This document shows, one piece after another, positions 1 to 64,000 of a stretch of 64,000 nucleotides of DNA. The stretch is from Bacteroidota bacterium (GTDB taxonomy: Bacteria; Bacteroidota; Bacteroidia; B-17B0; Aurantibacillaceae), in contig JAFDYI010000027.1 in NCBI GenBank assembly GCA_018267475.1, positions 1 through 64,000 on the forward strand. Direction: 5' to 3'. The position numbers and the translations under genes were made by a program. The notes below the pieces were generated by a model that saw nothing but the letters and a program-made list of their open reading frames with translations, made no database searches and was not told where the DNA came from. The number at the start of each line of letters is the position of its first letter. Positions within the stretch are counted from its first letter, which is position 1.

Positions 1-35
1 AGAAAAATCGTCTTTGAAAACCTCGCTTCTTTGCC

Positions 36-56
36 TACTTTCTTTTAAAGAAAGTA
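36..56. repeat. 21-bp perfect inverted repeat
   Basis: Two perfectly complementary 10-bp arms (TACTTTCTTT and AAAGAAAGTA) flank a single T. It lies about 140 bp upstream of the protease gene in a stretch with no recognisable gene. It could be a terminator stem for a gene left of the window or a copy of a dispersed repeat. There is no long T-run directly after it on either strand. Confidence 0.5.
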
Positions 57-198
57 TAAAGAAAAGAATTGGATGTTTCGGTGAATGAGCACTTTGACAA
101 GTGGTTAATGAGCCTGTCAAGAAAAATAACATAGCCGTTTTTTATCCCCAAGTAAAAAATAAAGAATAAAGTGTACCTTAGAGCCATTATTTTTATAT

Positions 199-1896
199 AT
201 GAATACAAAACAAAAAATGGCCGTACGTATTGTATTGCCCTTGGCATTATTAGGTGGTTTTATCTCTTTTGCCTTTACCGAAGATTTGTTTGAAGCATCT
301 AAAAATTTAGATGTTTTTTCCTCTCTATACAAAGAAGTAAATTTATATTACGTGGACGATACCAAACCCGGGCAACTCATAAAAACAGCAGCCGACGCTA
401 TGCTGGGTTCTTTAGATCCCTATACCGAGTATTACACCGAAAACGACATTGAAGATTATAAAATAATGACCACCGGAGAGTACGGAGGCATAGGCGCTTC
501 GGTGCGCGAACTGAAAAATAAAGTAATCATAGCAGAGCCCTACGAAAACGCCCCTGCGCTAAAAGCAGGCATCAAAGCGGGCGATGAAATTGTGAAAATA
601 AATGGAGTGGAAGTGCAAGGAAAAAATTCCGACGATATCAGTAAACTAATGAAAGGGCAATCGGGTACCGCCGTAAAGCTAACCATCAGCCGCCCGGGCA
701 CGGAAAAACTATTAGAATTTAATATAGTACGCGAAGAAATAAAAGTAAAAAACGTACCCTACTTTGGCATGATAAGCAATGAAACAGGCTATATCAAACT
801 AACCGGTTTTACACAAACAGCCGCTGCCGAAGTACGTAACGCACTTATAAAACTAAAAACAGAAAACAACTGCAAATCTCTTATACTCGATCTGCGTGAT
901 AACCCCGGTGGCTTGCTTACACAAGCGGTTGATATTGTAAATCTATTTGTAGCCAAGGGCACTGATGTAGCGGTAACCAAAGGCAGAGCCAAAGAGTGGA
1001 CCGAAACCTTTAAAACGGTAAACAACCCGGTAGATGTAACCATGCCCTTAGTAGTAGTAGTAGATAGGAACTCAGCCTCGGCCTCCGAAATTGTATCGGG
1101 CTCCCTACAAGACTTGGATAGAGCGGTTATTGTAGGGCAACGAACTTATGGCAAAGGATTGGTGCAACAAACCAAACCGCTTATTTACAACGCTCAAATA
1201 AAAGTTACTGTTGCAAAATACTATATCCCCAGCGGACGCTGCATACAAGCTTTGGACTACTCGCACCGCAACAGCGATGGAAGGGTTGATCATGTGCCCG
1301 ACTCGCTTATTACTGCCTTTAAAACGCGCAACGGGCGTGTTGTTTATGATGGAGCGGGCATCTTGCCCGATGTGCAAACCGAAACACAAAGCATGAGCGA
1401 AATTACGTATGTATTGGTAGCTAAAAATTTTGTTTTTGATTATGCTACCCAGTACGCACTTACTCATTCTACCATATCCAAACCAAGTACTTTTGAAATT
1501 ACAGATACGGATTACGAAAATTTCGTTGCATTTTTAAAAGATAAAGACTATAACTACAAGGTGAATAGCGAAGAAGATTTAGAAGCCCTGAAAAGAACCG
1601 CGCAAGACGAAAAATACTTTGCTGATATAGAGGTTGAATTTAATCAATTACAAAAAAAACTAATGGATAGAAAAAAAGATGATTTGCAAAAATTTAAACC
1701 TGAAATAAAACGCATGATAGAAGATGAAATTGTATCGCGCTATTATTATTTAAGTGGGCGGGTAGAAGCTTCCATAAAATACGATACCGATATGCAAGCT
1801 GCATTAAAAACAATAGGAAACCCTACGGATATGAACGCCATTCTTACCACTATAAAAAAAGCTACGAAGCCTTTTAACCCCAATAAAAAATTTTAA
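199..1896 (+). CDS. S41 family C-terminal processing peptidase (CtpA/Prc-like)
   Basis: Periplasmic serine protease of the tail-specific/C-terminal processing family, 565 residues. It starts with an uncleaved or cleavable hydrophobic segment (about residues 9-27). A PDZ domain lies at about residues 90-180 (GEYGGIG entry, GIKAGDEI carboxylate loop), followed by the S41 core. The Ser-Lys dyad fits exactly: S294 in SASASE, K319 in TYGKG and Q323, with the same 25/29-residue spacing as S430/K455/Q459 of E. coli Prc. A charged helical C-terminal region follows (about 430-565), as in other Bacteroidota members. The ATG at 199 gives a good signal segment. The DUF6370 gene follows after 7 bp and is probably co-transcribed. 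The family is known to trim C-termini of envelope proteins; the substrate here is not evident. Confidence 0.93.
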   Translation: MNTKQKMAVRIVLPLALLGGFISFAFTEDLFEASKNLDVFSSLYKEVNLYYVDDTKPGQLIKTAADAMLGSLDPYTEYYTENDIEDYKIMTTGEYGGIGASVRELKNKVIIAEPYENAPALKAGIKAGDEIVKINGVEVQGKNSDDISKLMKGQSGTAVKLTISRPGTEKLLEFNIVREEIKVKNVPYFGMISNETGYIKLTGFTQTAAAEVRNALIKLKTENNCKSLILDLRDNPGGLLTQAVDIVNLFVAKGTDVAVTKGRAKEWTETFKTVNNPVDVTMPLVVVVDRNSASASEIVSGSLQDLDRAVIVGQRTYGKGLVQQTKPLIYNAQIKVTVAKYYIPSGRCIQALDYSHRNSDGRVDHVPDSLITAFKTRNGRVVYDGAGILPDVQTETQSMSEITYVLVAKNFVFDYATQYALTHSTISKPSTFEITDTDYENFVAFLKDKDYNYKVNSEEDLEALKRTAQDEKYFADIEVEFNQLQKKLMDRKKDDLQKFKPEIKRMIEDEIVSRYYYLSGRVEASIKYDTDMQAALKTIGNPTDMNAILTTIKKATKPFNPNKKF

Positions 1897-1903
1897 AAAA
1901 CGC

Positions 1904-2248
1904 ATGAAAAAAACGTGGTATATCGGTGTGTTCTGTTTCTTATCCTCCATCTGTTACAGTCAGGTAGCTTCTACATTAGCCACCAAACCCGATTCGAATA
2001 AAAAAATATGGATAGTAGAGGCCTCGTGCGGCGAATGTAATTTTGGCTTAGATGGAGCCAGTTGCGATTTGGCAATACGTATAGAGGGCAAAGCTTATTT
2101 TGTAGATGGCGTAGGCATTAAAGAGTACGGGCATCCACATGATAAAAATGGGTTTTGTGTGGCTGTTAGAAAAGCAGAAGTGCAAGGGGAAGTAGTAAAT
2201 GGTCGCTTTAAGGCAAGTTATTTTAAACTACTTGAAACTACAAAATAA
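1904..2248 (+). CDS. Small secreted DUF6370-like protein
   Basis: A 114-residue protein with a typical signal peptide (MKKTWYIGVFCFLSSICYSQ). The mature part carries CGECNFGLDGASCDLAIRI, a conserved YFVDG, and a later cysteine in the motif GFCVAVRKAEVQGEV, ending in FKASYFKLL. This matches my memory of the small Bacteroidota DUF6370 family. Function is unknown; the conserved cysteines suggest metal binding or disulfides in the periplasm. It lies 7 bp after the protease stop and is likely translated from the same mRNA. The assignment is from memory of the family pattern, not from a search. Confidence 0.8.
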   Translation: MKKTWYIGVFCFLSSICYSQVASTLATKPDSNKKIWIVEASCGECNFGLDGASCDLAIRIEGKAYFVDGVGIKEYGHPHDKNGFCVAVRKAEVQGEVVNGRFKASYFKLLETTK

Positions 2249-2289
2249 CCTTGGCCGTATTTTATAGGGGGCGGACTTATCTTATACCC

Positions 2290-2544
2290 TTAATCGGTTC
2301 TTTTTATATGCTCGTCCATACTATTGGCTTGCTTTTTAATTTCTTGTTTCATATCATTTACGCTTTCATGAATGTCTTGCTGTATGCCGTTGGTGGCATC
2401 TTTAAACTGGCGAATGCCTTTTCCTAAATTACGCATCAGGTTAGGCATGCCTTTGCCGCCAAATAAAAGCAACACGGCTAAAGCGATTACAAAAAGTTCG
2501 CCTCCTCCCAAAAAATCAAATAATAAAAAAACAGGTTTGTACAT
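2290..2544 (-). CDS. tatA: Sec-independent translocase TatA/E family subunit
   Basis: 84 residues, one N-terminal transmembrane helix (about 12-30: GGGELFVIALAVLLLFGG), the hinge FGGKGMP, then an amphipathic helix (NLMRNLGKGIRQFKDA) and a charged tail: the TatA/TatB/E architecture. TatA oligomers form the pore of the twin-arginine pathway for folded proteins. No tatC is present in the window. A 44-codon ORF ends 3 bp upstream of this start and shares the promoter at 2687-2694. Convergent with the DUF6370 gene, 41 bp apart. Confidence 0.88.
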   Translation of the reverse strand: MYKPVFLLFDFLGGGELFVIALAVLLLFGGKGMPNLMRNLGKGIRQFKDATNGIQQDIHESVNDMKQEIKKQANSMDEHIKRTD

Positions 2545-2547
2545 GGT

Positions 2548-2682
2548 TTAAAAATCTTTATTTTTTTTAAATTTAAGCAAGGTATAAACGCCTATTGCAA
2601 AAAACAAGGCTACCACCAACACGATAAAAAAATCGCTTAACCCAAATTCATACATAGTGTTTTGTGCCGATAGAAAAATCAT
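2548..2682 (-). CDS. Small single-pass membrane protein upstream of tatA (44 codons)
   Basis: A short reading frame in the gap between the OmpA-family gene and tatA. It begins MIFLSAQNTMYEFGLSDFF, continues with one hydrophobic helix (about residues 18-36) and ends in a lysine-rich tail (LKFKKNKDF). The stop lies 3 bp before the tatA start. A perfect TAnnTTTG promoter element sits 4 bp before the ATG, so the mRNA would begin almost at the start codon. A second in-frame ATG is at codon 10. I do not recognise a family. It could be a real one-helix protein or a leader ORF for tatA. Confidence 0.5.
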   Translation of the reverse strand: MIFLSAQNTMYEFGLSDFFIVLVVALFFAIGVYTLLKFKKNKDF

Positions 2683-2686
2683 GAGG

Positions 2687-2694
2687 CAAAGATA
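2687..2694 (-). promoter_or_regulatory. -7 element for the 44-codon ORF and tatA
   Basis: Reads TATCTTTG on the minus strand, an exact match to the Bacteroidota -7 consensus TAnnTTTG. It ends 4 bp before the ATG at 2682, which would make the transcript leaderless or nearly so. Confidence 0.6.
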
Positions 2695-2726
2695 CTACTA
2701 AAAAAGATTGCCGGTGTACAAAAAAA

Positions 2727-5069
2727 CTACTGCCCCTGTTCTACCTTAAATTCGGTGCGGCGGTTTTGAGCATGTTCTGCCTCGGTGCAAGGTACGTTAT
2801 TAGCACATTTGTTTATCAGGTGGGTTTCGCCGTAGCCTATGGCTTTTAGTCTTTTGGCGGCAATACCTTTAGAAACGATGTAATCAACGGCATATTTGGC
2901 TCTTTTTTGAGAAAGAATTAAATTATTTTTATCGTCGCCCTGCGAATCGGTGTGAGAGCTTAGTTCCATCGTTATTTTTGGGTTGGTGTTCATTATCTGT
3001 ACTACTTTGTCCATTACCCGCCGTCCTGCTTCATCAAATTTGTACTCGTTTAGGGCGTAATAGATGTTTTCTATAATGGTAATTTCTTCTTTTTTTTCGC
3101 TTTTGTCTTTGCTGGTATTCATGCTCAATACATCTAGCCAAGGGTCGTCCACATACACCGCTTTTAACTTGGAGTTATCGCTTTTTAGTATGGCATAGGC
3201 AAAACCTTTTAGTCGGTTTCTAATAAGTTCTTGCACTATTTTTCCTGTTTTATCTACTAAGTATATTTTATTGATGTTTTGTAGTTGCGGGTCGTTTTCG
3301 TCTAAGTTAAGTTGGTAGTTTTCGCCACCGTATATTTTTTTAAAAGCAAAAGACCCTTTTTCATCGGTAACAGTACTTCCCTTAGCTTCACCACGCGTGT
3401 TTTTTAAGAATACGCTCGCTTTTTGTATAGGTGTTTTGTTTTCGTTTAAAACGCTTCCTTCTATGTCTATAAGCAGGTCGCTGTCGGAGGCTTGCAGCAA
3501 CTGCATCGTTGCCTTATCGGATGCTAATATCCTAAAGGTGAAAGGGGTTTTTGGTGCAGAAACAAGTGTTTGCACTTCTTTACCACTTTTGTTGGTTAAT
3601 ATAATTTTTGAGCCTACAAAAGGGTCGCCATCTTCAGCTATTATTTCCACAAGGTAGGTTTGGGTAGAAGGTATTTTATTGAACACGAAAGCACCAAAGC
3701 TGTTGGTAGTAGTTTCATCTATGATGTTGCCGTTGCCATCTTTCAATACTATTTTTTTGTTGGCAATGGGCTTAGAGGGGTTTTCTCCAAACAGTAGGTT
3801 GCCCGCAAAATTTACATCGTCTTCTACATCAAGCTGAGCCAAAGAAACGGTATCGGAGGGTAGGTTTCTAAAAACAAATTTTTCTCCTTTTTCATTTACC
3901 ATGGTTACCCTAGATACTTGGTGATTTTCGTCCATGTAATAATACCGTACATAATGACTAAAAGCGGGGTCGGCCTCATCTACTTTTATCATATATTTTT
4001 TGTTGGCTGCTACTTCTTTAAATACAAAACGTCCGTTTTTATCGGTGCGGGTTTCCGCCAAATGATTCATAGTGCTGTCTTCCAAAATTAATTTTAGGTT
4101 GGCTGCTTTTAGCGAGGTGTCTTGTCCGGTAAGAATAACGCCTTTTAAATCGTGGGCGGCTTTGGTAAAGGTAAAGAAGTACAGGTTATCATTGTTTTTT
4201 TTGTTGTCTCTGTTGGAAGAAACATAACCCTTGGTGCTGCTGATAAAAAAAACACCAAAATCATCTCCTGCCGAGTTGATGCCGGCGCCTTCGTTTCTAT
4301 TTAGTTTCCATATATTTTTTTCTTGTTTGGCGCTGTATAGATCCAAGCCCCCCTGTCCGCCCGCTCTATCCGAAGAAAAAAACAATACTCCCTCTTTGCT
4401 TGCATACGGAAAATCTTCTTTGCTTGAGGTATTAACCAAAGCACCCAAATTTACTGGGGCGTCCCAACCGTTGGTATTTTTTTTGCACACCCAAATATCG
4501 CTGCTGCCGTAGCCTCCGGGTCTATCGCTGGTAAAATACAAATAGTTTCCATCAGCCGAAAAACAACCGTGTGCAAAAGAGTAGTTAAGGTCGTTGTAGG
4601 CAAAGGCTTGCGGTTTGCTCCAGCCTTTTTCTGTTTTTTGTAAAAAATAAAGTTGGGGACGGTTTACAAATCCTTTACCGCCTTTTTTCTTGGCTAAGGT
4701 TACACGGGTAAGGCATATATCGCCTTTAGGAGAAAAAGATAAGGGACCGTTGTGGTATTCTTTATTTGTTTTTTTAAAGGGTTTTGTTTTCTCGGTAAGG
4801 GTATCGTTTTTTATTTCGGTGTAATATACAGCTAAGTAGGGTGTTTGGTTCAAGTCAAGGTTTTCGTAGTTTACCAAATCGGGTTTTTTCCAAGAGGTGT
4901 AGTACAATTTATTTTCGTACATCGCAGGACAAAAAGCGGAGTGCTGATGGTTTATTTTTTTTAGTTGGGTGAGTTTATACTCTACAGGAAGTTTGTTTTG
5001 TTTTTGTGCCCAAAGTGCCTGCATACTCAAGCAAATAAAAAGAATCCCTATTTTTTTTATACAACGCAT
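2727..5069 (-). CDS. OmpA-family protein with PD40 propeller and carboxypeptidase-regulatory-like domains
   Basis: About 780 residues from the ATG at 5069. I chose this start because it gives a clean signal peptide (MRCIKKIGILFICLSMQALWAQ) and lies 1 bp after the preceding stop; the frame stays open upstream to 5120 but overlaps porP. Order of parts: a PD40/WD40-like propeller (about 60-300, with blades such as YLYFTSDRPGG and FFSSDRAGG); three carboxypeptidase-regulatory/CNA-B-like beta domains (about 305-640); and a C-terminal OmpA peptidoglycan-binding domain (about 667-780, with SSHTDSQG and NRRTEFKV). The layout resembles PorE and relatives, which link T9SS or surface structures to peptidoglycan. 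It is the last gene of a four-gene unit with PorP/SprF, a T9SS-sorted protein and a fibre-like protein, so an anchoring role for that surface system is a reasonable inference. Confidence 0.9.
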   Translation of the reverse strand: MRCIKKIGILFICLSMQALWAQKQNKLPVEYKLTQLKKINHQHSAFCPAMYENKLYYTSWKKPDLVNYENLDLNQTPYLAVYYTEIKNDTLTEKTKPFKKTNKEYHNGPLSFSPKGDICLTRVTLAKKKGGKGFVNRPQLYFLQKTEKGWSKPQAFAYNDLNYSFAHGCFSADGNYLYFTSDRPGGYGSSDIWVCKKNTNGWDAPVNLGALVNTSSKEDFPYASKEGVLFFSSDRAGGQGGLDLYSAKQEKNIWKLNRNEGAGINSAGDDFGVFFISSTKGYVSSNRDNKKNNDNLYFFTFTKAAHDLKGVILTGQDTSLKAANLKLILEDSTMNHLAETRTDKNGRFVFKEVAANKKYMIKVDEADPAFSHYVRYYYMDENHQVSRVTMVNEKGEKFVFRNLPSDTVSLAQLDVEDDVNFAGNLLFGENPSKPIANKKIVLKDGNGNIIDETTTNSFGAFVFNKIPSTQTYLVEIIAEDGDPFVGSKIILTNKSGKEVQTLVSAPKTPFTFRILASDKATMQLLQASDSDLLIDIEGSVLNENKTPIQKASVFLKNTRGEAKGSTVTDEKGSFAFKKIYGGENYQLNLDENDPQLQNINKIYLVDKTGKIVQELIRNRLKGFAYAILKSDNSKLKAVYVDDPWLDVLSMNTSKDKSEKKEEITIIENIYYALNEYKFDEAGRRVMDKVVQIMNTNPKITMELSSHTDSQGDDKNNLILSQKRAKYAVDYIVSKGIAAKRLKAIGYGETHLINKCANNVPCTEAEHAQNRRTEFKVEQGQ

Positions 5070-5070
5070 A

Positions 5071-6015
5071 CTACAAGAAACGAGGCGATAACATTTTTGA
5101 TTTGGACGAAATAAAATCATAACTCAATAAAATTTCGTGGCTGCCCATAGCTTGTGCCCCCAGTATTCCTAAACCATGGTCGTAAGCATAACCTACTTTA
5201 AATTTGTTGGTAACATATACTTGCATCAGCCCTACAAAACCATAATTAAAACGAACGGAAGCCCCTAACCATACTCTGTTTTTTATTAAAAAATTCAGGT
5301 TTACATCGGCAGAGTAATTGTTGGGTTGCACCATTTTTAGCATAATAGAGGGGTTAAAAACCAAGCCCTCGCTAAGCTGAAAGCCTTTGCCTACATACAA
5401 AAAAGAATGAGGCATTAAATTAAAATTTTTGGTGTAAGCCGTGCTTTGCGTGGCTATATCTTTATACAACACAGGGTTGGTAATATGCGTGATGGAGCCG
5501 CCTATATAAAAGCTGCGAGAGTAATAATAAAAACCGGCACTGGCATCAAATACGGTGCGTGCCCCTGTATAATTTAAAATGAGTTCACCGGCATCTTTGT
5601 AGTCCAGCTTACTCATGTCTATGTGGTAATTAACCATACCGGCCGAAAATCCTAAGCTTAATTTTCCTTTTCCTATACGAAAATGATAGGCTAAATCAGC
5701 GTAGGCGGCTGTCCAGTTGGTAGGTCCTATATTTTCGGTAATAACATGCCCTCCTACCCCTAAGCTGTTTAGTATTTGCCCGTGCATACTAAAGCTACCT
5801 GTGGCAGGCGAACCCGGCATAGAAGTCCACTGCTTACGCAAATCCAGTACGGTACTGAGTGCTTGTTTGCTACCGGAGTAGGCAGGGTTTATGGCCAATT
5901 GATTAAACATATACTGACTGTACTGCGGGTCTTGTTGCGCCCAGCAAGTAAGCGACAATAACATAAAAGCACTGATAGCCGTATATAATTTTTTATATGT
6001 ATTTTTTATTTTCAA
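5071..6015 (-). CDS. PorP/SprF family type IX secretion outer membrane protein
   Basis: 314 residues. Signal peptide (KKLYTAISAFMLLSLTCWAQ), then the family entry motif DPQYSQYMFNQLAINPAYSGS, followed by alternating beta strands of a predicted outer-membrane barrel (for example VGGHVITENIGPTNWTAAY and KVGYAYDHGLG) and a C-terminal strand. PorP/SprF proteins help secrete, or anchor at the surface, T9SS substrates encoded next to them; SprF is needed for SprB in Flavobacterium. The likely start is TTG at 6015, 3 bp after the stop of the T9SS-sorted protein; no in-frame ATG leaves a usable signal peptide. It is the second PorP/SprF of the window, with its own set of partners. Confidence 0.92.
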   Translation of the reverse strand: MKIKNTYKKLYTAISAFMLLSLTCWAQQDPQYSQYMFNQLAINPAYSGSKQALSTVLDLRKQWTSMPGSPATGSFSMHGQILNSLGVGGHVITENIGPTNWTAAYADLAYHFRIGKGKLSLGFSAGMVNYHIDMSKLDYKDAGELILNYTGARTVFDASAGFYYYSRSFYIGGSITHITNPVLYKDIATQSTAYTKNFNLMPHSFLYVGKGFQLSEGLVFNPSIMLKMVQPNNYSADVNLNFLIKNRVWLGASVRFNYGFVGLMQVYVTNKFKVGYAYDHGLGILGAQAMGSHEILLSYDFISSKSKMLSPRFL

Positions 6016-6018
6016 TGT

Positions 6019-6756
6019 TTATCGTGTTAGTTCTACCCAGCCTTTTAAAGGGTTTTTGCCGTCTATTTCTATAATATAAAAATAAGTACCCGATACCAAT
6101 TTATTTCCGCTTTTATCTTGTCCGTTCCAAAAAGTATTTACGTTATCGTATTTGCTTTGGTTCCATAAGTCTTGCCCCCAGCGGTTAAAAATAGATACTT
6201 TATTATTCGGGAAATTCTCTATACCGTCAATTACAAACACTTCGTTTAGTCCGTCGCCGTTAGGCGAAAAGGCATTGTGTACGTGTATCAGGTCACAGGC
6301 TTGATGATTTTCGGGTACTACTAGGTGCTGTGTGTAGCTTTGCCCTATGCTGTCGGTAGCGCTAAAGGTATAGCTACCCGGCGACAGGTGCCCGTTTACC
6401 AAAGAGTTTACGGTATCGCCCAAAGCATCAAACAACAAGTAGTTGTAATGCCCTACGTTGTTGCCTACGCTTATTACCAACGAAGCGTCGTTAGAGCCTT
6501 CGCAGCGCTCGTTTACTATGGTAAGGCTTACCGTTAGGGCCGACAAAACTTTAAAGTTAGGCTGCAAAAAGCCCTGTGTGTAGTAGTTGCCGGCAGTGCC
6601 TATTACCGGTTCGCCTATATTGTAGGCAAAATAACCTAAAGGAATGTGGCTGCTGCTACCTGCTGCGTTTACTACATAAGGCGTTTGCGCAAAGGCAGAA
6701 AAACCTGCAAGCTGCGCCAGTAAGATATATATATATGTTGCAAAACTTCCGTTCAT
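6019..6756 (-). CDS. T9SS type B sorting domain-containing protein (CHU_C)
   Basis: 245 residues with signal peptide ending FSAFAQ. The N-terminal part (about 25-70: NAAGSSSHIPLGYFAYNIGEPVIGT, then YTQGFLQP) is a segment often seen at the start of T9SS-secreted Bacteroidota proteins. The middle (about 78-150) looks like one degenerate SprB-type repeat (CEGSNDASL through SPGSYTFSATD). The C-terminus (about 158-245: AFSPNGDGLNEVFVIDGIEN, NRWGQDLW, SGTYFYIIEI) is the gliding-motility-associated C-terminal domain, the type B signal for T9SS export and surface attachment. It lies 3 bp before porP and 22 bp after the fibre-like gene. It is probably a surface subunit handled by the PorP/SprF protein encoded next to it. 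Confidence 0.9.
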   Translation of the reverse strand: MNGSFATYIYILLAQLAGFSAFAQTPYVVNAAGSSSHIPLGYFAYNIGEPVIGTAGNYYTQGFLQPNFKVLSALTVSLTIVNERCEGSNDASLVISVGNNVGHYNYLLFDALGDTVNSLVNGHLSPGSYTFSATDSIGQSYTQHLVVPENHQACDLIHVHNAFSPNGDGLNEVFVIDGIENFPNNKVSIFNRWGQDLWNQSKYDNVNTFWNGQDKSGNKLVSGTYFYIIEIDGKNPLKGWVELTR

Positions 6757-6778
6757 GTATTTTACTTTACTAAAACCA

Positions 6779-8761
6779 TCAATGTACTAAATGACCGCTA
6801 AAAAAGTTAAGGGTATTGCCTGACGCAGGAGACATGCTTGTAGTTGAATTTTGCCAAACTCCTACAGAAACGGTATGTCCTGAAGCTAAAAACATATCTA
6901 CACTAATTTGATTGCCTATGTGTACACCTGCCGTAGCAAAAGAAACTATGGGTATCCAACTTGTTTTATAAGTACCTGTGTTTATCATAATTTGTAACTG
7001 ATAATCAAAAATTGGTGTCGGAATTGAATTTTGCAGTGTTATTATGGCATCAAAATGGTATAAGCCGGCTACAGGAGCGGTAAAAGTGGTGCCATTAAAA
7101 ACACCGGCAGGAGATTGAGGGTAATCAGAGCCTGAAAAAGTAACAGTGGTTAAACTTGCGTTAGGAACAGAGGTAGTGCTTCCGCTGTATGAAAAATACA
7201 CGGGGTTTGACCAAAAAGCCACGCCGATGCTATTAGAAGCAGTAAGCACAGAGCCTATTGTTGGTGTGCCACCACTTATGGTGATAGAATTAGTCTGAAT
7301 ACCCGAGCCACCCGAAAAAACAGCCGATGGTCCGGAGCTGGAAGCGGTGCTTACATTAAGAGCAGGTAGCGAGTTGCCATTAGAGGTATTATTAAACACA
7401 GCTGCACTGGAGTTAACGCCGGAGTTAACTACGTTTACACCGACAGGGTTAGAAGATGCTATATCTAACATAGCCGCCGGGCTTTGGTTATTTATGCCAA
7501 TAGGCCCGCTGCTGGCTATGCGTATGCGTTCCGTATTATTGGTTGTTAAAACAAAATCTTTTGCATCTTGTGTGCCTATGTAGTTATTATTGGCTGCAGA
7601 GCCTAAAGCTGAACTAGAAGGAGTTGTGCCCGCGTTTCCACCTGTAGTCCAAGCCAAAGAAGATGCTGCTGCGGGCGACCAAGCGGTACCATTATATTGC
7701 AATATTTGGTTGCTTGTAGGTGTTACGGTAGAGATGGGCACTGTTTGCAAGCCTTTTACGGTAAAAACTCCGGTATTGCTTAGACTCACATCACCACCGG
7801 CAGGTACGCGGGTGGCTACACCCGATGCGTTACCTACAAACAAATAGCCGCTGGGCATGGTGTTGTCTAATTTATTGTTAAAGGTATTCCAGTCTGTTCC
7901 CGATAAAAACCCATTAACGCCCGCTGATGCTTGCGGTATGGCCAAAGGGTTGCCGCTTAATCCAGTACCGGTAAGGGGAGCTGTAGCCGATACCGTGCTG
8001 CTAGGTAGGGTAACGCTGTTTCCGTTAGAGATAAAGAGGGTATTGCTTGATAAAGATAAGGTTTGTGGAGGAATGGTTACCGAGTTGCTGCCTATAATGC
8101 TAAGGGTGTTGCTGTTAATGCTTAATTGGGGATTGGCTGCTGCAGGTGCGCTTACGGTGTAGTTAGGATACGTACCGGTAACAGTAGCCGAACCTGCACT
8201 GTTAAGGTTTACTACTTGGTCGGGCTTGGTATTGCTAATGATACCCGAAGCAATAGAGATTCCGGTACCGGCTGTATAAGTAGGAGGAGGGGGAAGTGTA
8301 ACGCTGTTTCCGCCGGAGATGCTTAATGTGTTTCCGGCAATAGATAGCGACTGAGTAGATACTGTACCCGACGTGCCGGAGCTTGCCGCATAAAGTGCAT
8401 AAGGCACGCTTTGTAAAACAGTAGTGCCTATGGTGGTATAAGAACTACCTCCACTGGGGTCTATACCTATTTGAATGGACATATTGCCGCCCGCCCAGTT
8501 TATCGTACTAAACTGCGAAGTGTTAATAGAGCCTATTACATGATTGTATAAACCAAACATGTCGGTGGTAAGGGTGGTAGTTTCGTTAAAAACAGAACTT
8601 CCCGATTGAAGTATAGTAAACTTAATACCTATGCTGGTGTTGGCTAACGCATTGCCGGCTGTATTGCGGGCTACACCTTGGTAGTTAATGCCCTGCGGTA
8701 CTTGAGCCTGAGCCAGCATGCTTACAAAAAAAGCAAAGGCAATACATAATTTTTTTTTCAT
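6779..8761 (-). CDS. Tail-fibre-like secreted protein with C-terminal C1q-like domain
   Basis: 660 residues, low-complexity and rich in Ser, Thr, Asn and Gly, with signal peptide ending MLAQAQ. The N-terminal domain (about 22-125: VPQGINYQGVARNTAGNAL, later VPYALYA) is common in Bacteroidota fibre-like surface proteins. The central stem (about 130-520) has repeats of the type NTLSISGGNSVTLP, the phrase GVNGFLSGTDWNTFNNK and TNNTERIRI, all typical of phage tail-fibre-like stems. The end (about 522-660) reads as a C1q/TNF-like globular head: FTAPVAGLYHFDA and the final NFFSGHLVH match the C1q entry and last strand. Such heads trimerise. No T9SS sorting domain is visible at the C-terminus, so its export route is open. 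It is the first gene of the four-gene unit, with a -7 element 20 bp upstream. Confidence 0.8.
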   Translation of the reverse strand: MKKKLCIAFAFFVSMLAQAQVPQGINYQGVARNTAGNALANTSIGIKFTILQSGSSVFNETTTLTTDMFGLYNHVIGSINTSQFSTINWAGGNMSIQIGIDPSGGSSYTTIGTTVLQSVPYALYAASSGTSGTVSTQSLSIAGNTLSISGGNSVTLPPPPTYTAGTGISIASGIISNTKPDQVVNLNSAGSATVTGTYPNYTVSAPAAANPQLSINSNTLSIIGSNSVTIPPQTLSLSSNTLFISNGNSVTLPSSTVSATAPLTGTGLSGNPLAIPQASAGVNGFLSGTDWNTFNNKLDNTMPSGYLFVGNASGVATRVPAGGDVSLSNTGVFTVKGLQTVPISTVTPTSNQILQYNGTAWSPAAASSLAWTTGGNAGTTPSSSALGSAANNNYIGTQDAKDFVLTTNNTERIRIASSGPIGINNQSPAAMLDIASSNPVGVNVVNSGVNSSAAVFNNTSNGNSLPALNVSTASSSGPSAVFSGGSGIQTNSITISGGTPTIGSVLTASNSIGVAFWSNPVYFSYSGSTTSVPNASLTTVTFSGSDYPQSPAGVFNGTTFTAPVAGLYHFDAIITLQNSIPTPIFDYQLQIMINTGTYKTSWIPIVSFATAGVHIGNQISVDMFLASGHTVSVGVWQNSTTSMSPASGNTLNFFSGHLVH

Positions 8762-8781
8762 ACGTATTAAAAAATGAAATA

Positions 8782-8789
8782 CAAAGATA
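8782..8789 (-). promoter_or_regulatory. -7 element for the fibre/T9SS/PorP/OmpA unit
   Basis: Reads TATCTTTG on the minus strand, 20 bp before the ATG at 8761. It separates the four-gene unit (8761 to 2727) from the upstream adhesin-PorP pair. Confidence 0.6.
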
Positions 8790-8865
8790 CTCTTTTTTCT
8801 TTATCTCGCAAATGTTGGAATTGCCACCTTTGCGCGGGCATTTTTCATTAATGATTATTTTGTTA

Positions 8866-9813
8866 TTACTTATTTTCCAACTGCATATCTGATGCAGGGG
8901 TACTTTGGCGAGGTGCTTTTTTAAAGCGTAAGCCTATCATCACCTCGTGTGTACCGCTATTGTATTTGCGTATGGGGGTAATGCTGTAATCGTACGAATA
9001 GCCAAACAAAAGCCAATTTTTATACATATAACCAAACAAAACACTTACCGCATCGTTGGTGCGGAAATTAGCTCCAATCCATACCGTGTTTTTGTAAATA
9101 CATTGCAAACCGATATCCACTTGCAGCGGCACCGGTGCTACGTATTTTACTAATAAGCCGGGTTGTAGCACAAAATTTTCTCCTAAATTAATTTTATAGG
9201 TAGCCAAGCCGTAAAAATGTGGAGCTAAACGACTTTGGTTGGTAGTTTGATCTACAAAAAATTTTAATTTAGCTTGATACAACTGCGGAAAGCCTATGCC
9301 TATAGATAGTTTTTTGCTGTAAAAATAAATGCCCGCGCCCACATCGGGCACAATAGTTGATTGATAATTAGCAGACAATACCGGGTCGCCGGGGTCGTGT
9401 GTTGTTATTTTAGATCCATCTACAGCGTATTGTACAATTCCTGCGTTTAAACCTAAAGATAATTTATATTTTGCATTTAATTTGATATGATAGGCATACA
9501 CCAAATCAATACCTGTGCGGCGTGTAGGCCCCACAATATCGGTATAAATGTTTCCACCCATACCCATCTTATAGTTTTTGAAAGGTCCTTGCAAAGAAAG
9601 CATATAGGTACGGGGTGCATCTGGAATGCCTACCCATTGATATCGGTTGTTTGATTTGGCTTCCCAATAATCGCTTCTTCCGGCAATAGCAGGATTCATC
9701 ACAAAATCATTGAGCATATACTGACTATATTGGGGCAACTGTTGTGCCATTAGGTTTACTCCCTGCACCGCAAGCAAAGCACACAAAAAAGATGAAATAT
9801 ATTTCTGTTTCAT
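8866..9813 (-). CDS. PorP/SprF family type IX secretion outer membrane protein
   Basis: 315 residues with signal peptide ending GVNLMAQ, then the family opening QLPQYSQYMLNDFVMNPAIAGRSDYW and barrel-type strands (GMGGNIYTDIVGPTRRTGIDLVYAY, FGYSYDYSITPI). The C-terminus ends EVMIGLRFKKA followed by a short polar tail. It begins 7 bp after the stop of the giant SprB-repeat gene, the same order as sprB-sprF, so it is the probable dedicated partner for secretion or surface attachment of that adhesin. It is clearly paralogous to the protein at 5071-6015, though much diverged. Confidence 0.93.
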   Translation of the reverse strand: MKQKYISSFLCALLAVQGVNLMAQQLPQYSQYMLNDFVMNPAIAGRSDYWEAKSNNRYQWVGIPDAPRTYMLSLQGPFKNYKMGMGGNIYTDIVGPTRRTGIDLVYAYHIKLNAKYKLSLGLNAGIVQYAVDGSKITTHDPGDPVLSANYQSTIVPDVGAGIYFYSKKLSIGIGFPQLYQAKLKFFVDQTTNQSRLAPHFYGLATYKINLGENFVLQPGLLVKYVAPVPLQVDIGLQCIYKNTVWIGANFRTNDAVSVLFGYMYKNWLLFGYSYDYSITPIRKYNSGTHEVMIGLRFKKAPRQSTPASDMQLENK

Positions 9814-9820
9814 AACTTGC

Positions 9821-12800
9821 TTATCTTAAAATGGTTAAAGGTCCTGCGTAATGGTCGGGATACTTAGGATCGTTAAGTCGTATGATGTAATAGTAGGTAC
9901 CCACCGGCACCGGAGAGCCTTTATAAGTTCCATTCCAGGGCACGTAATTTCCTTTGCTGTAAAACAGTTGTTCGCCCCATCGGTTATACACTTCTATTTC
10001 TACATTTGGAAAAAGACTGATGTAATCCAACAACCAGATATCGTTATGCCCATCTCCGTTAGGAGTAAACCCGGTAGGGATAGTGAAGGGCGGAAGCACG
10101 GTTACAATCATACTATCCATGCCCACACAGCCAAAAGCATTGGTTACATATACCGAGTACGTAGTAGTAATGGTAGGTGAGGCCACCGGATTAGCTACCG
10201 TTGTATCTGATAGTCCATAAGGGGGGCGCCATATTGTAGAGCCTCCGCCTGGGTTGGTAGGGGTGCCGCCTATATTTACGCTTTGTCCCGTCATTATGGA
10301 TTGGCTTGGCCCGGCATTAGCTCCTGCATTAGGGCTAATAGATACTAGCACGGTATCGCTGTTCGTGCAACCTCTGTAAGTGGCTATTAAAACATACTGG
10401 GTGCTGGCGCTTGGGTTTACGGTTATGGTTAATGAATTAGCCGGCGGAATAAGGGTTCCGGAAATATCTTGCCAGTTATAGGTAGGCGATCCCGTTACCG
10501 TTCCTGTTAATGTAATAGAGCCACTGGTGCACATAACCGTATCTCTACCTGCATTTACCGTAATGCTTACAGTTGAAGCTACTACAAAGTTGGTATCTAA
10601 TGTACAGCCGTGCGTGTCTGTTACCGTAAGCGTATAATGCCCCGGCAGGATATTAGTAAGATTAGGCGTAGCGGCGCCATTACTCCAAGAGTAGGTGTAA
10701 GAAGGCACCCCTCCTGTTACTGTGGTTGTAATAGCTCCATTGGGCGCATTGTTACAAGTAGCGCTTATGGTATCCCCTGCAAGCGTTATTTTAGGAGGGT
10801 TTTTTAGTGTATCTGTTTGATTGGCCGAACAACCGTTGGCATCGGTTACTACCAAGGAATACACACCCGCTGCTAGTCCGCTTGGGTTTTGCCCGGAAGC
10901 GGTGCTAGGTGCCCAGCTATAGGTGTAAACAGGGGTTCCTCCGGATACTACGGCGTTAAAGGCGCCGTTTGCGTTGTTATTACATTTGATAGGGGTAGTG
11001 GTAGCTAAACTTAAAATCAAACGACTAGGAGGGGTGATTGTGAGCGTTTTTGTTTGCACACAGCCTGCCGCATCGCCTACGGCTACCAAATAATTGGTAT
11101 TGGCACATAAATTACTTACAGCAGGGCTTGTTCCTAAAGCGCTCGGACTCCAACTATAGCTGTATGCGGGCGTTCCTCCGGAAGCTGTTACCGTAGCGGA
11201 GCCGTTGCACATACCATAACAACTTACCCCTGTAGAGGCTATCGTAAGTGCGGGGCCGTTCGTGTTGTTTAATCCTATGGTAAGTGTGTTGGTGCAAGAG
11301 GTTCCCGCATCGGTTACCTGTACGGTATAAATGCCTCCACACAAACTACCTACGGTAGGTGTAGTGGCGCTGGCGGCATTAGCACTCCATAAGTAAGTGT
11401 AAGGTCCTATGCCTCCTGAAACATTTGTAGAGATACTGCCGTTGCACACGCCACAAGAAGGGGTTGAAATAATGGCATTGGCATTTAGCAGGGCGGGCTG
11501 CGCAATATCTACCGATTGCGTAGCAATACAGCCCAGCGCATCGGCTACCTGAATAAAATATATGTTGGCCGATAAACCGCCTATGGTAGGAGTATGAACA
11601 GCAGGCGTTACCGGTGTCCAGCTATAAACATAAGGGGTAGTGCCTCCTGTGGCGGTGGCGGTGGCCGAACCGTTGCTTAAGCCGTTGCAAGTAACATTGC
11701 TTGCGTTTACCGTAATAGAGGGCGAAGCAATACTGCTTACCGGTATTTGTACTAGCTGCGAGCAACCTTTGCCATCTGTTACATCTACTTGATACACGCC
11801 GGCGCACACATTATTTATTTGATTTGTGTTATTTACGGGGGCGGTAGTCCAGGTGTAAGTATAAGGGGTAGCTCCTCCGGTAGGTGCTAAGCTAATGGTT
11901 CCGTTACATTGTGCACAATTAGGCGGTGTAATAGTAGGGTTTGGGTTTATTAGGAACGGATTATTTATAAGGTTTACGTTTTGTGAAACGCTACAGCCAT
12001 TAGCATCGGCTACGTTTACCGCGTAATTACCGGCGCACAAGCTGCCTAAGGTATCGGCATGTGTAGCACCCGGCGACCAAGTGTATGTGTAAGGCATAGT
12101 ACCTCCGCTGGGTATAGCTGTAAGCACCCCGTTGCACACACTACTACAACTAGGTAGCTGCGTGTTGCTTAATGATACAGCAAGCGCTGTTGGAGCAGTT
12201 ACCGTAAATGTTTGTACCGAGGCGCAACCATTATTATCGGTTACGGTTACTTGATATGTTCCCGCGCCTAAATTTACATCAGGGTTGGCCGTGCTGCCGT
12301 TACTCCAGCTAGTAGTAACAGGAGGGGCTCCTCCTAAAATAGTAGCGGTTGCCGAGCCGTTGCTTAACCCACTGCAAGTGGGGTTTCCTACACTAATGGT
12401 TACCAACGGGGCGTTGCTGCTGTTCATGTTTATAGCTACCGTTTGGCTGCAAGCTCCTGAGGTTACCACTAAGGTATAAATGCCGGCACACAAATTGTTC
12501 TGTGCCGTACTTCCGGTTGAAACACCATTCCAAGTATAAGAGTAGCTGCCTGTGCCCCCGGTGGCCGTATAAGTTACAGAGCCATCGCACTTACCGCATT
12601 GAGTGGGTATCACATTTTTACTGATAACAATAGGAGAAGGAGGTGGAGCTATACTTACCGACTGAGTGGTTACGCAATTAGCAGCATCTTTTACTTGCAC
12701 ATAATACGTACCGGCGCATAAATTGTTGATAGATGGAGAAGCTGATGAAGGAGATACCCAATTATAGGAATAAGGAGCTGTTCCGCCCGACGCGGTTACA

Positions 12801-15800
12801 CTGGCGGTAGCATTGCAAACACCCGAGCACGTGAGTCCGGTAGAGGTAATTGCTGCGGTAGGAGAAGTACTATTATTTACTGGAATTAAGTAAGAAGAAA
12901 TACAACCCATTACGTCGGCAATATTTACTTGATACAGGCCGGCACAGGCATTGTTAATCGAGGCGGTGTTTGCTGTTGTACTCCATGTATAGGTGTAAGC
13001 TCCTCCGTTGCCTCCGGTGGGCGCTAGATTTATTATCCCATTACACATACCGCAGGCAGGTTGCGTAACTGAATAGTTAGGGCTAACGGAAGTGCTGGGT
13101 GCTGTAATAGTGGCTATCTGGCTTACCTTACAACCCATAGTATCTGTAATAGTGGCGGTATAAGTGCCGGCGCATAAGTTAGTAGCGGCCGATCCCGCTT
13201 GCCCGTTACTCCATGCTATAAGATAAGGTGGGGCACCTCCAATAATGTTGGATAAAGTAGCTGTAGCATTGCAAACTCCATAGCACATGTTGTTTGTAGA
13301 AGCCAGGCTAGAAGTAATAAACGTACTTCCGTTTATGGTATAATTAAAACAGTTGGAGCAACCCAGCGAATCTTTAATGCAAACCGTATGGGTACCCATC
13401 GCTAAATTATTAAAAACATTGCTAAAAGAATATGAGGCTCCATCAAGAGAATACATATACCCTGCCGCGTAAGGAGTACCCCCCATACCATGGCTGGTAA
13501 TAGAACCATTATTTATTCCGGCACAAGTAGCATTTACAATAGTAGGATTATCCATTATTTTAGGCGGTGCTGCAATGCTAAATGTAGTCAAGGTTTGGCA
13601 ACTCAAGCCATCTGTTACTGTAGAGATATAGTTGGGCGGACTTCCACACAAGCCGCTTACAGTGGTCGTACTTACGGGAGGTATCGTGTTCCAATTGTAA
13701 GAATAAGGCGGGTTATTGGGCGGATGAATAACGGTTACCGTAGCCGATCCATTACAAGAACCAAAGCATGTTACATTATCGGTAGTAAGAGTTACTAAGG
13801 GGCCGTTAGAGTTGGTTATGCCTATCTGAAACGTATCTTTGCAATTGTTTGTATTGCTAAGCACAACCGTATAAATGCCGGCTGATAAATTAGTACAAGC
13901 CACATTGGTTCCACAAGCTATAGGCGATAACCAATTCACTGTTAAAGCACCGGAAGGAGTAACCGTATTAATAGTAATAGATCCGTTGCTCTGCCCGCAG
14001 GTAGCAGCCGTTTGCGATTCGTTTAATACGATAGCCGGCGCACTGTTTACGGTAGTAGATACGGTGTCCCTACAGTTTTTACTATCTACTACAATTAAGG
14101 TGTAAGTACCCGGGCACAAGCCGGAAGCCGTAGGGTTGTTTCCCGGAGAGGGGGCGATGCCTTGCCATTGATAGTTATACCCTCCGTTCCCTCCAGATGG
14201 AGTAGCGGTAATGCTTCCGTTGCAAGAGCCACTACACAGCGGACTAGTTGCCACGGCATTAGCATGCATTTTAGCCGAATCTTTTAGCACAAACGTTGTA
14301 GAATTAGTACATCCTTTGCTATCCGTAACGCTTACTATGTAAGGCTGCGCGGTTAAACTATGAGTGGAAGCACAACCCACGCATATATTCGGGCTCCATG
14401 AAACCGTATAGGTGGGGGTACCACCTGAGGGAGTTACCGATGCGGAACCATTAGCATAGCCAAAACATGTAGGACTAGTATATGTTACGCTTACTGAAAC
14501 AGAAGGTGGAGCGCTAATAGTAAAATGCGTCGTATCGGTGCAATGATTGGTGTCTTTTACAATCACAAAATAATTACCGGGACATAGCGCGCTTACGCTT
14601 GTTGTAGTAGGGTTGCCCGGTGTATTCCAGTTGTAGGTGAAACCTCCTCCAGATCCACCGGTGGGCGCTACACTAGCCGTGCCTGTACAACCGGTACTGC
14701 AATTATTATCTTGCTTTACAAAATTAGGTGCAATGGGCGTAGCCGGGTTTATGGTTACTACCGTTTGAATAGAACAACTGTGCGCATCAGCAACAGTTAA
14801 TGTATAATTGCCGGAACAAAGCCCTGCTACATTCGGACTATTTGAAATAATACTTCCTGATGAATTTGTCCACGTATAGGTATAAGCTGGAAAACCACCC
14901 GAAGCAGCTGCCTGCGCTGTACCATTACACAAGCCCGAGCACAATACATTTGTTTTTGTAATAGAAACCGCTACCGTTGTAGGTGCATTGATATTGTATA
15001 TGTAGGCAGCAGTACACCCTGATGCGTCGGTAATCACAACGGTATGTGTGCCCGAGGCTAAACCGGTAATAGGATTTGTAGTAGCGGTTCCATCTACCGC
15101 ATAAGAATAAGGGCTTGTACCCCCTGAAGGACTAAGTGTTATAGATCCCGTATTACCCGAACTGCAAGCACTTGGTGTAACGGTGGCATTATCCACAATT
15201 TTATTTGGCTCTGTAATGCTTACCGTGGCTATGCTTACACAACCTAAAGCATCTACTACTTTTACAGGGTAGATATCAGGGGCGCTTACTGGCCCACCGC
15301 ATAAAGTATTGTCTGTTTGCGGCGAAGGCCCACTGGGAGTGCCGGTAGTCCAAATAACTGTTACCGGAGGGTTTGCGCTCGTACCGCTTACTGTAGCACT
15401 TCCATTGCAAACGCCAAAACAACTGGCATTATTATTTATTACCACGTTGGTAACGGGGCCGTTAGGATCGTGTACCCCTATTGTAACAGTAGTATCACAA
15501 CCTTTTGAATCACTAATAGTAGCGGTATAAATACCCGCTGCCAAGCCCGTAAGCGGGTTCGCGTGGCTTCCGGTATTCCAGGTAACTGTATAAGAGGGCG
15601 TTCCACCGGAGATAGCTAAAGAAATGCTGCCACTGTTGCTTAAACAAGTAGAAGGCGAAGTAACCGTAGGCGCTATCGTGTATTGAGGCGAAGAACTTAC
15701 CGTAATAGGATTGTTGGTAGTACAACCTCTGCTATCTACCACGGTGGCCGTATAAGAGCCCGGACAAAGATTAGTTGGGTTGGGGCCTATTACTCCATTA

Positions 15801-18800
15801 TTACTCCAGCTATATGTGTAAGGGGCCGTACCTCCCGATGCAACAACCGCAGCGCTGCCATTACAACTTCCAAAACAAGTGGCGTTTACTACTGATGTGG
15901 TAGCGGTAAGTGCCGGTGGGTTCAGTATGGTAATGCTGTCTTTGCTGGCACAACCTGTTTGGTCGGTTACGAATACAATGTAGGTTCCGGGGCATAGATT
16001 ATTAGCCGTACACGAAAGTGTGTTGCTGCAGGCCGGCACCGGCACTGGGTTTGGAGTCCAAGAGAATGTATAAGGTGCTGATCCCCCCGATGCTGTTGCG
16101 TTGGCGCTGCCATCACAAGCATTGTGGCATGATACGGAAAGAGAACTAGCTAAGATATTGACATTGATAATGACCTGAACATTAAATACCGTGGAGGCTA
16201 AACAACCATTGGCATCTTTTACATACAACGTATGCGTGCCCACACACAAGGTATTGATAGTTGTGGCGCTTGAAAAAGGCCCGCCTGCTGCGTCCCAACT
16301 AAATTGATAGGGAGCAGTACCGCCTGTAGCGCCGGCTGTAGCCGTGCCGTTGCAGATGTTTAAACAACTTTTAGTAACATTGCTTACTGAAGCAGATAAG
16401 GCAGTTGGTTGAGTAATATTATACACGATAGCCGTTGCGATACAACCCTTGCTATCTTTTACTTGAAGGGTATGCGTGCCGGTACATAAACCCGATGTAG
16501 AAGCGGTTGCAGAGTAAATGCCTCCGTCCCAACTATATTGGTAAGGAGCGGTACCTCCGGCAGCCATTGCCACCGCTGAACCATTGCAAGAGCCTGCGCA
16601 GGTAACATTAGTAGGTGTTACACTAGCTGTTATAGGAGTGGGGTTCACTAAAGTTACTGTTTGCGAAGCCAAGCAGTTATTAGCATCGTTTACGTTTAAT
16701 ACATAAGTGCCCGCACATAAATTATTAGGAGTTAGGGTATTAGGTGCCATAGCCGGATTCCAAATGAAGGTATAAGTAGGGAAAGTTCCTCCGGTAATAG
16801 CAGCGCTAATAGAACCATCGCAAGCTCCGGAGCAATTAGGGTTAATGGATGTTGTCGCAATAACAATAGGAGCCGGGTTGGCAATACTTACGGTAGCAGT
16901 AGTAGTACAAAGGCTTGAGTCGGTTACGGTTACGGAATAATTACCCGAGCACATATTGCTTTGACTGGGTGCTGTAGGTGATACCGGGTTAGCCCCCGTG
17001 CCGCTCCAGCTATAGATATAAGTAGGCGTTCCGCCCGTTACACTGGTATTAATTTGTGCATTACACTGGTTTGCGCACACCAAAGGGGTAGCACTTATGT
17101 TGATTATTAAAGGGTTTGGCTTGGTAAAGGTTACCGCTTTGGTTACTGAGCAATTTTTTGAATCTGTTATGGTAACGGTGCATGTGGTATTGCCACACTG
17201 GCCGGAAAGCGTAGGGGTATTGTTACCCGGCGCACAAGACCAACTGTAGGTATATCCGGGCACTCCACCACTGGGCGTAACGGTAGCCGAAGCATTACAT
17301 AGGGTAGCGCAACTGGCATTTTTTTGTGCCACTACAGCCGTTATTTGCGGGGGTGAAGTAAGGGTAGCCGATACTGCTTTCACACAATTATTACTATCTT
17401 TTACGGTAATGGAATACACTCCGGCGCCTAAGCCTGAAACGCAAGCTGTAGCCGGCTCAGCAGGCGACCACGAATATGTGTATGTAGCACCGGTACCTCC
17501 ACTAGGGCTTACACAAATTTGCCCATCAGTTGAACCAAAGCAAGCGGGGTTTGTAAAGGTAACAGTTGCATTTAATACAGGTGGGTTATTCAATGTTGCT
17601 TTTACGGTATCGTGACAACCTCTACTATCGGTAAGCACTACCGAATAAGTACCAAAAGGTAAATTGGAATAGGTTGATGAAGTGGCTGTTCCACTTATGG
17701 TTCCTACGCCAGAGGGTGCCCATACAAAGCCGGTGTAAAGAGGGGTGCCCCCACTTACAGCATCTGTAATACTTCCGCTTGCTTGGCCGTTGCACTTAGG
17801 TTGCACAACCGTTACTGTGTGCGTTATAGGTGGTGGCGAAGTAAGAGTAAAGGTTTCTGAAAGAACACAACCATGTGCGTCTTTTATTACGCATGAATAG
17901 GTGCCTGCACAAAGCGATGAGTAGGTGGAACTGTTAGCGGAACCAGATATCACGCCTCCCGTAGGTGTCCACGAAAAAGTGTAAGGATTGGTGCCTCCCG
18001 AAACGCCGGTAACTGAAACAGAACCGTTGCATACATTAGCGCAACTTATAGAAGTAGTTGTTACCGGATTTATAGTAGCCGCTAAAGCCGGGGGTGCTGC
18101 CGGAACGGTACCGGTATACACAGCAGTACAACCATTTTTGTCGGTAACAGTACAGGTGTGTACAGAGCCTGCACACAAATTGTAAAGAGTGTCATTAGTA
18201 TTACCGCTATCCCAAGTAGTAGTGTATTTTATGCCATTGCTTTGCACCGCACCAAAAGGGGTACCGCCCGTAGGGGCCACCCACATCTGCCCATTGCAAG
18301 CGCCAAAGCACAAGGGTGCTTTTACCCCTCCGTTAGGAGAAATAACAGGCGGTTGATTAATGGTTACTTTTACGGAAGGCTGCATCGTACAACCAGCTGC
18401 ATCGGTAACATTAATAGTGTAAGTGCCTGCGCACAGGCTGTTCGTTGTTTGCGTTATTCCTGAAGGAACGTTATTGAGTGTGAAAGTGGTTAAAGAAGGG
18501 GTTGTCCATACAACGGTATAAGGAGGATGGCTGCCCGCTATAATATAGCTAGAAGACCCGTTACATAAACCATTACAAGTTGCCGGAGTAGTAGAAGGGG
18601 GAGGGATAGAGATAGGTGAAGTAGCCGGAACATTTACTCCTGAAAGAAAAGACGTGGTAGAGTCTCCACTAGAAGTAGTACAGGTAATCAACACATTATA
18701 ACTATTGGCGCATAAACCAACGCAAGTAAAAGTAGTAGCACTGGTAGTATAGGTTTGTGGGGTGGAGCTAATCCATTGAATGGTATAAGGAGGTGTTCCG

Positions 18801-19621
18801 TTAATTCCTGTAACGGTAGCTTGCCCATTGCAGCCTCCGTTGCAGGTAGGGCTTTGGATATTCACAATGGTAGTAGTGGACATGGTGCGCAAACTGCCGC
18901 TGTTTTGTGTCGTTATATTAGAGAAATGATGCGTATTAAGAGCGTAATCAAAAAAAAGTTTGGAAGTGCCTGTGCCTTGTATTTGTTGGTTATTGAGGCT
19001 TGTTACGCGATGTTGTATCCATAGCATCGTGTTGTTTAAAAGTATTTGTGCACCTGAATTACAAATTAAATTACCAAGAAAAAAAGAAGTGTTATTAGCG
19101 GCTATTGTAGCTGCATTAACAAATACTGTTTTGTTTTTTTCGGTATTAAAATTAGAGGATACATTCCAGCTTCCACCGCCATCGAAATATACATTTCCGC
19201 TAAAGATGAAAGAACCGAGTTTTAATATGTTGCTTTGTTCCGACGATTGAAACCAAACATCGCCCAAGAAATTATTTTTTACAGATAGATTAAACGAGGC
19301 GCTCCCTGCAATGCTTAGTCTTTCATTTTGTGTGCCTTGTAAGGTAATGGGCTGTGTATTATTAGAAAAGGTAATGTTGTGGCAATTTGCCCCGCCGATA
19401 ATGCTTACTATGGAAGATGAGGTACCTGATTTTTCATCAAAAAAAACATCGTCGTTGAGGGTAGGTGTTTTCGCTCCCCCTAGGCCGCCGCTAGAAAAAC
19501 TCCAGTGCGCTGCGTCGTTAAAATGCCCAGAACCTCCTACCCAATACAAACTTTGTGCCCTCACGCAAAAAACAGGGGCGAGCAGAAACAGGAACCATAC
19601 ACTACGTAAAAATAGCCTCAT
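9821..19621 (-). CDS. Giant SprB-repeat adhesin with T9SS type B sorting domain
   Basis: 3266 residues from the ATG at 19621 (signal peptide MRLFLRSVWFLFLLAPVFCVRAQ; the frame extends to a TTG at 19630). The N-terminal domain (about 25-250) opens with YWVGGSGHFNDAAHWSFSSGG, a common opening for large Bacteroidota surface proteins. I count 35 SprB-type repeats of about 79 residues (about 250-3010), each of the form C-x-G-x-C-N-G, GGTxPYxYxW, LCAGTYxxxVxDxxGC. Two PKD/Ig-like segments follow, then the gliding-associated C-terminal domain (about 3175-3266: FTIPTGFTPNGDGHNDIW, NRWGEQLF, VGTYYYIIRL). SprB in Flavobacterium johnsoniae is a mobile cell-surface adhesin that drives gliding; this protein is about half that length. 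A PorP/SprF partner follows after 7 bp. The repeats are cysteine-rich, with a strictly paired inner cysteine pair. Whether the cell glides cannot be told from this window. Confidence 0.93.
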   Translation of the reverse strand: MRLFLRSVWFLFLLAPVFCVRAQSLYWVGGSGHFNDAAHWSFSSGGLGGAKTPTLNDDVFFDEKSGTSSSIVSIIGGANCHNITFSNNTQPITLQGTQNERLSIAGSASFNLSVKNNFLGDVWFQSSEQSNILKLGSFIFSGNVYFDGGGSWNVSSNFNTEKNKTVFVNAATIAANNTSFFLGNLICNSGAQILLNNTMLWIQHRVTSLNNQQIQGTGTSKLFFDYALNTHHFSNITTQNSGSLRTMSTTTIVNIQSPTCNGGCNGQATVTGINGTPPYTIQWISSTPQTYTTSATTFTCVGLCANSYNVLITCTTSSGDSTTSFLSGVNVPATSPISIPPPSTTPATCNGLCNGSSSYIIAGSHPPYTVVWTTPSLTTFTLNNVPSGITQTTNSLCAGTYTINVTDAAGCTMQPSVKVTINQPPVISPNGGVKAPLCFGACNGQMWVAPTGGTPFGAVQSNGIKYTTTWDSGNTNDTLYNLCAGSVHTCTVTDKNGCTAVYTGTVPAAPPALAATINPVTTTSISCANVCNGSVSVTGVSGGTNPYTFSWTPTGGVISGSANSSTYSSLCAGTYSCVIKDAHGCVLSETFTLTSPPPITHTVTVVQPKCNGQASGSITDAVSGGTPLYTGFVWAPSGVGTISGTATSSTYSNLPFGTYSVVLTDSRGCHDTVKATLNNPPVLNATVTFTNPACFGSTDGQICVSPSGGTGATYTYSWSPAEPATACVSGLGAGVYSITVKDSNNCVKAVSATLTSPPQITAVVAQKNASCATLCNASATVTPSGGVPGYTYSWSCAPGNNTPTLSGQCGNTTCTVTITDSKNCSVTKAVTFTKPNPLIINISATPLVCANQCNAQINTSVTGGTPTYIYSWSGTGANPVSPTAPSQSNMCSGNYSVTVTDSSLCTTTATVSIANPAPIVIATTSINPNCSGACDGSISAAITGGTFPTYTFIWNPAMAPNTLTPNNLCAGTYVLNVNDANNCLASQTVTLVNPTPITASVTPTNVTCAGSCNGSAVAMAAGGTAPYQYSWDGGIYSATASTSGLCTGTHTLQVKDSKGCIATAIVYNITQPTALSASVSNVTKSCLNICNGTATAGATGGTAPYQFSWDAAGGPFSSATTINTLCVGTHTLYVKDANGCLASTVFNVQVIINVNILASSLSVSCHNACDGSANATASGGSAPYTFSWTPNPVPVPACSNTLSCTANNLCPGTYIVFVTDQTGCASKDSITILNPPALTATTSVVNATCFGSCNGSAAVVASGGTAPYTYSWSNNGVIGPNPTNLCPGSYTATVVDSRGCTTNNPITVSSSPQYTIAPTVTSPSTCLSNSGSISLAISGGTPSYTVTWNTGSHANPLTGLAAGIYTATISDSKGCDTTVTIGVHDPNGPVTNVVINNNASCFGVCNGSATVSGTSANPPVTVIWTTGTPSGPSPQTDNTLCGGPVSAPDIYPVKVVDALGCVSIATVSITEPNKIVDNATVTPSACSSGNTGSITLSPSGGTSPYSYAVDGTATTNPITGLASGTHTVVITDASGCTAAYIYNINAPTTVAVSITKTNVLCSGLCNGTAQAAASGGFPAYTYTWTNSSGSIISNSPNVAGLCSGNYTLTVADAHSCSIQTVVTINPATPIAPNFVKQDNNCSTGCTGTASVAPTGGSGGGFTYNWNTPGNPTTTSVSALCPGNYFVIVKDTNHCTDTTHFTISAPPSVSVSVTYTSPTCFGYANGSASVTPSGGTPTYTVSWSPNICVGCASTHSLTAQPYIVSVTDSKGCTNSTTFVLKDSAKMHANAVATSPLCSGSCNGSITATPSGGNGGYNYQWQGIAPSPGNNPTASGLCPGTYTLIVVDSKNCRDTVSTTVNSAPAIVLNESQTAATCGQSNGSITINTVTPSGALTVNWLSPIACGTNVACTNLSAGIYTVVLSNTNNCKDTFQIGITNSNGPLVTLTTDNVTCFGSCNGSATVTVIHPPNNPPYSYNWNTIPPVSTTTVSGLCGSPPNYISTVTDGLSCQTLTTFSIAAPPKIMDNPTIVNATCAGINNGSITSHGMGGTPYAAGYMYSLDGASYSFSNVFNNLAMGTHTVCIKDSLGCSNCFNYTINGSTFITSSLASTNNMCYGVCNATATLSNIIGGAPPYLIAWSNGQAGSAATNLCAGTYTATITDTMGCKVSQIATITAPSTSVSPNYSVTQPACGMCNGIINLAPTGGNGGAYTYTWSTTANTASINNACAGLYQVNIADVMGCISSYLIPVNNSTSPTAAITSTGLTCSGVCNATASVTASGGTAPYSYNWVSPSSASPSINNLCAGTYYVQVKDAANCVTTQSVSIAPPPSPIVISKNVIPTQCGKCDGSVTYTATGGTGSYSYTWNGVSTGSTAQNNLCAGIYTLVVTSGACSQTVAINMNSSNAPLVTISVGNPTCSGLSNGSATATILGGAPPVTTSWSNGSTANPDVNLGAGTYQVTVTDNNGCASVQTFTVTAPTALAVSLSNTQLPSCSSVCNGVLTAIPSGGTMPYTYTWSPGATHADTLGSLCAGNYAVNVADANGCSVSQNVNLINNPFLINPNPTITPPNCAQCNGTISLAPTGGATPYTYTWTTAPVNNTNQINNVCAGVYQVDVTDGKGCSQLVQIPVSSIASPSITVNASNVTCNGLSNGSATATATGGTTPYVYSWTPVTPAVHTPTIGGLSANIYFIQVADALGCIATQSVDIAQPALLNANAIISTPSCGVCNGSISTNVSGGIGPYTYLWSANAASATTPTVGSLCGGIYTVQVTDAGTSCTNTLTIGLNNTNGPALTIASTGVSCYGMCNGSATVTASGGTPAYSYSWSPSALGTSPAVSNLCANTNYLVAVGDAAGCVQTKTLTITPPSRLILSLATTTPIKCNNNANGAFNAVVSGGTPVYTYSWAPSTASGQNPSGLAAGVYSLVVTDANGCSANQTDTLKNPPKITLAGDTISATCNNAPNGAITTTVTGGVPSYTYSWSNGAATPNLTNILPGHYTLTVTDTHGCTLDTNFVVASTVSITVNAGRDTVMCTSGSITLTGTVTGSPTYNWQDISGTLIPPANSLTITVNPSASTQYVLIATYRGCTNSDTVLVSISPNAGANAGPSQSIMTGQSVNIGGTPTNPGGGSTIWRPPYGLSDTTVANPVASPTITTTYSVYVTNAFGCVGMDSMIVTVLPPFTIPTGFTPNGDGHNDIWLLDYISLFPNVEIEVYNRWGEQLFYSKGNYVPWNGTYKGSPVPVGTYYYIIRLNDPKYPDHYAGPLTILR
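10590..18870 (-). repeat. Array of about 35 diverged SprB-type coding repeats
   Basis: The central 8.3 kb of the adhesin gene consists of about 35 units averaging about 237 bp (79 codons). Units are diverged at DNA level and align best as protein. Each begins near a C-x-G-x-C-N-G motif and ends near D-x-x-G-C. 24 units have four framework cysteines and 11 have only the outer two (units 5, 6, 14, 16, 19, 21, 23, 28, 31, 34 and 35 counted from the N-terminus). Confidence 0.9.
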
Positions 19622-19650
19622 ATAGAACAATTCATTGTGTCAATTATCCA

Positions 19651-19658
19651 CGAATGTA
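19651..19658 (-). promoter_or_regulatory. Possible -7 element for the adhesin gene
   Basis: Reads TACATTCG on the minus strand, one mismatch from TAnnTTTG, 29 bp before the ATG at 19621. No exact match lies between this gene and ybeY. Confidence 0.35.
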
Positions 19659-19725
19659 CGTATTTTTTTTGAAAAAAAAACATTTTTTAAATTCTTAGCG
19701 CTGTTTGTAGTTTTTTAAGCGGTAT

Positions 19726-20157
19726 TTATTCTAATTGTTTTGTTTTATTGAAGGCAAGCATTGCCTTGTCTTCGGCTTGGCGCATCTGTTTTTTTTGCAT
19801 CGGTGTTTTATCTTTATAACCGCAAAGATGCAGTAAACCATGAGCTAACACGCGCAACAATTCTACCTCAAAAGCGGTATCTGCTTTTTTTGCATTATCT
19901 GCTACTCTATCTGCACTAACATATATTTCGCCCACTATTTTATTTTTTTCGTTGTAATCAAAAGTGATGATATCGGTATAAAAATCGTGTGCTAAGAATT
20001 GTTGATTGATGTGCAAGAGCGCCTCATCAGAACAAAAATGGTACGATAGTTTTTTTATTTCTTTTTTTTCAGAGCCGGCAAGTAGCATCAGCCATTTTTT
20101 TAACTGATTTTTTTGTGGTGTTTTAATCTTTACCGAAGCGCTAAAAGTGATGGCCAC
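19726..20157 (-). CDS. ybeY: Endoribonuclease YbeY (rRNA maturation)
   Basis: 143 residues, UPF0054/YbeY family, a metal-dependent RNase acting in 16S rRNA 3'-end maturation and ribosome quality control. The signature is at residues 106-116: HGLLHLCGYKD, in which H106 and H110 match the two first metal ligands. The third ligand position, His in E. coli (GYDH), is Asp116 here; as I recall, other Bacteroidota YbeY proteins share this. The start is GTG at 20157, 8 bp after the stop of the ATPase gene, so the two are probably an operon. The N-terminal part is shorter than in enterobacteria, as usual for the phylum. Confidence 0.9.
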   Translation of the reverse strand: MAITFSASVKIKTPQKNQLKKWLMLLAGSEKKEIKKLSYHFCSDEALLHINQQFLAHDFYTDIITFDYNEKNKIVGEIYVSADRVADNAKKADTAFEVELLRVLAHGLLHLCGYKDKTPMQKKQMRQAEDKAMLAFNKTKQLE

Positions 20158-20165
20158 AAGGGTGT

Positions 20166-20573
20166 TTAGTTAAGGTTAAAAGATAAAAGTACGGTTTTTT
20201 GGTCGTTGATAAATTCTACTTTATCGCACAGCATTTTCATAAGCAAAATACCACGCCCCGATTCGGACGGGTTTTCGGGTTTGGTTGGGTCTGTAACTTG
20301 CTCTATATCAAAGCCATGAGTGCCCTCGTCTATTACTGAGAAGGTGAGTTCTTTTTCGGAGTTGCGACATAAGAGCTGCACTTCTTTTTGTGGATTATTT
20401 TGGTTTCCGTGTGTAATGGCGTTATCTACCGCTTCGGTTACGGCTAATAAGATATTACCGAATTTTTCTTCGCCAATATGCAACTCTTCGCAAATCCCCA
20501 CTACCGTATTTTCTACGGTACTATCGGGAGTTAAAGATTTTATACATACTCGTTTATCTATCAACGGAAGCAT
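20166..20573 (-). CDS. Anti-sigma-factor-type ATP-binding protein (RsbW/HATPase_c_2-like)
   Basis: 135 residues made up of a single GHKL ATPase domain. The N box is AVTEAVDNAITHGNQ (about 63-77), the G1 box DEGTHGFD, and the G2 box ESGRGILLMKMLCD. RsbW/SpoIIAB-like proteins are serine kinases that bind sigma factors or anti-sigma antagonists; in Bacteroidota stand-alone copies are common and their targets mostly unknown. No sigma factor or STAS antagonist is nearby. It lies 8 bp upstream of ybeY and 79 bp downstream of sucB. Confidence 0.85.
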   Translation of the reverse strand: MLPLIDKRVCIKSLTPDSTVENTVVGICEELHIGEEKFGNILLAVTEAVDNAITHGNQNNPQKEVQLLCRNSEKELTFSVIDEGTHGFDIEQVTDPTKPENPSESGRGILLMKMLCDKVEFINDQKTVLLSFNLN

Positions 20574-20652
20574 TTTATGGGGTTAAAACAAGTGCTTATA
20601 CGCATTCTTTTTGCAAAAGGTTTCATTTTTTTGCTTTTTAATGCTTTATTGT

Positions 20653-21924
20653 TTACAGCCCTAATAAAACTTCTACCGGGTTTTTGCCTCCAAACAAAAT
20701 GCGGCTTGGGTTTTCCAGCATTTCTTTTACTTTTACTAAAAATCCTACGCTTTCGCGCCCGTCAATAATGCGGTGGTCGTAGCTTAGGGCTACATACATC
20801 ATGGGGCGTATTTCTACTTTTCCGTTTATGGCCATGGGGCGTTCTACCACGTTGTGCATACCTAAAATAGCGCTTTGAGGCGGGTTTATTATAGGGGTAC
20901 TCATCATACTGCCAAATACGCCGCCATTGGTAATGGTGAAGGTGCCTCCCTCCATTTCCGGAATGGTCAGTTTACCGTCGCGGGCTTTAATGGCCAAGGT
21001 TTTTATTTCGTTTTCTATTTGTGCCAAGCTCATCAACTCGGTGTTGCGCAATACGGGTACCATTAGGCCTTTGGGTGCACTTACGGCAATGCCTATATCG
21101 CAATAGCGATTATATACTATTTCGTCTCCATCAATCATGGCGTTTACAGCCGGAAAGTGGTACAGGGCTTCGCACACGGCTTTGGTAAAAAAGCTCATAA
21201 ACCCAATGTTGGTGCCATATACTTCTTTAAATTTATCTTTGTATGCAGCACGAATGGCGTAGATGCCGCTCATATCCACTTCGTTAAAAGTAGTAAGCAT
21301 GGCGGTTTCATTTTTTACGGCTACCAAGCGCTTGGCTACGGTTTTACGCAGGGCGGTCATTTTTTGGCGGTCTTTATCGCGCCCGCCTTTCCACGAGTTT
21401 GATAATACTTCTTGTACATTAGGCAATCCATTAGCCAGTGCGGACAGTACATCTTGCTTGGTTATGCGCCCGTCTTTGCCCGATCCGTTTATTTGGTTTG
21501 CTTTTACTCCGTTTTCGGTCATTATTTTAGCGGCCGCTACACTGGGGTTTCCATTGGCATAGCTGTTGTTTCCAGGGGTTCCGGCAGAAGCGGAAACGGT
21601 TTCTTTCTTTGCTTCTGCTTTTGTTTCTTCTTTTTTGGGCGCGGGAGTGGGCGCCGCTGCAGTTGCAGGTTTTTCCTCCGGCTTAAAAGAAGTATCTATT
21701 TTTACTACTACCTGTCCTATTTTTACGGTGTCGCCTTCCTTAGCTATCAGCTCTAGCTTACCGCTGTCTTCTGCGTTTAAGGTAAGGGTGGCCTTGTCTG
21801 AATCTATCTCGGCCAGGGGTTCGTCTTTTTCTACCACATCGCCGGTTTGTTTTAGCCAGCGGGCAATAGTTACTTCGGTAATGGATTCTCCGGGGCTCGG
21901 TACTTTTAATTCTACTATGGCCAT
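20653..21924 (-). CDS. sucB: Dihydrolipoamide succinyltransferase, E2 of 2-oxoglutarate dehydrogenase
   Basis: 423 residues. Transfers the succinyl group from E1-bound TPP via lipoamide to CoA in the TCA cycle. Domain order: lipoyl domain (1-78, lipoylated K44 in DSDKAT), an Ala/Pro/Lys-rich linker, the E3-binding peripheral domain (about 125-165: [24 protein letters not shown]), another linker, and the catalytic acyltransferase domain (about 195-423) ending with the active-site motif DHRIIDG (H384, D388). It follows sucA by 51 bp in the same direction. The E3 component is not in the window. Confidence 0.96.
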
Positions 21925-21975
21925 ATTTTTTTAGTTAAGTGTTTATCTTGTTTTGTTGCTGTTGGGAAAGCATGA

Positions 21976-24699
21976 TTATTTTACTAAAATTTTTGAAAAT
22001 ATGTTTTTCATAATTTCTTCGTTTTCTTCGTTGTGGCGTTTTGAAAAACCAGTAGCTGGGCTTGCTGCCTCGTCTCTTCCTATGCATTTCAAGTTTAGGT
22101 TTCGCAGGCTGTTGTCTATAAAGCGCCAAGCTCCCATGTTTTCAGGTTCTTCTTGTATCCACAGGTATTCTTTGGCTTTGTTGTATTTTTTTACGAACTC
22201 AGCTACTTGCTTGTGAGGGAATGGATACAGCTGCTCTACACGTATAAAGGCAATATCATCGGCGCCTTCTTTTTCTCTGCGCTCTATCAAATCGTAATAT
22301 ACTTTGCCACAGCAAAAAGCCAATCGTGTTGTTTTTTTTGCGTCTGCTTTGGGATCGTCTAATACTTCATGAAAAGTATCTTTTGTGAAATCGGCTAGCG
22401 TGCTTACGCAACTTGGGTAACGCAACAATTTTTTTGGAGTGAAGCATACTAAGGGTTTACGGAAATCGCGTTTTAGTTGGCGGCGAATAGCATGAAACTG
22501 TTGTGCAGGAGTAGTGGCGTTTACTATCTGCATGTTGTTTTTGGCACACATTTGTAAAAAGCGCTCCATACGTGCCGATGAATGTTCGGGGCCTTGCCCT
22601 TCGTAGCCATGAGGAAGTAATAGGACTAAGCCATTCATTCGATGCCATTTGTACTCGGCAGCGGATAGGTATTGGTCCACAATAATTTGTGCGCCATTAA
22701 AGAAATCTCCAAACTGCGCTTCCCATATTGTTAGGATGTTGGGTGAGGCAAAAGCATATCCGTATTCAAAGCCCAACACGGCATATTCGCTCAGCAAGGA
22801 GTTGTATATATGCAGTTGGCCTTGGGCGGTAATGCTATTTAAAGGGATATACTCTTCTTCGCTATCTTCTACTTTTACTACGGCGTGGCGGTGCGAAAAG
22901 GTGCCGCGCTCTACATCTTGCCCACTAAAGCGCACATGATGTCCTTCTTTCATCAAAGAAGCATAGGCTAGCAGTTCGCCCATTGCCCAATCGTAGTTGT
23001 TGTTGGCTATCATGCTACGGCGGTCTTCAAATACTTTAGCTATTTTGTTAAAGAATTTTTTATCCGCAGGGAGCTCGGTTGTTTTTTTTGCTAAATCTAA
23101 AAACGTTTTTTCATCTATAGATGTGTTGGGCGAGGTTTCAAAAGCAGCATCATCGGCCTTTTTTACTCCAGTCCAGTTTCCTTCTAAAAAGGAAGTTATT
23201 TTAGCTTTATCGGTTTTTTTGGCGGCATCTAAGTTGGCTTCTAATTCGGCTTTAAAGGCTTTTTCAATATCTTTTGCTTCGGCTGCCAAAGGCGATTTTT
23301 CAAACTCCAAGCGGCGCACATATAAATCTTTTGGGTTTGGATGTATGGCTATTTCTTTGTACAGTAAGGGTTGTGTAAAGCGGGGTTCGTCGCCTTCGTT
23401 ATGCCCATATTTTCTATAACAAAGCAAATCAATAAATACATCGCGCTTAAAAGTTTGACGAAAATCCATGGCCAATTTAGCCACTAAACACATGGCTTCT
23501 ATATCATCGCCATTTACGTGAAATACAGGGGATAATGTAACTTTGGCTACATCGGTGCAGTAGGTAGAAGAGCGGGCATCAATATAATTGGTTGTAAAAC
23601 CTACCTGATTGTTTACCACTATATGAATGGTACCTCCGGTTTTGTAGCCTTCTAATTGGCTCATTTGTACGGTTTCGTACACTACTCCTTGCCCGGCTAC
23701 GGCAGCATCTCCGTGCATTAAAATCGCGCATACTTTGGTGTTGTCTCCGCTGTGTATGTTATCTATTTTGGCGCGCGCAATACCTTCTACCACAGGGTTT
23801 ACCGTTTCTAAGTGCGAGGGGTTGGGGGTAAGGCTCATGTGCACTTTTTTGCCCGAATCGCTTATTTGGTCTGATGAGTAGCCGTTGTGGTATTTTACAT
23901 CGCCATCAAAAAGGCTGTCTTCACTGGGGCGGCCTTCAAATTCGGTAAAAACATCTTGGTAGGTTTTGTTCATGATGTTGGTAAGCACATTCAGTCTTCC
24001 GCGATGCGGCATGCCTATCACATAGTCTTCAACTCCTAAATTAGCACCGTGTTCCATCAAGGCATTCATAGCAGGGATGAGGGCTTCGCCTCCCTCTAAT
24101 GAAAAGCGTTTTTGCCCTACATACTTGGTTGCTAAAAAATTTTCAAACACAACGGCTTGTGTTAGTTTTTTTAAAATCACTCGTTTTTCATCAAGAGAAA
24201 AGGCCGGTGTGTTTTTGGTTTTTTCCATGCGGTCTTGCAACCATTTTATGATTTGCGGGTCGCGCATGTAAAGGTATTCTACTCCTATGCTTTCGCAATA
24301 GGTGGCTTTTAGGTGGGTGATAATATCGTTTAGCTTAGCGGGGCCGATGCCTAGTTCGTTTCCGGCATGAAAAACGGTGTCTAAATCTTTTTCTGAAAGC
24401 CCAAAATGTTCAATATCTAAGGTAGGTTCGTACTTACGGCGGTGGCGTACGGGGTTGGTTTTGGTAAATAAGTGCCCTCGTTGGCGGTAGCCGTTTATAA
24501 GGGTAATAACCTTAAATTCTTTGGTTACATTTTCAGGAATAACGGCTCCATCGGTATTGTAGTTGGTTTGGGCAAATTCAAATCCCTTAAAAAAATCGCG
24601 CCACGAGGCATCTACACTGTTGGGGTCTTTAGTGTATTGCTGAAAGAGCGCTTCTATGGCGTTTACATCGCTGGTACCAAGGTACGAAAATTTATCCAT
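21976..24699 (-). CDS. sucA: 2-oxoglutarate dehydrogenase E1 component
   Basis: 907 residues, thiamine-diphosphate-dependent decarboxylase of the 2-oxoglutarate dehydrogenase complex. The N-terminal segment (SYLGTSDVNAIEALFQQY, WRDFFKGFEF) is the E2-docking region of this family. The core holds GMPHRGRLNVL, HGDAAVAGQGVVYE, HNEGDEPRFTQP and the transketolase-like part with LPHGYEGQGPEHSSARMERF. The C-terminus keeps RVEQLYPFP and WIQEEPENMGAW, typical of OdhA/SucA. Its length matches the family. A perfect -7 element lies 25 bp upstream, and sucB follows in the same operon. Confidence 0.97.
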   Translation of the reverse strand: MDKFSYLGTSDVNAIEALFQQYTKDPNSVDASWRDFFKGFEFAQTNYNTDGAVIPENVTKEFKVITLINGYRQRGHLFTKTNPVRHRRKYEPTLDIEHFGLSEKDLDTVFHAGNELGIGPAKLNDIITHLKATYCESIGVEYLYMRDPQIIKWLQDRMEKTKNTPAFSLDEKRVILKKLTQAVVFENFLATKYVGQKRFSLEGGEALIPAMNALMEHGANLGVEDYVIGMPHRGRLNVLTNIMNKTYQDVFTEFEGRPSEDSLFDGDVKYHNGYSSDQISDSGKKVHMSLTPNPSHLETVNPVVEGIARAKIDNIHSGDNTKVCAILMHGDAAVAGQGVVYETVQMSQLEGYKTGGTIHIVVNNQVGFTTNYIDARSSTYCTDVAKVTLSPVFHVNGDDIEAMCLVAKLAMDFRQTFKRDVFIDLLCYRKYGHNEGDEPRFTQPLLYKEIAIHPNPKDLYVRRLEFEKSPLAAEAKDIEKAFKAELEANLDAAKKTDKAKITSFLEGNWTGVKKADDAAFETSPNTSIDEKTFLDLAKKTTELPADKKFFNKIAKVFEDRRSMIANNNYDWAMGELLAYASLMKEGHHVRFSGQDVERGTFSHRHAVVKVEDSEEEYIPLNSITAQGQLHIYNSLLSEYAVLGFEYGYAFASPNILTIWEAQFGDFFNGAQIIVDQYLSAAEYKWHRMNGLVLLLPHGYEGQGPEHSSARMERFLQMCAKNNMQIVNATTPAQQFHAIRRQLKRDFRKPLVCFTPKKLLRYPSCVSTLADFTKDTFHEVLDDPKADAKKTTRLAFCCGKVYYDLIERREKEGADDIAFIRVEQLYPFPHKQVAEFVKKYNKAKEYLWIQEEPENMGAWRFIDNSLRNLNLKCIGRDEAASPATGFSKRHNEENEEIMKNIFSKILVK

Positions 24700-24724
24700 A
24701 ACAATAGGCTTAAAAAAACAGCCT

Positions 24725-24732
24725 CAAAGGTA
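24725..24732 (-). promoter_or_regulatory. -7 element for sucA-sucB
   Basis: Reads TACCTTTG on the minus strand, 25 bp before the sucA ATG at 24699. Exact match to TAnnTTTG. Confidence 0.6.
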
Positions 24733-24805
24733 CGTATTTTTACGTTCTAAACATCAAATTCTATATCCTAAAATTTGTGAATGTTTCTTGTATAAAAAAA
24801 CGCAC

Positions 24806-24835
24806 AAAAAAGCAACTGCCTGGCAGTACTTTTTG
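24806..24835 (-). terminator. Rho-independent terminator after the OmpH/Skp gene
   Basis: A stem of ACTGCC and GGCAGT around a single T, extended after a small internal loop by AAAAAG pairing with CTTTTT. On the minus strand the stem is followed by a run of six T, as expected for a terminator 29 bp after the ompH-like stop. The flanking A and T runs mean it could also act from the other side. Confidence 0.55.
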
Positions 24836-24863
24836 TTTTAGAAGATAATGGAGGCGGCCTCTT

Positions 24864-25412
24864 TTATTTTTTGTTGCTGCTGCTGTTTTTTGTTTTCGAT
24901 ACACCTAAAAAGGTGAGTATATCATCGCTTTTATCGTACTTTTGATTGGCGTATAACATGGTCATATCGCTTGATTTATCAAACATAATGGCGATGCCTG
25001 TTTTTTCAGAAACGGTTTTTATGGCGTTATATACTTTATCTTGTATGGGTTTTACCAACTCCATGCGTTTTTTAAATAAATCGCCTTCGGTGCCAAAGTG
25101 TTGTTTTTGCAAATCTTTAGCTTCTTTTTCTTTGTTTACTATTTCGTTTTCGCGTTTTTGGCGTAAGTCGTCGGTAAGCAAAATTTGTTCGGCTTGATAG
25201 GTTTTGTACAGTTTATCTATTTCGGCATATTTTCCTTCAATTTCTTTTTGCCAATCGGCCGATGCTTTATCCAATTCTTGTTTGGCTGCTTTGTACTCGG
25301 GTATTTGGTTTAAGATGTACTCGCTATCTACATATCCAATTTTTTGTGCTACGGCTGCACTGCTTATCCATAAAAGGCTTGCAGCGGTTAAAATGATTTT
25401 CTTCATGTTCAT
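24864..25412 (-). CDS. OmpH/Skp family periplasmic chaperone
   Basis: About 182 residues from the ATG at 25412 (an alternative ATG is at 25406; the frame stays open to 25445). Signal peptide KKIILTAASLLWISSAAVAQ, then KIGYVDSEYILNQIPEYKAAKQELDKAS, the standard opening of OmpH proteins. A long helical hairpin rich in Lys, Glu and Gln follows (about 45-120), then a return strand (GIAIMFDKSSDMTMLYAN). Skp/OmpH holds unfolded outer-membrane proteins in the periplasm. The C-terminal tail is Ser/Asn/Lys-rich. Followed by a hairpin terminator and preceded by its own -7 element, so it appears monocistronic. Confidence 0.92.
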   Translation of the reverse strand: MNMKKIILTAASLLWISSAAVAQKIGYVDSEYILNQIPEYKAAKQELDKASADWQKEIEGKYAEIDKLYKTYQAEQILLTDDLRQKRENEIVNKEKEAKDLQKQHFGTEGDLFKKRMELVKPIQDKVYNAIKTVSEKTGIAIMFDKSSDMTMLYANQKYDKSDDILTFLGVSKTKNSSSNKK

Positions 25413-25442
25413 ATACGTCTTTTTTTTGAATAGAAATTTTAC

Positions 25443-25450
25443 CAAAAGTA
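25443..25450 (-). promoter_or_regulatory. -7 element for the OmpH/Skp gene
   Basis: Reads TACTTTTG on the minus strand, 30 bp before the ATG at 25412. It argues against the longest frame (start 25445), which would overlap it. Confidence 0.55.
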
Positions 25451-25501
25451 TTAAAAAAAACGCTGGTACGCAAAATTAACACTGTTTAAGAAATAGCGGC
25501 G

Positions 25502-27481
25502 CTATTTTTTAAAATAGGTTCCTTTTAGCAGTTCATCAAACGAAATACGTTTTTTGTTGTACAGCGCTATTACAAAGGCATCTTTTATGGCTATGCGTTT
25601 GGCTTTAACGCACATCTCATCGGCTTCTTTTAGGGTTTTGTATTCGCCAATGGTAAAACGGGTAATGCCATCGTTATAAATTTGGCGCCGCACGGGAGGT
25701 AACTGTAGCAGCTTGGTGAAATTGAAATTTTGCACCATACGGTAGGCGCCTACCTGCACTTTAAAACTGATGCTATCGGCCGATTCGGTGCCGTATTTGT
25801 TTAAAAATTCGGTGTAATCCATTAAGCTGTTGTCGGTTTTTATTTGAGTTGAATCTATTTTTTGAGCATCTAAATAGGCTTGCGAGTATAGGTTGATATC
25901 GGTTTTTAGCATCATAAAAGAATCTACGGTAATGGTAGAGATGCTTTTTGTCATTTTTAAATCGTTGTAGGTAAAGCTAATTTCAAATTCATTACCACTG
26001 GGTATGTTTAATAAGTATTCTCCTGATACGGTATTAGAGTGGAATGAGCCGGTAAAATCTTTACGGCCGTGCTTAGCCCGTATTTTTATTTGGGCTTCGG
26101 CGGGTTTATCATCAACATATACGGTGCCGCTTAGCATAATTAGTTTGGTGGGTTTGCCAAACATGCCCGGTTCTACCAAATAAATATCTTGTAGGCCAAA
26201 GCCTCCTTTACGCTCGGAGGAGTAGTAGCCCCGTTGCCCATCGGCCGAAACCCAGTAGTATTTATCATCTTGATTGGTGTTTACGGGTTTGCCTATATTA
26301 TACGGAGTGCCCCACTTCCCGTTTTTTAAATCGCTTCTAAAAATATCGTATCCCCCGCCGGAATTATGCCCGGTAGAACTAAAAAACAGCGTGTTGCCAT
26401 CGGCTGTAATAAAAGGAGCATCTTCATCGAATTGGGTATTTATAATGTTGCCTAAATTTTTTGGAAGCCCATAGCTGCCGTCGGGCATACGCTGACAAAA
26501 CCAAATATCGCGCCCTCCCAAGCCGCCGGGGCGCTCGCTAGAGAAATACGCTATTTTTTCATCGGGCGAAAAGCAAATACTCCCTTCCCAAAAAGCAGAG
26601 TTAATGGCCCCTTTCATTTTTTCAGGGGCGCTCCATTCTTTACCCTTCAAACGACTCACATAAATATCGCCGTTGCCTCCTCCTAAGTTGCGAAATAAAT
26701 ACAGAGTCTGCCCATCGTGGCTAAGGGCTAGCGAGGCATCGTTTCCATTGGTGTTGATGCTGCTTATAGGGGTAGGCTCGTTCCAGCCGGCACTGTCTTT
26801 TTTTATAGACAAAAACACATCTTCAAAATACGTGCCTTTTTCATCGGGCTTATTTGGATATTTTTGTTTTCCTCCTTTAGATTTTTCTCCTAAATAGGTG
26901 TATATCATAAAGCTTTCATTTTCGGGCAGTATAGGTGCATATTCAGAGGCAGCTGTATTGATAGGGTGCCCCATGTTAGTGATAGTAGCTACGGCTGCTT
27001 TTGTTTTTTCGTCTAAAGCGTTTTTGCAAATTTGTATTTGGCGTTTTACTACTCCCGCAATGGTATCGGGCAAAGGGTTTTTTTGATATAAATCAAACTG
27101 TGTGATGGCGTCAAGGTATTTATCGTTATTGGCGTAGGCCTTTCCTAAATAAAAATCGTAATCAAAAAGTTTGTTTTTAATAGGTTCGGCGGCTTTAATG
27201 TTTTCTTCAGACTGAGCAAAGTAATACGAGTCGTAACATTGGCAGGTACCCAATAAATACTTGAGGTATAGATTGCTCGGAAATGCTTTTAACAGTGTGT
27301 CATACAAAGGAAGTGCCGGTATAAATTCTTGATTTTTAAAATAAACATCGGCTTGATTAAGTGTTTTTTTTTGCTGCTCCGAAAAGTTTTTTTGAAGCTC
27401 TGTTTTTAACTCATGATTCACTTGCGCATACCCACAAAAAAATAGAAAGAAGGAAGCAATGTACCATATATTCTTCATCAT
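25502..27481 (-). CDS. PD40-repeat envelope protein with TPR-like N-terminus and SPOR-like C-terminus
   Basis: 659 residues with signal peptide KNIWYIASFFLFFCGYAQ. An N-terminal helical TPR-like part (about 30-150: ADVYFKNQEFIPALPLYDTLL, KAYANNDKYLDAITQFDLYQ) is followed by PD40/WD40-like propeller blades (about 180-440: IAYFSSERPGGLGGRDIW, TLFFSSTGHNSGGGYDIF, RGYYSSERKGGFGLQDIY), a carboxypeptidase-regulatory-like beta domain (about 455-545), and a C-terminal part (about 575-650: VQVGAYRM, TRFTIGEYKTLKEADEMC) that looks like a degenerate SPOR domain, which in known proteins binds denuded peptidoglycan. It resembles the OmpA/PD40 protein at 2727-5069 with SPOR in place of OmpA. Role unknown; probably a periplasmic or outer-membrane scaffold. 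Start ATG 27481 or 27478. Confidence 0.82.
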   Translation of the reverse strand: MMKNIWYIASFFLFFCGYAQVNHELKTELQKNFSEQQKKTLNQADVYFKNQEFIPALPLYDTLLKAFPSNLYLKYLLGTCQCYDSYYFAQSEENIKAAEPIKNKLFDYDFYLGKAYANNDKYLDAITQFDLYQKNPLPDTIAGVVKRQIQICKNALDEKTKAAVATITNMGHPINTAASEYAPILPENESFMIYTYLGEKSKGGKQKYPNKPDEKGTYFEDVFLSIKKDSAGWNEPTPISSINTNGNDASLALSHDGQTLYLFRNLGGGNGDIYVSRLKGKEWSAPEKMKGAINSAFWEGSICFSPDEKIAYFSSERPGGLGGRDIWFCQRMPDGSYGLPKNLGNIINTQFDEDAPFITADGNTLFFSSTGHNSGGGYDIFRSDLKNGKWGTPYNIGKPVNTNQDDKYYWVSADGQRGYYSSERKGGFGLQDIYLVEPGMFGKPTKLIMLSGTVYVDDKPAEAQIKIRAKHGRKDFTGSFHSNTVSGEYLLNIPSGNEFEISFTYNDLKMTKSISTITVDSFMMLKTDINLYSQAYLDAQKIDSTQIKTDNSLMDYTEFLNKYGTESADSISFKVQVGAYRMVQNFNFTKLLQLPPVRRQIYNDGITRFTIGEYKTLKEADEMCVKAKRIAIKDAFVIALYNKKRISFDELLKGTYFKK

Positions 27482-27501
27482 AATAAATGTTAAATGTATA
27501 T

Positions 27502-27509
27502 CAAAGGTA
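27502..27509 (-). promoter_or_regulatory. -7 element for the PD40/SPOR-like gene
   Basis: Reads TACCTTTG on the minus strand, 20 bp before the ATG at 27481. Exact match. Confidence 0.6.
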
Positions 27510-27559
27510 GCTAAAAAAAGACAAGTCTAAAAATAAGAAATCAACAATTGAGCCAAACT

Positions 27560-29320
27560 TTAAACAGCTTCTTGTGAATACTGGTGCTCGTACAGGTTTT
27601 TGAAGGGACCGTTTTGTTTTAGTAGGTCTTGTAAAGAACCTTGCTCTACTATTTTTCCATCGTTTATTACCATAATGCGCGATGCTTTTTGTATAGTAGC
27701 CAAGCGATGCGCTATAATAAAAGAAGTACGATTTTTAGTGATTTTTTCGGTAGCTTGTTGTATCAGCTGTTCGGTTTCGGTATCAATAGATGAGGTGGCC
27801 TCATCTAGCACCAAAATAGCCGGTTTGTGTACGTACGCCCTTAAAAAAGCAATCATTTGCCTTTGTCCTGCCGATAGCATGTTTCCTCTTTCGCGTACAT
27901 TAAAATGGTAGCCCTCCGGTAATTGCATAATAAAATCATGCGCCCCTATGTATTTAGCTGCTTCTATAATTTCTTCTTCCGTAATAGAGGGGTTGTATAA
28001 TGCAATGTTGTTTTTTATGGTATCCGAAAACAAAAAGACGTCTTGCAGCACTACCGCTATTTGCGTGCGAATAAAATCTAATTGAAACTGGTTTTGCGGG
28101 ACATCGTCAAACAAAATTTCGCCGGTATCTATTTCGTAATAGCGCCCCATCACATTCATAATAGTGGATTTTCCGGCCCCGGTAGCACCTACTAAGGCCA
28201 CGGTTTCGCCGGGTTGCACCACAAAGGATATGTTGTGTAAAATTTGCTTGCTTTTATGATATGAAAAGCACACGTTTTTAAACACTACTTTTCCGGCCAA
28301 AGGTTGCATGAGGGTTCCGTTATTAGCAATACTTTCGTTGGTATCTAATAATTTGAATACACGCTCGGCGGCCACCATACCCATTTGCAGGGTGTTGATG
28401 CGGTCGGCCATCATGCGTATTGGGCGAAACATCATGCCGGTAAGCATAATAAAAAAAGTAATTTGTCCGGGTGTAAGACTGTGCTTGGTAATGGTAGCGC
28501 CTCCGTAAAAAATAATAAGCGCGATTGCCAACGATGAAAGAATTTCTACCACCGGAAAAAAAATAGAGTAGTACCACACCGAGCGTACGTTGGCTTGCTT
28601 GTGCTGCTCGTTTATATCCATAAAGTTTTTATACTCTTGTTGCTGGCGGTTAAAAAGTTGCACTACCTGCATGCCCTGTATATGCTCTTGTACAAAAGTG
28701 TTGAGAGCAGCCACCGCGTTGCGCACTTGATGGAAGGTGCTTTTTACCCCACGTTGAAAAAATTTAGTGGCTATAAAAAGAAGGGGTATGGTTATTAGTA
28801 CCACCAAAGTTAGTTGCCAACTTACTATAAACATACAGGTAAAAAATACCAGCAGACTCAGCATGTCGCTCATAATAACAATAAAGCCTTGCGAAAAAAC
28901 ATCGGCCATGGCCTCTATGTCTGATACGGAGCGTGTTACCAAGGTGCCTATGGGGGTTGTATCAAAATACGAATTTTTAAATGATAAAATATGTTTAAAC
29001 AACGTGGCGCGCAGGTCTTTTATAATGGTTTGGCCAATAGTGGCGGTAATGATGGTGTTGCTCCATTGCAATAAGGCTTCCGTAGCTAAAATCAATAAAA
29101 TAATTCCTGAAAAAAGAGAAATCATTTCTACGTTTTTTGAAGCTATATAATCATCTAATATCTTTTTTATAAGTAAGGGGCGTGCAATGGTAAGGGCTGC
29201 CATCACAATGGTAATACCCACTGCTGTATAAAACTTTTTTATATGTGGTTTTATAAAACTAAAGATACGCCGTAGTAAACCCCAGTCAAAAGAAGCTTTA
29301 TGTTTGGTTTCGGCGCTCAA
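27560..29320 (-). CDS. ABC transporter, fused permease and ATPase (MsbA/MdlB-type exporter)
   Basis: 586 residues: a six-helix exporter transmembrane domain (about 20-320) and a nucleotide-binding domain (about 340-580). The latter has Walker A VGATGAGKST, Q-loop VLQDVF, signature LSAGQRQ, Walker B ILVLDEATSSID and the switch His in IIAHRLATI. Half-transporters of this type work as dimers; the substrate (lipid, peptide or drug) cannot be told from sequence. The start is TTG at 29320, overlapping the truA stop as TTGA; there is no in-frame ATG before residue 40. It is the third gene of the ridA-truA-ABC unit. Confidence 0.92.
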   Translation of the reverse strand: MSAETKHKASFDWGLLRRIFSFIKPHIKKFYTAVGITIVMAALTIARPLLIKKILDDYIASKNVEMISLFSGIILLILATEALLQWSNTIITATIGQTIIKDLRATLFKHILSFKNSYFDTTPIGTLVTRSVSDIEAMADVFSQGFIVIMSDMLSLLVFFTCMFIVSWQLTLVVLITIPLLFIATKFFQRGVKSTFHQVRNAVAALNTFVQEHIQGMQVVQLFNRQQQEYKNFMDINEQHKQANVRSVWYYSIFFPVVEILSSLAIALIIFYGGATITKHSLTPGQITFFIMLTGMMFRPIRMMADRINTLQMGMVAAERVFKLLDTNESIANNGTLMQPLAGKVVFKNVCFSYHKSKQILHNISFVVQPGETVALVGATGAGKSTIMNVMGRYYEIDTGEILFDDVPQNQFQLDFIRTQIAVVLQDVFLFSDTIKNNIALYNPSITEEEIIEAAKYIGAHDFIMQLPEGYHFNVRERGNMLSAGQRQMIAFLRAYVHKPAILVLDEATSSIDTETEQLIQQATEKITKNRTSFIIAHRLATIQKASRIMVINDGKIVEQGSLQDLLKQNGPFKNLYEHQYSQEAV

Positions 29321-30087
29321 TTTTCTATTTCAAAAATAGTTGGTGGGTATTCAATTTCTATTAGATGCAGTCCTTTTCCGTGGGCTGATTTTCCGGCTGC
29401 CGCGCGGTCTTGTTTTTCAACAATTTCTTTAAACTGCTCTATATTTATTTTTTTTGTTCCTACCTCTAACATGGTTCCTACCAGCGCCCGTACCATATTT
29501 CGTAAAAAACGATTGGCTTTTACGGTAAAAATAAGTTGTTCTTTTTCTTCTTGCCAATGGCATTGCATAATGTGGCAAATATAGGTGTTATGACTGTTAT
29601 TGACTTTTGTAAAGCTGGTAAAATCTTTGGTGTTTTTAATTATTTCGGCGGCTTGGTTCATCAAGGGTATATCTATATCGCCATATATATATACAGATGT
29701 GTCGTTTAAAAAAGGGTTGGGTGTTCTATGAATAAAATACTGGTAGGTTCGTGCGGTAGCGCTGTAACGCGCAGTGGCATTAGGCAATACCGGTATTATA
29801 TCTATAAGGGCTATATCGCGAGGCACCGTTTGGTTCATCTTAAAAAGCCATTGTTTTTTATCGCTTATTAGGGTAGGTTCTTTGCTTTCAAAATGAGCGT
29901 AAAATTGGCGGGCATGAACTCCCGTATCGGTACGGCCACAACCGGATAGGATAATGGGTTCGTGCAGGAGCAAGCTCATTTTTTCTTGCAGTACATGTTG
30001 TACGGTAAGGGCTGTGTTTTTTTGCAGTTGCCAGCCGTGATAGTTGGTTCCTTTATACGCAAGGTGTAAAAAGTATCGTGTAGGCAT
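29317..30087 (-). CDS. truA: tRNA pseudouridine(38-40) synthase TruA
   Basis: 256 residues. Converts U38-U40 in the anticodon arm of tRNAs to pseudouridine. The catalytic motif is GRTDTGVHARQ with nucleophile D54; other family marks are YKGTNYHGWQLQ near the N-terminus and FLRNMVRALVGTMLEVG in the C-terminal half. The ATG at 30087 follows directly after the ridA stop, and the TGA overlaps the TTG start of the ABC exporter, so all three are translationally linked. Confidence 0.96.
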   Translation of the reverse strand: MPTRYFLHLAYKGTNYHGWQLQKNTALTVQHVLQEKMSLLLHEPIILSGCGRTDTGVHARQFYAHFESKEPTLISDKKQWLFKMNQTVPRDIALIDIIPVLPNATARYSATARTYQYFIHRTPNPFLNDTSVYIYGDIDIPLMNQAAEIIKNTKDFTSFTKVNNSHNTYICHIMQCHWQEEKEQLIFTVKANRFLRNMVRALVGTMLEVGTKKINIEQFKEIVEKQDRAAAGKSAHGKGLHLIEIEYPPTIFEIEN

Positions 30088-30465
30088 TTATTTTACAGCC
30101 TCTACGCATATTTCTACGTTTGCATCTTTGGGTAAGCGGGCGGCTTCAATAGTGGCGCGTGCCGGAAAATCTTTTGTAAAAAACGACGAGTAAGCCTCGT
30201 TTACCTGCACAAAATCGTTCATGCTTTTTAAGTAGATGGTTGTTTTTACTACGTTATCAAAAGTCATACCTGCTTCTTCTAATAAAGATTGTAAGTAGCC
30301 CATAATGCAGCGGGTTTCTTCTTTTATGGTGCAAGCAATTAATTTGTTGGTTTGCAAATCTAAGGCTATTTGCCCCGAAGTGTAGAGGGTGTTTCCTATC
30401 ATTACCGCTTGGCTGTATGGGCCTATGGGCGAAGGTACTTTAGAGCTTACAATAATTTTTTTCAT
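30088..30465 (-). CDS. ridA: RidA family reactive intermediate deaminase
   Basis: 125 residues. RidA hydrolyses 2-aminoacrylate and related enamines/imines released by PLP enzymes. Family features: SKVPSPIGPYSQAV at the start, LYTSGQIALD, the C-terminal block FPARATIEAARLPKDANVEICVEAV with the substrate-binding Arg, and the final Glu. Cytosolic trimer in known homologues. First gene of the ridA-truA-ABC operon, with a -7 element 26 bp upstream. Confidence 0.93.
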   Translation of the reverse strand: MKKIIVSSKVPSPIGPYSQAVMIGNTLYTSGQIALDLQTNKLIACTIKEETRCIMGYLQSLLEEAGMTFDNVVKTTIYLKSMNDFVQVNEAYSSFFTKDFPARATIEAARLPKDANVEICVEAVK

Positions 30466-30491
30466 GTGTTTTTATAGTGTTGATGTGGGAG

Positions 30492-30499
30492 CAAAAGTA
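30492..30499 (-). promoter_or_regulatory. -7 element for ridA-truA-ABC
   Basis: Reads TACTTTTG on the minus strand, 26 bp before the ridA ATG at 30465. Confidence 0.6.
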
Positions 30500-30519
30500 T
30501 AAAAAATCTGGCTATTTTT

Positions 30520-31212
30520 TTAATGTATTACCTCCGGTATGTTTATTTGAGTGCCTTGTATTAGCCCGTCTCTTAGGCGAATAATTCGGTCCGTCATTTT
30601 ACTAATATCATCTTCGTGTGTTACTACTACCAGCGTAATACCTTGTGCGTTTATCTGCTTAAACAAATCCATCACCTCTAAGGAAGTAGTTGAGTCTAAG
30701 GCTCCGGTAGGCTCGTCGGCAAAAATAACTTTGGGTTTTCCTATTAAGGCGCGAGCTATGGCCACCCGTTGTTTTTGCCCGCCGCTAAGCTCGCTGGGCA
30801 AGTGGTGCGCCCAATCCTTTAAACCCACTTTATCTAAATACTCTAAGGCTAACTTATTTCTTTCTTTGCGCGAAGTGCCTTGATAGTACAAGGGAAGCGC
30901 TACGTTTTCCATCGCATTTTTAAACGAAAGTAAATTAAACGATTGAAACACAAAGCCTAAAAACTGATTGCGTAAATGGGCAGCCTGCGTTTGCGATAGA
31001 TTTTTAATGAGTGTACCGTTTAAATAGTACTCGCCGCCGTCGTAATTATCTAAAATACCTAATACGTTTAATAAGGTTGATTTACCGGAACCCGACGAAC
31101 CCATGATAGAGACAAACTCCCCCTCTTTTATATGTAAATCAATTCCTTTCAGTACCTTAAATTCGGAATTTCCGATGTGGTAACTTTTTTGTATGTTGTG
31201 TAGTTTTATCAA
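30520..31212 (-). CDS. ABC transporter ATP-binding protein (LolD/MacB type)
   Basis: 230 residues, a stand-alone nucleotide-binding subunit. Walker A GSSGSGKST, Q-loop FVFQSFNLL, signature LSGGQKQRVAIARAL, Walker B VIFADEPTGALDS and the His switch VVTHEDDIS. The pattern belongs to the LolD/FtsE/MacB family, which drives FtsX-like permeases that act on periplasmic substrates rather than transporting across the inner membrane. No permease is in this window; an HlyD-type adaptor lies 1.7 kb away (32884-34008) in the same direction but separated by two opposite genes. The start is TTG at 31212, 26 bp after the ytxJ stop. Confidence 0.9.
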   Translation of the reverse strand: MIKLHNIQKSYHIGNSEFKVLKGIDLHIKEGEFVSIMGSSGSGKSTLLNVLGILDNYDGGEYYLNGTLIKNLSQTQAAHLRNQFLGFVFQSFNLLSFKNAMENVALPLYYQGTSRKERNKLALEYLDKVGLKDWAHHLPSELSGGQKQRVAIARALIGKPKVIFADEPTGALDSTTSLEVMDLFKQINAQGITLVVVTHEDDISKMTDRIIRLRDGLIQGTQINIPEVIH

Positions 31213-31238
31213 TGCGCTGTTTTTAAAAGAAATGTTAT

Positions 31239-31577
31239 TTACTTTATAGTCTGTAAAATATCGTTATATCGAATCTCGCTATGCGAAGCATGATACACGC
31301 ATTTTCCGTTAGAAATAACCAACACCTGGGGCGATTGATGTTCAATGACGTAATGCGCTGCTATTTCGTTAGAAATGTTGCGGTGCGCCAATAAATCTAA
31401 GTAATAAAAAGTAACTTTTTCGGCATCGGCCTCTTTCCAGTTACTTTCTATGCGATTTAGTGCCATATTACTGATGCTGCAACGGGTGCTGTGTTTAAAA
31501 AGCAAGCATGGCTTTTTCTCTGAAGAGGCATCTATGGCTTGCAGCTGACTAATATCCTGTAGGGGGGTCCAATTCAT
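31239..31577 (-). CDS. ytxJ: Monothiol bacilliredoxin-like protein YtxJ
   Basis: 112 residues, thioredoxin fold. The active-site region LLFKHSTRCSISNMALNRIE has a single redox cysteine, C33 of CSIS, as in the YtxJ/DUF2847 family that accompanies bacillithiol synthesis in Firmicutes and Bacteroidota. The cis-Pro region is HQSPQVLVISNG. It would reduce bacillithiolated proteins in the cytoplasm. It shares its upstream region with a divergent gene for a secreted thioredoxin-fold protein. The LolD-like ATPase follows after 26 bp. Confidence 0.9.
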   Translation of the reverse strand: MNWTPLQDISQLQAIDASSEKKPCLLFKHSTRCSISNMALNRIESNWKEADAEKVTFYYLDLLAHRNISNEIAAHYVIEHQSPQVLVISNGKCVYHASHSEIRYNDILQTIK

Positions 31578-31616
31578 AAAAAGTTATTTTTGTTAAGATG
31601 CCATTATTTGATAAAG

Positions 31617-31624
31617 CAAAAATA
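31617..31624 (-). promoter_or_regulatory. -7 element for ytxJ
   Basis: Reads TATTTTTG on the minus strand, 39 bp before the ytxJ ATG at 31577. Only 1 bp separates it from the opposite -7 element at 31626-31633. Confidence 0.5.
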
Positions 31625-31625
31625 C

Positions 31626-31633
31626 TACATTTG
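31626..31633 (+). promoter_or_regulatory. -7 element for the secreted thioredoxin-fold gene
   Basis: Reads TACATTTG on the plus strand, 26 bp before the ATG at 31660. It abuts the ytxJ -7 element, so the two promoters overlap back to back. Confidence 0.55.
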
Positions 31634-31659
31634 CGCATAACCTAAAAATAAAGTACAAT

Positions 31660-32208
31660 ATGAAAAAGATATTTCTAAGCCTTAGTGTATTGATGTGCTT
31701 ATCTGCATGGGCACAAATAGGCAAACCTTTTCCTGAGATAAAGGGCGAAACCTTTGAGGGGAAAGCCATTACCCTACCCGCTGCTGCTGCCGGAAAACCT
31801 ACTCTTATAGGCATCTGTTTCAGCAAAGAAGCTGAAGGCGATTTGCAAACTTGGCTAAATCCTGCTTACAATGAGTTGGTAATGAAAAAAGGAGAAAAAA
31901 ACTCTATGGAAGAAGCGGCCAACTACGACGTGAATTGTTATTTTTTTCCGCGTATGAATTTGATTAATCAAGCTTTGGAAAAAGCCAGTAAAAACAAAAT
32001 AAAAGAAAAAACCGATAAAGCTTTTTGGCCTATGTTGGTGTTTTTTATGGACGGACTTAGAGAGTATAAAGAATTTTTAGGAGCCGAAGACCGAAGCCGC
32101 CCTTACCTGTTTGTATTAGATGCCACCGGCAAAGTGGTACATGTAGAAAAAGGAGCCTACAGCCCCGAAAAAATGGATAAAATACAAGATTCTTTTGATG
32201 AAGATTAA
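31660..32208 (+). CDS. Secreted thioredoxin-fold (TlpA/ATP10-like) protein lacking redox cysteines
   Basis: 182 residues with signal peptide KKIFLSLSVLMCLSAWAQ. The mature part starts IGKPFPEIKGETFEGKAITLP, the usual opening of TlpA/AhpC-type thioredoxin folds, then GKPTLIGICFSKEAEGDLQTWL. At the position of a CxxC there is FSKE, so the fold lacks the dithiol. A later strand YLFVLDATGKVV fits the family. The LPAAAAGKPTLIGICFS-LQTWLNPAYNEL pattern also recalls ATP10-like proteins. Function unknown; probably periplasmic. Divergent from ytxJ. Confidence 0.7.
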   Translation: MKKIFLSLSVLMCLSAWAQIGKPFPEIKGETFEGKAITLPAAAAGKPTLIGICFSKEAEGDLQTWLNPAYNELVMKKGEKNSMEEAANYDVNCYFFPRMNLINQALEKASKNKIKEKTDKAFWPMLVFFMDGLREYKEFLGAEDRSRPYLFVLDATGKVVHVEKGAYSPEKMDKIQDSFDED

Positions 32209-32258
32209 AAAAAACAAGATTTGTTGGTTTATCTTCTAAAAAAAACGTACCTTTAGGT

Positions 32259-32879
32259 ATGCTTGGAAGCGGTACAAAAATAACCCATTCGGAAAATGCA
32301 AAGCGACGCATAGAACGCCTAAAACAGGTGCATTACTTAGTGGCTATTGTGTTGTTTGTAGGCACGTTCTTTTTTTGCTCTACTTACGATACTAATTTCC
32401 ATCTTACCACCATGTCGCTTTCTCACTTGGGTATTTATAAAAAAATAGGATTTGTGTGGAATATCAGTCTTTTTATCATAGGTATTACACTTATGATAGA
32501 GTCTTTTTTAAACATGAATAAATACATGCCCGGCTCTAAACTGCTGTATTTGTTTGTAGCTTCCATTGTTTGCTTGTTGCTTACGGCCAGCATTACTATG
32601 GACCACCCCATTCATTATTATTTTGCTTTTTCGTATTTTATTGGATATACAGTAGGTATTTTTTTGTTTGGCCTTTTATTGATGAAAACCGATTTCCGTA
32701 TCGGGTTTATATCCGTTGTTATTGCTATATCTACTTTAGTGTTGCCTATGTGGGTTTTGATGTGGCTGCACAGCTATGCCATACCCGAGCTTATTCATAC
32801 TGCTCTTATTTTTGTATGGGTAAGCGTTACCAAGTTTGATGCACCTTACAAAAATTTTATCAAGCGTTTTGGCCTATAA
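32259..32879 (+). CDS. DUF998-like multi-pass membrane protein
   Basis: 206 residues with about six hydrophobic helices after a basic N-terminus (NAKRRIERLKQ). Features such as MSLSHLGIYKKIGFVWNISLF, then GSKLLYLFVASIVCLLL and MDHPIHYYFAFSYFIGYTVG, match the DUF998 family pattern (a conserved histidine region between helices). Function unknown. The ATG at 32259 lies directly after a near-consensus -7 (TACCTTTA, 32249-32256), so the message may be leaderless or the true start may be further in. Converges with the HlyD adaptor gene with a 4 bp gap. Confidence 0.7.
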   Translation: MLGSGTKITHSENAKRRIERLKQVHYLVAIVLFVGTFFFCSTYDTNFHLTTMSLSHLGIYKKIGFVWNISLFIIGITLMIESFLNMNKYMPGSKLLYLFVASIVCLLLTASITMDHPIHYYFAFSYFIGYTVGIFLFGLLLMKTDFRIGFISVVIAISTLVLPMWVLMWLHSYAIPELIHTALIFVWVSVTKFDAPYKNFIKRFGL

Positions 32880-32883
32880 CCGA

Positions 32884-34008
32884 CTACTTATCTTTCTTCT
32901 CTTTATCTTCAACGGCAGCACCTAAAGAGGGTACTTTTATTTTATCCGATTTAGAAAGGCCTTCCGTAACTTCGATGTTGATGCCATCAGACAGGCCGGT
33001 TTTAATAAACCGTTTTTCAAACGTGTTGGCTGTCTTTTCTACTTCTACAAAAGGTTTGTCTTTTTCAAATTGCATCACACTTTCTGATATAGCAAGTGCT
33101 TTGTCTTTTTTAGCCAAAATAATATCGGCACTGGCGCTGTAGTTAGCCCTTAAAAAAGAACCTGTTTTGGTTCTGTTTACCTGTGCGCGAATTAAAAATT
33201 GAATGGCTCCGTTTTCGGCTACCCCTTTTGGCGCAATGTATTCTAGCTTAGCGTCATACGATTCGTTATCAATGGCGCCAACCGTAAGCACCAAAGGCAT
33301 GCCAATTTGTATTTTTCCCACTTCGCTTTCATCTACCTTGCCTTCAAAAATCATCTCGCCCATATTAGCCACCGTAGCAATGGTAGTACCTTCGTTAAAG
33401 GTATTGCTTTCAATAACCGAACTACCCTCTTTTATAGGCACGTCTAACACCATGCCCGTAATGGTTGATTTCACAATAGTATTAGAAGCACTTTCCATTG
33501 ATTTGCTTACACCATCTTTAATAATCTGAAGGTTTTCTTCTGATGATTTTACTTCTACATCGGCACTTTTAAATTTTAAATCGTACGGTAAAAAATCGGC
33601 TTTTGAGATAACACCTTTTTCCAGTAACGATTTATTGCGCTCGTAATCCATCTTTGCATTATCGTAGCTTACTTTTGCTTGATTTATACGGGTTTCGGCA
33701 GCTTGTAAAGAAGCCATGTTGGGGATAATTTTGATGCGGGCAATAATGTCCCCTTCTTTTATTTCTTGCCCGGCTATTACATAAAATTTTTCAATAATAC
33801 CCGATACACGCGATTTCATGTTGATTTCTTTACGCGGAATAATAGCGCCTGTAGCTACTGTTTTTTTTACAATAGTAGTGTCAAACGGACTGATGGTTTT
33901 AAAAACTTCAGGGGGTTTATTTGATTTTTGGTATAAAAAATAAATAGTGTAACCAAATACAAAAATCACTAAGATTAAGGAAGTTGTTTTAATAATACGT
34001 TTTATCAT
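32884..34008 (-). CDS. HlyD/RND-type periplasmic adaptor (MacA-like membrane fusion protein)
   Basis: 374 residues: one N-terminal membrane anchor (about 7-26), a lipoyl/barrel-sandwich half (TVATGAIIPRKEINMKSRVSGIIEKFYV), a helical hairpin (about 105-175, NQAKVSYDNAKMDYERNKSLLEKG), the second lipoyl half (KSTITGMVLDVPIKEGSSV), a beta-barrel region and a C-terminal membrane-proximal part. Such adaptors join an inner-membrane pump to an outer-membrane channel; the MacA type works with LolD-like ATPases and MacB permeases. Neither a permease nor a TolC-like channel is encoded here. It has its own -7 element 19 bp upstream. Confidence 0.9.
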   Translation of the reverse strand: MIKRIIKTTSLILVIFVFGYTIYFLYQKSNKPPEVFKTISPFDTTIVKKTVATGAIIPRKEINMKSRVSGIIEKFYVIAGQEIKEGDIIARIKIIPNMASLQAAETRINQAKVSYDNAKMDYERNKSLLEKGVISKADFLPYDLKFKSADVEVKSSEENLQIIKDGVSKSMESASNTIVKSTITGMVLDVPIKEGSSVIESNTFNEGTTIATVANMGEMIFEGKVDESEVGKIQIGMPLVLTVGAIDNESYDAKLEYIAPKGVAENGAIQFLIRAQVNRTKTGSFLRANYSASADIILAKKDKALAISESVMQFEKDKPFVEVEKTANTFEKRFIKTGLSDGINIEVTEGLSKSDKIKVPSLGAAVEDKEKKDK

Positions 34009-34027
34009 ATATTTGTTTAATGAGGTA

Positions 34028-34035
34028 CAAAAGTA
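34028..34035 (-). promoter_or_regulatory. -7 element for the HlyD-type adaptor
   Basis: Reads TACTTTTG on the minus strand, 19 bp before the ATG at 34008. Confidence 0.6.
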
Positions 34036-34103
34036 TTTAAAAAAAACGGCTTACTTCTCTTTAATTTGATTAGCTTGTGTATTTGTAGTTTGAATGGCAA
34101 TAT

Positions 34104-34221
34104 ACAAGGTATGAAAAAATACCTCTTAGCAACGCTAAAACCAACTTCACTTAAAACAGATACCTTGTTAAACAGGGAATAAAAAGTGAGGAGTGGCTTT
34201 CTAAACGATAAATATTTTTTT
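34104..34221 (+). ncRNA. Possible structured RNA between the adaptor gene and dnaG
   Basis: ACAAGGTAT at 34104-34112 is perfectly complementary to ATACCTTGT at 34160-34168. Part of the same left arm (AGGTAT, 34107-34112) can instead pair with ATACCT at 34119-34124 around a six-base loop. TTAGC/GCTAA (34126-34138) forms a nested hairpin, and TCACTT (34147-34152) could pair with AAGTGA (34184-34189) to give a pseudoknot. Seven T follow at 34215-34221. It lies upstream of the predicted dnaG promoter, so it would be its own transcript or part of a longer leader. I do not recognise an RNA family. Strand is uncertain. Confidence 0.3.
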
Positions 34222-34245
34222 ACAAAGCAGAAGCTAAATAAATTG

Positions 34246-34253
34246 TATCTTTG
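34246..34253 (+). promoter_or_regulatory. -7 element for dnaG
   Basis: TATCTTTG on the plus strand, exact match, ending 8 bp before the GTG start at 34262. With a start site 4-6 bp after the element, the leader would be 0-4 nucleotides. Confidence 0.6.
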
Positions 34254-34261
34254 ATACCCTT

Positions 34262-36274
34262 GTGATACCTAAAGATATTGTAGATAAAATAATTGACGAA
34301 GCCCGCATAGAAGAAGTGGTGGGTGATTTTATTAGTTTAAAAAAAAGAGGAGCTAACCTTTTGGGTTTGTGTCCTTTTCATAATGAAAAAACACCTTCAT
34401 TCACAGTGTCGCCTGCCAAGGGTATATATAAGTGCTTTGGTTGTGGAAAAGCCGGCAATTCCGTAAATTTTATCATGGACCACGAGAGCCTAAGTTACCC
34501 TGAGGCACTGCGTTACTTAGCACAAAAATACCGCATCGAAATTCAAGAAAAAGAAATAAGTCCGGAAGAAAAAGCCCAGCAAACCGAGCGCGAAAGCCTG
34601 TTGGTAGTAACCGGTTACGCGCAAAAATATTTTTCTAATGCTTTGTGGGATAGTGATGAAGGGAAGTCGGTAGGTTTAAGTTATTTTTACGAGCGTGGTT
34701 TTACTGATGAAACTATAAGAAAATTTCAATTAGGTTATTCTTTTGAAGAACGAAAAGCCTTTTCAAAAGCAGCACTTGCCGATAAATTCCAAATTGAATA
34801 CCTAATAAAAACGGGGCTTTCTATCCTTTCTGAAAAACATAAAGAAAACAGTCCTATAAGTATCCACGATATTTTTGACCGATATACCAGTCGGGTTATC
34901 TTTCCCATTCACAGCGGTACAGGCAAGGTGCTGGGCTTTGGCGGGCGCATTTTAGGCAGTGATAAAAAACTAGCTAAATACATCAATTCGCCTCAAACCG
35001 ATATATATGATAAAAGCAAGGTGCTGTACGGTTTGTTCTTTGCAAAAAAACAAATTACGCAAAAAGATGTATGCTACTTAGTAGAAGGCTATACGGATGT
35101 AATATCCATGCATCAGGCAGGCATTGAAAACGTGGTGTCTTCGTCCGGAACCTCTCTTACTGTAGAGCAAATAAAGTTAATACATCGTTTTACAAGTCAT
35201 ATCACTATTTTGTATGATGGGGATTTAGCAGGAATAAAAGCCAGTTTTAGAGGTATTGATTTGATTTTGGAAGAAGGCATGAACGTAAAAGTGCTTTTGT
35301 TTCCTGATGGCGACGATCCGGACTCGTTTTCAAAGAAAGTAACGCGGCAAGAATTGCAAGAATTTATAGAGAAAAATGCCGTTGATTTTATTCGCTTTAA
35401 AACCAATTTGCTTTACGAGGAGGCCAAACAAGATCCTATAAAAAAAGCATCACTCATTAAAGAAATTATAGAAAGTGTTGCTATTATACCCGATGCCATT
35501 ACGCGAAACACCTATATTACAGAGTGCAGCAACCTGCTTCATACCAACGAACAAACTTTGGTTTTTGAAGTGCAAAACATTCGTAGAAAAAAACAACAAA
35601 AACAGGCAGCCAGTCAACAAGATGTACCGCAAAATGTACAACAACAGGTCGAAACAGCCTTGTTTATTAACGGCCAAGCAAAGGATGATTTGCAAAAACT
35701 ATTAGATGCCGATTTAAACCCTTTTGCCGAGCAAGAAAAAAATTTGGTACGTCTACTTTTGTTGTACGGGCAACATATAATACAATTACAACGCTATAAC
35801 GAATATAAAGAATTGACCCCTGTAAAAGTGTCGGTAGCTGAATATATTTTGAACGAACTGCAACAAGATGATTTGTATTTTATAGACAGCGTATGCCAAC
35901 TTTTTATTCAAGAATTTTTGTATCAAATACAAAAAGAAAATGTACCCTCTACCGATTATTTTATAAAACATAAAAACCCTCAACTGGCACAAACCGCAGT
36001 TCATTTAATAAGTAATAGCAACCAACTAAGCGAAAATTGGAAAAAAAAATATGGACTTTGGGTTGCGCAAGAAGATGATAACCTAAGGAAAACCGTAAAT
36101 CATGATTTGTTTATTTACAAAGAAAAGCGATTAGAAAAACTAATAGACGAAGAAAAAGAGAAGCTACGTAACATCTCTTCCGACGAAGAAATGCAAAATA
36201 TCTTAGAGCATATTAAAAACTTAGAGGCTCTAAAAATCCGTTTTAATAGTTTTTTAGGGCGCACTATAATATAA
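34262..36274 (+). CDS. dnaG: DNA primase
   Basis: 670 residues. Synthesises RNA primers at the replication fork. N-terminal CHC2 zinc finger with C37, H40, C58 and C61 (CPFHNEKTPSF, YKCFGCG); then the polymerase core with the Toprim domain (EGYTDVISM, glutamate 275; YDGDLAGIKA; PDGDDPDSF); then a helical C-terminal region (about 430-670) for helicase interaction, poorly conserved and rich in Gln. The start codon is GTG at 34262 and reads MIPKDIVDKIIDEARIEEVVGDF, the standard DnaG opening. The promoter is so close that translation would begin at or near the 5' end of the mRNA. Converges with the M3 peptidase gene. Confidence 0.96.
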   Translation: MIPKDIVDKIIDEARIEEVVGDFISLKKRGANLLGLCPFHNEKTPSFTVSPAKGIYKCFGCGKAGNSVNFIMDHESLSYPEALRYLAQKYRIEIQEKEISPEEKAQQTERESLLVVTGYAQKYFSNALWDSDEGKSVGLSYFYERGFTDETIRKFQLGYSFEERKAFSKAALADKFQIEYLIKTGLSILSEKHKENSPISIHDIFDRYTSRVIFPIHSGTGKVLGFGGRILGSDKKLAKYINSPQTDIYDKSKVLYGLFFAKKQITQKDVCYLVEGYTDVISMHQAGIENVVSSSGTSLTVEQIKLIHRFTSHITILYDGDLAGIKASFRGIDLILEEGMNVKVLLFPDGDDPDSFSKKVTRQELQEFIEKNAVDFIRFKTNLLYEEAKQDPIKKASLIKEIIESVAIIPDAITRNTYITECSNLLHTNEQTLVFEVQNIRRKKQQKQAASQQDVPQNVQQQVETALFINGQAKDDLQKLLDADLNPFAEQEKNLVRLLLLYGQHIIQLQRYNEYKELTPVKVSVAEYILNELQQDDLYFIDSVCQLFIQEFLYQIQKENVPSTDYFIKHKNPQLAQTAVHLISNSNQLSENWKKKYGLWVAQEDDNLRKTVNHDLFIYKEKRLEKLIDEEKEKLRNISSDEEMQNILEHIKNLEALKIRFNSFLGRTII

Positions 36275-36277
36275 AAG

Positions 36278-37984
36278 CTATTTCAATTGCTCCAACTCGC
36301 GCCATACAAAATCAGCTACTGAAGATAAGTACTCGTCAGAAAAATCAAAATGAATATTCGCTTCCTTATATACATCGGGTATAGAAACGGTGTATCCCAA
36401 AGCCAATGCTTTTTTGTATTGTTGTAAAGCGCTGGCTTCATCTTGCATAAAATTTTTCCAAACAGCCAAAGCCCCTAGCTGCGCGAAACCATATTCAATA
36501 TAATAAAAAGGTACTTCAAAAATATGCAACTGGCTGTGCCACATGCGCGCCACATTTTCTTCTAATCCACTGTAATCTACCACGCTGCCATTAAATTGCG
36601 AATACAGTTCAATCCAAATTTTGTAACGTTCTTGAGTGTTTTGTGTAGGATTTTCGTATATTTTTTGTTGATAGGCATCTACACAAGCTATCCAGCATAG
36701 GGTTTTTATTATTTTTTCTAATTGCTCTTTTTTAGCGCGGTTTAAATCTTCTTTATCTGTATAAAAAACGTCCCAACGTTTCATAGAAATAAGTTCCATA
36801 CTCATAGAGGCCAGCTCAGCTACTTCGCTGGGAACCGATTTAAATTCATTTATTTTGTAGTCTTTAGTTAAAAAAGCATGCACTGCGTGCCCACCCTCAT
36901 GTACCATGGTAACCACATCGCGCTGTAAGCCTACTGCATTCATAAAAATAAAGGGAACGCCACTTTCGTATAAGGGATAGTTGTAACCGCCGGGCGCCTT
37001 GCCTTTTCTTGAAGCCAAATCCAGGTGCTTCATGGTTTGCATGGTGCTTAGGCATTCTCCAAAATAAGCATCGGTTTTAGTAAAACATTCAATCGATTTT
37101 TCCAGCAACTCATCAGCCGTGGCAAAGGGGTGTAAGGGCTTGTGGTTTCCGATATCTACCTCCGTATCCCAAGGGCGGTAAGCGCTTAGGTTCAGCTCTT
37201 TTTTTCTGCGCTCATCAATGGCTTTACTAAGGGGTACAAAATATTTTTTTATGCTTTGATGAAAAGAAAAGCAATCTTCTTTGGTATAATCAAAGCGCCC
37301 CAGCTCTTTATGTTTATAGTCTCTATAATTTTTAAAGTCTGCGTTTATAGCTACTTGATGGCGCAACGCAAGCAATTCTTCAAACAATTTATTTAATGCT
37401 TCTTCATCTTTCTTTTTTCTGTTTTGAATAAGCGCATAAACCTCTTCTCGCACCTTTCTGTCTGTATTTTTTAAGTGCAAAGCCGCTTGCTGCAAGGTTA
37501 ATTCTTGGCCTTGGTAGGAGATGGTTTGCTTGCTTGTAATAGCTCCGTATTGCTGGGTTTTAGTGGCTATTTGGCTGTGCAGCGGCACGTTTTTTTTCCT
37601 AAACAATTCTATGTGGTTTTTTACCGAGCGTAAATAGGTAAAATACTTCTTCTCATCTAAATGTTGCGCCCATTCCGACTGCACTAATTTTTTATTTAAC
37701 TTGTCTGCCCAAGGAGCTATTTGCGGCTCTATTTCCGTTACAAAAAAATCATATTGTTGATTTAGTTCTTTATTTTCGGTATCGCAACTTTGTTTTATAT
37801 AGCGCCAAGCAAAATTTTCGCTTACGGCAGCTTCTACCTCATTTATATCCAATATCCATTTTTCTAATTCCGTTTTAGAAGTAATGTTTCTGTTTAGCAG
37901 CTCTTTGTATAAAGGCTCTAAATCGTTCCAGGTTGTTATATCAAATTTTTGCGGTAAGTAGTTTCGTTTACTGAGTGTGTTCAT
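36278..37984 (-). CDS. M3 family oligoendopeptidase (PepF-like)
   Basis: 568 residues, cytosolic zinc metallopeptidase cleaving short peptides. The active-site motif HEGGHAVHAF has zinc ligands H362 and H366 with catalytic E363, and a downstream glutamate ligand is expected in VPSEVAELASMSMELIS. The preceding part has the helical M3 fold, and PLYESGVPFIFMNAVGLQRDV is typical of the family. Length is usual for the bacterial oligoendopeptidase F branch. It lies 20 bp after yqgE in the same direction and has no clear promoter of its own, so it is probably co-transcribed with yqgE. Confidence 0.93.
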   Translation of the reverse strand: MNTLSKRNYLPQKFDITTWNDLEPLYKELLNRNITSKTELEKWILDINEVEAAVSENFAWRYIKQSCDTENKELNQQYDFFVTEIEPQIAPWADKLNKKLVQSEWAQHLDEKKYFTYLRSVKNHIELFRKKNVPLHSQIATKTQQYGAITSKQTISYQGQELTLQQAALHLKNTDRKVREEVYALIQNRKKKDEEALNKLFEELLALRHQVAINADFKNYRDYKHKELGRFDYTKEDCFSFHQSIKKYFVPLSKAIDERRKKELNLSAYRPWDTEVDIGNHKPLHPFATADELLEKSIECFTKTDAYFGECLSTMQTMKHLDLASRKGKAPGGYNYPLYESGVPFIFMNAVGLQRDVVTMVHEGGHAVHAFLTKDYKINEFKSVPSEVAELASMSMELISMKRWDVFYTDKEDLNRAKKEQLEKIIKTLCWIACVDAYQQKIYENPTQNTQERYKIWIELYSQFNGSVVDYSGLEENVARMWHSQLHIFEVPFYYIEYGFAQLGALAVWKNFMQDEASALQQYKKALALGYTVSIPDVYKEANIHFDFSDEYLSSVADFVWRELEQLK

Positions 37985-38004
37985 GTGTGTTTTTATTTTT
38001 GTTG

Positions 38005-38553
38005 TTAATTCATAGAGGGTTCTTCCGATATGTGTGCCAGCACTTTATAATTAGAGCCTAATCGTGCCAACTGCTCCGGCCATATATCATTAGGGTGTGC
38101 GTTGATGAGGTTTTGGGTAAAAGAGTTTAGTTTAGCCCAGGCTCTTTGCTGTATTTCTTCTTCTAACTGCCCGGCGCTCCAACCCGAATATCCTATAAAA
38201 AAGCGCACTTGTTCGGTATTTATTTGTTTTGTTTTTAATGCCTCTACAAGTTCCAAAAAATTACCTCCCCAATAATAGTTTTGCTGTATATGCACGCTTT
38301 CAGAAATAAGGTGGCCCACAGTATGCACATAAAAAAGCTGATTTTCTGCTACGGGGCCGCCGTAATATATAGGTATAGATAATCCTTGTGCGCTTTGCAC
38401 GACATCTTTTAAGGTAAGAAACATGGATTTGTTGAGTATAAACCCTAAGGTGCCCTGCGGTGTATGTTCGGCCAACAAAATAACGGTGCGCTTAAAGCTT
38501 CCGTCGTTTAGCAGAGGGCGTGCTACCAGTATTTCTCCTTGACTTATTGGCAT
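38005..38553 (-). CDS. YqgE/AlgH family protein
   Basis: 182 residues from the ATG at 38553 (MPISQGEILVARPLLND). This start matches the family opening and leaves room for the promoter; the frame is open to 38586. Conserved blocks: FKRTVILLAEHTPQGTLGFILNK, YYGGPVAENQLFYVHT, RFFIGYSGWSAGQLEEEI. YqgE/AlgH is a widely conserved cytosolic fold with no settled biochemical activity; AlgH was first named as an alginate regulator. Divergent from pdxH with overlapping promoters; the M3 peptidase gene follows. Confidence 0.93.
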   Translation of the reverse strand: MPISQGEILVARPLLNDGSFKRTVILLAEHTPQGTLGFILNKSMFLTLKDVVQSAQGLSIPIYYGGPVAENQLFYVHTVGHLISESVHIQQNYYWGGNFLELVEALKTKQINTEQVRFFIGYSGWSAGQLEEEIQQRAWAKLNSFTQNLINAHPNDIWPEQLARLGSNYKVLAHISEEPSMN

Positions 38554-38562
38554 AAATAAATG

Positions 38563-38570
38563 TATCTTTG
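38563..38570 (+). promoter_or_regulatory. -7 element for pdxH
   Basis: TATCTTTG on the plus strand, 18 bp before the pdxH ATG at 38589. Together with the yqgE element at 38576-38583 it forms a compact divergent promoter pair within 21 bp. Confidence 0.6.
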
Positions 38571-38575
38571 CCGTA

Positions 38576-38583
38576 CAAAAGTA
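38576..38583 (-). promoter_or_regulatory. -7 element for yqgE
   Basis: Reads TACTTTTG on the minus strand, 22 bp before the yqgE ATG at 38553. It lies only 5 bp from the pdxH element, so both cannot be bound by polymerase at once. Confidence 0.55.
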
Positions 38584-38588
38584 CAAAA

Positions 38589-39239
38589 ATGCTTCCGCTT
38601 AATCAATACACAAAAAACATACGCCATGATTTTATGAAGGCTACTTTCGGTGAAAAAGAAGCTCATAAAAATCCTTTTATACAATTTGAACGATGGCTTG
38701 AAGACGCTGTAAAAGGAGCGGTGCAAGAGCCTAATGCTATGGTGCTATCAACGGCTAACAAAAAGGGGAAGCCTACCTCCAGAGTAGTGTTGTTACGCGG
38801 GCTTAAAAGCCATTGCTTTACTTTTTTTACCAATTATCAAAGCAAAAAAGGGGCTGAAATACAAGAAAATCCGTATGCTTGTCTGTTGTTTTTTTGGCCT
38901 GAATTAGAGCGGCAAATTCGCATAGAGGGCAAAATAGTAAAAGCTACCGACTTGGTATCTAACGCTTATTTTGCTTCGCGCCCACACGAATCTCAAATTG
39001 GGGCTTGTGCCTCGCCCCAAAGCACGGTTATAAAAAACAGGGAAGTTTTAGAAAAGAATACGGTTTTACTTCAGGAACAATATCCTACTAAAGTGCCGCG
39101 CCCCAAAAATTGGGGAGGCTATGTATTGCAAGCCAATTATTATGAATTTTGGCAGGGCAGAGAAAGCCGCCTGCATGATAGAATTTGTTATTCGTTGCAA
39201 AAAAATAAAACTTGGAAAAAGCAACGGGTAGCCCCATAA
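38589..39239 (+). CDS. pdxH: Pyridoxamine 5'-phosphate oxidase
   Basis: 216 residues from the ATG at 38589; an in-frame TTG at 38568 overlaps the promoter and is unlikely. FMN-dependent oxidase that makes pyridoxal 5'-phosphate from PNP or PMP (vitamin B6 salvage). Family blocks: AMVLSTANKKGKPTSRVVLLRGL (FMN phosphate site), FFTNYQSKKGAEIQENPYACLLFFW, RQIRIEGKIVKAT, and the C-terminal signature VPRPKNWGGYVL with FWQGRESRLHDRI and a short basic tail. Length agrees with bacterial PdxH. Convergent with hemJ. Confidence 0.96.
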   Translation: MLPLNQYTKNIRHDFMKATFGEKEAHKNPFIQFERWLEDAVKGAVQEPNAMVLSTANKKGKPTSRVVLLRGLKSHCFTFFTNYQSKKGAEIQENPYACLLFFWPELERQIRIEGKIVKATDLVSNAYFASRPHESQIGACASPQSTVIKNREVLEKNTVLLQEQYPTKVPRPKNWGGYVLQANYYEFWQGRESRLHDRICYSLQKNKTWKKQRVAP

Positions 39240-39251
39240 TGGGCATGAGTG

Positions 39252-39806
39252 TTATTCTACTTCCTGTTTTTTCTCTCTATTTTTCTTATATACAAAGGTG
39301 CCTAGCATAATAACACCTGCCAGCACCACCAAGCCCAAGCCGCCCCAAACCAAGCTTCCGGAGCTTTTTACCACTACTAAAAACACAATAGTAAACAACA
39401 GCAAGGTAGCTATCTCATTAAATAAGCGTAAACGGAACGGTTTGCCTTCGTAAGAATTGCTTTTCATTTTATTAAAAATAATTTGGCACCTGAAATGATA
39501 TACAAACAGCACGCCTACAAAAAATAATTTAAGCATCATCCATGGTTGTTGCAAATAATAAGAGAAATTTACTGCATACATCCAAAAACCAAAAAGCGCC
39601 GTAAGGAGCGCCGAAGGCCAAGTAATACCATACCACAATCTACGCTGCATAAGCTGGTATTGCGGAATTAAGATGTTTTTTTCTTCTTCTGTTTTTGCAT
39701 TGGCCTCTGCCTGATAAATAAACAAACGAACGATATAAAACAAACCGGCAAACCAACACACTACAAAAATGATATGTAAGGCTTTTATATATAAAAGATA
39801 ATCCAT
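39252..39806 (-). CDS. hemJ: Protoporphyrinogen oxidase HemJ / CopD-like membrane protein
   Basis: 184 residues from the ATG at 39806 (MDYLLYIKALHIIFVVCWFAGLFYIVRLF); the frame is open to 39860. Four or five transmembrane helices. The N-terminal HxxxxxCWFAGLFYIVRLFIY, the QRRLWYGITWP block and WMMLKLFFVGVLFVYHF match the HemJ family (formerly UPF0093), which oxidises protoporphyrinogen IX to protoporphyrin IX in haem synthesis in organisms lacking HemG/HemY. The C-terminal extension with an extra helix and Lys/Glu tail is slightly longer than usual. A near-consensus -7 (TACCTTAG) sits 5 bp upstream. Confidence 0.85.
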   Translation of the reverse strand: MDYLLYIKALHIIFVVCWFAGLFYIVRLFIYQAEANAKTEEEKNILIPQYQLMQRRLWYGITWPSALLTALFGFWMYAVNFSYYLQQPWMMLKLFFVGVLFVYHFRCQIIFNKMKSNSYEGKPFRLRLFNEIATLLLFTIVFLVVVKSSGSLVWGGLGLVVLAGVIMLGTFVYKKNREKKQEVE

Positions 39807-39912
39807 AGGGGCTAAGGTACGCATAAAATAGCAAATAGGAGTGGAAAGCGTGTGCTGCATAAAAAAGGCAAGTCTCTATTACAACGCCAACGTAATGAAA
39901 GTATAAAGCACA

Positions 39913-41802
39913 TTATTTTTCTTTTCGGTTCATAACCGAGGTATATTTTCTTCCGTTAATAATAATCTTGAACATGCCTCTTTTTATGGACAGCGGAGGT
40001 TTTTTGGTTTCATACTCGTCGGCACGATACTTATATATATTCAAGATGTTTTTGTATGATAAGATACCTACTAACGCATTTTTTTCTTCCGATTCTACCA
40101 TAATAACATCGGTATTATTATTGGCCATTATTTCAACGGCGTGTTTTAAAACATCGTTTTCATCAATGATGGCGCTTCCCTTTTTTATTAAAGATTGTAT
40201 GTTTTTTTGTTTGTCTTCGTGTATGTTTAGTAAATCCAGGGTATTTACCGTTCCTATATACTCTTCGGCATTATTAATTACAATAATATAATCGGTTTGA
40301 TGCTCTTGGTTGCTCAAAATCCATTGCTGTGCTTCTTGTACACTGGTGTTTTCATTTAAGGTATTTAGCGTATCGTCCAGCACATCTTTTGCGGCGTATT
40401 TTTCTAAAATATCGGGTTCGTAGGTATCGGGGGTGCGTATGCCTCTGCGTGCAATCTTTTCGGTCATAATGTTATGCTCCATTAAAAAATAAGAAACTAA
40501 GTAGGAGGCAAAACAAGCGGCCATAAGAGGCAACAAAGCATTTGATTGCATAGTAGTTTCTAAAGCAAAAACAATAGAAGTAAGCAAAGCTCTTGAAGCG
40601 CCTGCAAACATGGCGGCCATGCCTACTAAAGCAGCAAGAGGTAAATATATTTCGGTTTGATGAAGATATTGTTCAAAGCCCATACCTATTAAGGCGCCCA
40701 TAGCTCCACCAATGGTAAGCAAGGGGGCTAAAGTACCTCCCGAAGTGCCGCTGCCCAAAGCAACAGCCCACGAAATAAATTTAAAAATACCCAACACCAA
40801 TAAGGCTTTTATAGCCATGCTGCCTGATAGTACATTGCTGATGTTGTCATACCCTACACCCAGCGTATGCGGAAAAAAGTAGCCGATAATTCCCACTACT
40901 AACCCGCCTATGGCGGGCCACCACATCCAGTGTATGGGCAATTTTTCAAATCCTTCTTCTACCCAATATACTGCTTTTGATACAAATACGGAAAGTAAGC
41001 CTACCAAAACACCAATAACCGCATAAGCTAATAAAGCAAAGTTAGAAGCATGAGGTACATCGGGCATGGAAAAAACAGGGTTTTGCCCAAAGAGTAAATG
41101 ATGCCCCGCCGCACCCGTGATGCAAGCAATAGAAACCGGTAAAATAGAGCGGGTAGATAGCTCAAACAAAAGCAATTCTACCGCTAAAAAAATAGCAGCT
41201 AATGGACAACCAAATATAGCCGACATACCCGCCGTAGCTCCGGCTGCCAATAATATCTTGCGTTCGTAATGCGATATTTTTATGATTTGACCTAAGGTAG
41301 AGCCTAAGGCGCCCCCTGTAGCAATAATGGGGCCTTCTGAACCAAAAGGGCCGCCTGTGCCTATAGAGATAGCTGCCGAAAGAGGCTTTAAGAAGGTAAT
41401 AACCGGCTTTATTTTGCTTTGGTTGGTAAGAATTTGTTCCATAGCCTCCGGAATGCCGTGCCCGCGTATAGCTTGCGAACCAAAATAAGCCATTAGACCT
41501 ACCAAAATACTGCCCAACACCGGAACTAAAACAACAAACCACCCCAACGTATTGCCGGTAGGCGAAGCGTGTGCCGTAGAAAAAGCACCATAAAAAGAAA
41601 GGTTGGTAATAAGATTGATAAGCAACACTAAAAACTTAGCAATAAAGCTGATGGCAATTGAAATGCAAAAAGTGATAAATGAGATATAAAGAATTCTTCG
41701 TTTGTTGCCCCTTTTTTGTGGTTGAAAGTTTTCTGCTTCCAGGGCAGGATTCATAGAAGGTGAAACCGGAATGCCATTTTTTAGAGGGTTGTTTCTGTTC
41801 AT
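39913..41802 (-). CDS. ClC-type chloride channel/transporter with CBS domain pair
   Basis: 629 residues. The N-terminal cytosolic stretch is followed by the ClC core (about 35-440) with its three anion-site motifs: GHGIPE at 114-119 (His where E. coli ClC has Ser107), GSEGP at 154-158 with gating glutamate E156, and GTSGGTLAP. E156 is retained, so an anion/proton or fluoride-type exchange is possible as well as a channel. Two CBS domains follow (about 455-600; for example ILSNQEHQTDYIIVINNAEEYIGTVNTLDLL), which bind adenine nucleotides in homologues. A basic C-terminal tail closes it. Monocistronic, with its own -7 element. Confidence 0.93.
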   Translation of the reverse strand: MNRNNPLKNGIPVSPSMNPALEAENFQPQKRGNKRRILYISFITFCISIAISFIAKFLVLLINLITNLSFYGAFSTAHASPTGNTLGWFVVLVPVLGSILVGLMAYFGSQAIRGHGIPEAMEQILTNQSKIKPVITFLKPLSAAISIGTGGPFGSEGPIIATGGALGSTLGQIIKISHYERKILLAAGATAGMSAIFGCPLAAIFLAVELLLFELSTRSILPVSIACITGAAGHHLLFGQNPVFSMPDVPHASNFALLAYAVIGVLVGLLSVFVSKAVYWVEEGFEKLPIHWMWWPAIGGLVVGIIGYFFPHTLGVGYDNISNVLSGSMAIKALLVLGIFKFISWAVALGSGTSGGTLAPLLTIGGAMGALIGMGFEQYLHQTEIYLPLAALVGMAAMFAGASRALLTSIVFALETTMQSNALLPLMAACFASYLVSYFLMEHNIMTEKIARRGIRTPDTYEPDILEKYAAKDVLDDTLNTLNENTSVQEAQQWILSNQEHQTDYIIVINNAEEYIGTVNTLDLLNIHEDKQKNIQSLIKKGSAIIDENDVLKHAVEIMANNNTDVIMVESEEKNALVGILSYKNILNIYKYRADEYETKKPPLSIKRGMFKIIINGRKYTSVMNRKEK

Positions 41803-41828
41803 TATAAATAAAAATATAAAATAGAGCG

Positions 41829-41836
41829 CAAAGGTA
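41829..41836 (-). promoter_or_regulatory. -7 element for the ClC gene
   Basis: Reads TACCTTTG on the minus strand, 26 bp before the ATG at 41802. It also marks the border between the restriction-modification locus and the core gene. Confidence 0.6.
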
Positions 41837-41930
41837 AAAAATGAATTTTATACCAAAATCTTAAAATATGTTGTAATATCAAGTAGGGGCTTATGCTTGT
41901 TTGTTTTAATAACGGTGGCTGTTTAATTAA

Positions 41931-44546
41931 CTATACTTCCTTAATGATCGTTATAAAATCTTCTAATTTATATGCTCCATCAACCGTCCGCCTTTCGTAA
42001 ACCATGAAGTAACGATAATTATTTCCTGCTTTACTTGCCCAAAGCCCGCCAAGTCTTATTTTTTGTTCTGCGTCTAAGTGGTCGCCTTTGGTTTCTAACA
42101 ATATTGTCTTTCCACTTTTTGTCTGAATGATGAAGTCGGGATAGTGATTTACAAAGCCGTTAATTCTAAACCCTTTTCGTTCTATGTTTCTTGTCCAAAA
42201 AGCAATGTTTGTCATGTTACCAATTTCATTGATTACGCGTTCTTCAAAGCCGTTCATGCTTCCTTCTTTCTCGTAAAGAGAATTGTTGATGTCCTTTGCT
42301 GTGTCACCTGGAGAAATGGATTTTGGTAAAGTGAACGATGGCTTAATAAACACTTTATCAGTATCTAAAAAGTCTTTGAATTTCTTCTCAGCAAATTGTT
42401 CTGAAAGGGCCATTATCTTGAACTTGATTTTGTCTTTGTAAGTGTATTCGTTAGCTGCCAAGTCGCTGAATTGCTCATCTTTGAAATCTTCTAAAATTCG
42501 GTTGATGTATTTTTCGATTTCCTTGTCGGGAATTGGGAATATATTCCCGATTAAGTCCATCAGGCGTTTCGTAAAATTCTTTACTCGGCTGTCTTTGCGT
42601 GAAGGATCGAGAATATAAGCCATTACACTTTCTTTTACTTCTCCGTCAAGCCTTACAAATGTGGGCGTATGTTCTTTTTTAGCTTCGTCCAAGTCAACTT
42701 TGTAGAGTTCCGAGGAAATGTTATCAAAAACAATATCCGTCGGTTGTTGGCTTAGCTTAAAGCCGTCTAACAAATTTTCCTTTTCTAAAGCAATATCTAT
42801 TTCTTTCTTACCAAACAAATCGTTGGCAGGAACTGTTAAATAAAACTGTGGCAAATTGATTTGCTCTGCCTGTACTCTAAAAATATCTTTAATAGGGTAT
42901 GTTTTCAAAAGCTTTTGTATTTCGTTTGGTAATGTGGGGGCATTGGTTGTTTCCATTTTGGAAACTGTTTTTTCAAAGGCTTCATTTTGTTCAATGGCGG
43001 TTTTTTCTATTTCTGAAACGGTGGTGTTTGGCAACTCTGTTTCTGATGGTGCAGAAATTCGGGTTGTGTCAATGTCTGATGTAATATCTTCGGTTGTTTC
43101 TTCGCTTGTTGGGAAAACAGTCAGTTGTTCCAAGGGGTCTTGTTTTTTTGCTTCTTCCAATAGGGCAGGGTCAGCCAATTTATAATCCTTATCACTGAAA
43201 CCTGCTTTGTTCAAACCTTTCACAATATTGTCTAAGGTGTCCAGGAATTTTGATGATGCCGTTAAAACATAACTCAAATTGAGCAACGGAAAATTGTGTT
43301 TCATCACATACGGCTGGCGTAAAACCCTGCCCAAAATTTGTTCTACATCTACTGCCGAACTTTTGTCGGCCAATGACGCCAAGATGTAAGCGAACGGACA
43401 GTCCCAACCTTCTTTTAGCGCGTTTATGGTAATAATATAGCGCACTTCACATTCCTTGCTCATCAAGTCAATGCCTTTTATTTCGTTGATGTTTGCCGTT
43501 TTTATTTTAATTTGTTCAGCAGGAATTTTCAACTCAATAAGTTTTTCTTTCAACTTTTGAACGTTCGATTTTTCTTCTTCAGCGTTCAAAAAGTCTTTGC
43601 CGTTTTTGGGTTGTGCCTGAAACAACACAATAGGACGAATGTATTTTCCGCCTTTCTTTTCTTCTTCTATGGCTTGCAGTTCCAGTCGTTTTTGAAGTTG
43701 TAAAGCTGAATTGATTACTTCTGTTTTGTCCTGATGGTTGTAAACAATAACAGGCAGTTTCACCATGTTTTCCTTTTTCAACTCCAAAGCATCCATAAAA
43801 CTGATGATGTTGCTGTTTTTGCGTGGTGTTGCTGTAAGGTCAAGAATGAAACAAGGGTTAAACGCTGTGAGCATATCTACACTTAAATCCGTTTCGGCAT
43901 TGTGGCTTTCGTCCACCACTATCATCGGGTTTAAGTATTGCATCACTTTCATCAACGAAATTTCTTCGTCTTTGCCTAACAGTGCTTCAAACGATTGCAA
44001 CGAACCATTTTCCTGAAATACTTTTCTGCCTTCTTTGTTGGCGGTGCGTATGCTGTCAAAGCTCAAAACAAAAATGTTCAATTGTTCTTTTACCGAAGTG
44101 GCGTTAAATCCGCTTCCCTGCAATAGTTCGGCTTTGTCAAATACTTCTACTTTATTGCCGAAGTGCGAATTGATTTTTTGGCGGTAAGGGTGGTTGGTAT
44201 CTTTTAGGTTTTTAATGGTTTGGTCTAAAATGGTAATGGACGGAACCAACCAAACTACGGCTTTGGGTTTGTCGTAAGCAAAAGCATCAAAAATGGTTTT
44301 TATGGCATTGCAGGCAATAAAGGTTTTACCGCCTGCCGTTGGCACCTTTACGCAAATGTGCGGCACACGGGGAACATTGTTTTTGTAAGGCTCAATGGCT
44401 GTACCCGGAAACGGTTGCAGCGGTGTTCTTGGATGTAGCGACCAAAAATTATGGAATGCGTCCTTTACATCTTTGGTTTCCTGTATGTTTTCCAAAAACA
44501 GTGCAAGGTCGTTGATTACTTGTTGTTGATATGGTTTTAATTCCAT
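41931..44546 (-). CDS. res: Type III restriction-modification system, restriction (helicase-nuclease) subunit Res
   Basis: 871 residues. An SF2 helicase core with motif I VPTAGGKTF (AGGKT 71-75), motif II VDESHNAE (DESH 212-215), motif III LDLTATPRK (TAT 238-240) and motifs V/VI NALKEGWDCPFAYI and VEQILGRVLRQPY. A long linker follows, then a C-terminal PD-(D/E)xK nuclease with PDF at 803-805 and ETK (E818, K820), then EQKIRLGGLWASKAG. In known type III systems Res and Mod form a complex that translocates or slides between head-to-head sites and cuts. All catalytic motifs appear intact. The gene starts 3 bp after rhuM and is the last of three genes. Confidence 0.95.
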   Translation of the reverse strand: MELKPYQQQVINDLALFLENIQETKDVKDAFHNFWSLHPRTPLQPFPGTAIEPYKNNVPRVPHICVKVPTAGGKTFIACNAIKTIFDAFAYDKPKAVVWLVPSITILDQTIKNLKDTNHPYRQKINSHFGNKVEVFDKAELLQGSGFNATSVKEQLNIFVLSFDSIRTANKEGRKVFQENGSLQSFEALLGKDEEISLMKVMQYLNPMIVVDESHNAETDLSVDMLTAFNPCFILDLTATPRKNSNIISFMDALELKKENMVKLPVIVYNHQDKTEVINSALQLQKRLELQAIEEEKKGGKYIRPIVLFQAQPKNGKDFLNAEEEKSNVQKLKEKLIELKIPAEQIKIKTANINEIKGIDLMSKECEVRYIITINALKEGWDCPFAYILASLADKSSAVDVEQILGRVLRQPYVMKHNFPLLNLSYVLTASSKFLDTLDNIVKGLNKAGFSDKDYKLADPALLEEAKKQDPLEQLTVFPTSEETTEDITSDIDTTRISAPSETELPNTTVSEIEKTAIEQNEAFEKTVSKMETTNAPTLPNEIQKLLKTYPIKDIFRVQAEQINLPQFYLTVPANDLFGKKEIDIALEKENLLDGFKLSQQPTDIVFDNISSELYKVDLDEAKKEHTPTFVRLDGEVKESVMAYILDPSRKDSRVKNFTKRLMDLIGNIFPIPDKEIEKYINRILEDFKDEQFSDLAANEYTYKDKIKFKIMALSEQFAEKKFKDFLDTDKVFIKPSFTLPKSISPGDTAKDINNSLYEKEGSMNGFEERVINEIGNMTNIAFWTRNIERKGFRINGFVNHYPDFIIQTKSGKTILLETKGDHLDAEQKIRLGGLWASKAGNNYRYFMVYERRTVDGAYKLEDFITIIKEV

Positions 44547-44549
44547 TGT

Positions 44550-45551
44550 TTATTTTTTCTTTCCTATTTTCTTTACTTCCTTGTCAAAGTCCGAAATGAT
44601 CCTTTGAGTTTTATTAAACTCATCATACTCATTTAAGGCTTTTTTATCCGCTTGAAGCTTAGAAATTCTGTCTTTACCTTGCAGTATTTTATATTCGTTA
44701 AAGGTCAAAAACCTGTTTACACTACCTGCCAGTTGCTCCATTGTAAAAGTGCTCTCTCGTTCTATCAAACCCTCTATGTAATCAAAATAGCCGGTTACTG
44801 TTCTTTCTAATTGTCTTATTTCATTTTCTTGTAAGTAGTTTTTTGCAACTATTACATCCGTCTTAATTATTCGCCCTTCTGGTGCGTTTTTCCATGTGGT
44901 TAGCCCCATATTGTCTTTCTTTTTGTTTGCAGATTGATGAATAATTTCTGCTGCCGTTTTTCCTGTAATGGCAAAATGAAATTTGTTTTGCACCATAGCA
45001 TAAAAATGCTTTGTGATGTCTGAATTTTTGTCGTAGTCAATACTGCACTCTGCAAAAATATCAGTTACTTGCTGGTAAATTCTGCGTTCGCTTGCACGGA
45101 TGGAACGAACCCTGCGAAGTAATTCTTTGAAATAATCTTTGCCAAAAAGGGTTTGCCCTTGTTTTAGTCGATTATCGTCCAGCACAAAACCTTTTATAAT
45201 GTATTCTTTCAGCGTTTGTGTAGCCCAAATTCTAAACTGAGTAGCTTTGCTTGAATTTACTCTGTAACCAACTGAAATGATTGCATCCAAATTGTAATAT
45301 TCTATATCTCTGTTTACCAGCCGTTCGCCTTCTTGTTGAACTGTTCGGAAATTCCGAACAGTTGCCTCTTTTTGTAACTCGTTGGTTTCAAAAATGTTAG
45401 AAAGATGCTCGCTTATGGTTGATTTTACGACACCAAAAAGTTCTCCCATACTTTTTTGGGTTAGCCAAACGGTTTCGCCTTCTACAAAAACATCTACCTT
45501 AACTTCTCCGTTGGGGTTATGGTATATAATAAAATTAGTATTTTCTTCCAT
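44550..45551 (-). CDS. RhuM family protein inside the type III R-M operon
   Basis: 333 residues. The N-terminal half carries the RhuM signature: VWLTQKSMGELFGVVKSTISEHLSNIFE (helix-turn-helix-like), then ATVRNFRTVQQEGERLVNRDIEYYNLDAIISVGYRVNS and FRIWATQTLKEYI. The C-terminal half is helical (about 140-333) with HFAITGKTAAEIIHQSANKKKDNMGLTTW and a charged coiled-coil end. RhuM was named in Salmonella pathogenicity island 3; its molecular role is not established, but the N-terminus suggests DNA binding. It is 3 bp from both mod and res, so all three genes are one transcript. A 25-bp perfect palindrome lies within its coding sequence. Possible jobs (regulator or accessory subunit) are inference. 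Confidence 0.9.
   Translation of the reverse strand: MEENTNFIIYHNPNGEVKVDVFVEGETVWLTQKSMGELFGVVKSTISEHLSNIFETNELQKEATVRNFRTVQQEGERLVNRDIEYYNLDAIISVGYRVNSSKATQFRIWATQTLKEYIIKGFVLDDNRLKQGQTLFGKDYFKELLRRVRSIRASERRIYQQVTDIFAECSIDYDKNSDITKHFYAMVQNKFHFAITGKTAAEIIHQSANKKKDNMGLTTWKNAPEGRIIKTDVIVAKNYLQENEIRQLERTVTGYFDYIEGLIERESTFTMEQLAGSVNRFLTFNEYKILQGKDRISKLQADKKALNEYDEFNKTQRIISDFDKEVKKIGKKK
45339..45363. repeat. 25-bp perfect palindrome inside rhuM
   Basis: Arms AACTGTTCGGAA and TTCCGAACAGTT flank one A, giving 12 perfect pairs. It encodes the conserved RhuM stretch TVRNFRTVQ, whose codons are naturally near-symmetric, so it may be a by-product of coding. It could also be an operator or an mRNA hairpin between the first and second half of rhuM. 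Confidence 0.6.
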
Positions 45552-45554
45552 CGC

Positions 45555-47150
45555 TTAAAATCTTGTTATATCCCTCGGTATTTTTTTGAAAATGATATGG
45601 TGCTTCGTCATAAAATCCTTGGTGAGCAAACAGTTGTCGGCATAAATCATATAAGCTCCGGCTTTGGTTTTCATGGTGGCTAAAAAAGCATGGTCTAAGG
45701 TGGTTACTTCGTCTTGCTCGTAGTGGAAGTAATAGGCTGTATCATTGTGCTTGCCCAAGAAATGTTGGTTGTCTTTGTGTTTGGTTGATATAAGTGGCGT
45801 TTTGGTTTCGGTGTAATAAACGTATTGGCGCATTTTCTCAGCGCCAACCAACTCATTCAAATGGCCATCTTCCAAAAACATAGGTTGCCCCAATTCATAA
45901 AAATCAAAACTGCCGCCTGTTCCTTCCGCTTGTGGTGAGCCTGCCGAACCATAACCTTTGATAACCCTTTTTACTCTTTCGGCTGTGATGGTTTCGGCAT
46001 AGTCTTCCATTTCTACCAAAATAAATTTGCGATTGCCGCCGTCTTGTTTGTTGAGGTTTAAAACAGCGTGGGCGGTAGTGCCGGAGCCGGCGAACGAGTC
46101 GAGGATGATGGAGTTTTTGTCAGAGTATAACTCTAAACACCTTTTAATTAATTCTACTGATTTAGGATAGTCAAAGATTGCGTTTCCTTCAAAAATTGAT
46201 TTAAGTTTTTGAGCAGCATCTTGTGAATGACCGACTTCTGAATATTTCCAAATTGTCATAGGTGTAACGCCTTCCTTAACTTCACTTAGAAACTTTTTAA
46301 CTCTTGGCATATTCTCACCTTTTGCACCAAACCAAATTCTATTTTCAGCTTTCATTTCTTCATATCTGTATTTAGTGAATAGCCAACAACGACCGCTTGC
46401 TGGTTTAATTAATTTACCAGAAGGTGTATAAATTTCGTAAAGTTTATCTTGCACAACAGGGCCAACAGTCATGTCTGATGACATCCAAGGCCCCCTTGGG
46501 TCATTATCAGGATTTTTATATCTGTCATCACTTTGAGCAGTTCTTGGCAGTCCATTGCAAATCAAGTTGTTTTTTGATTTTGCATAGCAAATAATAAAGT
46601 CATGATTTTCAGAAAAATGTTTTTTAAGGTTTACTGGAGAAAATGCCTTTTCCCAAATAACATTTGCGATAAAATTTCCACCTCCAAAAATCTCATCACA
46701 AACTAATTTTAAGTTTGCTTGTTCGTTATCGTCAATGGAAATAAAAATGGCTCCATCTTCTGAAAGTAATTTGTGAAGCAACTTCAACCGTGGATACATC
46801 ATGCAAAGCCATTTGTCGTGGCGGCTTAGGTCCTCGCTTTCTTTCCCAACTACTTGTCCGAGCCACTTTTTAATTTTTTGGTCGTTCACATTGTCGTTAT
46901 ACACCCAAGCTTCGTTTCCGGTGTTGTAGGGCGGGTCAATGTAGATACACTTTACTTTTCCTTCGTATTCGGGCAAAAGGGCTTTCAGGGCTTCCAGGTT
47001 GTCGCCATGTATAATTTTGTTTCCGCTGTTGGTTTCTTGTTCGGTTTGTGTTCCATTATCAAAGCCGTAGGCGTGTTCCAAAACCTTAAAAGGAACATCC
47101 GCATGATGATGGATCACTTTATCTTTTCCTATCCAGTGTAGTGTGGGCAT
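45555..47150 (-). CDS. mod: Type III restriction-modification system, DNA methyltransferase subunit Mod
   Basis: 531 residues. Beta-class amino-methyltransferase: catalytic motif DPPYNTGNE (DPPY 72-75) precedes the AdoMet motif DSFAGSGTT (FAGSGT 353-358), the order typical of type III Mod (usually N6-adenine). The region between, about residues 120-340, is the target recognition domain. The N-terminal HGDNLEALKALLPEYEGKVKCIYI and the C-terminal FKKIPRDITRF are also typical. The middle of the gene (about 46120-46790) is visibly more AT-rich than both ends, consistent with exchange of the recognition domain. First gene of mod-rhuM-res, 23 bp after the stop of the dihydroorotase-like gene. I see no exact promoter element in that short gap, so it may be read through from upstream. 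Confidence 0.95.
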   Translation of the reverse strand: MPTLHWIGKDKVIHHHADVPFKVLEHAYGFDNGTQTEQETNSGNKIIHGDNLEALKALLPEYEGKVKCIYIDPPYNTGNEAWVYNDNVNDQKIKKWLGQVVGKESEDLSRHDKWLCMMYPRLKLLHKLLSEDGAIFISIDDNEQANLKLVCDEIFGGGNFIANVIWEKAFSPVNLKKHFSENHDFIICYAKSKNNLICNGLPRTAQSDDRYKNPDNDPRGPWMSSDMTVGPVVQDKLYEIYTPSGKLIKPASGRCWLFTKYRYEEMKAENRIWFGAKGENMPRVKKFLSEVKEGVTPMTIWKYSEVGHSQDAAQKLKSIFEGNAIFDYPKSVELIKRCLELYSDKNSIILDSFAGSGTTAHAVLNLNKQDGGNRKFILVEMEDYAETITAERVKRVIKGYGSAGSPQAEGTGGSFDFYELGQPMFLEDGHLNELVGAEKMRQYVYYTETKTPLISTKHKDNQHFLGKHNDTAYYFHYEQDEVTTLDHAFLATMKTKAGAYMIYADNCLLTKDFMTKHHIIFKKIPRDITRF

Positions 47151-47173
47151 TTATAGTATATAGTTGTAATTTT

Positions 47174-48445
47174 TTACTGAGCGAGTACGCATTTTCCATT
47201 GTTGATGATGGCAAGTGCTTTCCCTATAAATTCGGTACCGATAAAGGGAGTGTTTTTGCTTTTTGATGCGATGTGCTTTTCGGTATAAGTCCATTTTAAA
47301 GCGGGGTTAAAAAGGGTGATATTTGCTTTTTCGCCTACTTTTAAGGAGGGAACGGGCAAGCCCAAAATTTTTCGTGGGTTGCTGCTTATTTTTTCAATTA
47401 ATTTTTCTTGTGTTATTTTTTCATGTAGCGCTGTATTAGCTGCAGCGTAAGCTGTTTCTAAGGCAATCATGCCGGGTGTGGCGTGGTCAAATTCTACTTC
47501 TTTATTTTCTATTTCTTCGGGGCAGTGGTCGCTTATTATTACATCAACCCAATCGTTTAGCACGGCGCGTTTTAGTTGTTCTACTTCTGCTTTATCGCGC
47601 AGCGGTGGGCTTAGCTTTAGGTTGGTATCAAAATCATGCAGGACTGCATCGTGCAACAGTAAATGGTAGGCGGCTATACCGCAACTTATGCGCAGGTTTT
47701 TGTTTTTAGCTTGCTTTATATATTCTATACTTTGTTTAGAGGATACCATCGGAATGTGCATGCTGCCGCCTGCGTAGGATAGCAGTTGTATATTGCGCTG
47801 CACTATTAGCTCTTCGGCAAGGGCGGGTATTCCTTTCAATCCTAATTTGGTAGCGGTTTCTCCTTCATTCATTTGCCCGCCATGGCTCATGCTTTCGTCT
47901 TCGCAATAAACGAGGGCAAGCGCATGTATGTTTTCGGTGTATTGCAGCAGGCGTAACAATACGCCGGCATCGGCTATGGTGTTTTTGTAATCGCTAAAGG
48001 CAACGGCTCCTGCCTGTTTCATATCAAACAACTCGGCCATTTCTTTTCCTTGGTTGTTTAGCGTAAGGCTTCCTATAGGAAACAATTCCACCGTACTGTT
48101 TTTGCAAGCGTTGCGTACGTATTCTACCTGCGCTTTGTTTTGTATGGCAGGGTTTGTAGCGGGCATTACGCATACGGCAGTATATCCACCTTGAGCAGCT
48201 GCTTTCATACCGCTTTGCAAGTCTTCTCTGTGCTCAAAGCCGGGGTCGCAAAAATGCGCTTGCATGTCAAACCAACCTATAGATGCGTGGGCGTTTTCAT
48301 ATTCCAACACTTTGGTGTTTTTATCTGCTTTTATAGCCGCAGCTATTTGTGTAATGGTGCCTTGCTCTATTAAAATATCTACCGTTTTATGGTGATGCGG
48401 CGAAGAGGCATCTACAATTTTTACATTTTTAATCAGGTAATTCAT
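47174..48445 (-). CDS. Dihydroorotase-like amidohydrolase with degenerate metal site
   Basis: 423 residues, amidohydrolase fold of the long dihydroorotase (PyrC/allantoinase) type: VDILIEQGTITQIA, then GWFDMQAHFCDPGFEHREDLQSG, GGYTAVCVMPATNP, GLKGIPALAEELIVQRNIQLL and ISDHCPEEIENKE. The metal ligands are incomplete. The D-x-H-x-H motif reads D60-M-Q62-A-H64 with Gln for the first His; the HixH site reads MHIPMVSS; and the site normally TPHHL reads AAYHL. The Asp of SDH is kept. So it may be a non-catalytic paralogue; Bacteroidota genomes often carry such dihydroorotase-like proteins beside a canonical enzyme. The BatA-domain gene ends 2 bp upstream, so the two are co-transcribed. Confidence 0.8.
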   Translation of the reverse strand: MNYLIKNVKIVDASSPHHHKTVDILIEQGTITQIAAAIKADKNTKVLEYENAHASIGWFDMQAHFCDPGFEHREDLQSGMKAAAQGGYTAVCVMPATNPAIQNKAQVEYVRNACKNSTVELFPIGSLTLNNQGKEMAELFDMKQAGAVAFSDYKNTIADAGVLLRLLQYTENIHALALVYCEDESMSHGGQMNEGETATKLGLKGIPALAEELIVQRNIQLLSYAGGSMHIPMVSSKQSIEYIKQAKNKNLRISCGIAAYHLLLHDAVLHDFDTNLKLSPPLRDKAEVEQLKRAVLNDWVDVIISDHCPEEIENKEVEFDHATPGMIALETAYAAANTALHEKITQEKLIEKISSNPRKILGLPVPSLKVGEKANITLFNPALKWTYTEKHIASKSKNTPFIGTEFIGKALAIINNGKCVLAQ

Positions 48446-48447
48446 GG

Positions 48448-50484
48448 TTATTTTAAAAATCGGATTAAGAGGGTTTCAAGGGTTAAAAATACTAAAGTTA
48501 ATAAGATAAATAACTTCCATAAATGGGCGCCTCCGTTTGTTGCTTCTATAGCGGAGTGCAGGTTTTGTTTAGTTGTTTCTAAAAGATGAATTTTTTTTGA
48601 GTCTGTTTTTTTTAACCACTCGTTCCAATCGCTTTCGGTAAAAAAATCCATCACACTCTCCGCTCTGTTGTAGTTAAAAGATAAACCTTGTAAGGTGTTT
48701 TTTTCTTGTTGCAAGTAGTAATTGCCTGCGTATTTGGGCTGGCTGTGTGTAAATAAAGTTTTTCCGCCTTCTGTAATTCTTATTTCCGGAATAAAATCAT
48801 TTTGATTGCCGGCTTGTACTATGTGCAAAGGTATTTCGGCTTTAAAAGCAAGGCTGCTTACGTCTATTCCCTCGTTTTCGCCGCAATAATAATACAAAGG
48901 TGGGGCAGGGCGGCTTAGTATGGCTATTTTTATAAGGGTAGGTATAAACAAAGCGTGCTTAGCAAAACTGCTGCTTTTGTCATCTAAGGGAGCGGTGCAT
49001 ACGTACAATTTACCTTTCCCTCTTTTATACAAACTAAGAAAAGATTGCCCATTTATTAGTTTCAACAGTGCTTCTTCTTCGCTGCGTGTATTCGCGGTGC
49101 TTATATAGTGTTTAAAAACAAGGGGCATATCCATGTTTTCGGGTATTTTTTCAAAAACACTCTCGTAAAACGTTTTTGGTAAATTTTTACTTTCTGTTTT
49201 TAGTTTGGTGGTGTCCATTCCGGTAAAAGAAGCCGCTTGCAGCGAATTAAAAAAAGCATTGTAAGAAGCAATATCGCCGGAACCAGAAGGGAAAACAAGT
49301 GCGCTGCCTCCTGATAAAATGTATTTTTTTATTTCTTGAGAGAGCCCGCTGCTTATAGTCGTTAAGTCGTTTAATACAATAAGGTTGCTTTTGTTGAAAT
49401 AGGAGAAATCAATATCTTGGTCTGTTTGGCTTTGGTAAGCAAACAAGCTGTCTTTGCTAAACAGGCTGTGTAGGTACTGCGCTGTTTTATTTTCTTTTTG
49501 CGAAATACTTAAAACGGGTATCTGTTTGTTTACCCGAAAAGAAAAGTACAAGGTGTCGTCAAACGTAATAGGAAAATCTTCTATCAGCACCTTGCCTTGC
49601 TGAATGCCCGTATCTTTACAGGTAAAGCTAAGTAAGGCTTCGGTATAGGCTTGTGCGGCCACTTTAAAATGCACAGGCGCTATTTGTTGGTTGTTTAAAA
49701 ACAGTTTTAACGAGCCGTTTTCTATTTCTTTTTCCGAAAAATTTTTAATTTTTACATGCAGGGTTTGTGTTGCTTTTTCTTGAAAATAAGGGTTTTCCAC
49801 AAAGCAGCTATCTATCCATACATTCTGCTGAGGTGCTTTTTCAAGCAGTATCATGTTTATTTCAGACAGGCTGTCGGGTTTAAAATCCTGTATGTTTCTT
49901 TTTTGAAAATCGCTGATAAAAAAAGAGCTTACCTTATCTGCTTTAAAATCAGGTGCACTTTGAGCGCGTAGATACACTTCTTGTATGGTTTTGCTTGCCG
50001 GCGCTGTTTTTATTTTGTCTATCTCGTCAAGGGCTTGCTCTTTACTGATAAAGCCTTGCCCCGACGTATAAAAATCGTTGCTAATAAGCTGCACCTTGTC
50101 GCTGGCAGAAAGACTTTGCACTAAATCAATGGCTTTTCTTTTGGCATCATCTAACAAAAATCCGTTTTTATTAGCCGCCTGCATGCTAAAAGAGTTATCT
50201 ACATATATAGAAACGTAACGAATGCCTTTTTTTACTTGATGCTTATTAGGGATATATGGTTGCGCAAAAGCAAGTATCAAACAGGCTAAAGCTAATAGAC
50301 GAGTGGCTAAAATAAGCAACCGTTTTAAGGTGGACTTTGATTTGCTTTCTTGTTGAATTTCTTTTAGAAAACGGACGTTCGTAAAATATATTTTTTTGTA
50401 ACGGCGAAAATTAAATAAATGAATAATAATAGGAATGGCTAATGCGCCAAAAGCAAATAAAAAAGAAGGATACAAGAAACTCAT
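48448..50484 (-). CDS. BatA-domain (aerotolerance regulator N-terminal) membrane protein with VWA-like domain
   Basis: 678 residues from the ATG at 50484. The N-terminal BatA domain has a first membrane helix (MSFLYPSFLFAFGALAIPIIIHLFNFRRYKK region, 1-24), then YFTNVRFLKEIQ, and a second helix (about 56-75, LLALACLILAFAQPYIP). A von Willebrand A-like domain follows (about 88-210: VSIYVDNSFSMQA, a MIDAS-like DxSxS). A long periplasmic part comes next, and a last membrane helix lies near the C-terminus (about 655-674, LWKLFILLTLVFLTLETLLI). The family is widespread in Bacteroidota; function is not known, related to Bat proteins. It is 2 bp upstream of the dihydroorotase-like gene, a pairing I recall from other genomes of the phylum. 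The promoter is 7 bp before the start. Confidence 0.88.
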   Translation of the reverse strand: MSFLYPSFLFAFGALAIPIIIHLFNFRRYKKIYFTNVRFLKEIQQESKSKSTLKRLLILATRLLALACLILAFAQPYIPNKHQVKKGIRYVSIYVDNSFSMQAANKNGFLLDDAKRKAIDLVQSLSASDKVQLISNDFYTSGQGFISKEQALDEIDKIKTAPASKTIQEVYLRAQSAPDFKADKVSSFFISDFQKRNIQDFKPDSLSEINMILLEKAPQQNVWIDSCFVENPYFQEKATQTLHVKIKNFSEKEIENGSLKLFLNNQQIAPVHFKVAAQAYTEALLSFTCKDTGIQQGKVLIEDFPITFDDTLYFSFRVNKQIPVLSISQKENKTAQYLHSLFSKDSLFAYQSQTDQDIDFSYFNKSNLIVLNDLTTISSGLSQEIKKYILSGGSALVFPSGSGDIASYNAFFNSLQAASFTGMDTTKLKTESKNLPKTFYESVFEKIPENMDMPLVFKHYISTANTRSEEEALLKLINGQSFLSLYKRGKGKLYVCTAPLDDKSSSFAKHALFIPTLIKIAILSRPAPPLYYYCGENEGIDVSSLAFKAEIPLHIVQAGNQNDFIPEIRITEGGKTLFTHSQPKYAGNYYLQQEKNTLQGLSFNYNRAESVMDFFTESDWNEWLKKTDSKKIHLLETTKQNLHSAIEATNGGAHLWKLFILLTLVFLTLETLLIRFLK

Positions 50485-50491
50485 CAAAAGT

Positions 50492-50499
50492 CAAAAGTA
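50492..50499 (-). promoter_or_regulatory. -7 element for the BatA-domain gene
   Basis: Reads TACTTTTG on the minus strand, only 7 bp before the ATG at 50484. A leaderless or nearly leaderless transcript is expected. It separates this unit from yqeY-ssb-gldD. Confidence 0.55.
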
Positions 50500-50514
50500 C
50501 AAAAAATACTTGTT

Positions 50515-51111
50515 TTATGAGGTCTTAGCTGTATTTTTCCAGCGAAATGTTTTTACCATATTTAAAATATCGGCGCGTAGGTAGTCTATCACTATTTTTA
50601 GAGAGTCTATATTAGGTGGGCAATTAAAATATAAGGAGCCGCGCAAAAAATGCTGTGTGCTATCGGTTACATAAAATTGTATAGATGAGGCGGCATTGCC
50701 AGAAATATCGTACAGCAAGCCATATACATGAGAGGAATCGTTTATTAAAACTTGCTCGTCCAGTCCGCTTGCCTTTACTTGGTGCTTTATTGCCAGCTCA
50801 CGCGCATCTTCCAAATGTTTGGCTAAGTCGTTATGCAATTCATCATAGCTTATATATAATTGCGCTTTGTATAGAGGGTAAAAAATATTAAGCCAACAAG
50901 GTTTGGCACTGGGGTTTTTGTCTTTTTCTACAAAAGAATACATGGGTGTTTGAAAAGAAAAAGGGCAGGCGCTGTCGTATTTTTTGTATTCTTTTTTTGG
51001 GAAATACAATCGGTAATAGGCGCGTGGCTTAGGTGCCGAAGCGCTTTCCTCATCGCCCATGCAAGCGCTCAGTACTAATACAAAAAAAAGAGATACACAA
51101 AGGCTGCGCAT
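50515..51111 (-). CDS. gldD: Gliding motility lipoprotein GldD
   Basis: 198 residues from the ATG at 51111, 7 bp after ssb. Lipoprotein signal MRSLCVSLFFVLVLSAC with the lipobox cysteine followed by MGDEE. The rest has the GldD pattern: PKPRAYYRLYFPKKEYKKYDSACPFSFQTPMYS, CWLNIFYPLYKAQLYISY, LINDSSHVYGLLYDISGNAASSIQFYVTDSTQHFLRGSLYF. GldD is required for gliding and T9SS function in Flavobacterium; its exact role is not resolved. In flavobacteria the order is ssb-gldE-gldD; here gldE is absent between ssb and gldD. Confidence 0.93.
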   Translation of the reverse strand: MRSLCVSLFFVLVLSACMGDEESASAPKPRAYYRLYFPKKEYKKYDSACPFSFQTPMYSFVEKDKNPSAKPCWLNIFYPLYKAQLYISYDELHNDLAKHLEDARELAIKHQVKASGLDEQVLINDSSHVYGLLYDISGNAASSIQFYVTDSTQHFLRGSLYFNCPPNIDSLKIVIDYLRADILNMVKTFRWKNTAKTS

Positions 51112-51118
51112 CGTACCG

Positions 51119-51523
51119 TTAAAAAGGGTGGTCATTGGGGAAAGGGTTGTTTGGCGCCGGCTCTGCACCGCCCGTTGAGGGGGTATTGTTTTCGCTACGG
51201 CGTATAAGTTGAAAAATTTCCCCTACAATATCGGTGGAGTAACGTTGTTGTCCTTCTTTATCCTGCCACTTGCGCGATTGTATTTTTCCTTCTAAATAAA
51301 TGGTGTAGCCTTTTTTTAAAATGCGTTCAGCACTTTCTGCAAGTCCGCGCCACAATACAATATTGTGCCACTCGGTTTGCTCTATGCGGTTGCCTTCTTT
51401 ATCTTTGTAATACTCGGTAGTAGCTAAGCTAAAAGCTGCTCGTACAACGCCCCCTTCCAAGCGACGAATTTCGGGGTCTTTACCCAAGTTGCCTACTAAA
51501 ATTACTTTGTTAATACCGGCCAT
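51119..51523 (-). CDS. ssb: Single-stranded DNA-binding protein
   Basis: 134 residues with the OB fold: MAGINKVILVGNLGKDPEIRRLEGGVVRAAFSLAT, TEWHNIVLWRGLAESAERILKKGYTIYLEGKIQSRKW. A short Gly/Asn/Pro-rich tail ends NPFPNDHPF, a variant of the acidic C-terminal tip that binds partner proteins, with only one acidic residue near the end. Starts 4 bp after the yqeY stop and precedes gldD by 7 bp. Essential for replication, repair and recombination. Confidence 0.95.
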   Translation of the reverse strand: MAGINKVILVGNLGKDPEIRRLEGGVVRAAFSLATTEYYKDKEGNRIEQTEWHNIVLWRGLAESAERILKKGYTIYLEGKIQSRKWQDKEGQQRYSTDIVGEIFQLIRRSENNTPSTGGAEPAPNNPFPNDHPF

Positions 51524-51527
51524 CGTG

Positions 51528-51971
51528 TTATGCGCTTAAAAGTTGTTTTACAATTTCAGAGATAGCCTTTCCATCTGCCTTTCCGGATAAAGCTTTGCTG
51601 GCAGCCCCCATTACTTTGCCCATGTCGGCGGCAGAGGTAGCCCCTACTTGAGCTATTACCTTTTGTACTTCCGCTTTTATCTCTTCGGCAGATAATGGTT
51701 TAGGCAAATAGCTTTCTATCACATCGGCTTGCTGAATTTCTACTTCAGCCAAATCAGCCCTATTTTGCTTATGGTATATATCGGCTGTTTCGCGGCGTTT
51801 TTTTACTTCTTTTTGTAATGCCTTGGTGGCGCTTTGTTCGCTAAGTCCTTCGGGTGATGTTTTTAGCAGCAGCACTACCGATTTCATAGCGCGCAAGGCT
51901 TCTAGTTTTTTGGCATCTTTTGCCAGCATAGCCGTTTTAATATCGGCGTTTATTTTCTCTTCTAATTCCAT
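51528..51971 (-). CDS. YqeY/GatB-like domain protein
   Basis: 147 residues from the ATG at 51971 (MELEEKINADIKTAMLAKDAKKLEALRAMKS). This is the YqeY family, related to the tail domain of GatB amidotransferase, and binds tRNA-like targets in related proteins; a role in charging or quality control is suggested but not proven. Conserved features: the first helical half with ATKALQKEVKKRRETADIYHKQNRADLAEVE, then ESYLPKPLSAEEIKAEV, and the end AADMGKVMGAASKALSGKADGKAISEIVKQLL. First gene of yqeY-ssb-gldD, with a -7 element 24 bp upstream. Confidence 0.93.
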   Translation of the reverse strand: MELEEKINADIKTAMLAKDAKKLEALRAMKSVVLLLKTSPEGLSEQSATKALQKEVKKRRETADIYHKQNRADLAEVEIQQADVIESYLPKPLSAEEIKAEVQKVIAQVGATSAADMGKVMGAASKALSGKADGKAISEIVKQLLSA

Positions 51972-51995
51972 AATTATTCTTTTTTTCTGAGAAAA

Positions 51996-52003
51996 CAAAT
52001 GTA
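51996..52003 (-). promoter_or_regulatory. -7 element for yqeY-ssb-gldD
   Basis: Reads TACATTTG on the minus strand, 24 bp before the ATG at 51971. Confidence 0.6.
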
Positions 52004-52120
52004 CTTGTTTTTTTTGAAAAACAGAGAGTGTAGTTTTAAACGTAGGGATATAAAAGAGCTATTAACAATTAACTATTCAATACTTGTTTTTTTTACTGCA
52101 AACAAAAAGGTTTTATGACG

Positions 52121-52128
52121 TACTTTTG
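52121..52128 (+). promoter_or_regulatory. -7 element for the coiled-coil membrane protein gene
   Basis: TACTTTTG on the plus strand, 8 bp before the ATG at 52137, so a leader of only a few bases is expected. Confidence 0.55.
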
Positions 52129-52136
52129 TGTAAAAA

Positions 52137-53060
52137 ATGGAATCAATCAATCAACCCGAAAAAGAAAAAAAAGAGCGCGGCGGTATAGCTTGGTGGCTGC
52201 TGGGCGCATCGGTAGTGGTTAATATCATATTAGCTTTTTTTCTAAACAGAGAAAAACAAATTCTAATTCAAAAAGAAGAAATTATTAAAACGGTTTATGT
52301 AGAACGCGATAACGTAAAAAGCGATTTAATGACCTTAAAAACCGATTTTGAGAATTTGCACACCAACAACAAGCAGTTGCAGGCGGATATAGAAGCTAAA
52401 AAAGCGCAGATAGACGAACTTTTGAAAGAAGCCGAAAAACACAAAGGCGATGCTTATATCATTGCGAAATTAAAAAAAGAAACACAAACGCTTAGGCTTA
52501 TTATGCAAGGCTATGTGCACACCATCGATTCATTAAACACATTAAATAAAAAGTTGATAGTAGAAAAAAACGAAGTGATTAAAAAATTAGATGAAGAAAA
52601 AGGAAAAACATCGCAATTAAATAAAGATAAAGAAACGATGCAAAGCACTATTGATAAGGCTTCTGCTATTTCTTGCTTTGCCATTACGGCGCAAGGCATT
52701 GATATAAAAAAGAATAAAAAACAAAGCGTTACCAGCAAAGCAAAAAAAACCAATGCGATACGAGTAAGCTATTCGCTGGGAGAAAACAAAATAGCTAAGC
52801 CCGGCAGCAGAGATATTTATGTACGCATTATGACACCCGATGGAAAAGAAATGGCAAAAGGCTATGATGATAACTATAAATTTAAGTTTAACGGGTCTAA
52901 CGGTTATTATGCGGGAAAAACAACCCTTGACTATTCTAATAAAGAAATAGGGGCTACTACTATGTGCGAGGGAGACGGAGATTTTTTACCAGGAAAATAT
53001 ATTATTGAAATAACTTGCGACGGCATGGTAGTAGGGCAAAGCAGCCTTACCTTGCATTAA
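52137..53060 (+). CDS. Membrane-anchored coiled-coil protein of unknown function
   Basis: 307 residues. A short charged N-terminus (NQPEKEKKERGG) is followed by one membrane helix (about 18-38, IAWWLLGASVVVNIILAFFL) and a long coiled coil (about 45-180) rich in Lys, Glu and Leu. A C-terminal beta domain (about 180-307: FAITAQGIDIKK, RVSYSLGENKIAKPGSRDIYVRIMTPDGKEMA, GKYIIEITCDGMVVGQSSLTLH) looks like an immunoglobulin-like fold. I recognise it as a type found in other Bacteroidota but know no function. Its stop overlaps the stop of the opposing nucleotidyltransferase gene by 3 bp. Confidence 0.8.
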   Translation: MESINQPEKEKKERGGIAWWLLGASVVVNIILAFFLNREKQILIQKEEIIKTVYVERDNVKSDLMTLKTDFENLHTNNKQLQADIEAKKAQIDELLKEAEKHKGDAYIIAKLKKETQTLRLIMQGYVHTIDSLNTLNKKLIVEKNEVIKKLDEEKGKTSQLNKDKETMQSTIDKASAISCFAITAQGIDIKKNKKQSVTSKAKKTNAIRVSYSLGENKIAKPGSRDIYVRIMTPDGKEMAKGYDDNYKFKFNGSNGYYAGKTTLDYSNKEIGATTMCEGDGDFLPGKYIIEITCDGMVVGQSSLTLH

Positions 53061-54217
53061 GCGGTTTCAAAAATTTCTGAAAATATATTTTTATCTATAT
53101 CGGTAAAAGAGATGTTGCGGCGTTGCATTACACGCTCGGCTACTTCAATAGCTTTATCCAACTTGTATATTTCTTGCTTTTCCGCCCCCCCCCATGTAAA
53201 AGAGGGTACATGAGTGGCGGGAAACCCTTCTCCAAAAATGTTGGCGCTTACGCCTACTACCGTGCCGGTATTGAGCATGGTATTGATGCCTGTTTTGCTA
53301 TGGTCGCCCATGATGAGCCCACAAAACTGCAAACCGGTAGGTATTGGTTTTTTTTGAGCGTAGTTATAGGCTTTTACTTCCGCATAATTATTTTTTAAGT
53401 TAGAATTATTGGTGTCGGCCCCCAAGTTGCACCACTCGCCTAATACCGAATTACCTAGAAAACCATCGTGCCCTTTATTGCTATATCCAAAAATAACCGA
53501 ATTATTTATTTCGCCTCCTACTTTACTGTATGGGCCAATGCTGGTGGCTCCATATATTTTAGCTCCCATTTTTATTTCGGCGTGTTCGCCTAAGTACAAA
53601 CTCCCACGCAGCAACACCCCCTCCATTACTACAGCATCTTTATCAATATATACAAAGCCACCCATAGGGTTTATAGTAGCACATTCTACATAGGCGCCTT
53701 TTTCTATAAAAACGGTTCCTTTACCTACTATACGATTGCTTCTAGAAATTGGTTTTGATTTTCTTTTTGCAGTAAGTAAAGAAGCGTCTATGTTTAATTG
53801 GTTGGCGTTGTTTGTAAAAATGTCCCAAGGGTATTGTATAAGAGTAGGCTGGTGCAAACACTGTATTTTTGTAAATTTTTTGTATTGTTCGGGGCTTTCT
53901 TTATTACCGGCATAAGCTAAAAGAGTATGCTTATGATACAAAGCTTGAGCCGGCTTTAATGCTCTTAACTCTTTAAATATATGAGGGTTGGGCAACAGCC
54001 TTCCGTTAATGAAAAGGGTGGGGTGTTGCTCCTTTATATATAAGGGAAATTTTTGTGATAAATAGCTTTGTGTCAAATAAGAAAAAGGGGCAGAAAAAAA
54101 AAGCTCCCATTTTTGTTTTATGGTAAGAACGCCTACGCGTATTTCGGCACAGGGGCGTGTAAATGTAAGTGGAAGCAAATCGTGCCAAGAAGCATCATCA
54201 AATAAAACATAATTCAT
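53057..54217 (-). CDS. GlmU-like sugar nucleotidyltransferase / left-handed beta-helix protein
   Basis: 386 residues from the ATG at 54217 (MNYVLFDDASWHDLLPLTFTRPCAEIRVGVLTI); the frame is open to 54256. The N-terminal half is the degenerate nucleotidyltransferase-like domain common in Bacteroidota GlmU family proteins; the pyrophosphorylase signature is not obvious. The C-terminal half (about 195-340) is a hexapeptide-repeat left-handed beta helix (VFIEKGAYVECATINPMGGFVYIDKDAVVMEGVLLRGSLYLGEHAEIKMGAKIYGATSIGPYSKVGG), typical of acyltransferases. A G9 tract within PSFTWGGAEK (53185-53193) makes the last third of a hundred residues sensitive to slippage. Acyl or nucleotidyl substrate unknown. 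A near-consensus -7 (TACCTTTA) sits just upstream. Confidence 0.85.
   Translation of the reverse strand: MNYVLFDDASWHDLLPLTFTRPCAEIRVGVLTIKQKWELFFSAPFSYLTQSYLSQKFPLYIKEQHPTLFINGRLLPNPHIFKELRALKPAQALYHKHTLLAYAGNKESPEQYKKFTKIQCLHQPTLIQYPWDIFTNNANQLNIDASLLTAKRKSKPISRSNRIVGKGTVFIEKGAYVECATINPMGGFVYIDKDAVVMEGVLLRGSLYLGEHAEIKMGAKIYGATSIGPYSKVGGEINNSVIFGYSNKGHDGFLGNSVLGEWCNLGADTNNSNLKNNYAEVKAYNYAQKKPIPTGLQFCGLIMGDHSKTGINTMLNTGTVVGVSANIFGEGFPATHVPSFTWGGAEKQEIYKLDKAIEVAERVMQRRNISFTDIDKNIFSEIFETA
53185..53193 (-). repeat. G9 homopolymer tract in the GlmU-like coding sequence
   Basis: Nine C on the plus strand, read as nine G in the gene (TGG GGG GGG GCG, encoding Trp-Gly-Gly-Ala). It is the longest G/C homopolymer I found in the window. 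Confidence 0.9.
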
Positions 54218-54265
54218 AGCGTAAAGGTAGGAATTAAAAACATACCGTGTATGCAATCACTGCAT

Positions 54266-55297
54266 TCAGTCCGTTCTATTTTTTGAATACAATTCCCAAT
54301 CCCAAGCCGTTTTCATCATAGAGTTGATATCGTGTTTGCAGCTCCACCCTAATAGATTAAATGCTTTTGAACTGTTGGAATATACCGCTATTACGTCGCC
54401 TGGGCGACGTGCGCCTATTTTGTAATTTAATTTTTTTCCGGATACTTTTTCAAAGGCTGCAATGGCTTCTAATACCGAAACGCCCGCACCTGTTCCTAAA
54501 TTAAAAGGTTCGAAGTTGGAGGTGTTTTTTTTATCTAATAAATAATGTACAGCCAACACGTGTGCTTGGGCAATATCGCTTACATGAATGTAGTCGCGTA
54601 TGCAGGTGCCATCGCGGGTGGGGTAATCGTTTCCAAAAACGGTGAGGTTGTATTTTCCTATAGCCGTTCCCGTAATGAGGGGCACTAAGTTGTTGGGCTT
54701 GTTTAATGCCCATTCTCCTATTTTAGCGGAGTGGTGCGCGCCTACAGGGTTGAAGTAGCGTAGGGCAACGGCATTAAAAGCAGGGTGTTGTTTGCAAACG
54801 TGTTGCAATAAGGTTTCGCCAATTTGTTTGGTATGCGCGTAAGGCGATTCTGCTTGGGGGATAGGGGTGTTCTCATCTACCGGTAGCTTTTCTACATTGC
54901 CATATACCGAGCAAGAAGATGAAAAAATGAAGTTAGCCACGCCATATTGGTTACACAAAGAAATCATATTTATTAATGACTCCATGTTGTTATGATAGTA
55001 CTTGAGGGGTTGCTCTACCGATTCGCCTACAGCTTTAAAGGCTGCAAAATGAATAAGGCTATCAATGCGGTTTTCTAAAAAAATACGCTCCGCCTTTTTT
55101 TTATCGCACAAATTGATTTCGTATTGTTTTATTTTTTTTCCGGTAATCTCTTCTATTTGTGTGTAGGCGCGTGGCGACGAATTAAAAAAAGCATCGGCCG
55201 AAATTACTTCGTATTTGTTGGTATTTAGTAATTCTATAATAGTGTGCGAGCCTATATAGCCTGCGCCACCCGTAACTAATACCGTTTTTTTATCCAT
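54266..55297 (-). CDS. galE: UDP-glucose 4-epimerase
   Basis: 343 residues, short-chain dehydrogenase/epimerase. NAD-binding GGAGYIGSHT (10-19), the second motif with HFAAFKAVGESVEQPLKYY, catalytic Y153 and K157 (SPYAHTKQIGE), preceded by the Ser-rich SSSCSVYG. Later blocks LRYFNPVGAH, GIYGxDYPTRDGTCIRDYIHVSDIAQAH (here VFGNDYPTRDGT) and GARRPGDVIAVYSNSSKA match GalE. It interconverts UDP-glucose and UDP-galactose for Leloir catabolism and glycan precursors. Its start overlaps the end of the DUF4199 gene by 8 bp; the GlmU-like gene start is 48 bp downstream of its stop. Confidence 0.95.
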   Translation of the reverse strand: MDKKTVLVTGGAGYIGSHTIIELLNTNKYEVISADAFFNSSPRAYTQIEEITGKKIKQYEINLCDKKKAERIFLENRIDSLIHFAAFKAVGESVEQPLKYYHNNMESLINMISLCNQYGVANFIFSSSCSVYGNVEKLPVDENTPIPQAESPYAHTKQIGETLLQHVCKQHPAFNAVALRYFNPVGAHHSAKIGEWALNKPNNLVPLITGTAIGKYNLTVFGNDYPTRDGTCIRDYIHVSDIAQAHVLAVHYLLDKKNTSNFEPFNLGTGAGVSVLEAIAAFEKVSGKKLNYKIGARRPGDVIAVYSNSSKAFNLLGWSCKHDINSMMKTAWDWELYSKNRTD

Positions 55298-55811
55298 GCG
55301 TATTTCTTTTTAAAAGAAGAGCTGAAATTAAAGAAGCAAACATACCGTAAAAAACGTTTTTAAATACTACGGCGGTTATTTCTTTAAACACCGTAACCTC
55401 ATGCACATCTCTATCTATTTCGGCTGGTATTTGTGCTTCTGTTATTTTTATTTTTCCGGAAGCTATTTGGGCTTTTAGCGCTTGCGGCCCTACGTTTTGT
55501 ATATACTGAATTTTATATTCTTTAAAAGATACTTCGAAAAACACTATTTGAAAAATGAGTAATAGCAGAGTAACGAATACCACAAATTTTAATCCCTCTT
55601 TTAACGCACTTTTACCGGATATTATGCCGCCATAGGTGCTTTGCCGTTGCCACCATATAATGCCAAACACAAAAGGCAGCATACATAAAACGCCCAATAA
55701 ATAAGCGTGAGTAATATATTTAGCCCCGGTGCCATAAAATGCTACACACACACCGGTTGCAAACAAAAGGGTATATATAAGTGCCGCTATAATGGTTTTT
55801 TTGTTTATCAT
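55290..55811 (-). CDS. DUF4199 family membrane protein
   Basis: 173 residues with about four membrane helices: 8-28, 35-53, 75-95 and one near the C-terminus (about 148-167). Between the third and fourth is a soluble stretch (about 95-145). The pattern (GVLCMLPFVFGIIWWQRQ, GGIISGKSALKEGLKFVVFVTLLLLIFQIVF, FKEITAVVFKNVFYGMFASLISALLLKRN) is that of DUF4199, common in Bacteroidota and of unknown function. It lies between the DEAD-box helicase gene and galE, overlapping galE by 8 bp and starting 14 bp after the helicase stop. Confidence 0.88.
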   Translation of the reverse strand: MINKKTIIAALIYTLLFATGVCVAFYGTGAKYITHAYLLGVLCMLPFVFGIIWWQRQSTYGGIISGKSALKEGLKFVVFVTLLLLIFQIVFFEVSFKEYKIQYIQNVGPQALKAQIASGKIKITEAQIPAEIDRDVHEVTVFKEITAVVFKNVFYGMFASLISALLLKRNTHG

Positions 55812-55825
55812 AGCATTTTATAGAA

Positions 55826-57595
55826 TTAGTCGTTGTAGCTGCGTTTGCTGCGTGGTCTTCCGTTATGCGAGCCTTTTTTATCAAACGTTTTTTTAAATTT
55901 ATTAGGTCTTTCAAAACCACCACCGCCGTTTCTACCTTTATTAAAAGTGCCGCCTCCGTTGTGTTTTCCTGAGTATCCGGCGCTTCTGCTTTTCCCGTCT
56001 TCGTTTTGTCGGTTCGACGAGGTTTCTATTTTTACGGTGCGCTCATTAAAACGCAGTTCTTTTTCATTTACATTTAAGAAGGCTTGCACATCTTTAGTTT
56101 CTACTTCAAAAAACGAAAAACTTTTTTTCACATCCACATTAAATATGTGCAGGTTGCTTACTCCTGATATGTCGGACAGGTAATCTTTCAAAAATTTCCA
56201 ATGCAGGCCGTCAAGCTCTCCTAGGTTTACAAAGAAACGCGCCATTTTTACCGAACGGTTTTTTTGATTTAGGTCAGGGGCTTGTTGGTAGTATTCTAAA
56301 AAACGATTAAACTCTTCCGAAACGAAACGTTTTATCAAATCTTCTTTGCTAAGATCTTGCAACTGTTCGTATATTTTAGGAAGATAGGTTGCTATTTCAG
56401 CTTCGTTTACTTGGGTGTTTTTTACTTTGTCGGCTACATGAAACAATTGTTTTTCGCACACTTCTACGCCGGTAGGAACGGTGCCTTGTCGGAATTTTTT
56501 ATTGATTATTTTTTCTATATCTTTTATTTTATACAAATCTTTGCTGGTAACAAAAGCAATGCTTACCCCTGTTTTTCCGGCGCGTGCTGTACGCCCGCTT
56601 CGGTGTGTGTAGTTCTCTACGTCTTCGGGTAAGCTGTAGTTGATAACATGAGTAACGTCTTTTACATCAATACCACGTGCTGCCACATCGGTAGCTACTA
56701 ACATTTGTAAATTTTTATTACGGTAGCGTTTCATTACAAAGTCGCGTTGTGCTTGCGATAAATCGCCATGCAGTGAATCGGCGTTATATCCGTCTTTTAT
56801 CAATAAATCGGCCACTTCTTGTGTTTCGGCGCGGGTACGACAAAAAATAACACCGTATATATCGGGGTTAAAATCCATTATTCGTTTTAGCACCGCATAC
56901 TTATCTCTGCTTTGTACTACGTAGTACACGTGTTCAATGTTAGCAGCTCCTTCATTTTTTTTGCCTATGCTGATTTCTTTTGGCTGACTCATGTAGGAGG
57001 TGGCAATACGGGCTACTTCTTTGGGCATGGTGGCAGAAAACAGCCATACGTTTTTTTCGGTAGGTGTTTTTTCTAAAATCTCATCTATACTGTCTTTAAA
57101 GCCCATGTTCAGCATTTCATCAGCTTCATCTAACACAACTACCTGTACGTTTTTTAAATCTATTACTTTACGTTTTATCAAATCTTTTAATCGCCCCGGA
57201 GTAGCTGCTATGATGTTGGGTGTACTTTGCTTAATGTTTTTTATTTGTCCTTCTATACTGGCGCCGCCATATACTTCTACAATTTTTATTTGCGGCATGT
57301 ATTTGGCAAACTTTTTTAGGTCGGCGCCTATTTGCACACAAAGCTCGCGGGTAGGTGCTAGTATCAAGGCTTGCGTATGTTTTTCTGAAAAATTGAGCGA
57401 AGATAGTAAGGGCAGGCCAAAGGCAGCTGTTTTGCCGGTGCCGGTTTGGGCTAGGGCTACTAAATCGGTTTTGTGCGCTTGTAGTAAGGGAATGGTTTCG
57501 CTTTGTACAGGGGTTGCTTCGGTAAAATTAAGGTCTTTTAAGGCTTTTAATAATTTTTCGGGTAAAGCTAGTTCTTCAAATGTTTTTTGTATCAT
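55826..57595 (-). CDS. DEAD-box RNA helicase (DeaD/CsdA-like) with RNA-binding and RGG-like tail
   Basis: 589 residues. The helicase core has the Q motif with FEELALPEKLLKALKDLNFTEATPVQ, motif I AQTGTGKT, motif Ia PTRELC, motif II DEAD, motif III SAT and motif VI HRSGRTARAG. It is followed by a DbpA-type RNA-binding domain (about 455-530: VKMARFFVNLGELDGLHWKFLKDYLSDISGV). The tail (about 545-589) is Gly/Arg/Lys/Asn-rich with RGG-like patches. Such helicases help ribosome assembly and mRNA turnover, often cold-induced. The first gene of a probable helicase-DUF4199-galE unit, with a -7 element 17 bp upstream. Divergent from prfA. Confidence 0.94.
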   Translation of the reverse strand: MIQKTFEELALPEKLLKALKDLNFTEATPVQSETIPLLQAHKTDLVALAQTGTGKTAAFGLPLLSSLNFSEKHTQALILAPTRELCVQIGADLKKFAKYMPQIKIVEVYGGASIEGQIKNIKQSTPNIIAATPGRLKDLIKRKVIDLKNVQVVVLDEADEMLNMGFKDSIDEILEKTPTEKNVWLFSATMPKEVARIATSYMSQPKEISIGKKNEGAANIEHVYYVVQSRDKYAVLKRIMDFNPDIYGVIFCRTRAETQEVADLLIKDGYNADSLHGDLSQAQRDFVMKRYRNKNLQMLVATDVAARGIDVKDVTHVINYSLPEDVENYTHRSGRTARAGKTGVSIAFVTSKDLYKIKDIEKIINKKFRQGTVPTGVEVCEKQLFHVADKVKNTQVNEAEIATYLPKIYEQLQDLSKEDLIKRFVSEEFNRFLEYYQQAPDLNQKNRSVKMARFFVNLGELDGLHWKFLKDYLSDISGVSNLHIFNVDVKKSFSFFEVETKDVQAFLNVNEKELRFNERTVKIETSSNRQNEDGKSRSAGYSGKHNGGGTFNKGRNGGGGFERPNKFKKTFDKKGSHNGRPRSKRSYND

Positions 57596-57612
57596 CTATT
57601 TTAATTAAGCGG

Positions 57613-57620
57613 CAAAGGTA
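57613..57620 (-). promoter_or_regulatory. -7 element for the DEAD-box helicase
   Basis: Reads TACCTTTG on the minus strand, 17 bp before the ATG at 57595. Confidence 0.6.
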
Positions 57621-57796
57621 GCAAAAACAAATGATACGCAAGGCTTTATATAAAAACACTCGCTCTTTTGTGCATTTGTATTCATAAAAATAAAAATCAG
57701 GATAGGGCTAGCAAACGTAAAATAACATAAAAATGGAATACAACAGCCATAAACCAACATCGCGCTAAATGTTTCGGAAAGGAAGTATTTTTTTTA

Positions 57797-57832
57797 AGTA
57801 ATGCTATTTTTTTGGTAGTAGTGCTATTTTTT
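57797..57832 (+). repeat. Direct repeat pair upstream of prfA
   Basis: Two copies of AGTARTGCTATTTTTT at 57797-57812 and 57817-57832, repeated with a 20-bp period (two helical turns). They lie 19-54 bp upstream of the predicted prfA -7 element, a position suited to an activator. Confidence 0.45.
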
Positions 57833-57850
57833 GAATCCGTTGTAAATGTG

Positions 57851-57858
57851 TATTTTCG
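57851..57858 (+). promoter_or_regulatory. Probable -7 element for prfA
   Basis: TATTTTCG, one mismatch from TAnnTTTG, 21 bp before the prfA ATG at 57880. Confidence 0.4.
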
Positions 57859-57879
57859 CACGAAAATTAAAGTATAAAA

Positions 57880-58956
57880 ATGATAGAAAAATTAGCTTCT
57901 CTTAAGCAACGATATATAGATGTAGAGCAAAAACTGGCCGATCCTGCCGTTATTGCCGATATGAAACAATTTAAAAAATTAAATATAGAGTACCGCCAGT
58001 TAGAGCCCATTGTAAAAGCGTTTGATTCGTACAAAAAAATAACAGAAAACATTAACTCAGCTAACGAAATTTTAAAAACCGAAAAAGACAAAGATTTTTT
58101 GGATATGGCAAAAGCCGAATTAGAAGAAAACCGCATAGCAGAGCAAAAGTTGGCCGAGGAAATACGCATCATGCTGATACCTAAAGACCCCGAAGACAGT
58201 AAAAATTGCGTGATGGAGCTGCGCGCCGGCACCGGAGGCGATGAAGCCAGTATTTTTGTAGGCGATTTATACGAAATGTACCGGCGCTATTTTGAAAACA
58301 AACATTTTAAAGCCGAAGTGGTAGATAGCAGCCCCGGCACCATGGGAGGCTATAAAGAAATTGTGTTTAACGTAAGCGGCGAAAATGCTTATGGCATCTT
58401 AAAATTTGAAAGTGGTGTGCACCGCGTGCAGCGCGTGCCTGCTACCGAAACCCAAGGGCGCGTACATACCTCTGCCGCTACTGTAGCGGTATTGCCCGAA
58501 GCCGATGAGTTTGATGTGGAAATACGCGAAGCCGATATCAGCATGCAAACGGCACGAAGCGGAGGGGCCGGCGGACAAAACGTAAACAAAGTAGAAAGTA
58601 AAGTGATACTTACCCACAACCCTACGGGCATTGTGGTTATGTGCCAAACCGAACGCAGTCAGTTAGGAAACCGAGAAAAAGCCATGACCATGCTACGCAA
58701 CAAAATTTATGATATGGAGTATCAAAAACGCATGGATGAGGTAACCAAAAAAAGAAAAACAATGGTAAGCACCGGCGATCGATCTGCTAAAATACGCACT
58801 TACAACTATCCGCAAAATCGCATTACCGACCACCGCATAAATCTTACTTTGTACAACCTTACCGAGTTTACCAATGGCGATATACAAGAGATGATTGATG
58901 CTTTGCAATTTGCTGAAAACGCCGAAAAAATGAAAGACGGGGGCATCTTAACTTAA
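57880..58956 (+). CDS. prfA: Peptide chain release factor 1
   Basis: 358 residues. Reads UAA and UAG stop codons and triggers peptide release. It carries the RF1 tripeptide PAT (187-189 in [15 protein letters not shown]), not the RF2 SPF, and the catalytic GGQ at 231-233 ([13 protein letters not shown]). The N-terminal helical domain (about 1-100) and the C-terminal part ([24 protein letters not shown]) are complete. Length is normal. The fRMsr gene follows after 9 bp and is probably co-transcribed. Confidence 0.97.
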
Positions 58957-58965
58957 AATGGTTAC

Positions 58966-59448
58966 ATGGCAGAGCAACTAATTATACAAGGCGCTAACAA
59001 GGAAGAAAAATATCAAAATCTGCTTCCTCAAATAGAAGCTTTACTGCAAGGCGAACCCGACGTAATAGCCAATATGGCTAACCTTACAGCGGCGCTAAAG
59101 CAAACTTTTCATTTTTTTTGGATAGGCTTTTATTTGGTAAAAGAGCAACAATTGGTTTTAGGCCCCTTTCAAGGAAGTTTGGCCTGTACTCGCATTGGCT
59201 ATGGAAAAGGAGTGTGCGGCTTTGCTTGGAAGCAACAAAAAACGGTGATAGTAGCCGATGTAGAACAATTTGAAGGACACATCGCTTGCAACGCACAATC
59301 CAAATCAGAAATAGTAGTACCTGTTTTTGATGCGCAAAAAAAAGTAGTGGCAGTGTTGGATATAGATGAAGATGCCTATGCCCATTTTGACGAGACCGAC
59401 CAACATTATTTAGAAAAAATAGTGGAATGGCTTACGCCTTTATTTTAA
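58966..59448 (+). CDS. GAF-domain free methionine-(R)-sulfoxide reductase
   Basis: 160 residues, a single GAF domain. Cysteines C74 (SLACTRI), C84 (GKGVCGFAW) and C108 (HIACNAQSKSE) have spacings of 10 and 24, identical to C84/C94/C118 of E. coli fRMsr, and the surrounding blocks FWIGFYLV, LVLGPFQG, SEIVVPVFD and VLDIDEDAYAHFDETD are characteristic. It reduces free methionine-(R)-sulfoxide, a cytosolic antioxidant repair function. It follows prfA by 9 bp. Confidence 0.93.
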   Translation: MAEQLIIQGANKEEKYQNLLPQIEALLQGEPDVIANMANLTAALKQTFHFFWIGFYLVKEQQLVLGPFQGSLACTRIGYGKGVCGFAWKQQKTVIVADVEQFEGHIACNAQSKSEIVVPVFDAQKKVVAVLDIDEDAYAHFDETDQHYLEKIVEWLTPLF

Positions 59449-59506
59449 TAAAACGGCCTTGATTTTTTGAGTCCCCCCATCGTTATCAAGTCAATGCAAC
59501 CCTTTA

Positions 59507-59974
59507 CTACTTGTACCCTAGCATAAAAACAAGGCATCCTCCGGCAGCGGTTGAATCTCCGGTAGGGATTTCATAATCCACAAATACCTTGCGCATAAAC
59601 GACACATCAAAAGAAAACATTTTTTTATTGGCCGCGTCTTTACTGCTAAAAAGTACTTTTCTTTTTTTGGAATCTTTGTCGTGGTTGTATATAGTGATAT
59701 CTATTGCTTTGGGCAGGGCTTCCGCGTTAAATACCAGCCGGTATTTCTCTCCAATAAAAAGAGGAACTTCTATTTCTTTTAGCCAAGGTTTTGCCTTGTA
59801 TGCTATGCGAGTAAGCTTTGCCATATCATACGTATAAGGTTCTAATTGTTTTTGAGCTTTTTCTTTTAAAGCTTTTGCATCGCAAGGGCTATCGCTTTGA
59901 AAAGCGCAGGCAAAAAGTAAAAAGTTGCAAAAAACCAGTGGTTTTATTATAGAGTAAAATATCTTGGTGTTCAT
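59507..59974 (-). CDS. Small lipoprotein-like secreted protein of unknown function
   Basis: 155 residues. An N-terminal hydrophobic segment (about 8-24) ends FLLFACAFQSDSPC, which could be a lipobox at the first Cys (LFAC) or a plain signal peptide. The mature part opens with DAKALKEKAQKQLEPYTYDMAKLTRIAYK and contains KEIEVPLFIGEKYRLVFNAEALPKAIDITIYN, a recognisable Bacteroidota pattern, with later cysteine GGCLVFMLG. I recall similar small secreted proteins but no function. It is the downstream gene of a pair with the lipoprotein at 60020-60916, 45 bp apart. Confidence 0.75.
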   Translation of the reverse strand: MNTKIFYSIIKPLVFCNFLLFACAFQSDSPCDAKALKEKAQKQLEPYTYDMAKLTRIAYKAKPWLKEIEVPLFIGEKYRLVFNAEALPKAIDITIYNHDKDSKKRKVLFSSKDAANKKMFSFDVSFMRKVFVDYEIPTGDSTAAGGCLVFMLGYK

Positions 59975-60019
59975 ATACGTCGTATTAAAAAGTTATTTTT
60001 TTTGAAAATAGATTTTTGT

Positions 60020-60916
60020 TTATCCTTTTATTATTCGTTCGCGAATAGCCTCTACTTTTTTTGAGAAACGAGTAAGATCTTCTATGCTAAGGCGCAGCAC
60101 GGCAGCATCTGCGGCGTCAGGCCCCATGGCTTTTAATTCTTTCACTGCTTTAAAACTGTTGTATATTTCGTCTAGCGAGTTGATATCTTGTATTAAAGCA
60201 CTTGCATCTGCTTTATCTGATGGTAGGGCTTTTAGTGCTTTTACTATGTTTTCAGCTATCCCCATTTGCTCTGTAATGCTGGCCGCTACATTGGTGTTTT
60301 TTTCTTTGGCATGTACTTGGGTACCTATATACATGCTTTCTATCCAGGCGCCGGCAAAAGTAATTACCGAGATGTATTCTTGTTGGTTTTCTTCTACGGT
60401 ATTGTCCGAGTTCATTTGTATTTCAGATAAAATTTTGAGTACCGAATCGGTATGCTCTATGTTTTTTTCTAATCGTTGGGGTATGTTATTGCTTTGAAAA
60501 ACCGAAACCAAGCCTAAATTTTCTGCAAATTGCTTGCATATTTTAAAGTATTTTTTGCTCTCTTCTTTCTGCTTATTTAATACGCAATACGATAGGTCTG
60601 ATAAAAAAAATCCAAAAACAGTAATTTTAGTAGCGGTATTGCTGCTCAAAAATTTAGCACTATTGTCGGTAGCATTGGTTATGCCGGCATAGTATTTCAA
60701 CCCCGCTTTGCTAAACATAGCTGCAATTTGCACCGGAGAAGGCAAGGTGTATGTAGTTTCCTCCTCATTCTGGCTAATAGAGGTGGTTGCAGGTGCCGCA
60801 GACATGGTGTCTTTTATCTCTTCTTCTTTTTCGGAGGGGCTACCGCCGTTGCAAGAACTCATAAAAAAAGAGAAACTTACCAGTAGGCAACTTGGATACA
60901 AAAATATTTTCTTCAT
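60020..60916 (-). CDS. Helical lipoprotein of unknown function
   Basis: 298 residues. The lipoprotein signal KKIFLYPSCLLVSFSFFMSSC has a clear lipobox (SSC) followed by a Ser/Glu-rich linker (NGGSPSEKEEEIKDTMSAAPATTS). The rest is predicted almost entirely helical (LPSPVQIAAMFSKAGLKYYAGITNATDNS, later EDLTRFSKKVEAIRERIIKG). No cysteine-based or catalytic motif stands out. Probably attached to the inner face of the outer membrane. It lies upstream of the small secreted protein and downstream of the BamA/TamA-like gene in the same direction. Confidence 0.78.
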   Translation of the reverse strand: MKKIFLYPSCLLVSFSFFMSSCNGGSPSEKEEEIKDTMSAAPATTSISQNEEETTYTLPSPVQIAAMFSKAGLKYYAGITNATDNSAKFLSSNTATKITVFGFFLSDLSYCVLNKQKEESKKYFKICKQFAENLGLVSVFQSNNIPQRLEKNIEHTDSVLKILSEIQMNSDNTVEENQQEYISVITFAGAWIESMYIGTQVHAKEKNTNVAASITEQMGIAENIVKALKALPSDKADASALIQDINSLDEIYNSFKAVKELKAMGPDAADAAVLRLSIEDLTRFSKKVEAIRERIIKG

Positions 60917-60947
60917 AACATCATGTTAAAAAACTAAGCGCAATTTA

Positions 60948-62714
60948 TTAAAAAACGCTTATATAACCAAAATTTATTTTTCCGGAGCGTAAACTGAAAG
61001 GATTGTCAAACTGATGGGCTAATGCGTAATTCAACTGAAACACGCCCGCTTTGGTTTGAAACATAACCCCGGCGCCAAAGCTGTAAGGCATATCCCGCTT
61101 AGGAAAGGAGTTGTTGTACGAGTTGTTTTGATACCAAGCCCCATCGGCAAAAAGCAAAAAAGCCGAGTTTTGTTCAAATAAAAAATGGTATTCAATGCTG
61201 GTAATGCCATACATACTGGCATATACGGATTGCTCATTAATACCTCGAATGCTTTTAAAACCACCAATGCGATACAGTTCATTAGTAAATAATTGTGGAC
61301 TGTTAATACTGCCACCCTGAAAGGCTAGTTTTATGGTGCTGCGTTTAAAAATAGGGATATAGCCCGCCATGTTTGCATCAAACTGATATTGGGTACTTTT
61401 TAATTGAATACCATTGTACAAAGAAGCATCTAATTTGGGGTTTTGATGAATGGTGCGCCCGCCTGCGCTGGCTGTTACATGAAATGAAATACCGCTGCGT
61501 GGGTTGAATTTATAATTTAATTTTTCATAAAAAAAGGAAGCCCCGTAGGAATTAAGACTAATATCTGCATAATCGGGCAATACCGTAGCCCCTGCCAAAG
61601 CCGAGGTAGATAAAAGATTGGTGCTTACCGATTTAAAAAACACTTTAAAGTAATTTAACCCGCTAAATAAATACTGTAAGCCTATGTTGTTTTGTAAATT
61701 AATATAAGTGGTATCGCGCTTGTAAAGAGTAAATGTGTAATCAATACCCAGTGGCGTATTAAATAAATACGGGTACACCACCCCCGCCGTAAGGTTTTGG
61801 GTTTGGTACTGCAGGCGCTGCCAGGCAATGCCTAACTGCTCGCCGTGCTTAAAAATGCCGTTTACTACCTGTATATTCAAATTTCCGGTAAGCACTGTTT
61901 TTCCATTCAGCTGAGGTTGCAAGCCAATAATACCGTCAAACTGGCTGGCGTTTTTTTTATCTAAATATAAAATAAGGCGAGCATCTCTTTCTGTAATTCG
62001 TACTATTTGTTGCTTGCTTTGTTTTACAAACGGAAGTTGGCGCAAGCGCTGCTCTACCTGCCTTACCTGGCGCTCGTTATATAAACTTCCTTCTTTTATG
62101 TGTAAATACCTAAATAGGTATTTTTTCTTAATGGTGGCATTACCCACCAGTATAACACTATCTACTTTTACCAAACGCTGTTTGTTTACCCAGAGTTGTG
62201 CGCGTATGGTATTGCCGCTTATAACTACACTATCTAATTTTACGCGGGCAAAAGGGTAGCCGTTGTCTTCGCAATACACTAAAATTTTTTCCATCAAACG
62301 ACTAACCTCCCGGGGTGAAAACTCCGCGTTGATATACATTTTTTCGTGATATCCGGAAGAGGACAGCATGTTGTCATCTACATTGCCTTGGCTAAGGCGT
62401 GCCCATTTATATTTTTCGCCACTATGTATATACGCTTTGTACGAGGTCGTATCATACCGAATGGAATCAATATCGGCCAATAAATAACCCATGCTTCTAA
62501 GAGAGGAAATAATGCTGTTGGCCTCTGCATCAGCTGCGTTTTTTGACTCATAAAACGGACTTGATTTTAACTTTTTTTCAATGCCTTTATTGTCTAAAAT
62601 AAATACTTGAAAAGCCGTTTTTTGCTGCGCCCAAAGGTTCAGAGTAACCAAAACACAACACATGCTATGTATAAATCTGTTTTTCAATAAATTGTATAAC
62701 GTAACTTGTGTCAA
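60948..62714 (-). CDS. BamA/TamA family outer membrane protein (POTRA plus barrel)
   Basis: Up to 588 residues. POTRA-like repeats occupy about residues 50-250 (for example YINAEFSPREVSRLMEKILVYCEDNGYPFARVKLDSVVISGN, then VDSVILVGNATIKKKYLFRYLHIKEGSLYNERQVRQVEQRLRQLPFV). A beta-barrel of the surface-antigen type follows (about 260-588) and includes the lid loop motif LYRIGGFKSIRGINEQ (a VRGF/Y-like motif with R-G). The C-terminus is a strand ending GYISVF. Family members insert outer-membrane proteins or export lipids/proteins. The longest frame starts with TTG at 62714; a TTG at 62687 gives a tighter signal peptide (KNRFIHSMCCVLVTLNLWAQ), and the only nearby ATG (62663) is too short for one. 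Start uncertain. Confidence 0.88.
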   Translation of the reverse strand: MTQVTLYNLLKNRFIHSMCCVLVTLNLWAQQKTAFQVFILDNKGIEKKLKSSPFYESKNAADAEANSIISSLRSMGYLLADIDSIRYDTTSYKAYIHSGEKYKWARLSQGNVDDNMLSSSGYHEKMYINAEFSPREVSRLMEKILVYCEDNGYPFARVKLDSVVISGNTIRAQLWVNKQRLVKVDSVILVGNATIKKKYLFRYLHIKEGSLYNERQVRQVEQRLRQLPFVKQSKQQIVRITERDARLILYLDKKNASQFDGIIGLQPQLNGKTVLTGNLNIQVVNGIFKHGEQLGIAWQRLQYQTQNLTAGVVYPYLFNTPLGIDYTFTLYKRDTTYINLQNNIGLQYLFSGLNYFKVFFKSVSTNLLSTSALAGATVLPDYADISLNSYGASFFYEKLNYKFNPRSGISFHVTASAGGRTIHQNPKLDASLYNGIQLKSTQYQFDANMAGYIPIFKRSTIKLAFQGGSINSPQLFTNELYRIGGFKSIRGINEQSVYASMYGITSIEYHFLFEQNSAFLLFADGAWYQNNSYNNSFPKRDMPYSFGAGVMFQTKAGVFQLNYALAHQFDNPFSLRSGKINFGYISVF

Positions 62715-62756
62715 AAAATTTTATGCTTTTTTAATTCCCAAAACAAAGCTAAGTAT

Positions 62757-62764
62757 TACCTTTG
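62757..62764 (+). promoter_or_regulatory. -7 element for serC
   Basis: TACCTTTG on the plus strand, 21 bp before the serC ATG at 62786. Divergent from the barrel protein gene. Confidence 0.6.
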
Positions 62765-62785
62765 TATCCATAAAATTAAATTATC

Positions 62786-63871
62786 ATGATTGCCACAACC
62801 ACCAAAGTTCATAATTTTAGTGCCGGCCCGGGCATCTTACCTCAAGAAGTGTTGAAACAAGCCGCTGAAGCTTGTATTAACTTTGATAACATGAATCTTT
62901 CTTTACTCGAAATTTCGCATAGAAGCAAAAACTATGAAAAAGTAATAGAAGAAGCACGCCATTTGGTAAAAGAATTGTTTGAAGTAGGCGACGAATACGA
63001 AGTACTTTATTTAGGAGGAGGCGCCAGCACTCAGTTTGCTATGGTTCCCTACAATTTGTTAAGCGCAGCCGGTTATGCTGCGTACGTAAATACGGGCGTA
63101 TGGGCCAGCAAGGCTATTAAAGAAGCAAAGATAATAGGCAACACGAAGGTGATCGCATCGTCAGAAGATAAAAAATTTTCGTACATTCCTAAAGGATACG
63201 ACATCCCTACTGATGCCGATTACCTGCATCTTACCTCAAACAATACTATTTATGGCACTCAAATAAAACAATTTCCAAAAACGAGCATTCCTTTAGTGTG
63301 CGATATGAGTTCGGATATTTTTAGCCGTAAAGTAAATGCAAAAGATTTTGCATTGATATATGCAGGAGCCCAAAAAAATATGGGGCCCGCAGGCTCTACT
63401 ATGGTTATGGTGCGGAAAGATATTTTAGGAAAAACCGAAAGAAAAATGCTTTCCATGCTCGATTACCAAGTGCATATAAAAGGAAGCAGCATGTATAATA
63501 CACCTCCGGTATTTCCTATCTATGTAACCCTGCTTACCTTACAGTGGCTAAAGAAAAATGGAGGCATTGCTTGGATTGAAAAAATAAACCAACAAAAAGC
63601 CGATGCCTTGTACCACGAAATAGATAGAAATAGTTTGTTTTATGGTACCGCAGCTACCGAAGACCGCAGCAACATGAATGTTTGCTTTTTATTACACAAG
63701 CCTGAGTTAGAAGCTGAGTTTGATAAATTATGGAAAGAGGCCAACATTAGCGGCATACGCGGCCATCGTGATGTGGGCGGCTATCGCGCCTCTTTGTACA
63801 ACGCGCTGCCTCTTGAAAGCGTGCATGCTTTAACAGAGGCGATGCAAGCTTTTGAGAAAAAATTCGCTTAA
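62786..63871 (+). CDS. serC: Phosphoserine aminotransferase
   Basis: 361 residues, class V PLP aminotransferase. Converts 3-phosphohydroxypyruvate to phosphoserine in serine synthesis (and can serve pyridoxine synthesis). Opening HNFSAGPGILPQEVL, then LLEISHRSKNY, YLGGGASTQFAMVPYNLL, VCDMSSDIFSR, and the PLP lysine K197 in YAGAQKNMGPAG. The C-terminal block ANISGIRGHRDVGGYRASLYNALPLESV, with the GGYRASLYNA motif, confirms SerC. Its stop overlaps the end of the convergent uvrC gene by a few bases. Confidence 0.96.
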   Translation: MIATTTKVHNFSAGPGILPQEVLKQAAEACINFDNMNLSLLEISHRSKNYEKVIEEARHLVKELFEVGDEYEVLYLGGGASTQFAMVPYNLLSAAGYAAYVNTGVWASKAIKEAKIIGNTKVIASSEDKKFSYIPKGYDIPTDADYLHLTSNNTIYGTQIKQFPKTSIPLVCDMSSDIFSRKVNAKDFALIYAGAQKNMGPAGSTMVMVRKDILGKTERKMLSMLDYQVHIKGSSMYNTPPVFPIYVTLLTLQWLKKNGGIAWIEKINQQKADALYHEIDRNSLFYGTAATEDRSNMNVCFLLHKPELEAEFDKLWKEANISGIRGHRDVGGYRASLYNALPLESVHALTEAMQAFEKKFA

Positions 63872-64000
63872 CTTTTTTTGTTAAAATACTGCTGTATTAA
63901 GGTAGCCTTTGCAACACCTACTATGTTTTTTAGGGTGTCAAAGGAGGCCTCTTTTATTTGGTGTACCGATTGCAGTTCAGATAATAATTTTTGAGCTGTT
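63868..64000 (-). CDS. uvrC: 3' end of uvrC (excinuclease ABC subunit C), runs off the window
   Basis: The last 43 codons before a TAA at 63868-63870 read TAQKLLSELQSVHQIKEASF, then DTLKNIVGVAKATLIQQYFN and a short lysine tail. This is the C-terminal helix-hairpin-helix of UvrC (typical GIGEKTAQKLL...GKAKAEKIYEYF), which binds DNA during the 5' incision of nucleotide excision repair. Only this fragment is inside the window, so completeness cannot be judged. Convergent with serC, overlapping by 4 bp. Confidence 0.7.
   Translation of the reverse strand, partial: TAQKLLSELQSVHQIKEASFDTLKNIVGVAKATLIQQYFNKKS

Follow-up and report, generated by a model that had tools for sequence, protein, structure and literature searches.

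Predicted disulfide staples between neighbouring SprB repeats of a giant T9SS surface protein, with an optional second bond inside the repeat

We propose that the SprB repeats of a giant surface protein from a Bacteroidota bacterium are seven-strand Ig-like domains, that a disulfide staples neighbouring domains at every junction, and that an optional second disulfide lies within the domain. We put the probability of this reading at about 0.85. The framework cysteines of a repeat are C1 and C2 (the two cysteines of C-x-G-x-C), C3 (of L-C-A-G) and C4 (of D-x-x-G-C). C1 of repeat n would bond to C4 of repeat n+1, and C2 to C3 of its own repeat. The original prediction held that the inner cysteines form a bond inside the repeat, which our analysis bears out, and that the outer cysteines C1 and C4 of one repeat are also partners, which it does not.

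The protein is encoded on the minus strand of the window, by which we mean the whole stretch of 64,000 nucleotides that was analysed. The features that we refer to are as follows.

9821–19630, minus strand: open reading frame of the giant T9SS type B surface protein with 35 SprB repeats, 3269 aa (PF13573; PF13585; TIGR04131)
10604–18844, minus strand: the SprB array of 35 repeats, counted from the C1 codon of repeat 1 (aa 263; 18842–18844) through the C4 codon of repeat 35 (aa 3009; 10604–10606)
18389–18844, minus strand: first predicted inter-repeat staple, C1 of repeat 1 (18842–18844) with C4 of repeat 2 (18389–18391)
10367–10756, minus strand: predicted staple of C1 of repeat 35 (10754–10756) with the C4-like cysteine of domain 36 (10367–10369), which is the invariant C134 of 25 orthologues
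10337–10567, minus strand (boundaries approximate): domain 36, Ig-like but non-SprB, with a C1-like cysteine in VMC (10529–10531) and a C4-like cysteine in YRGC (10367–10369)
10097–10336, minus strand (boundaries approximate): domain 37, the last Ig-like domain, with a C4-like cysteine in NAFGC (10127–10129) and no C1
9863–10084, minus strand: CHU_C / T9SS type B sorting domain, aa 3183–3256
8866–9813, minus strand: PorP/SprF-family carrier (PF11751, 2.6e-79), directly downstream of the giant gene

The 3269-residue protein matches the repeat family PF13573 at 616 bits (E=2e-190, 28 stretches, gathering score exceeded), and its C-terminus matches PF13585 (CHU_C, 1.6e-19) and TIGR04131 (2.4e-17). 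A signal-like N-terminus is followed by the 35 repeats, the two Ig-like domains and the CHU_C sorting domain. The same genome (G000; 2.76 Mb, 99% complete) encodes a T9SS translocon with SprA (TIGR04189, 2291 bits) and GldK (TIGR03525, 560 bits), and from these matches the protein is predicted to be a SprB-repeat type B substrate secreted by the T9SS. Downstream of the carrier, a 660-aa protein (6779–8761) has a weak match to NF053851, the mosaic adhesive trimer N-terminal domain, at 28 bits and under the cut-off.

The partners of the outer cysteines can be read from their losses. We aligned repeats from Bacteroidota genomes with a profile of the window repeats, in a survey that covers class-wide orthologues as partial loci only. 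Nearly every surveyed repeat carries C1 and C4, which makes the two look superficially like a pair and speaks for a model that keeps both disulfides inside one repeat, C1–C4 as the outer and C2–C3 as the inner bond. However, they are not lost as a pair. Among 2382 adjacent repeat pairs, no repeat has lost both its own C1 and its own C4 (0.67 expected), whereas in 23 pairs, from nine proteins, the first repeat lacks C1 and the second lacks C4 (0.39 expected; Fisher p = 3e-43). Just one of C1(n) and C4(n+1) is missing in 15 adjacent pairs. L116 and L071, which belong to a single genus, account for 13 of the 23 joint losses, and the independent events number about eight. The control pairing of C1(n) with C4(n+2) gave a single joint loss (0.33 expected). 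Pairing C4(n) with C1(n+1) gave a slight excess, 6 against 0.9, which we tentatively attribute to L116 and L071 with their alternating C1-less and C4-less repeats. In the arrays of these two proteins such repeats stand in adjacent pairs, so staples would form at some junctions and be missing from others.

The ends of the arrays agree with a register of n and n+1. Repeat 1 of the window has C1 but lacks C4 (it holds five cysteines in all), so the earlier statement that outer cysteines occur in every repeat stands except at this position. In first domains of orthologues, the D-x-x-G motif is followed by a residue other than Cys where C4 would stand, as in FVFDAIGF and INVFDGIGN. At the opposite end, domain 36 carries two such cysteines, one C1-like and one C4-like, and domain 37 a single C4-like cysteine. 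Across 25 aligned C-termini the cysteines C55, C80, C134 and C214 (numbering of alignment A3) are invariant and the last domain is without C1; these cysteines pair without leftovers only in the n/n+1 register. The pattern extends to 43 CHU_C-ending proteins with a C4-like cysteine just before CHU_C: in 39 of them the last Ig-like domain has C4 without a C1 of its own, as judged by a gap of 66–110 residues (an own C1 is expected to leave a gap of 45–62, and none of the 43 has one). Twenty-three of these 39 domains belong to proteins outside the four-Cys giants. In the window protein, the last staple would join the C4-like cysteine of domain 37 to C1 of domain 36. First domains with C1 and without C4, and last domains with C4 and without C1, are at odds with a bond between C1 and C4 of one repeat.

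Coevolution and the predicted structure place the two cysteines in the same relation. In a mean-field analysis of 2541 tandem pairs, the coupling of C1(n) with C4(n+1) ranks 14 of 11,325 and is the highest of all inter-repeat pairs, whereas that of C1 with C4 in the same repeat is weak (ranks 397 and 1111). An AlphaFold2 model of repeats 31–34 (99 sequences; pLDDT 94.5, pTM 0.68) has C1 and C2 in the A–B loop, C3 right after strand E, and C4 at the F–G turn right before strand G. The A–B and E–F loops of an Ig/Fn3-type sandwich lie at its C-terminal pole and the F–G turn at its N-terminal pole; by this model, C1 and C4 of one repeat are predicted to sit at opposite poles. The couplings match the modelled fold, with antiparallel B–E, C–F and F–G ladders and a parallel A–G pairing that crosses from one unit to the next, and they place the loop with C1 beside the residues that follow strand G. 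A second AlphaFold2 model, of the C-terminus, is of moderate quality (pLDDT 79) and was used only to place the C-terminal cysteines beside strand G. Taken together, the joint losses, the array ends, the inter-repeat coupling and the opposite predicted poles lead us to infer that C1(n) bonds to C4(n+1) and staples adjacent repeats, and they make two disulfides closed within one repeat highly unlikely. The staple corrects what would be a natural assumption, that the two conserved cysteines of a SprB repeat bond each other.

An n/n+1 register could in principle also arise between chains. If C1–C4 bonds cross-linked adjacent molecules within a multi-strand fibre, staggered chains could produce it, and adhesins in general can bundle. 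In the predicted topology, however, C1(n) and C4(n+1) lie together at one and the same junction within a chain, and the couplings around that junction fit a single chain; we regard bonds between molecules as very improbable.

What would staples along a single chain do? Each repeat would be a seven-strand Ig-like domain. C1 of domain n, which lies in the A–B loop at the C-terminal pole, would bond to C4 of domain n+1, which lies in the F–G turn at the N-terminal pole. Of 2092 segments from C4(n) to C1(n+1), which comprise strand G, the linker and strand A, about 95% are 25–27 residues long (mean 25.6, sd 1.3), and the core from C1 to C4 varies more (mean 52.4, sd 3.3). The shortest covalent path would then run from C1(n) to C4(n+1), through 25 residues to C1(n+2), and would skip the domain cores. 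A residue spans about 0.36 nm, and two folded domains an estimated 7–8 nm by textbook dimensions. One 25-residue segment for every two repeats would measure about 9 nm against those 7–8 nm, leaving little stretch even if domains unfold. Because the path bypasses the cores, the fibre should barely lengthen under load; we think that the stapled fibre is probably almost inextensible. C2, at the end of the A–B loop, and C3, in the E–F loop, would form the second, intra-domain disulfide at the same pole and near the staple. That inner bond would tie the staple-bearing A–B loop to the E–F loop of its own domain and stiffen the junction further.

The inner pair is present or absent as a unit. When tabulated over the 35 window repeats, C2 and C3 are both present in 24, both absent in 11 and never found singly, as had been reported; the repeats without them are exactly those first listed (5, 6, 14, 16, 19, 21, 23, 28, 31, 34 and 35). 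With margins fixed and the two cysteines independent, the chance of this split is 1/C(35,11) = 2.4e-9. The co-occurrence also holds in other genomes: among about 2,360 surveyed repeats that carry C1 and C4, the inner cysteines are both there in 930 and both absent in 1422, with only six apparent exceptions (four with C2 alone and two with C3 alone, one of the six being a different domain type). SprB repeats elsewhere thus mostly carry the outer cysteines only (1422 of 2358), as had been stated. Three of the four repeats with C2 alone are first repeats (of L264, L261 and L172); they were considered as single-cysteine losses and rejected: C3 is kept there as ICGC or ICTC and is misaligned, and it is C4 that is missing.

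Could common descent account for the covariation, with two old repeat lineages and no bond? The repeats of one array do share ancestry, and many positions keep their type. As kinship within an array weakens any simple count, we also counted switches between close relatives elsewhere, in 577 disjoint nearest-neighbour repeat pairs of at least 60% identity with the Cys columns masked. Type switched in 26 pairs, and a difference in a single cysteine was seen in none; switches of this kind occur, for instance, between orthologous repeats of L188 and L269, whose remaining residues are 75–81% identical. Moreover, comparison with a collinear orthologue from another genus revealed six switched positions, at each of which both cysteines changed together. 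With at least 26 independent switches among close relatives, always of both cysteines, we give descent alone very little credence. The C2–C3 coupling within a repeat also ranks first of all 11,325. The survey, the concerted switches and this top coevolution rank make an intra-repeat C2–C3 disulfide well supported from sequence comparison, in the window and across Bacteroidota; the pair would be gained and lost as a unit because the bond forms within one repeat.

The cysteine census fits the two kinds of bond. The array and the next two domains contain 136 cysteines (36 C1, 36 C4, 48 inner and 16 extra), which in the n/n+1 register would give 36 staples and 24 inner bonds, with 16 extras. The label of two-cysteine repeats is accurate in that C2 and C3 are absent, but repeats 6, 19, 21 and 23 each hold two other cysteines. 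Twos are well over-represented among the extra cysteines (33 observed against 6 by a Poisson expectation, and 13 against 2). In repeat 6 (17384–17542) there is a substitute pair: one cysteine lies in ICV, nine residues on from C1, and the other in ACV, a short way ahead of LxAG; the same type of pair is found in orthologues and in repeats of other genomes, as a second kind of optional pair. Repeats 3 and 4 (17867–18310) have one extra cysteine each, in predicted strand F, and these are the sole odd leftovers in the array. In repeats 25, 27, 30 and 32, C-x2-C replaces C-x3-C; together with 14 and 21 these repeats make up a sub-family in which one residue is missing between C1 and C2 and the linker that comes next is rich in N and S. 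By eye, repeat blocks 14–16 and 21–23 resemble copies of each other. A role of the cysteines as metal ligands or free thiols, conceivable since grouped cysteines can bind metals, is scarcely credible for a protein predicted to be secreted by the T9SS whose cysteines are lost in twos and whose extras also come in twos, as disulfides would show.

The order of two- and four-cysteine repeats is partly conserved. Of the collinear positions, 24 of 30 match L153 in type (p = 0.007) and 21 of 24 match L266 (p = 0.001), each from another genus, and the orthologue patterns suggest a two-cysteine type throughout for the final SprB repeat, the one next to the C-terminal domains. The alternation had been offered as a possible mark of recent recombination; as the pattern is partly conserved between genera, we reject this cause. 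Selection on local stiffness is plausible, as a conjecture.

Among known systems, the closest in composition is SprB of Flavobacterium johnsoniae, which shares the PF13573 repeats, the nature of a giant CHU_C (type B) T9SS substrate and an adjacent PorP/SprF-family carrier. The window protein differs from this type in that four-cysteine repeats are common. The carriers differ as well. Gliding of F. johnsoniae requires a Cys-x-Cys C-tail on SprF, through which SprF is bonded to GldK (PMC12635249), but the C-tail of the window carrier (8866–9813) has no Cys-x-Cys motif and no cysteine at all, and a role in gliding is therefore only putative. Nor is there such a tail in any of the carriers that adjoin 24 orthologous giants. 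Carriers with a CxC C-tail adjoin L067, L080, L111 and L120, and all four of these giants are of the two-cysteine type only; carrier type and adhesin type seem to go together. A third carrier group, beside two-cysteine giants, ends in SCPKF. The contig scan yielded 11 relatives of the window carrier, all from metagenome-assembled Bacteroidota.

The closest structural relative is GhpA of Aureispira sp. CCB-QB1. It accounts for the top seven PDB fold matches of the four-repeat model (9flp, 9fls, 9flu, 9flv, 9flw, 9flx and 9g8b; Z 11.5–12.2) and is also the best PDB sequence match in a profile search. By the fold matches, an Ig-like tandem fold is common to both proteins. The aligned stretch of GhpA contains C1-like and C4-like cysteines, and GhpA is the larger protein (5898 aa against 3269 aa). 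A phmmer search of the whole protein against the PDB had mainly matched phage decoration proteins; profile and fold searches gave GhpA instead. Our search of freely readable literature turned up no paper that deals with disulfides of SprB repeats.

Long tandem-domain fibres that resist force at their domain junctions are also formed by RTX adhesins and SasG. These giant tandem beta-sandwich adhesins are stiffened without disulfides, by calcium or by cooperative interfaces (PMC7493085, PMC5380327, PMC4458895); in RTX adhesins, Ca2+ sits in the linkers (PMC7493085, PMC5380327). By contrast, the window protein would have a covalent staple at each junction.

SprB-type adhesins are long thin fibres that are dragged along the cell surface or anchor cells to surfaces, and that must bear load without unfolding. 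The staple, if true, would account for the near-invariant 25-residue spacing, would leave the fibre unable to unfold as titin does, and would make the role of each cysteine testable. The arrays of L116 and L071 may serve as a natural experiment on fibre flexibility. We consider it likely that all Bacteroidota giants with SprB repeats, gliding SprB included, are stapled chains whose domain cores lie off the force path and which are practically inextensible, with four-cysteine repeats adding a second lock at partly conserved positions.
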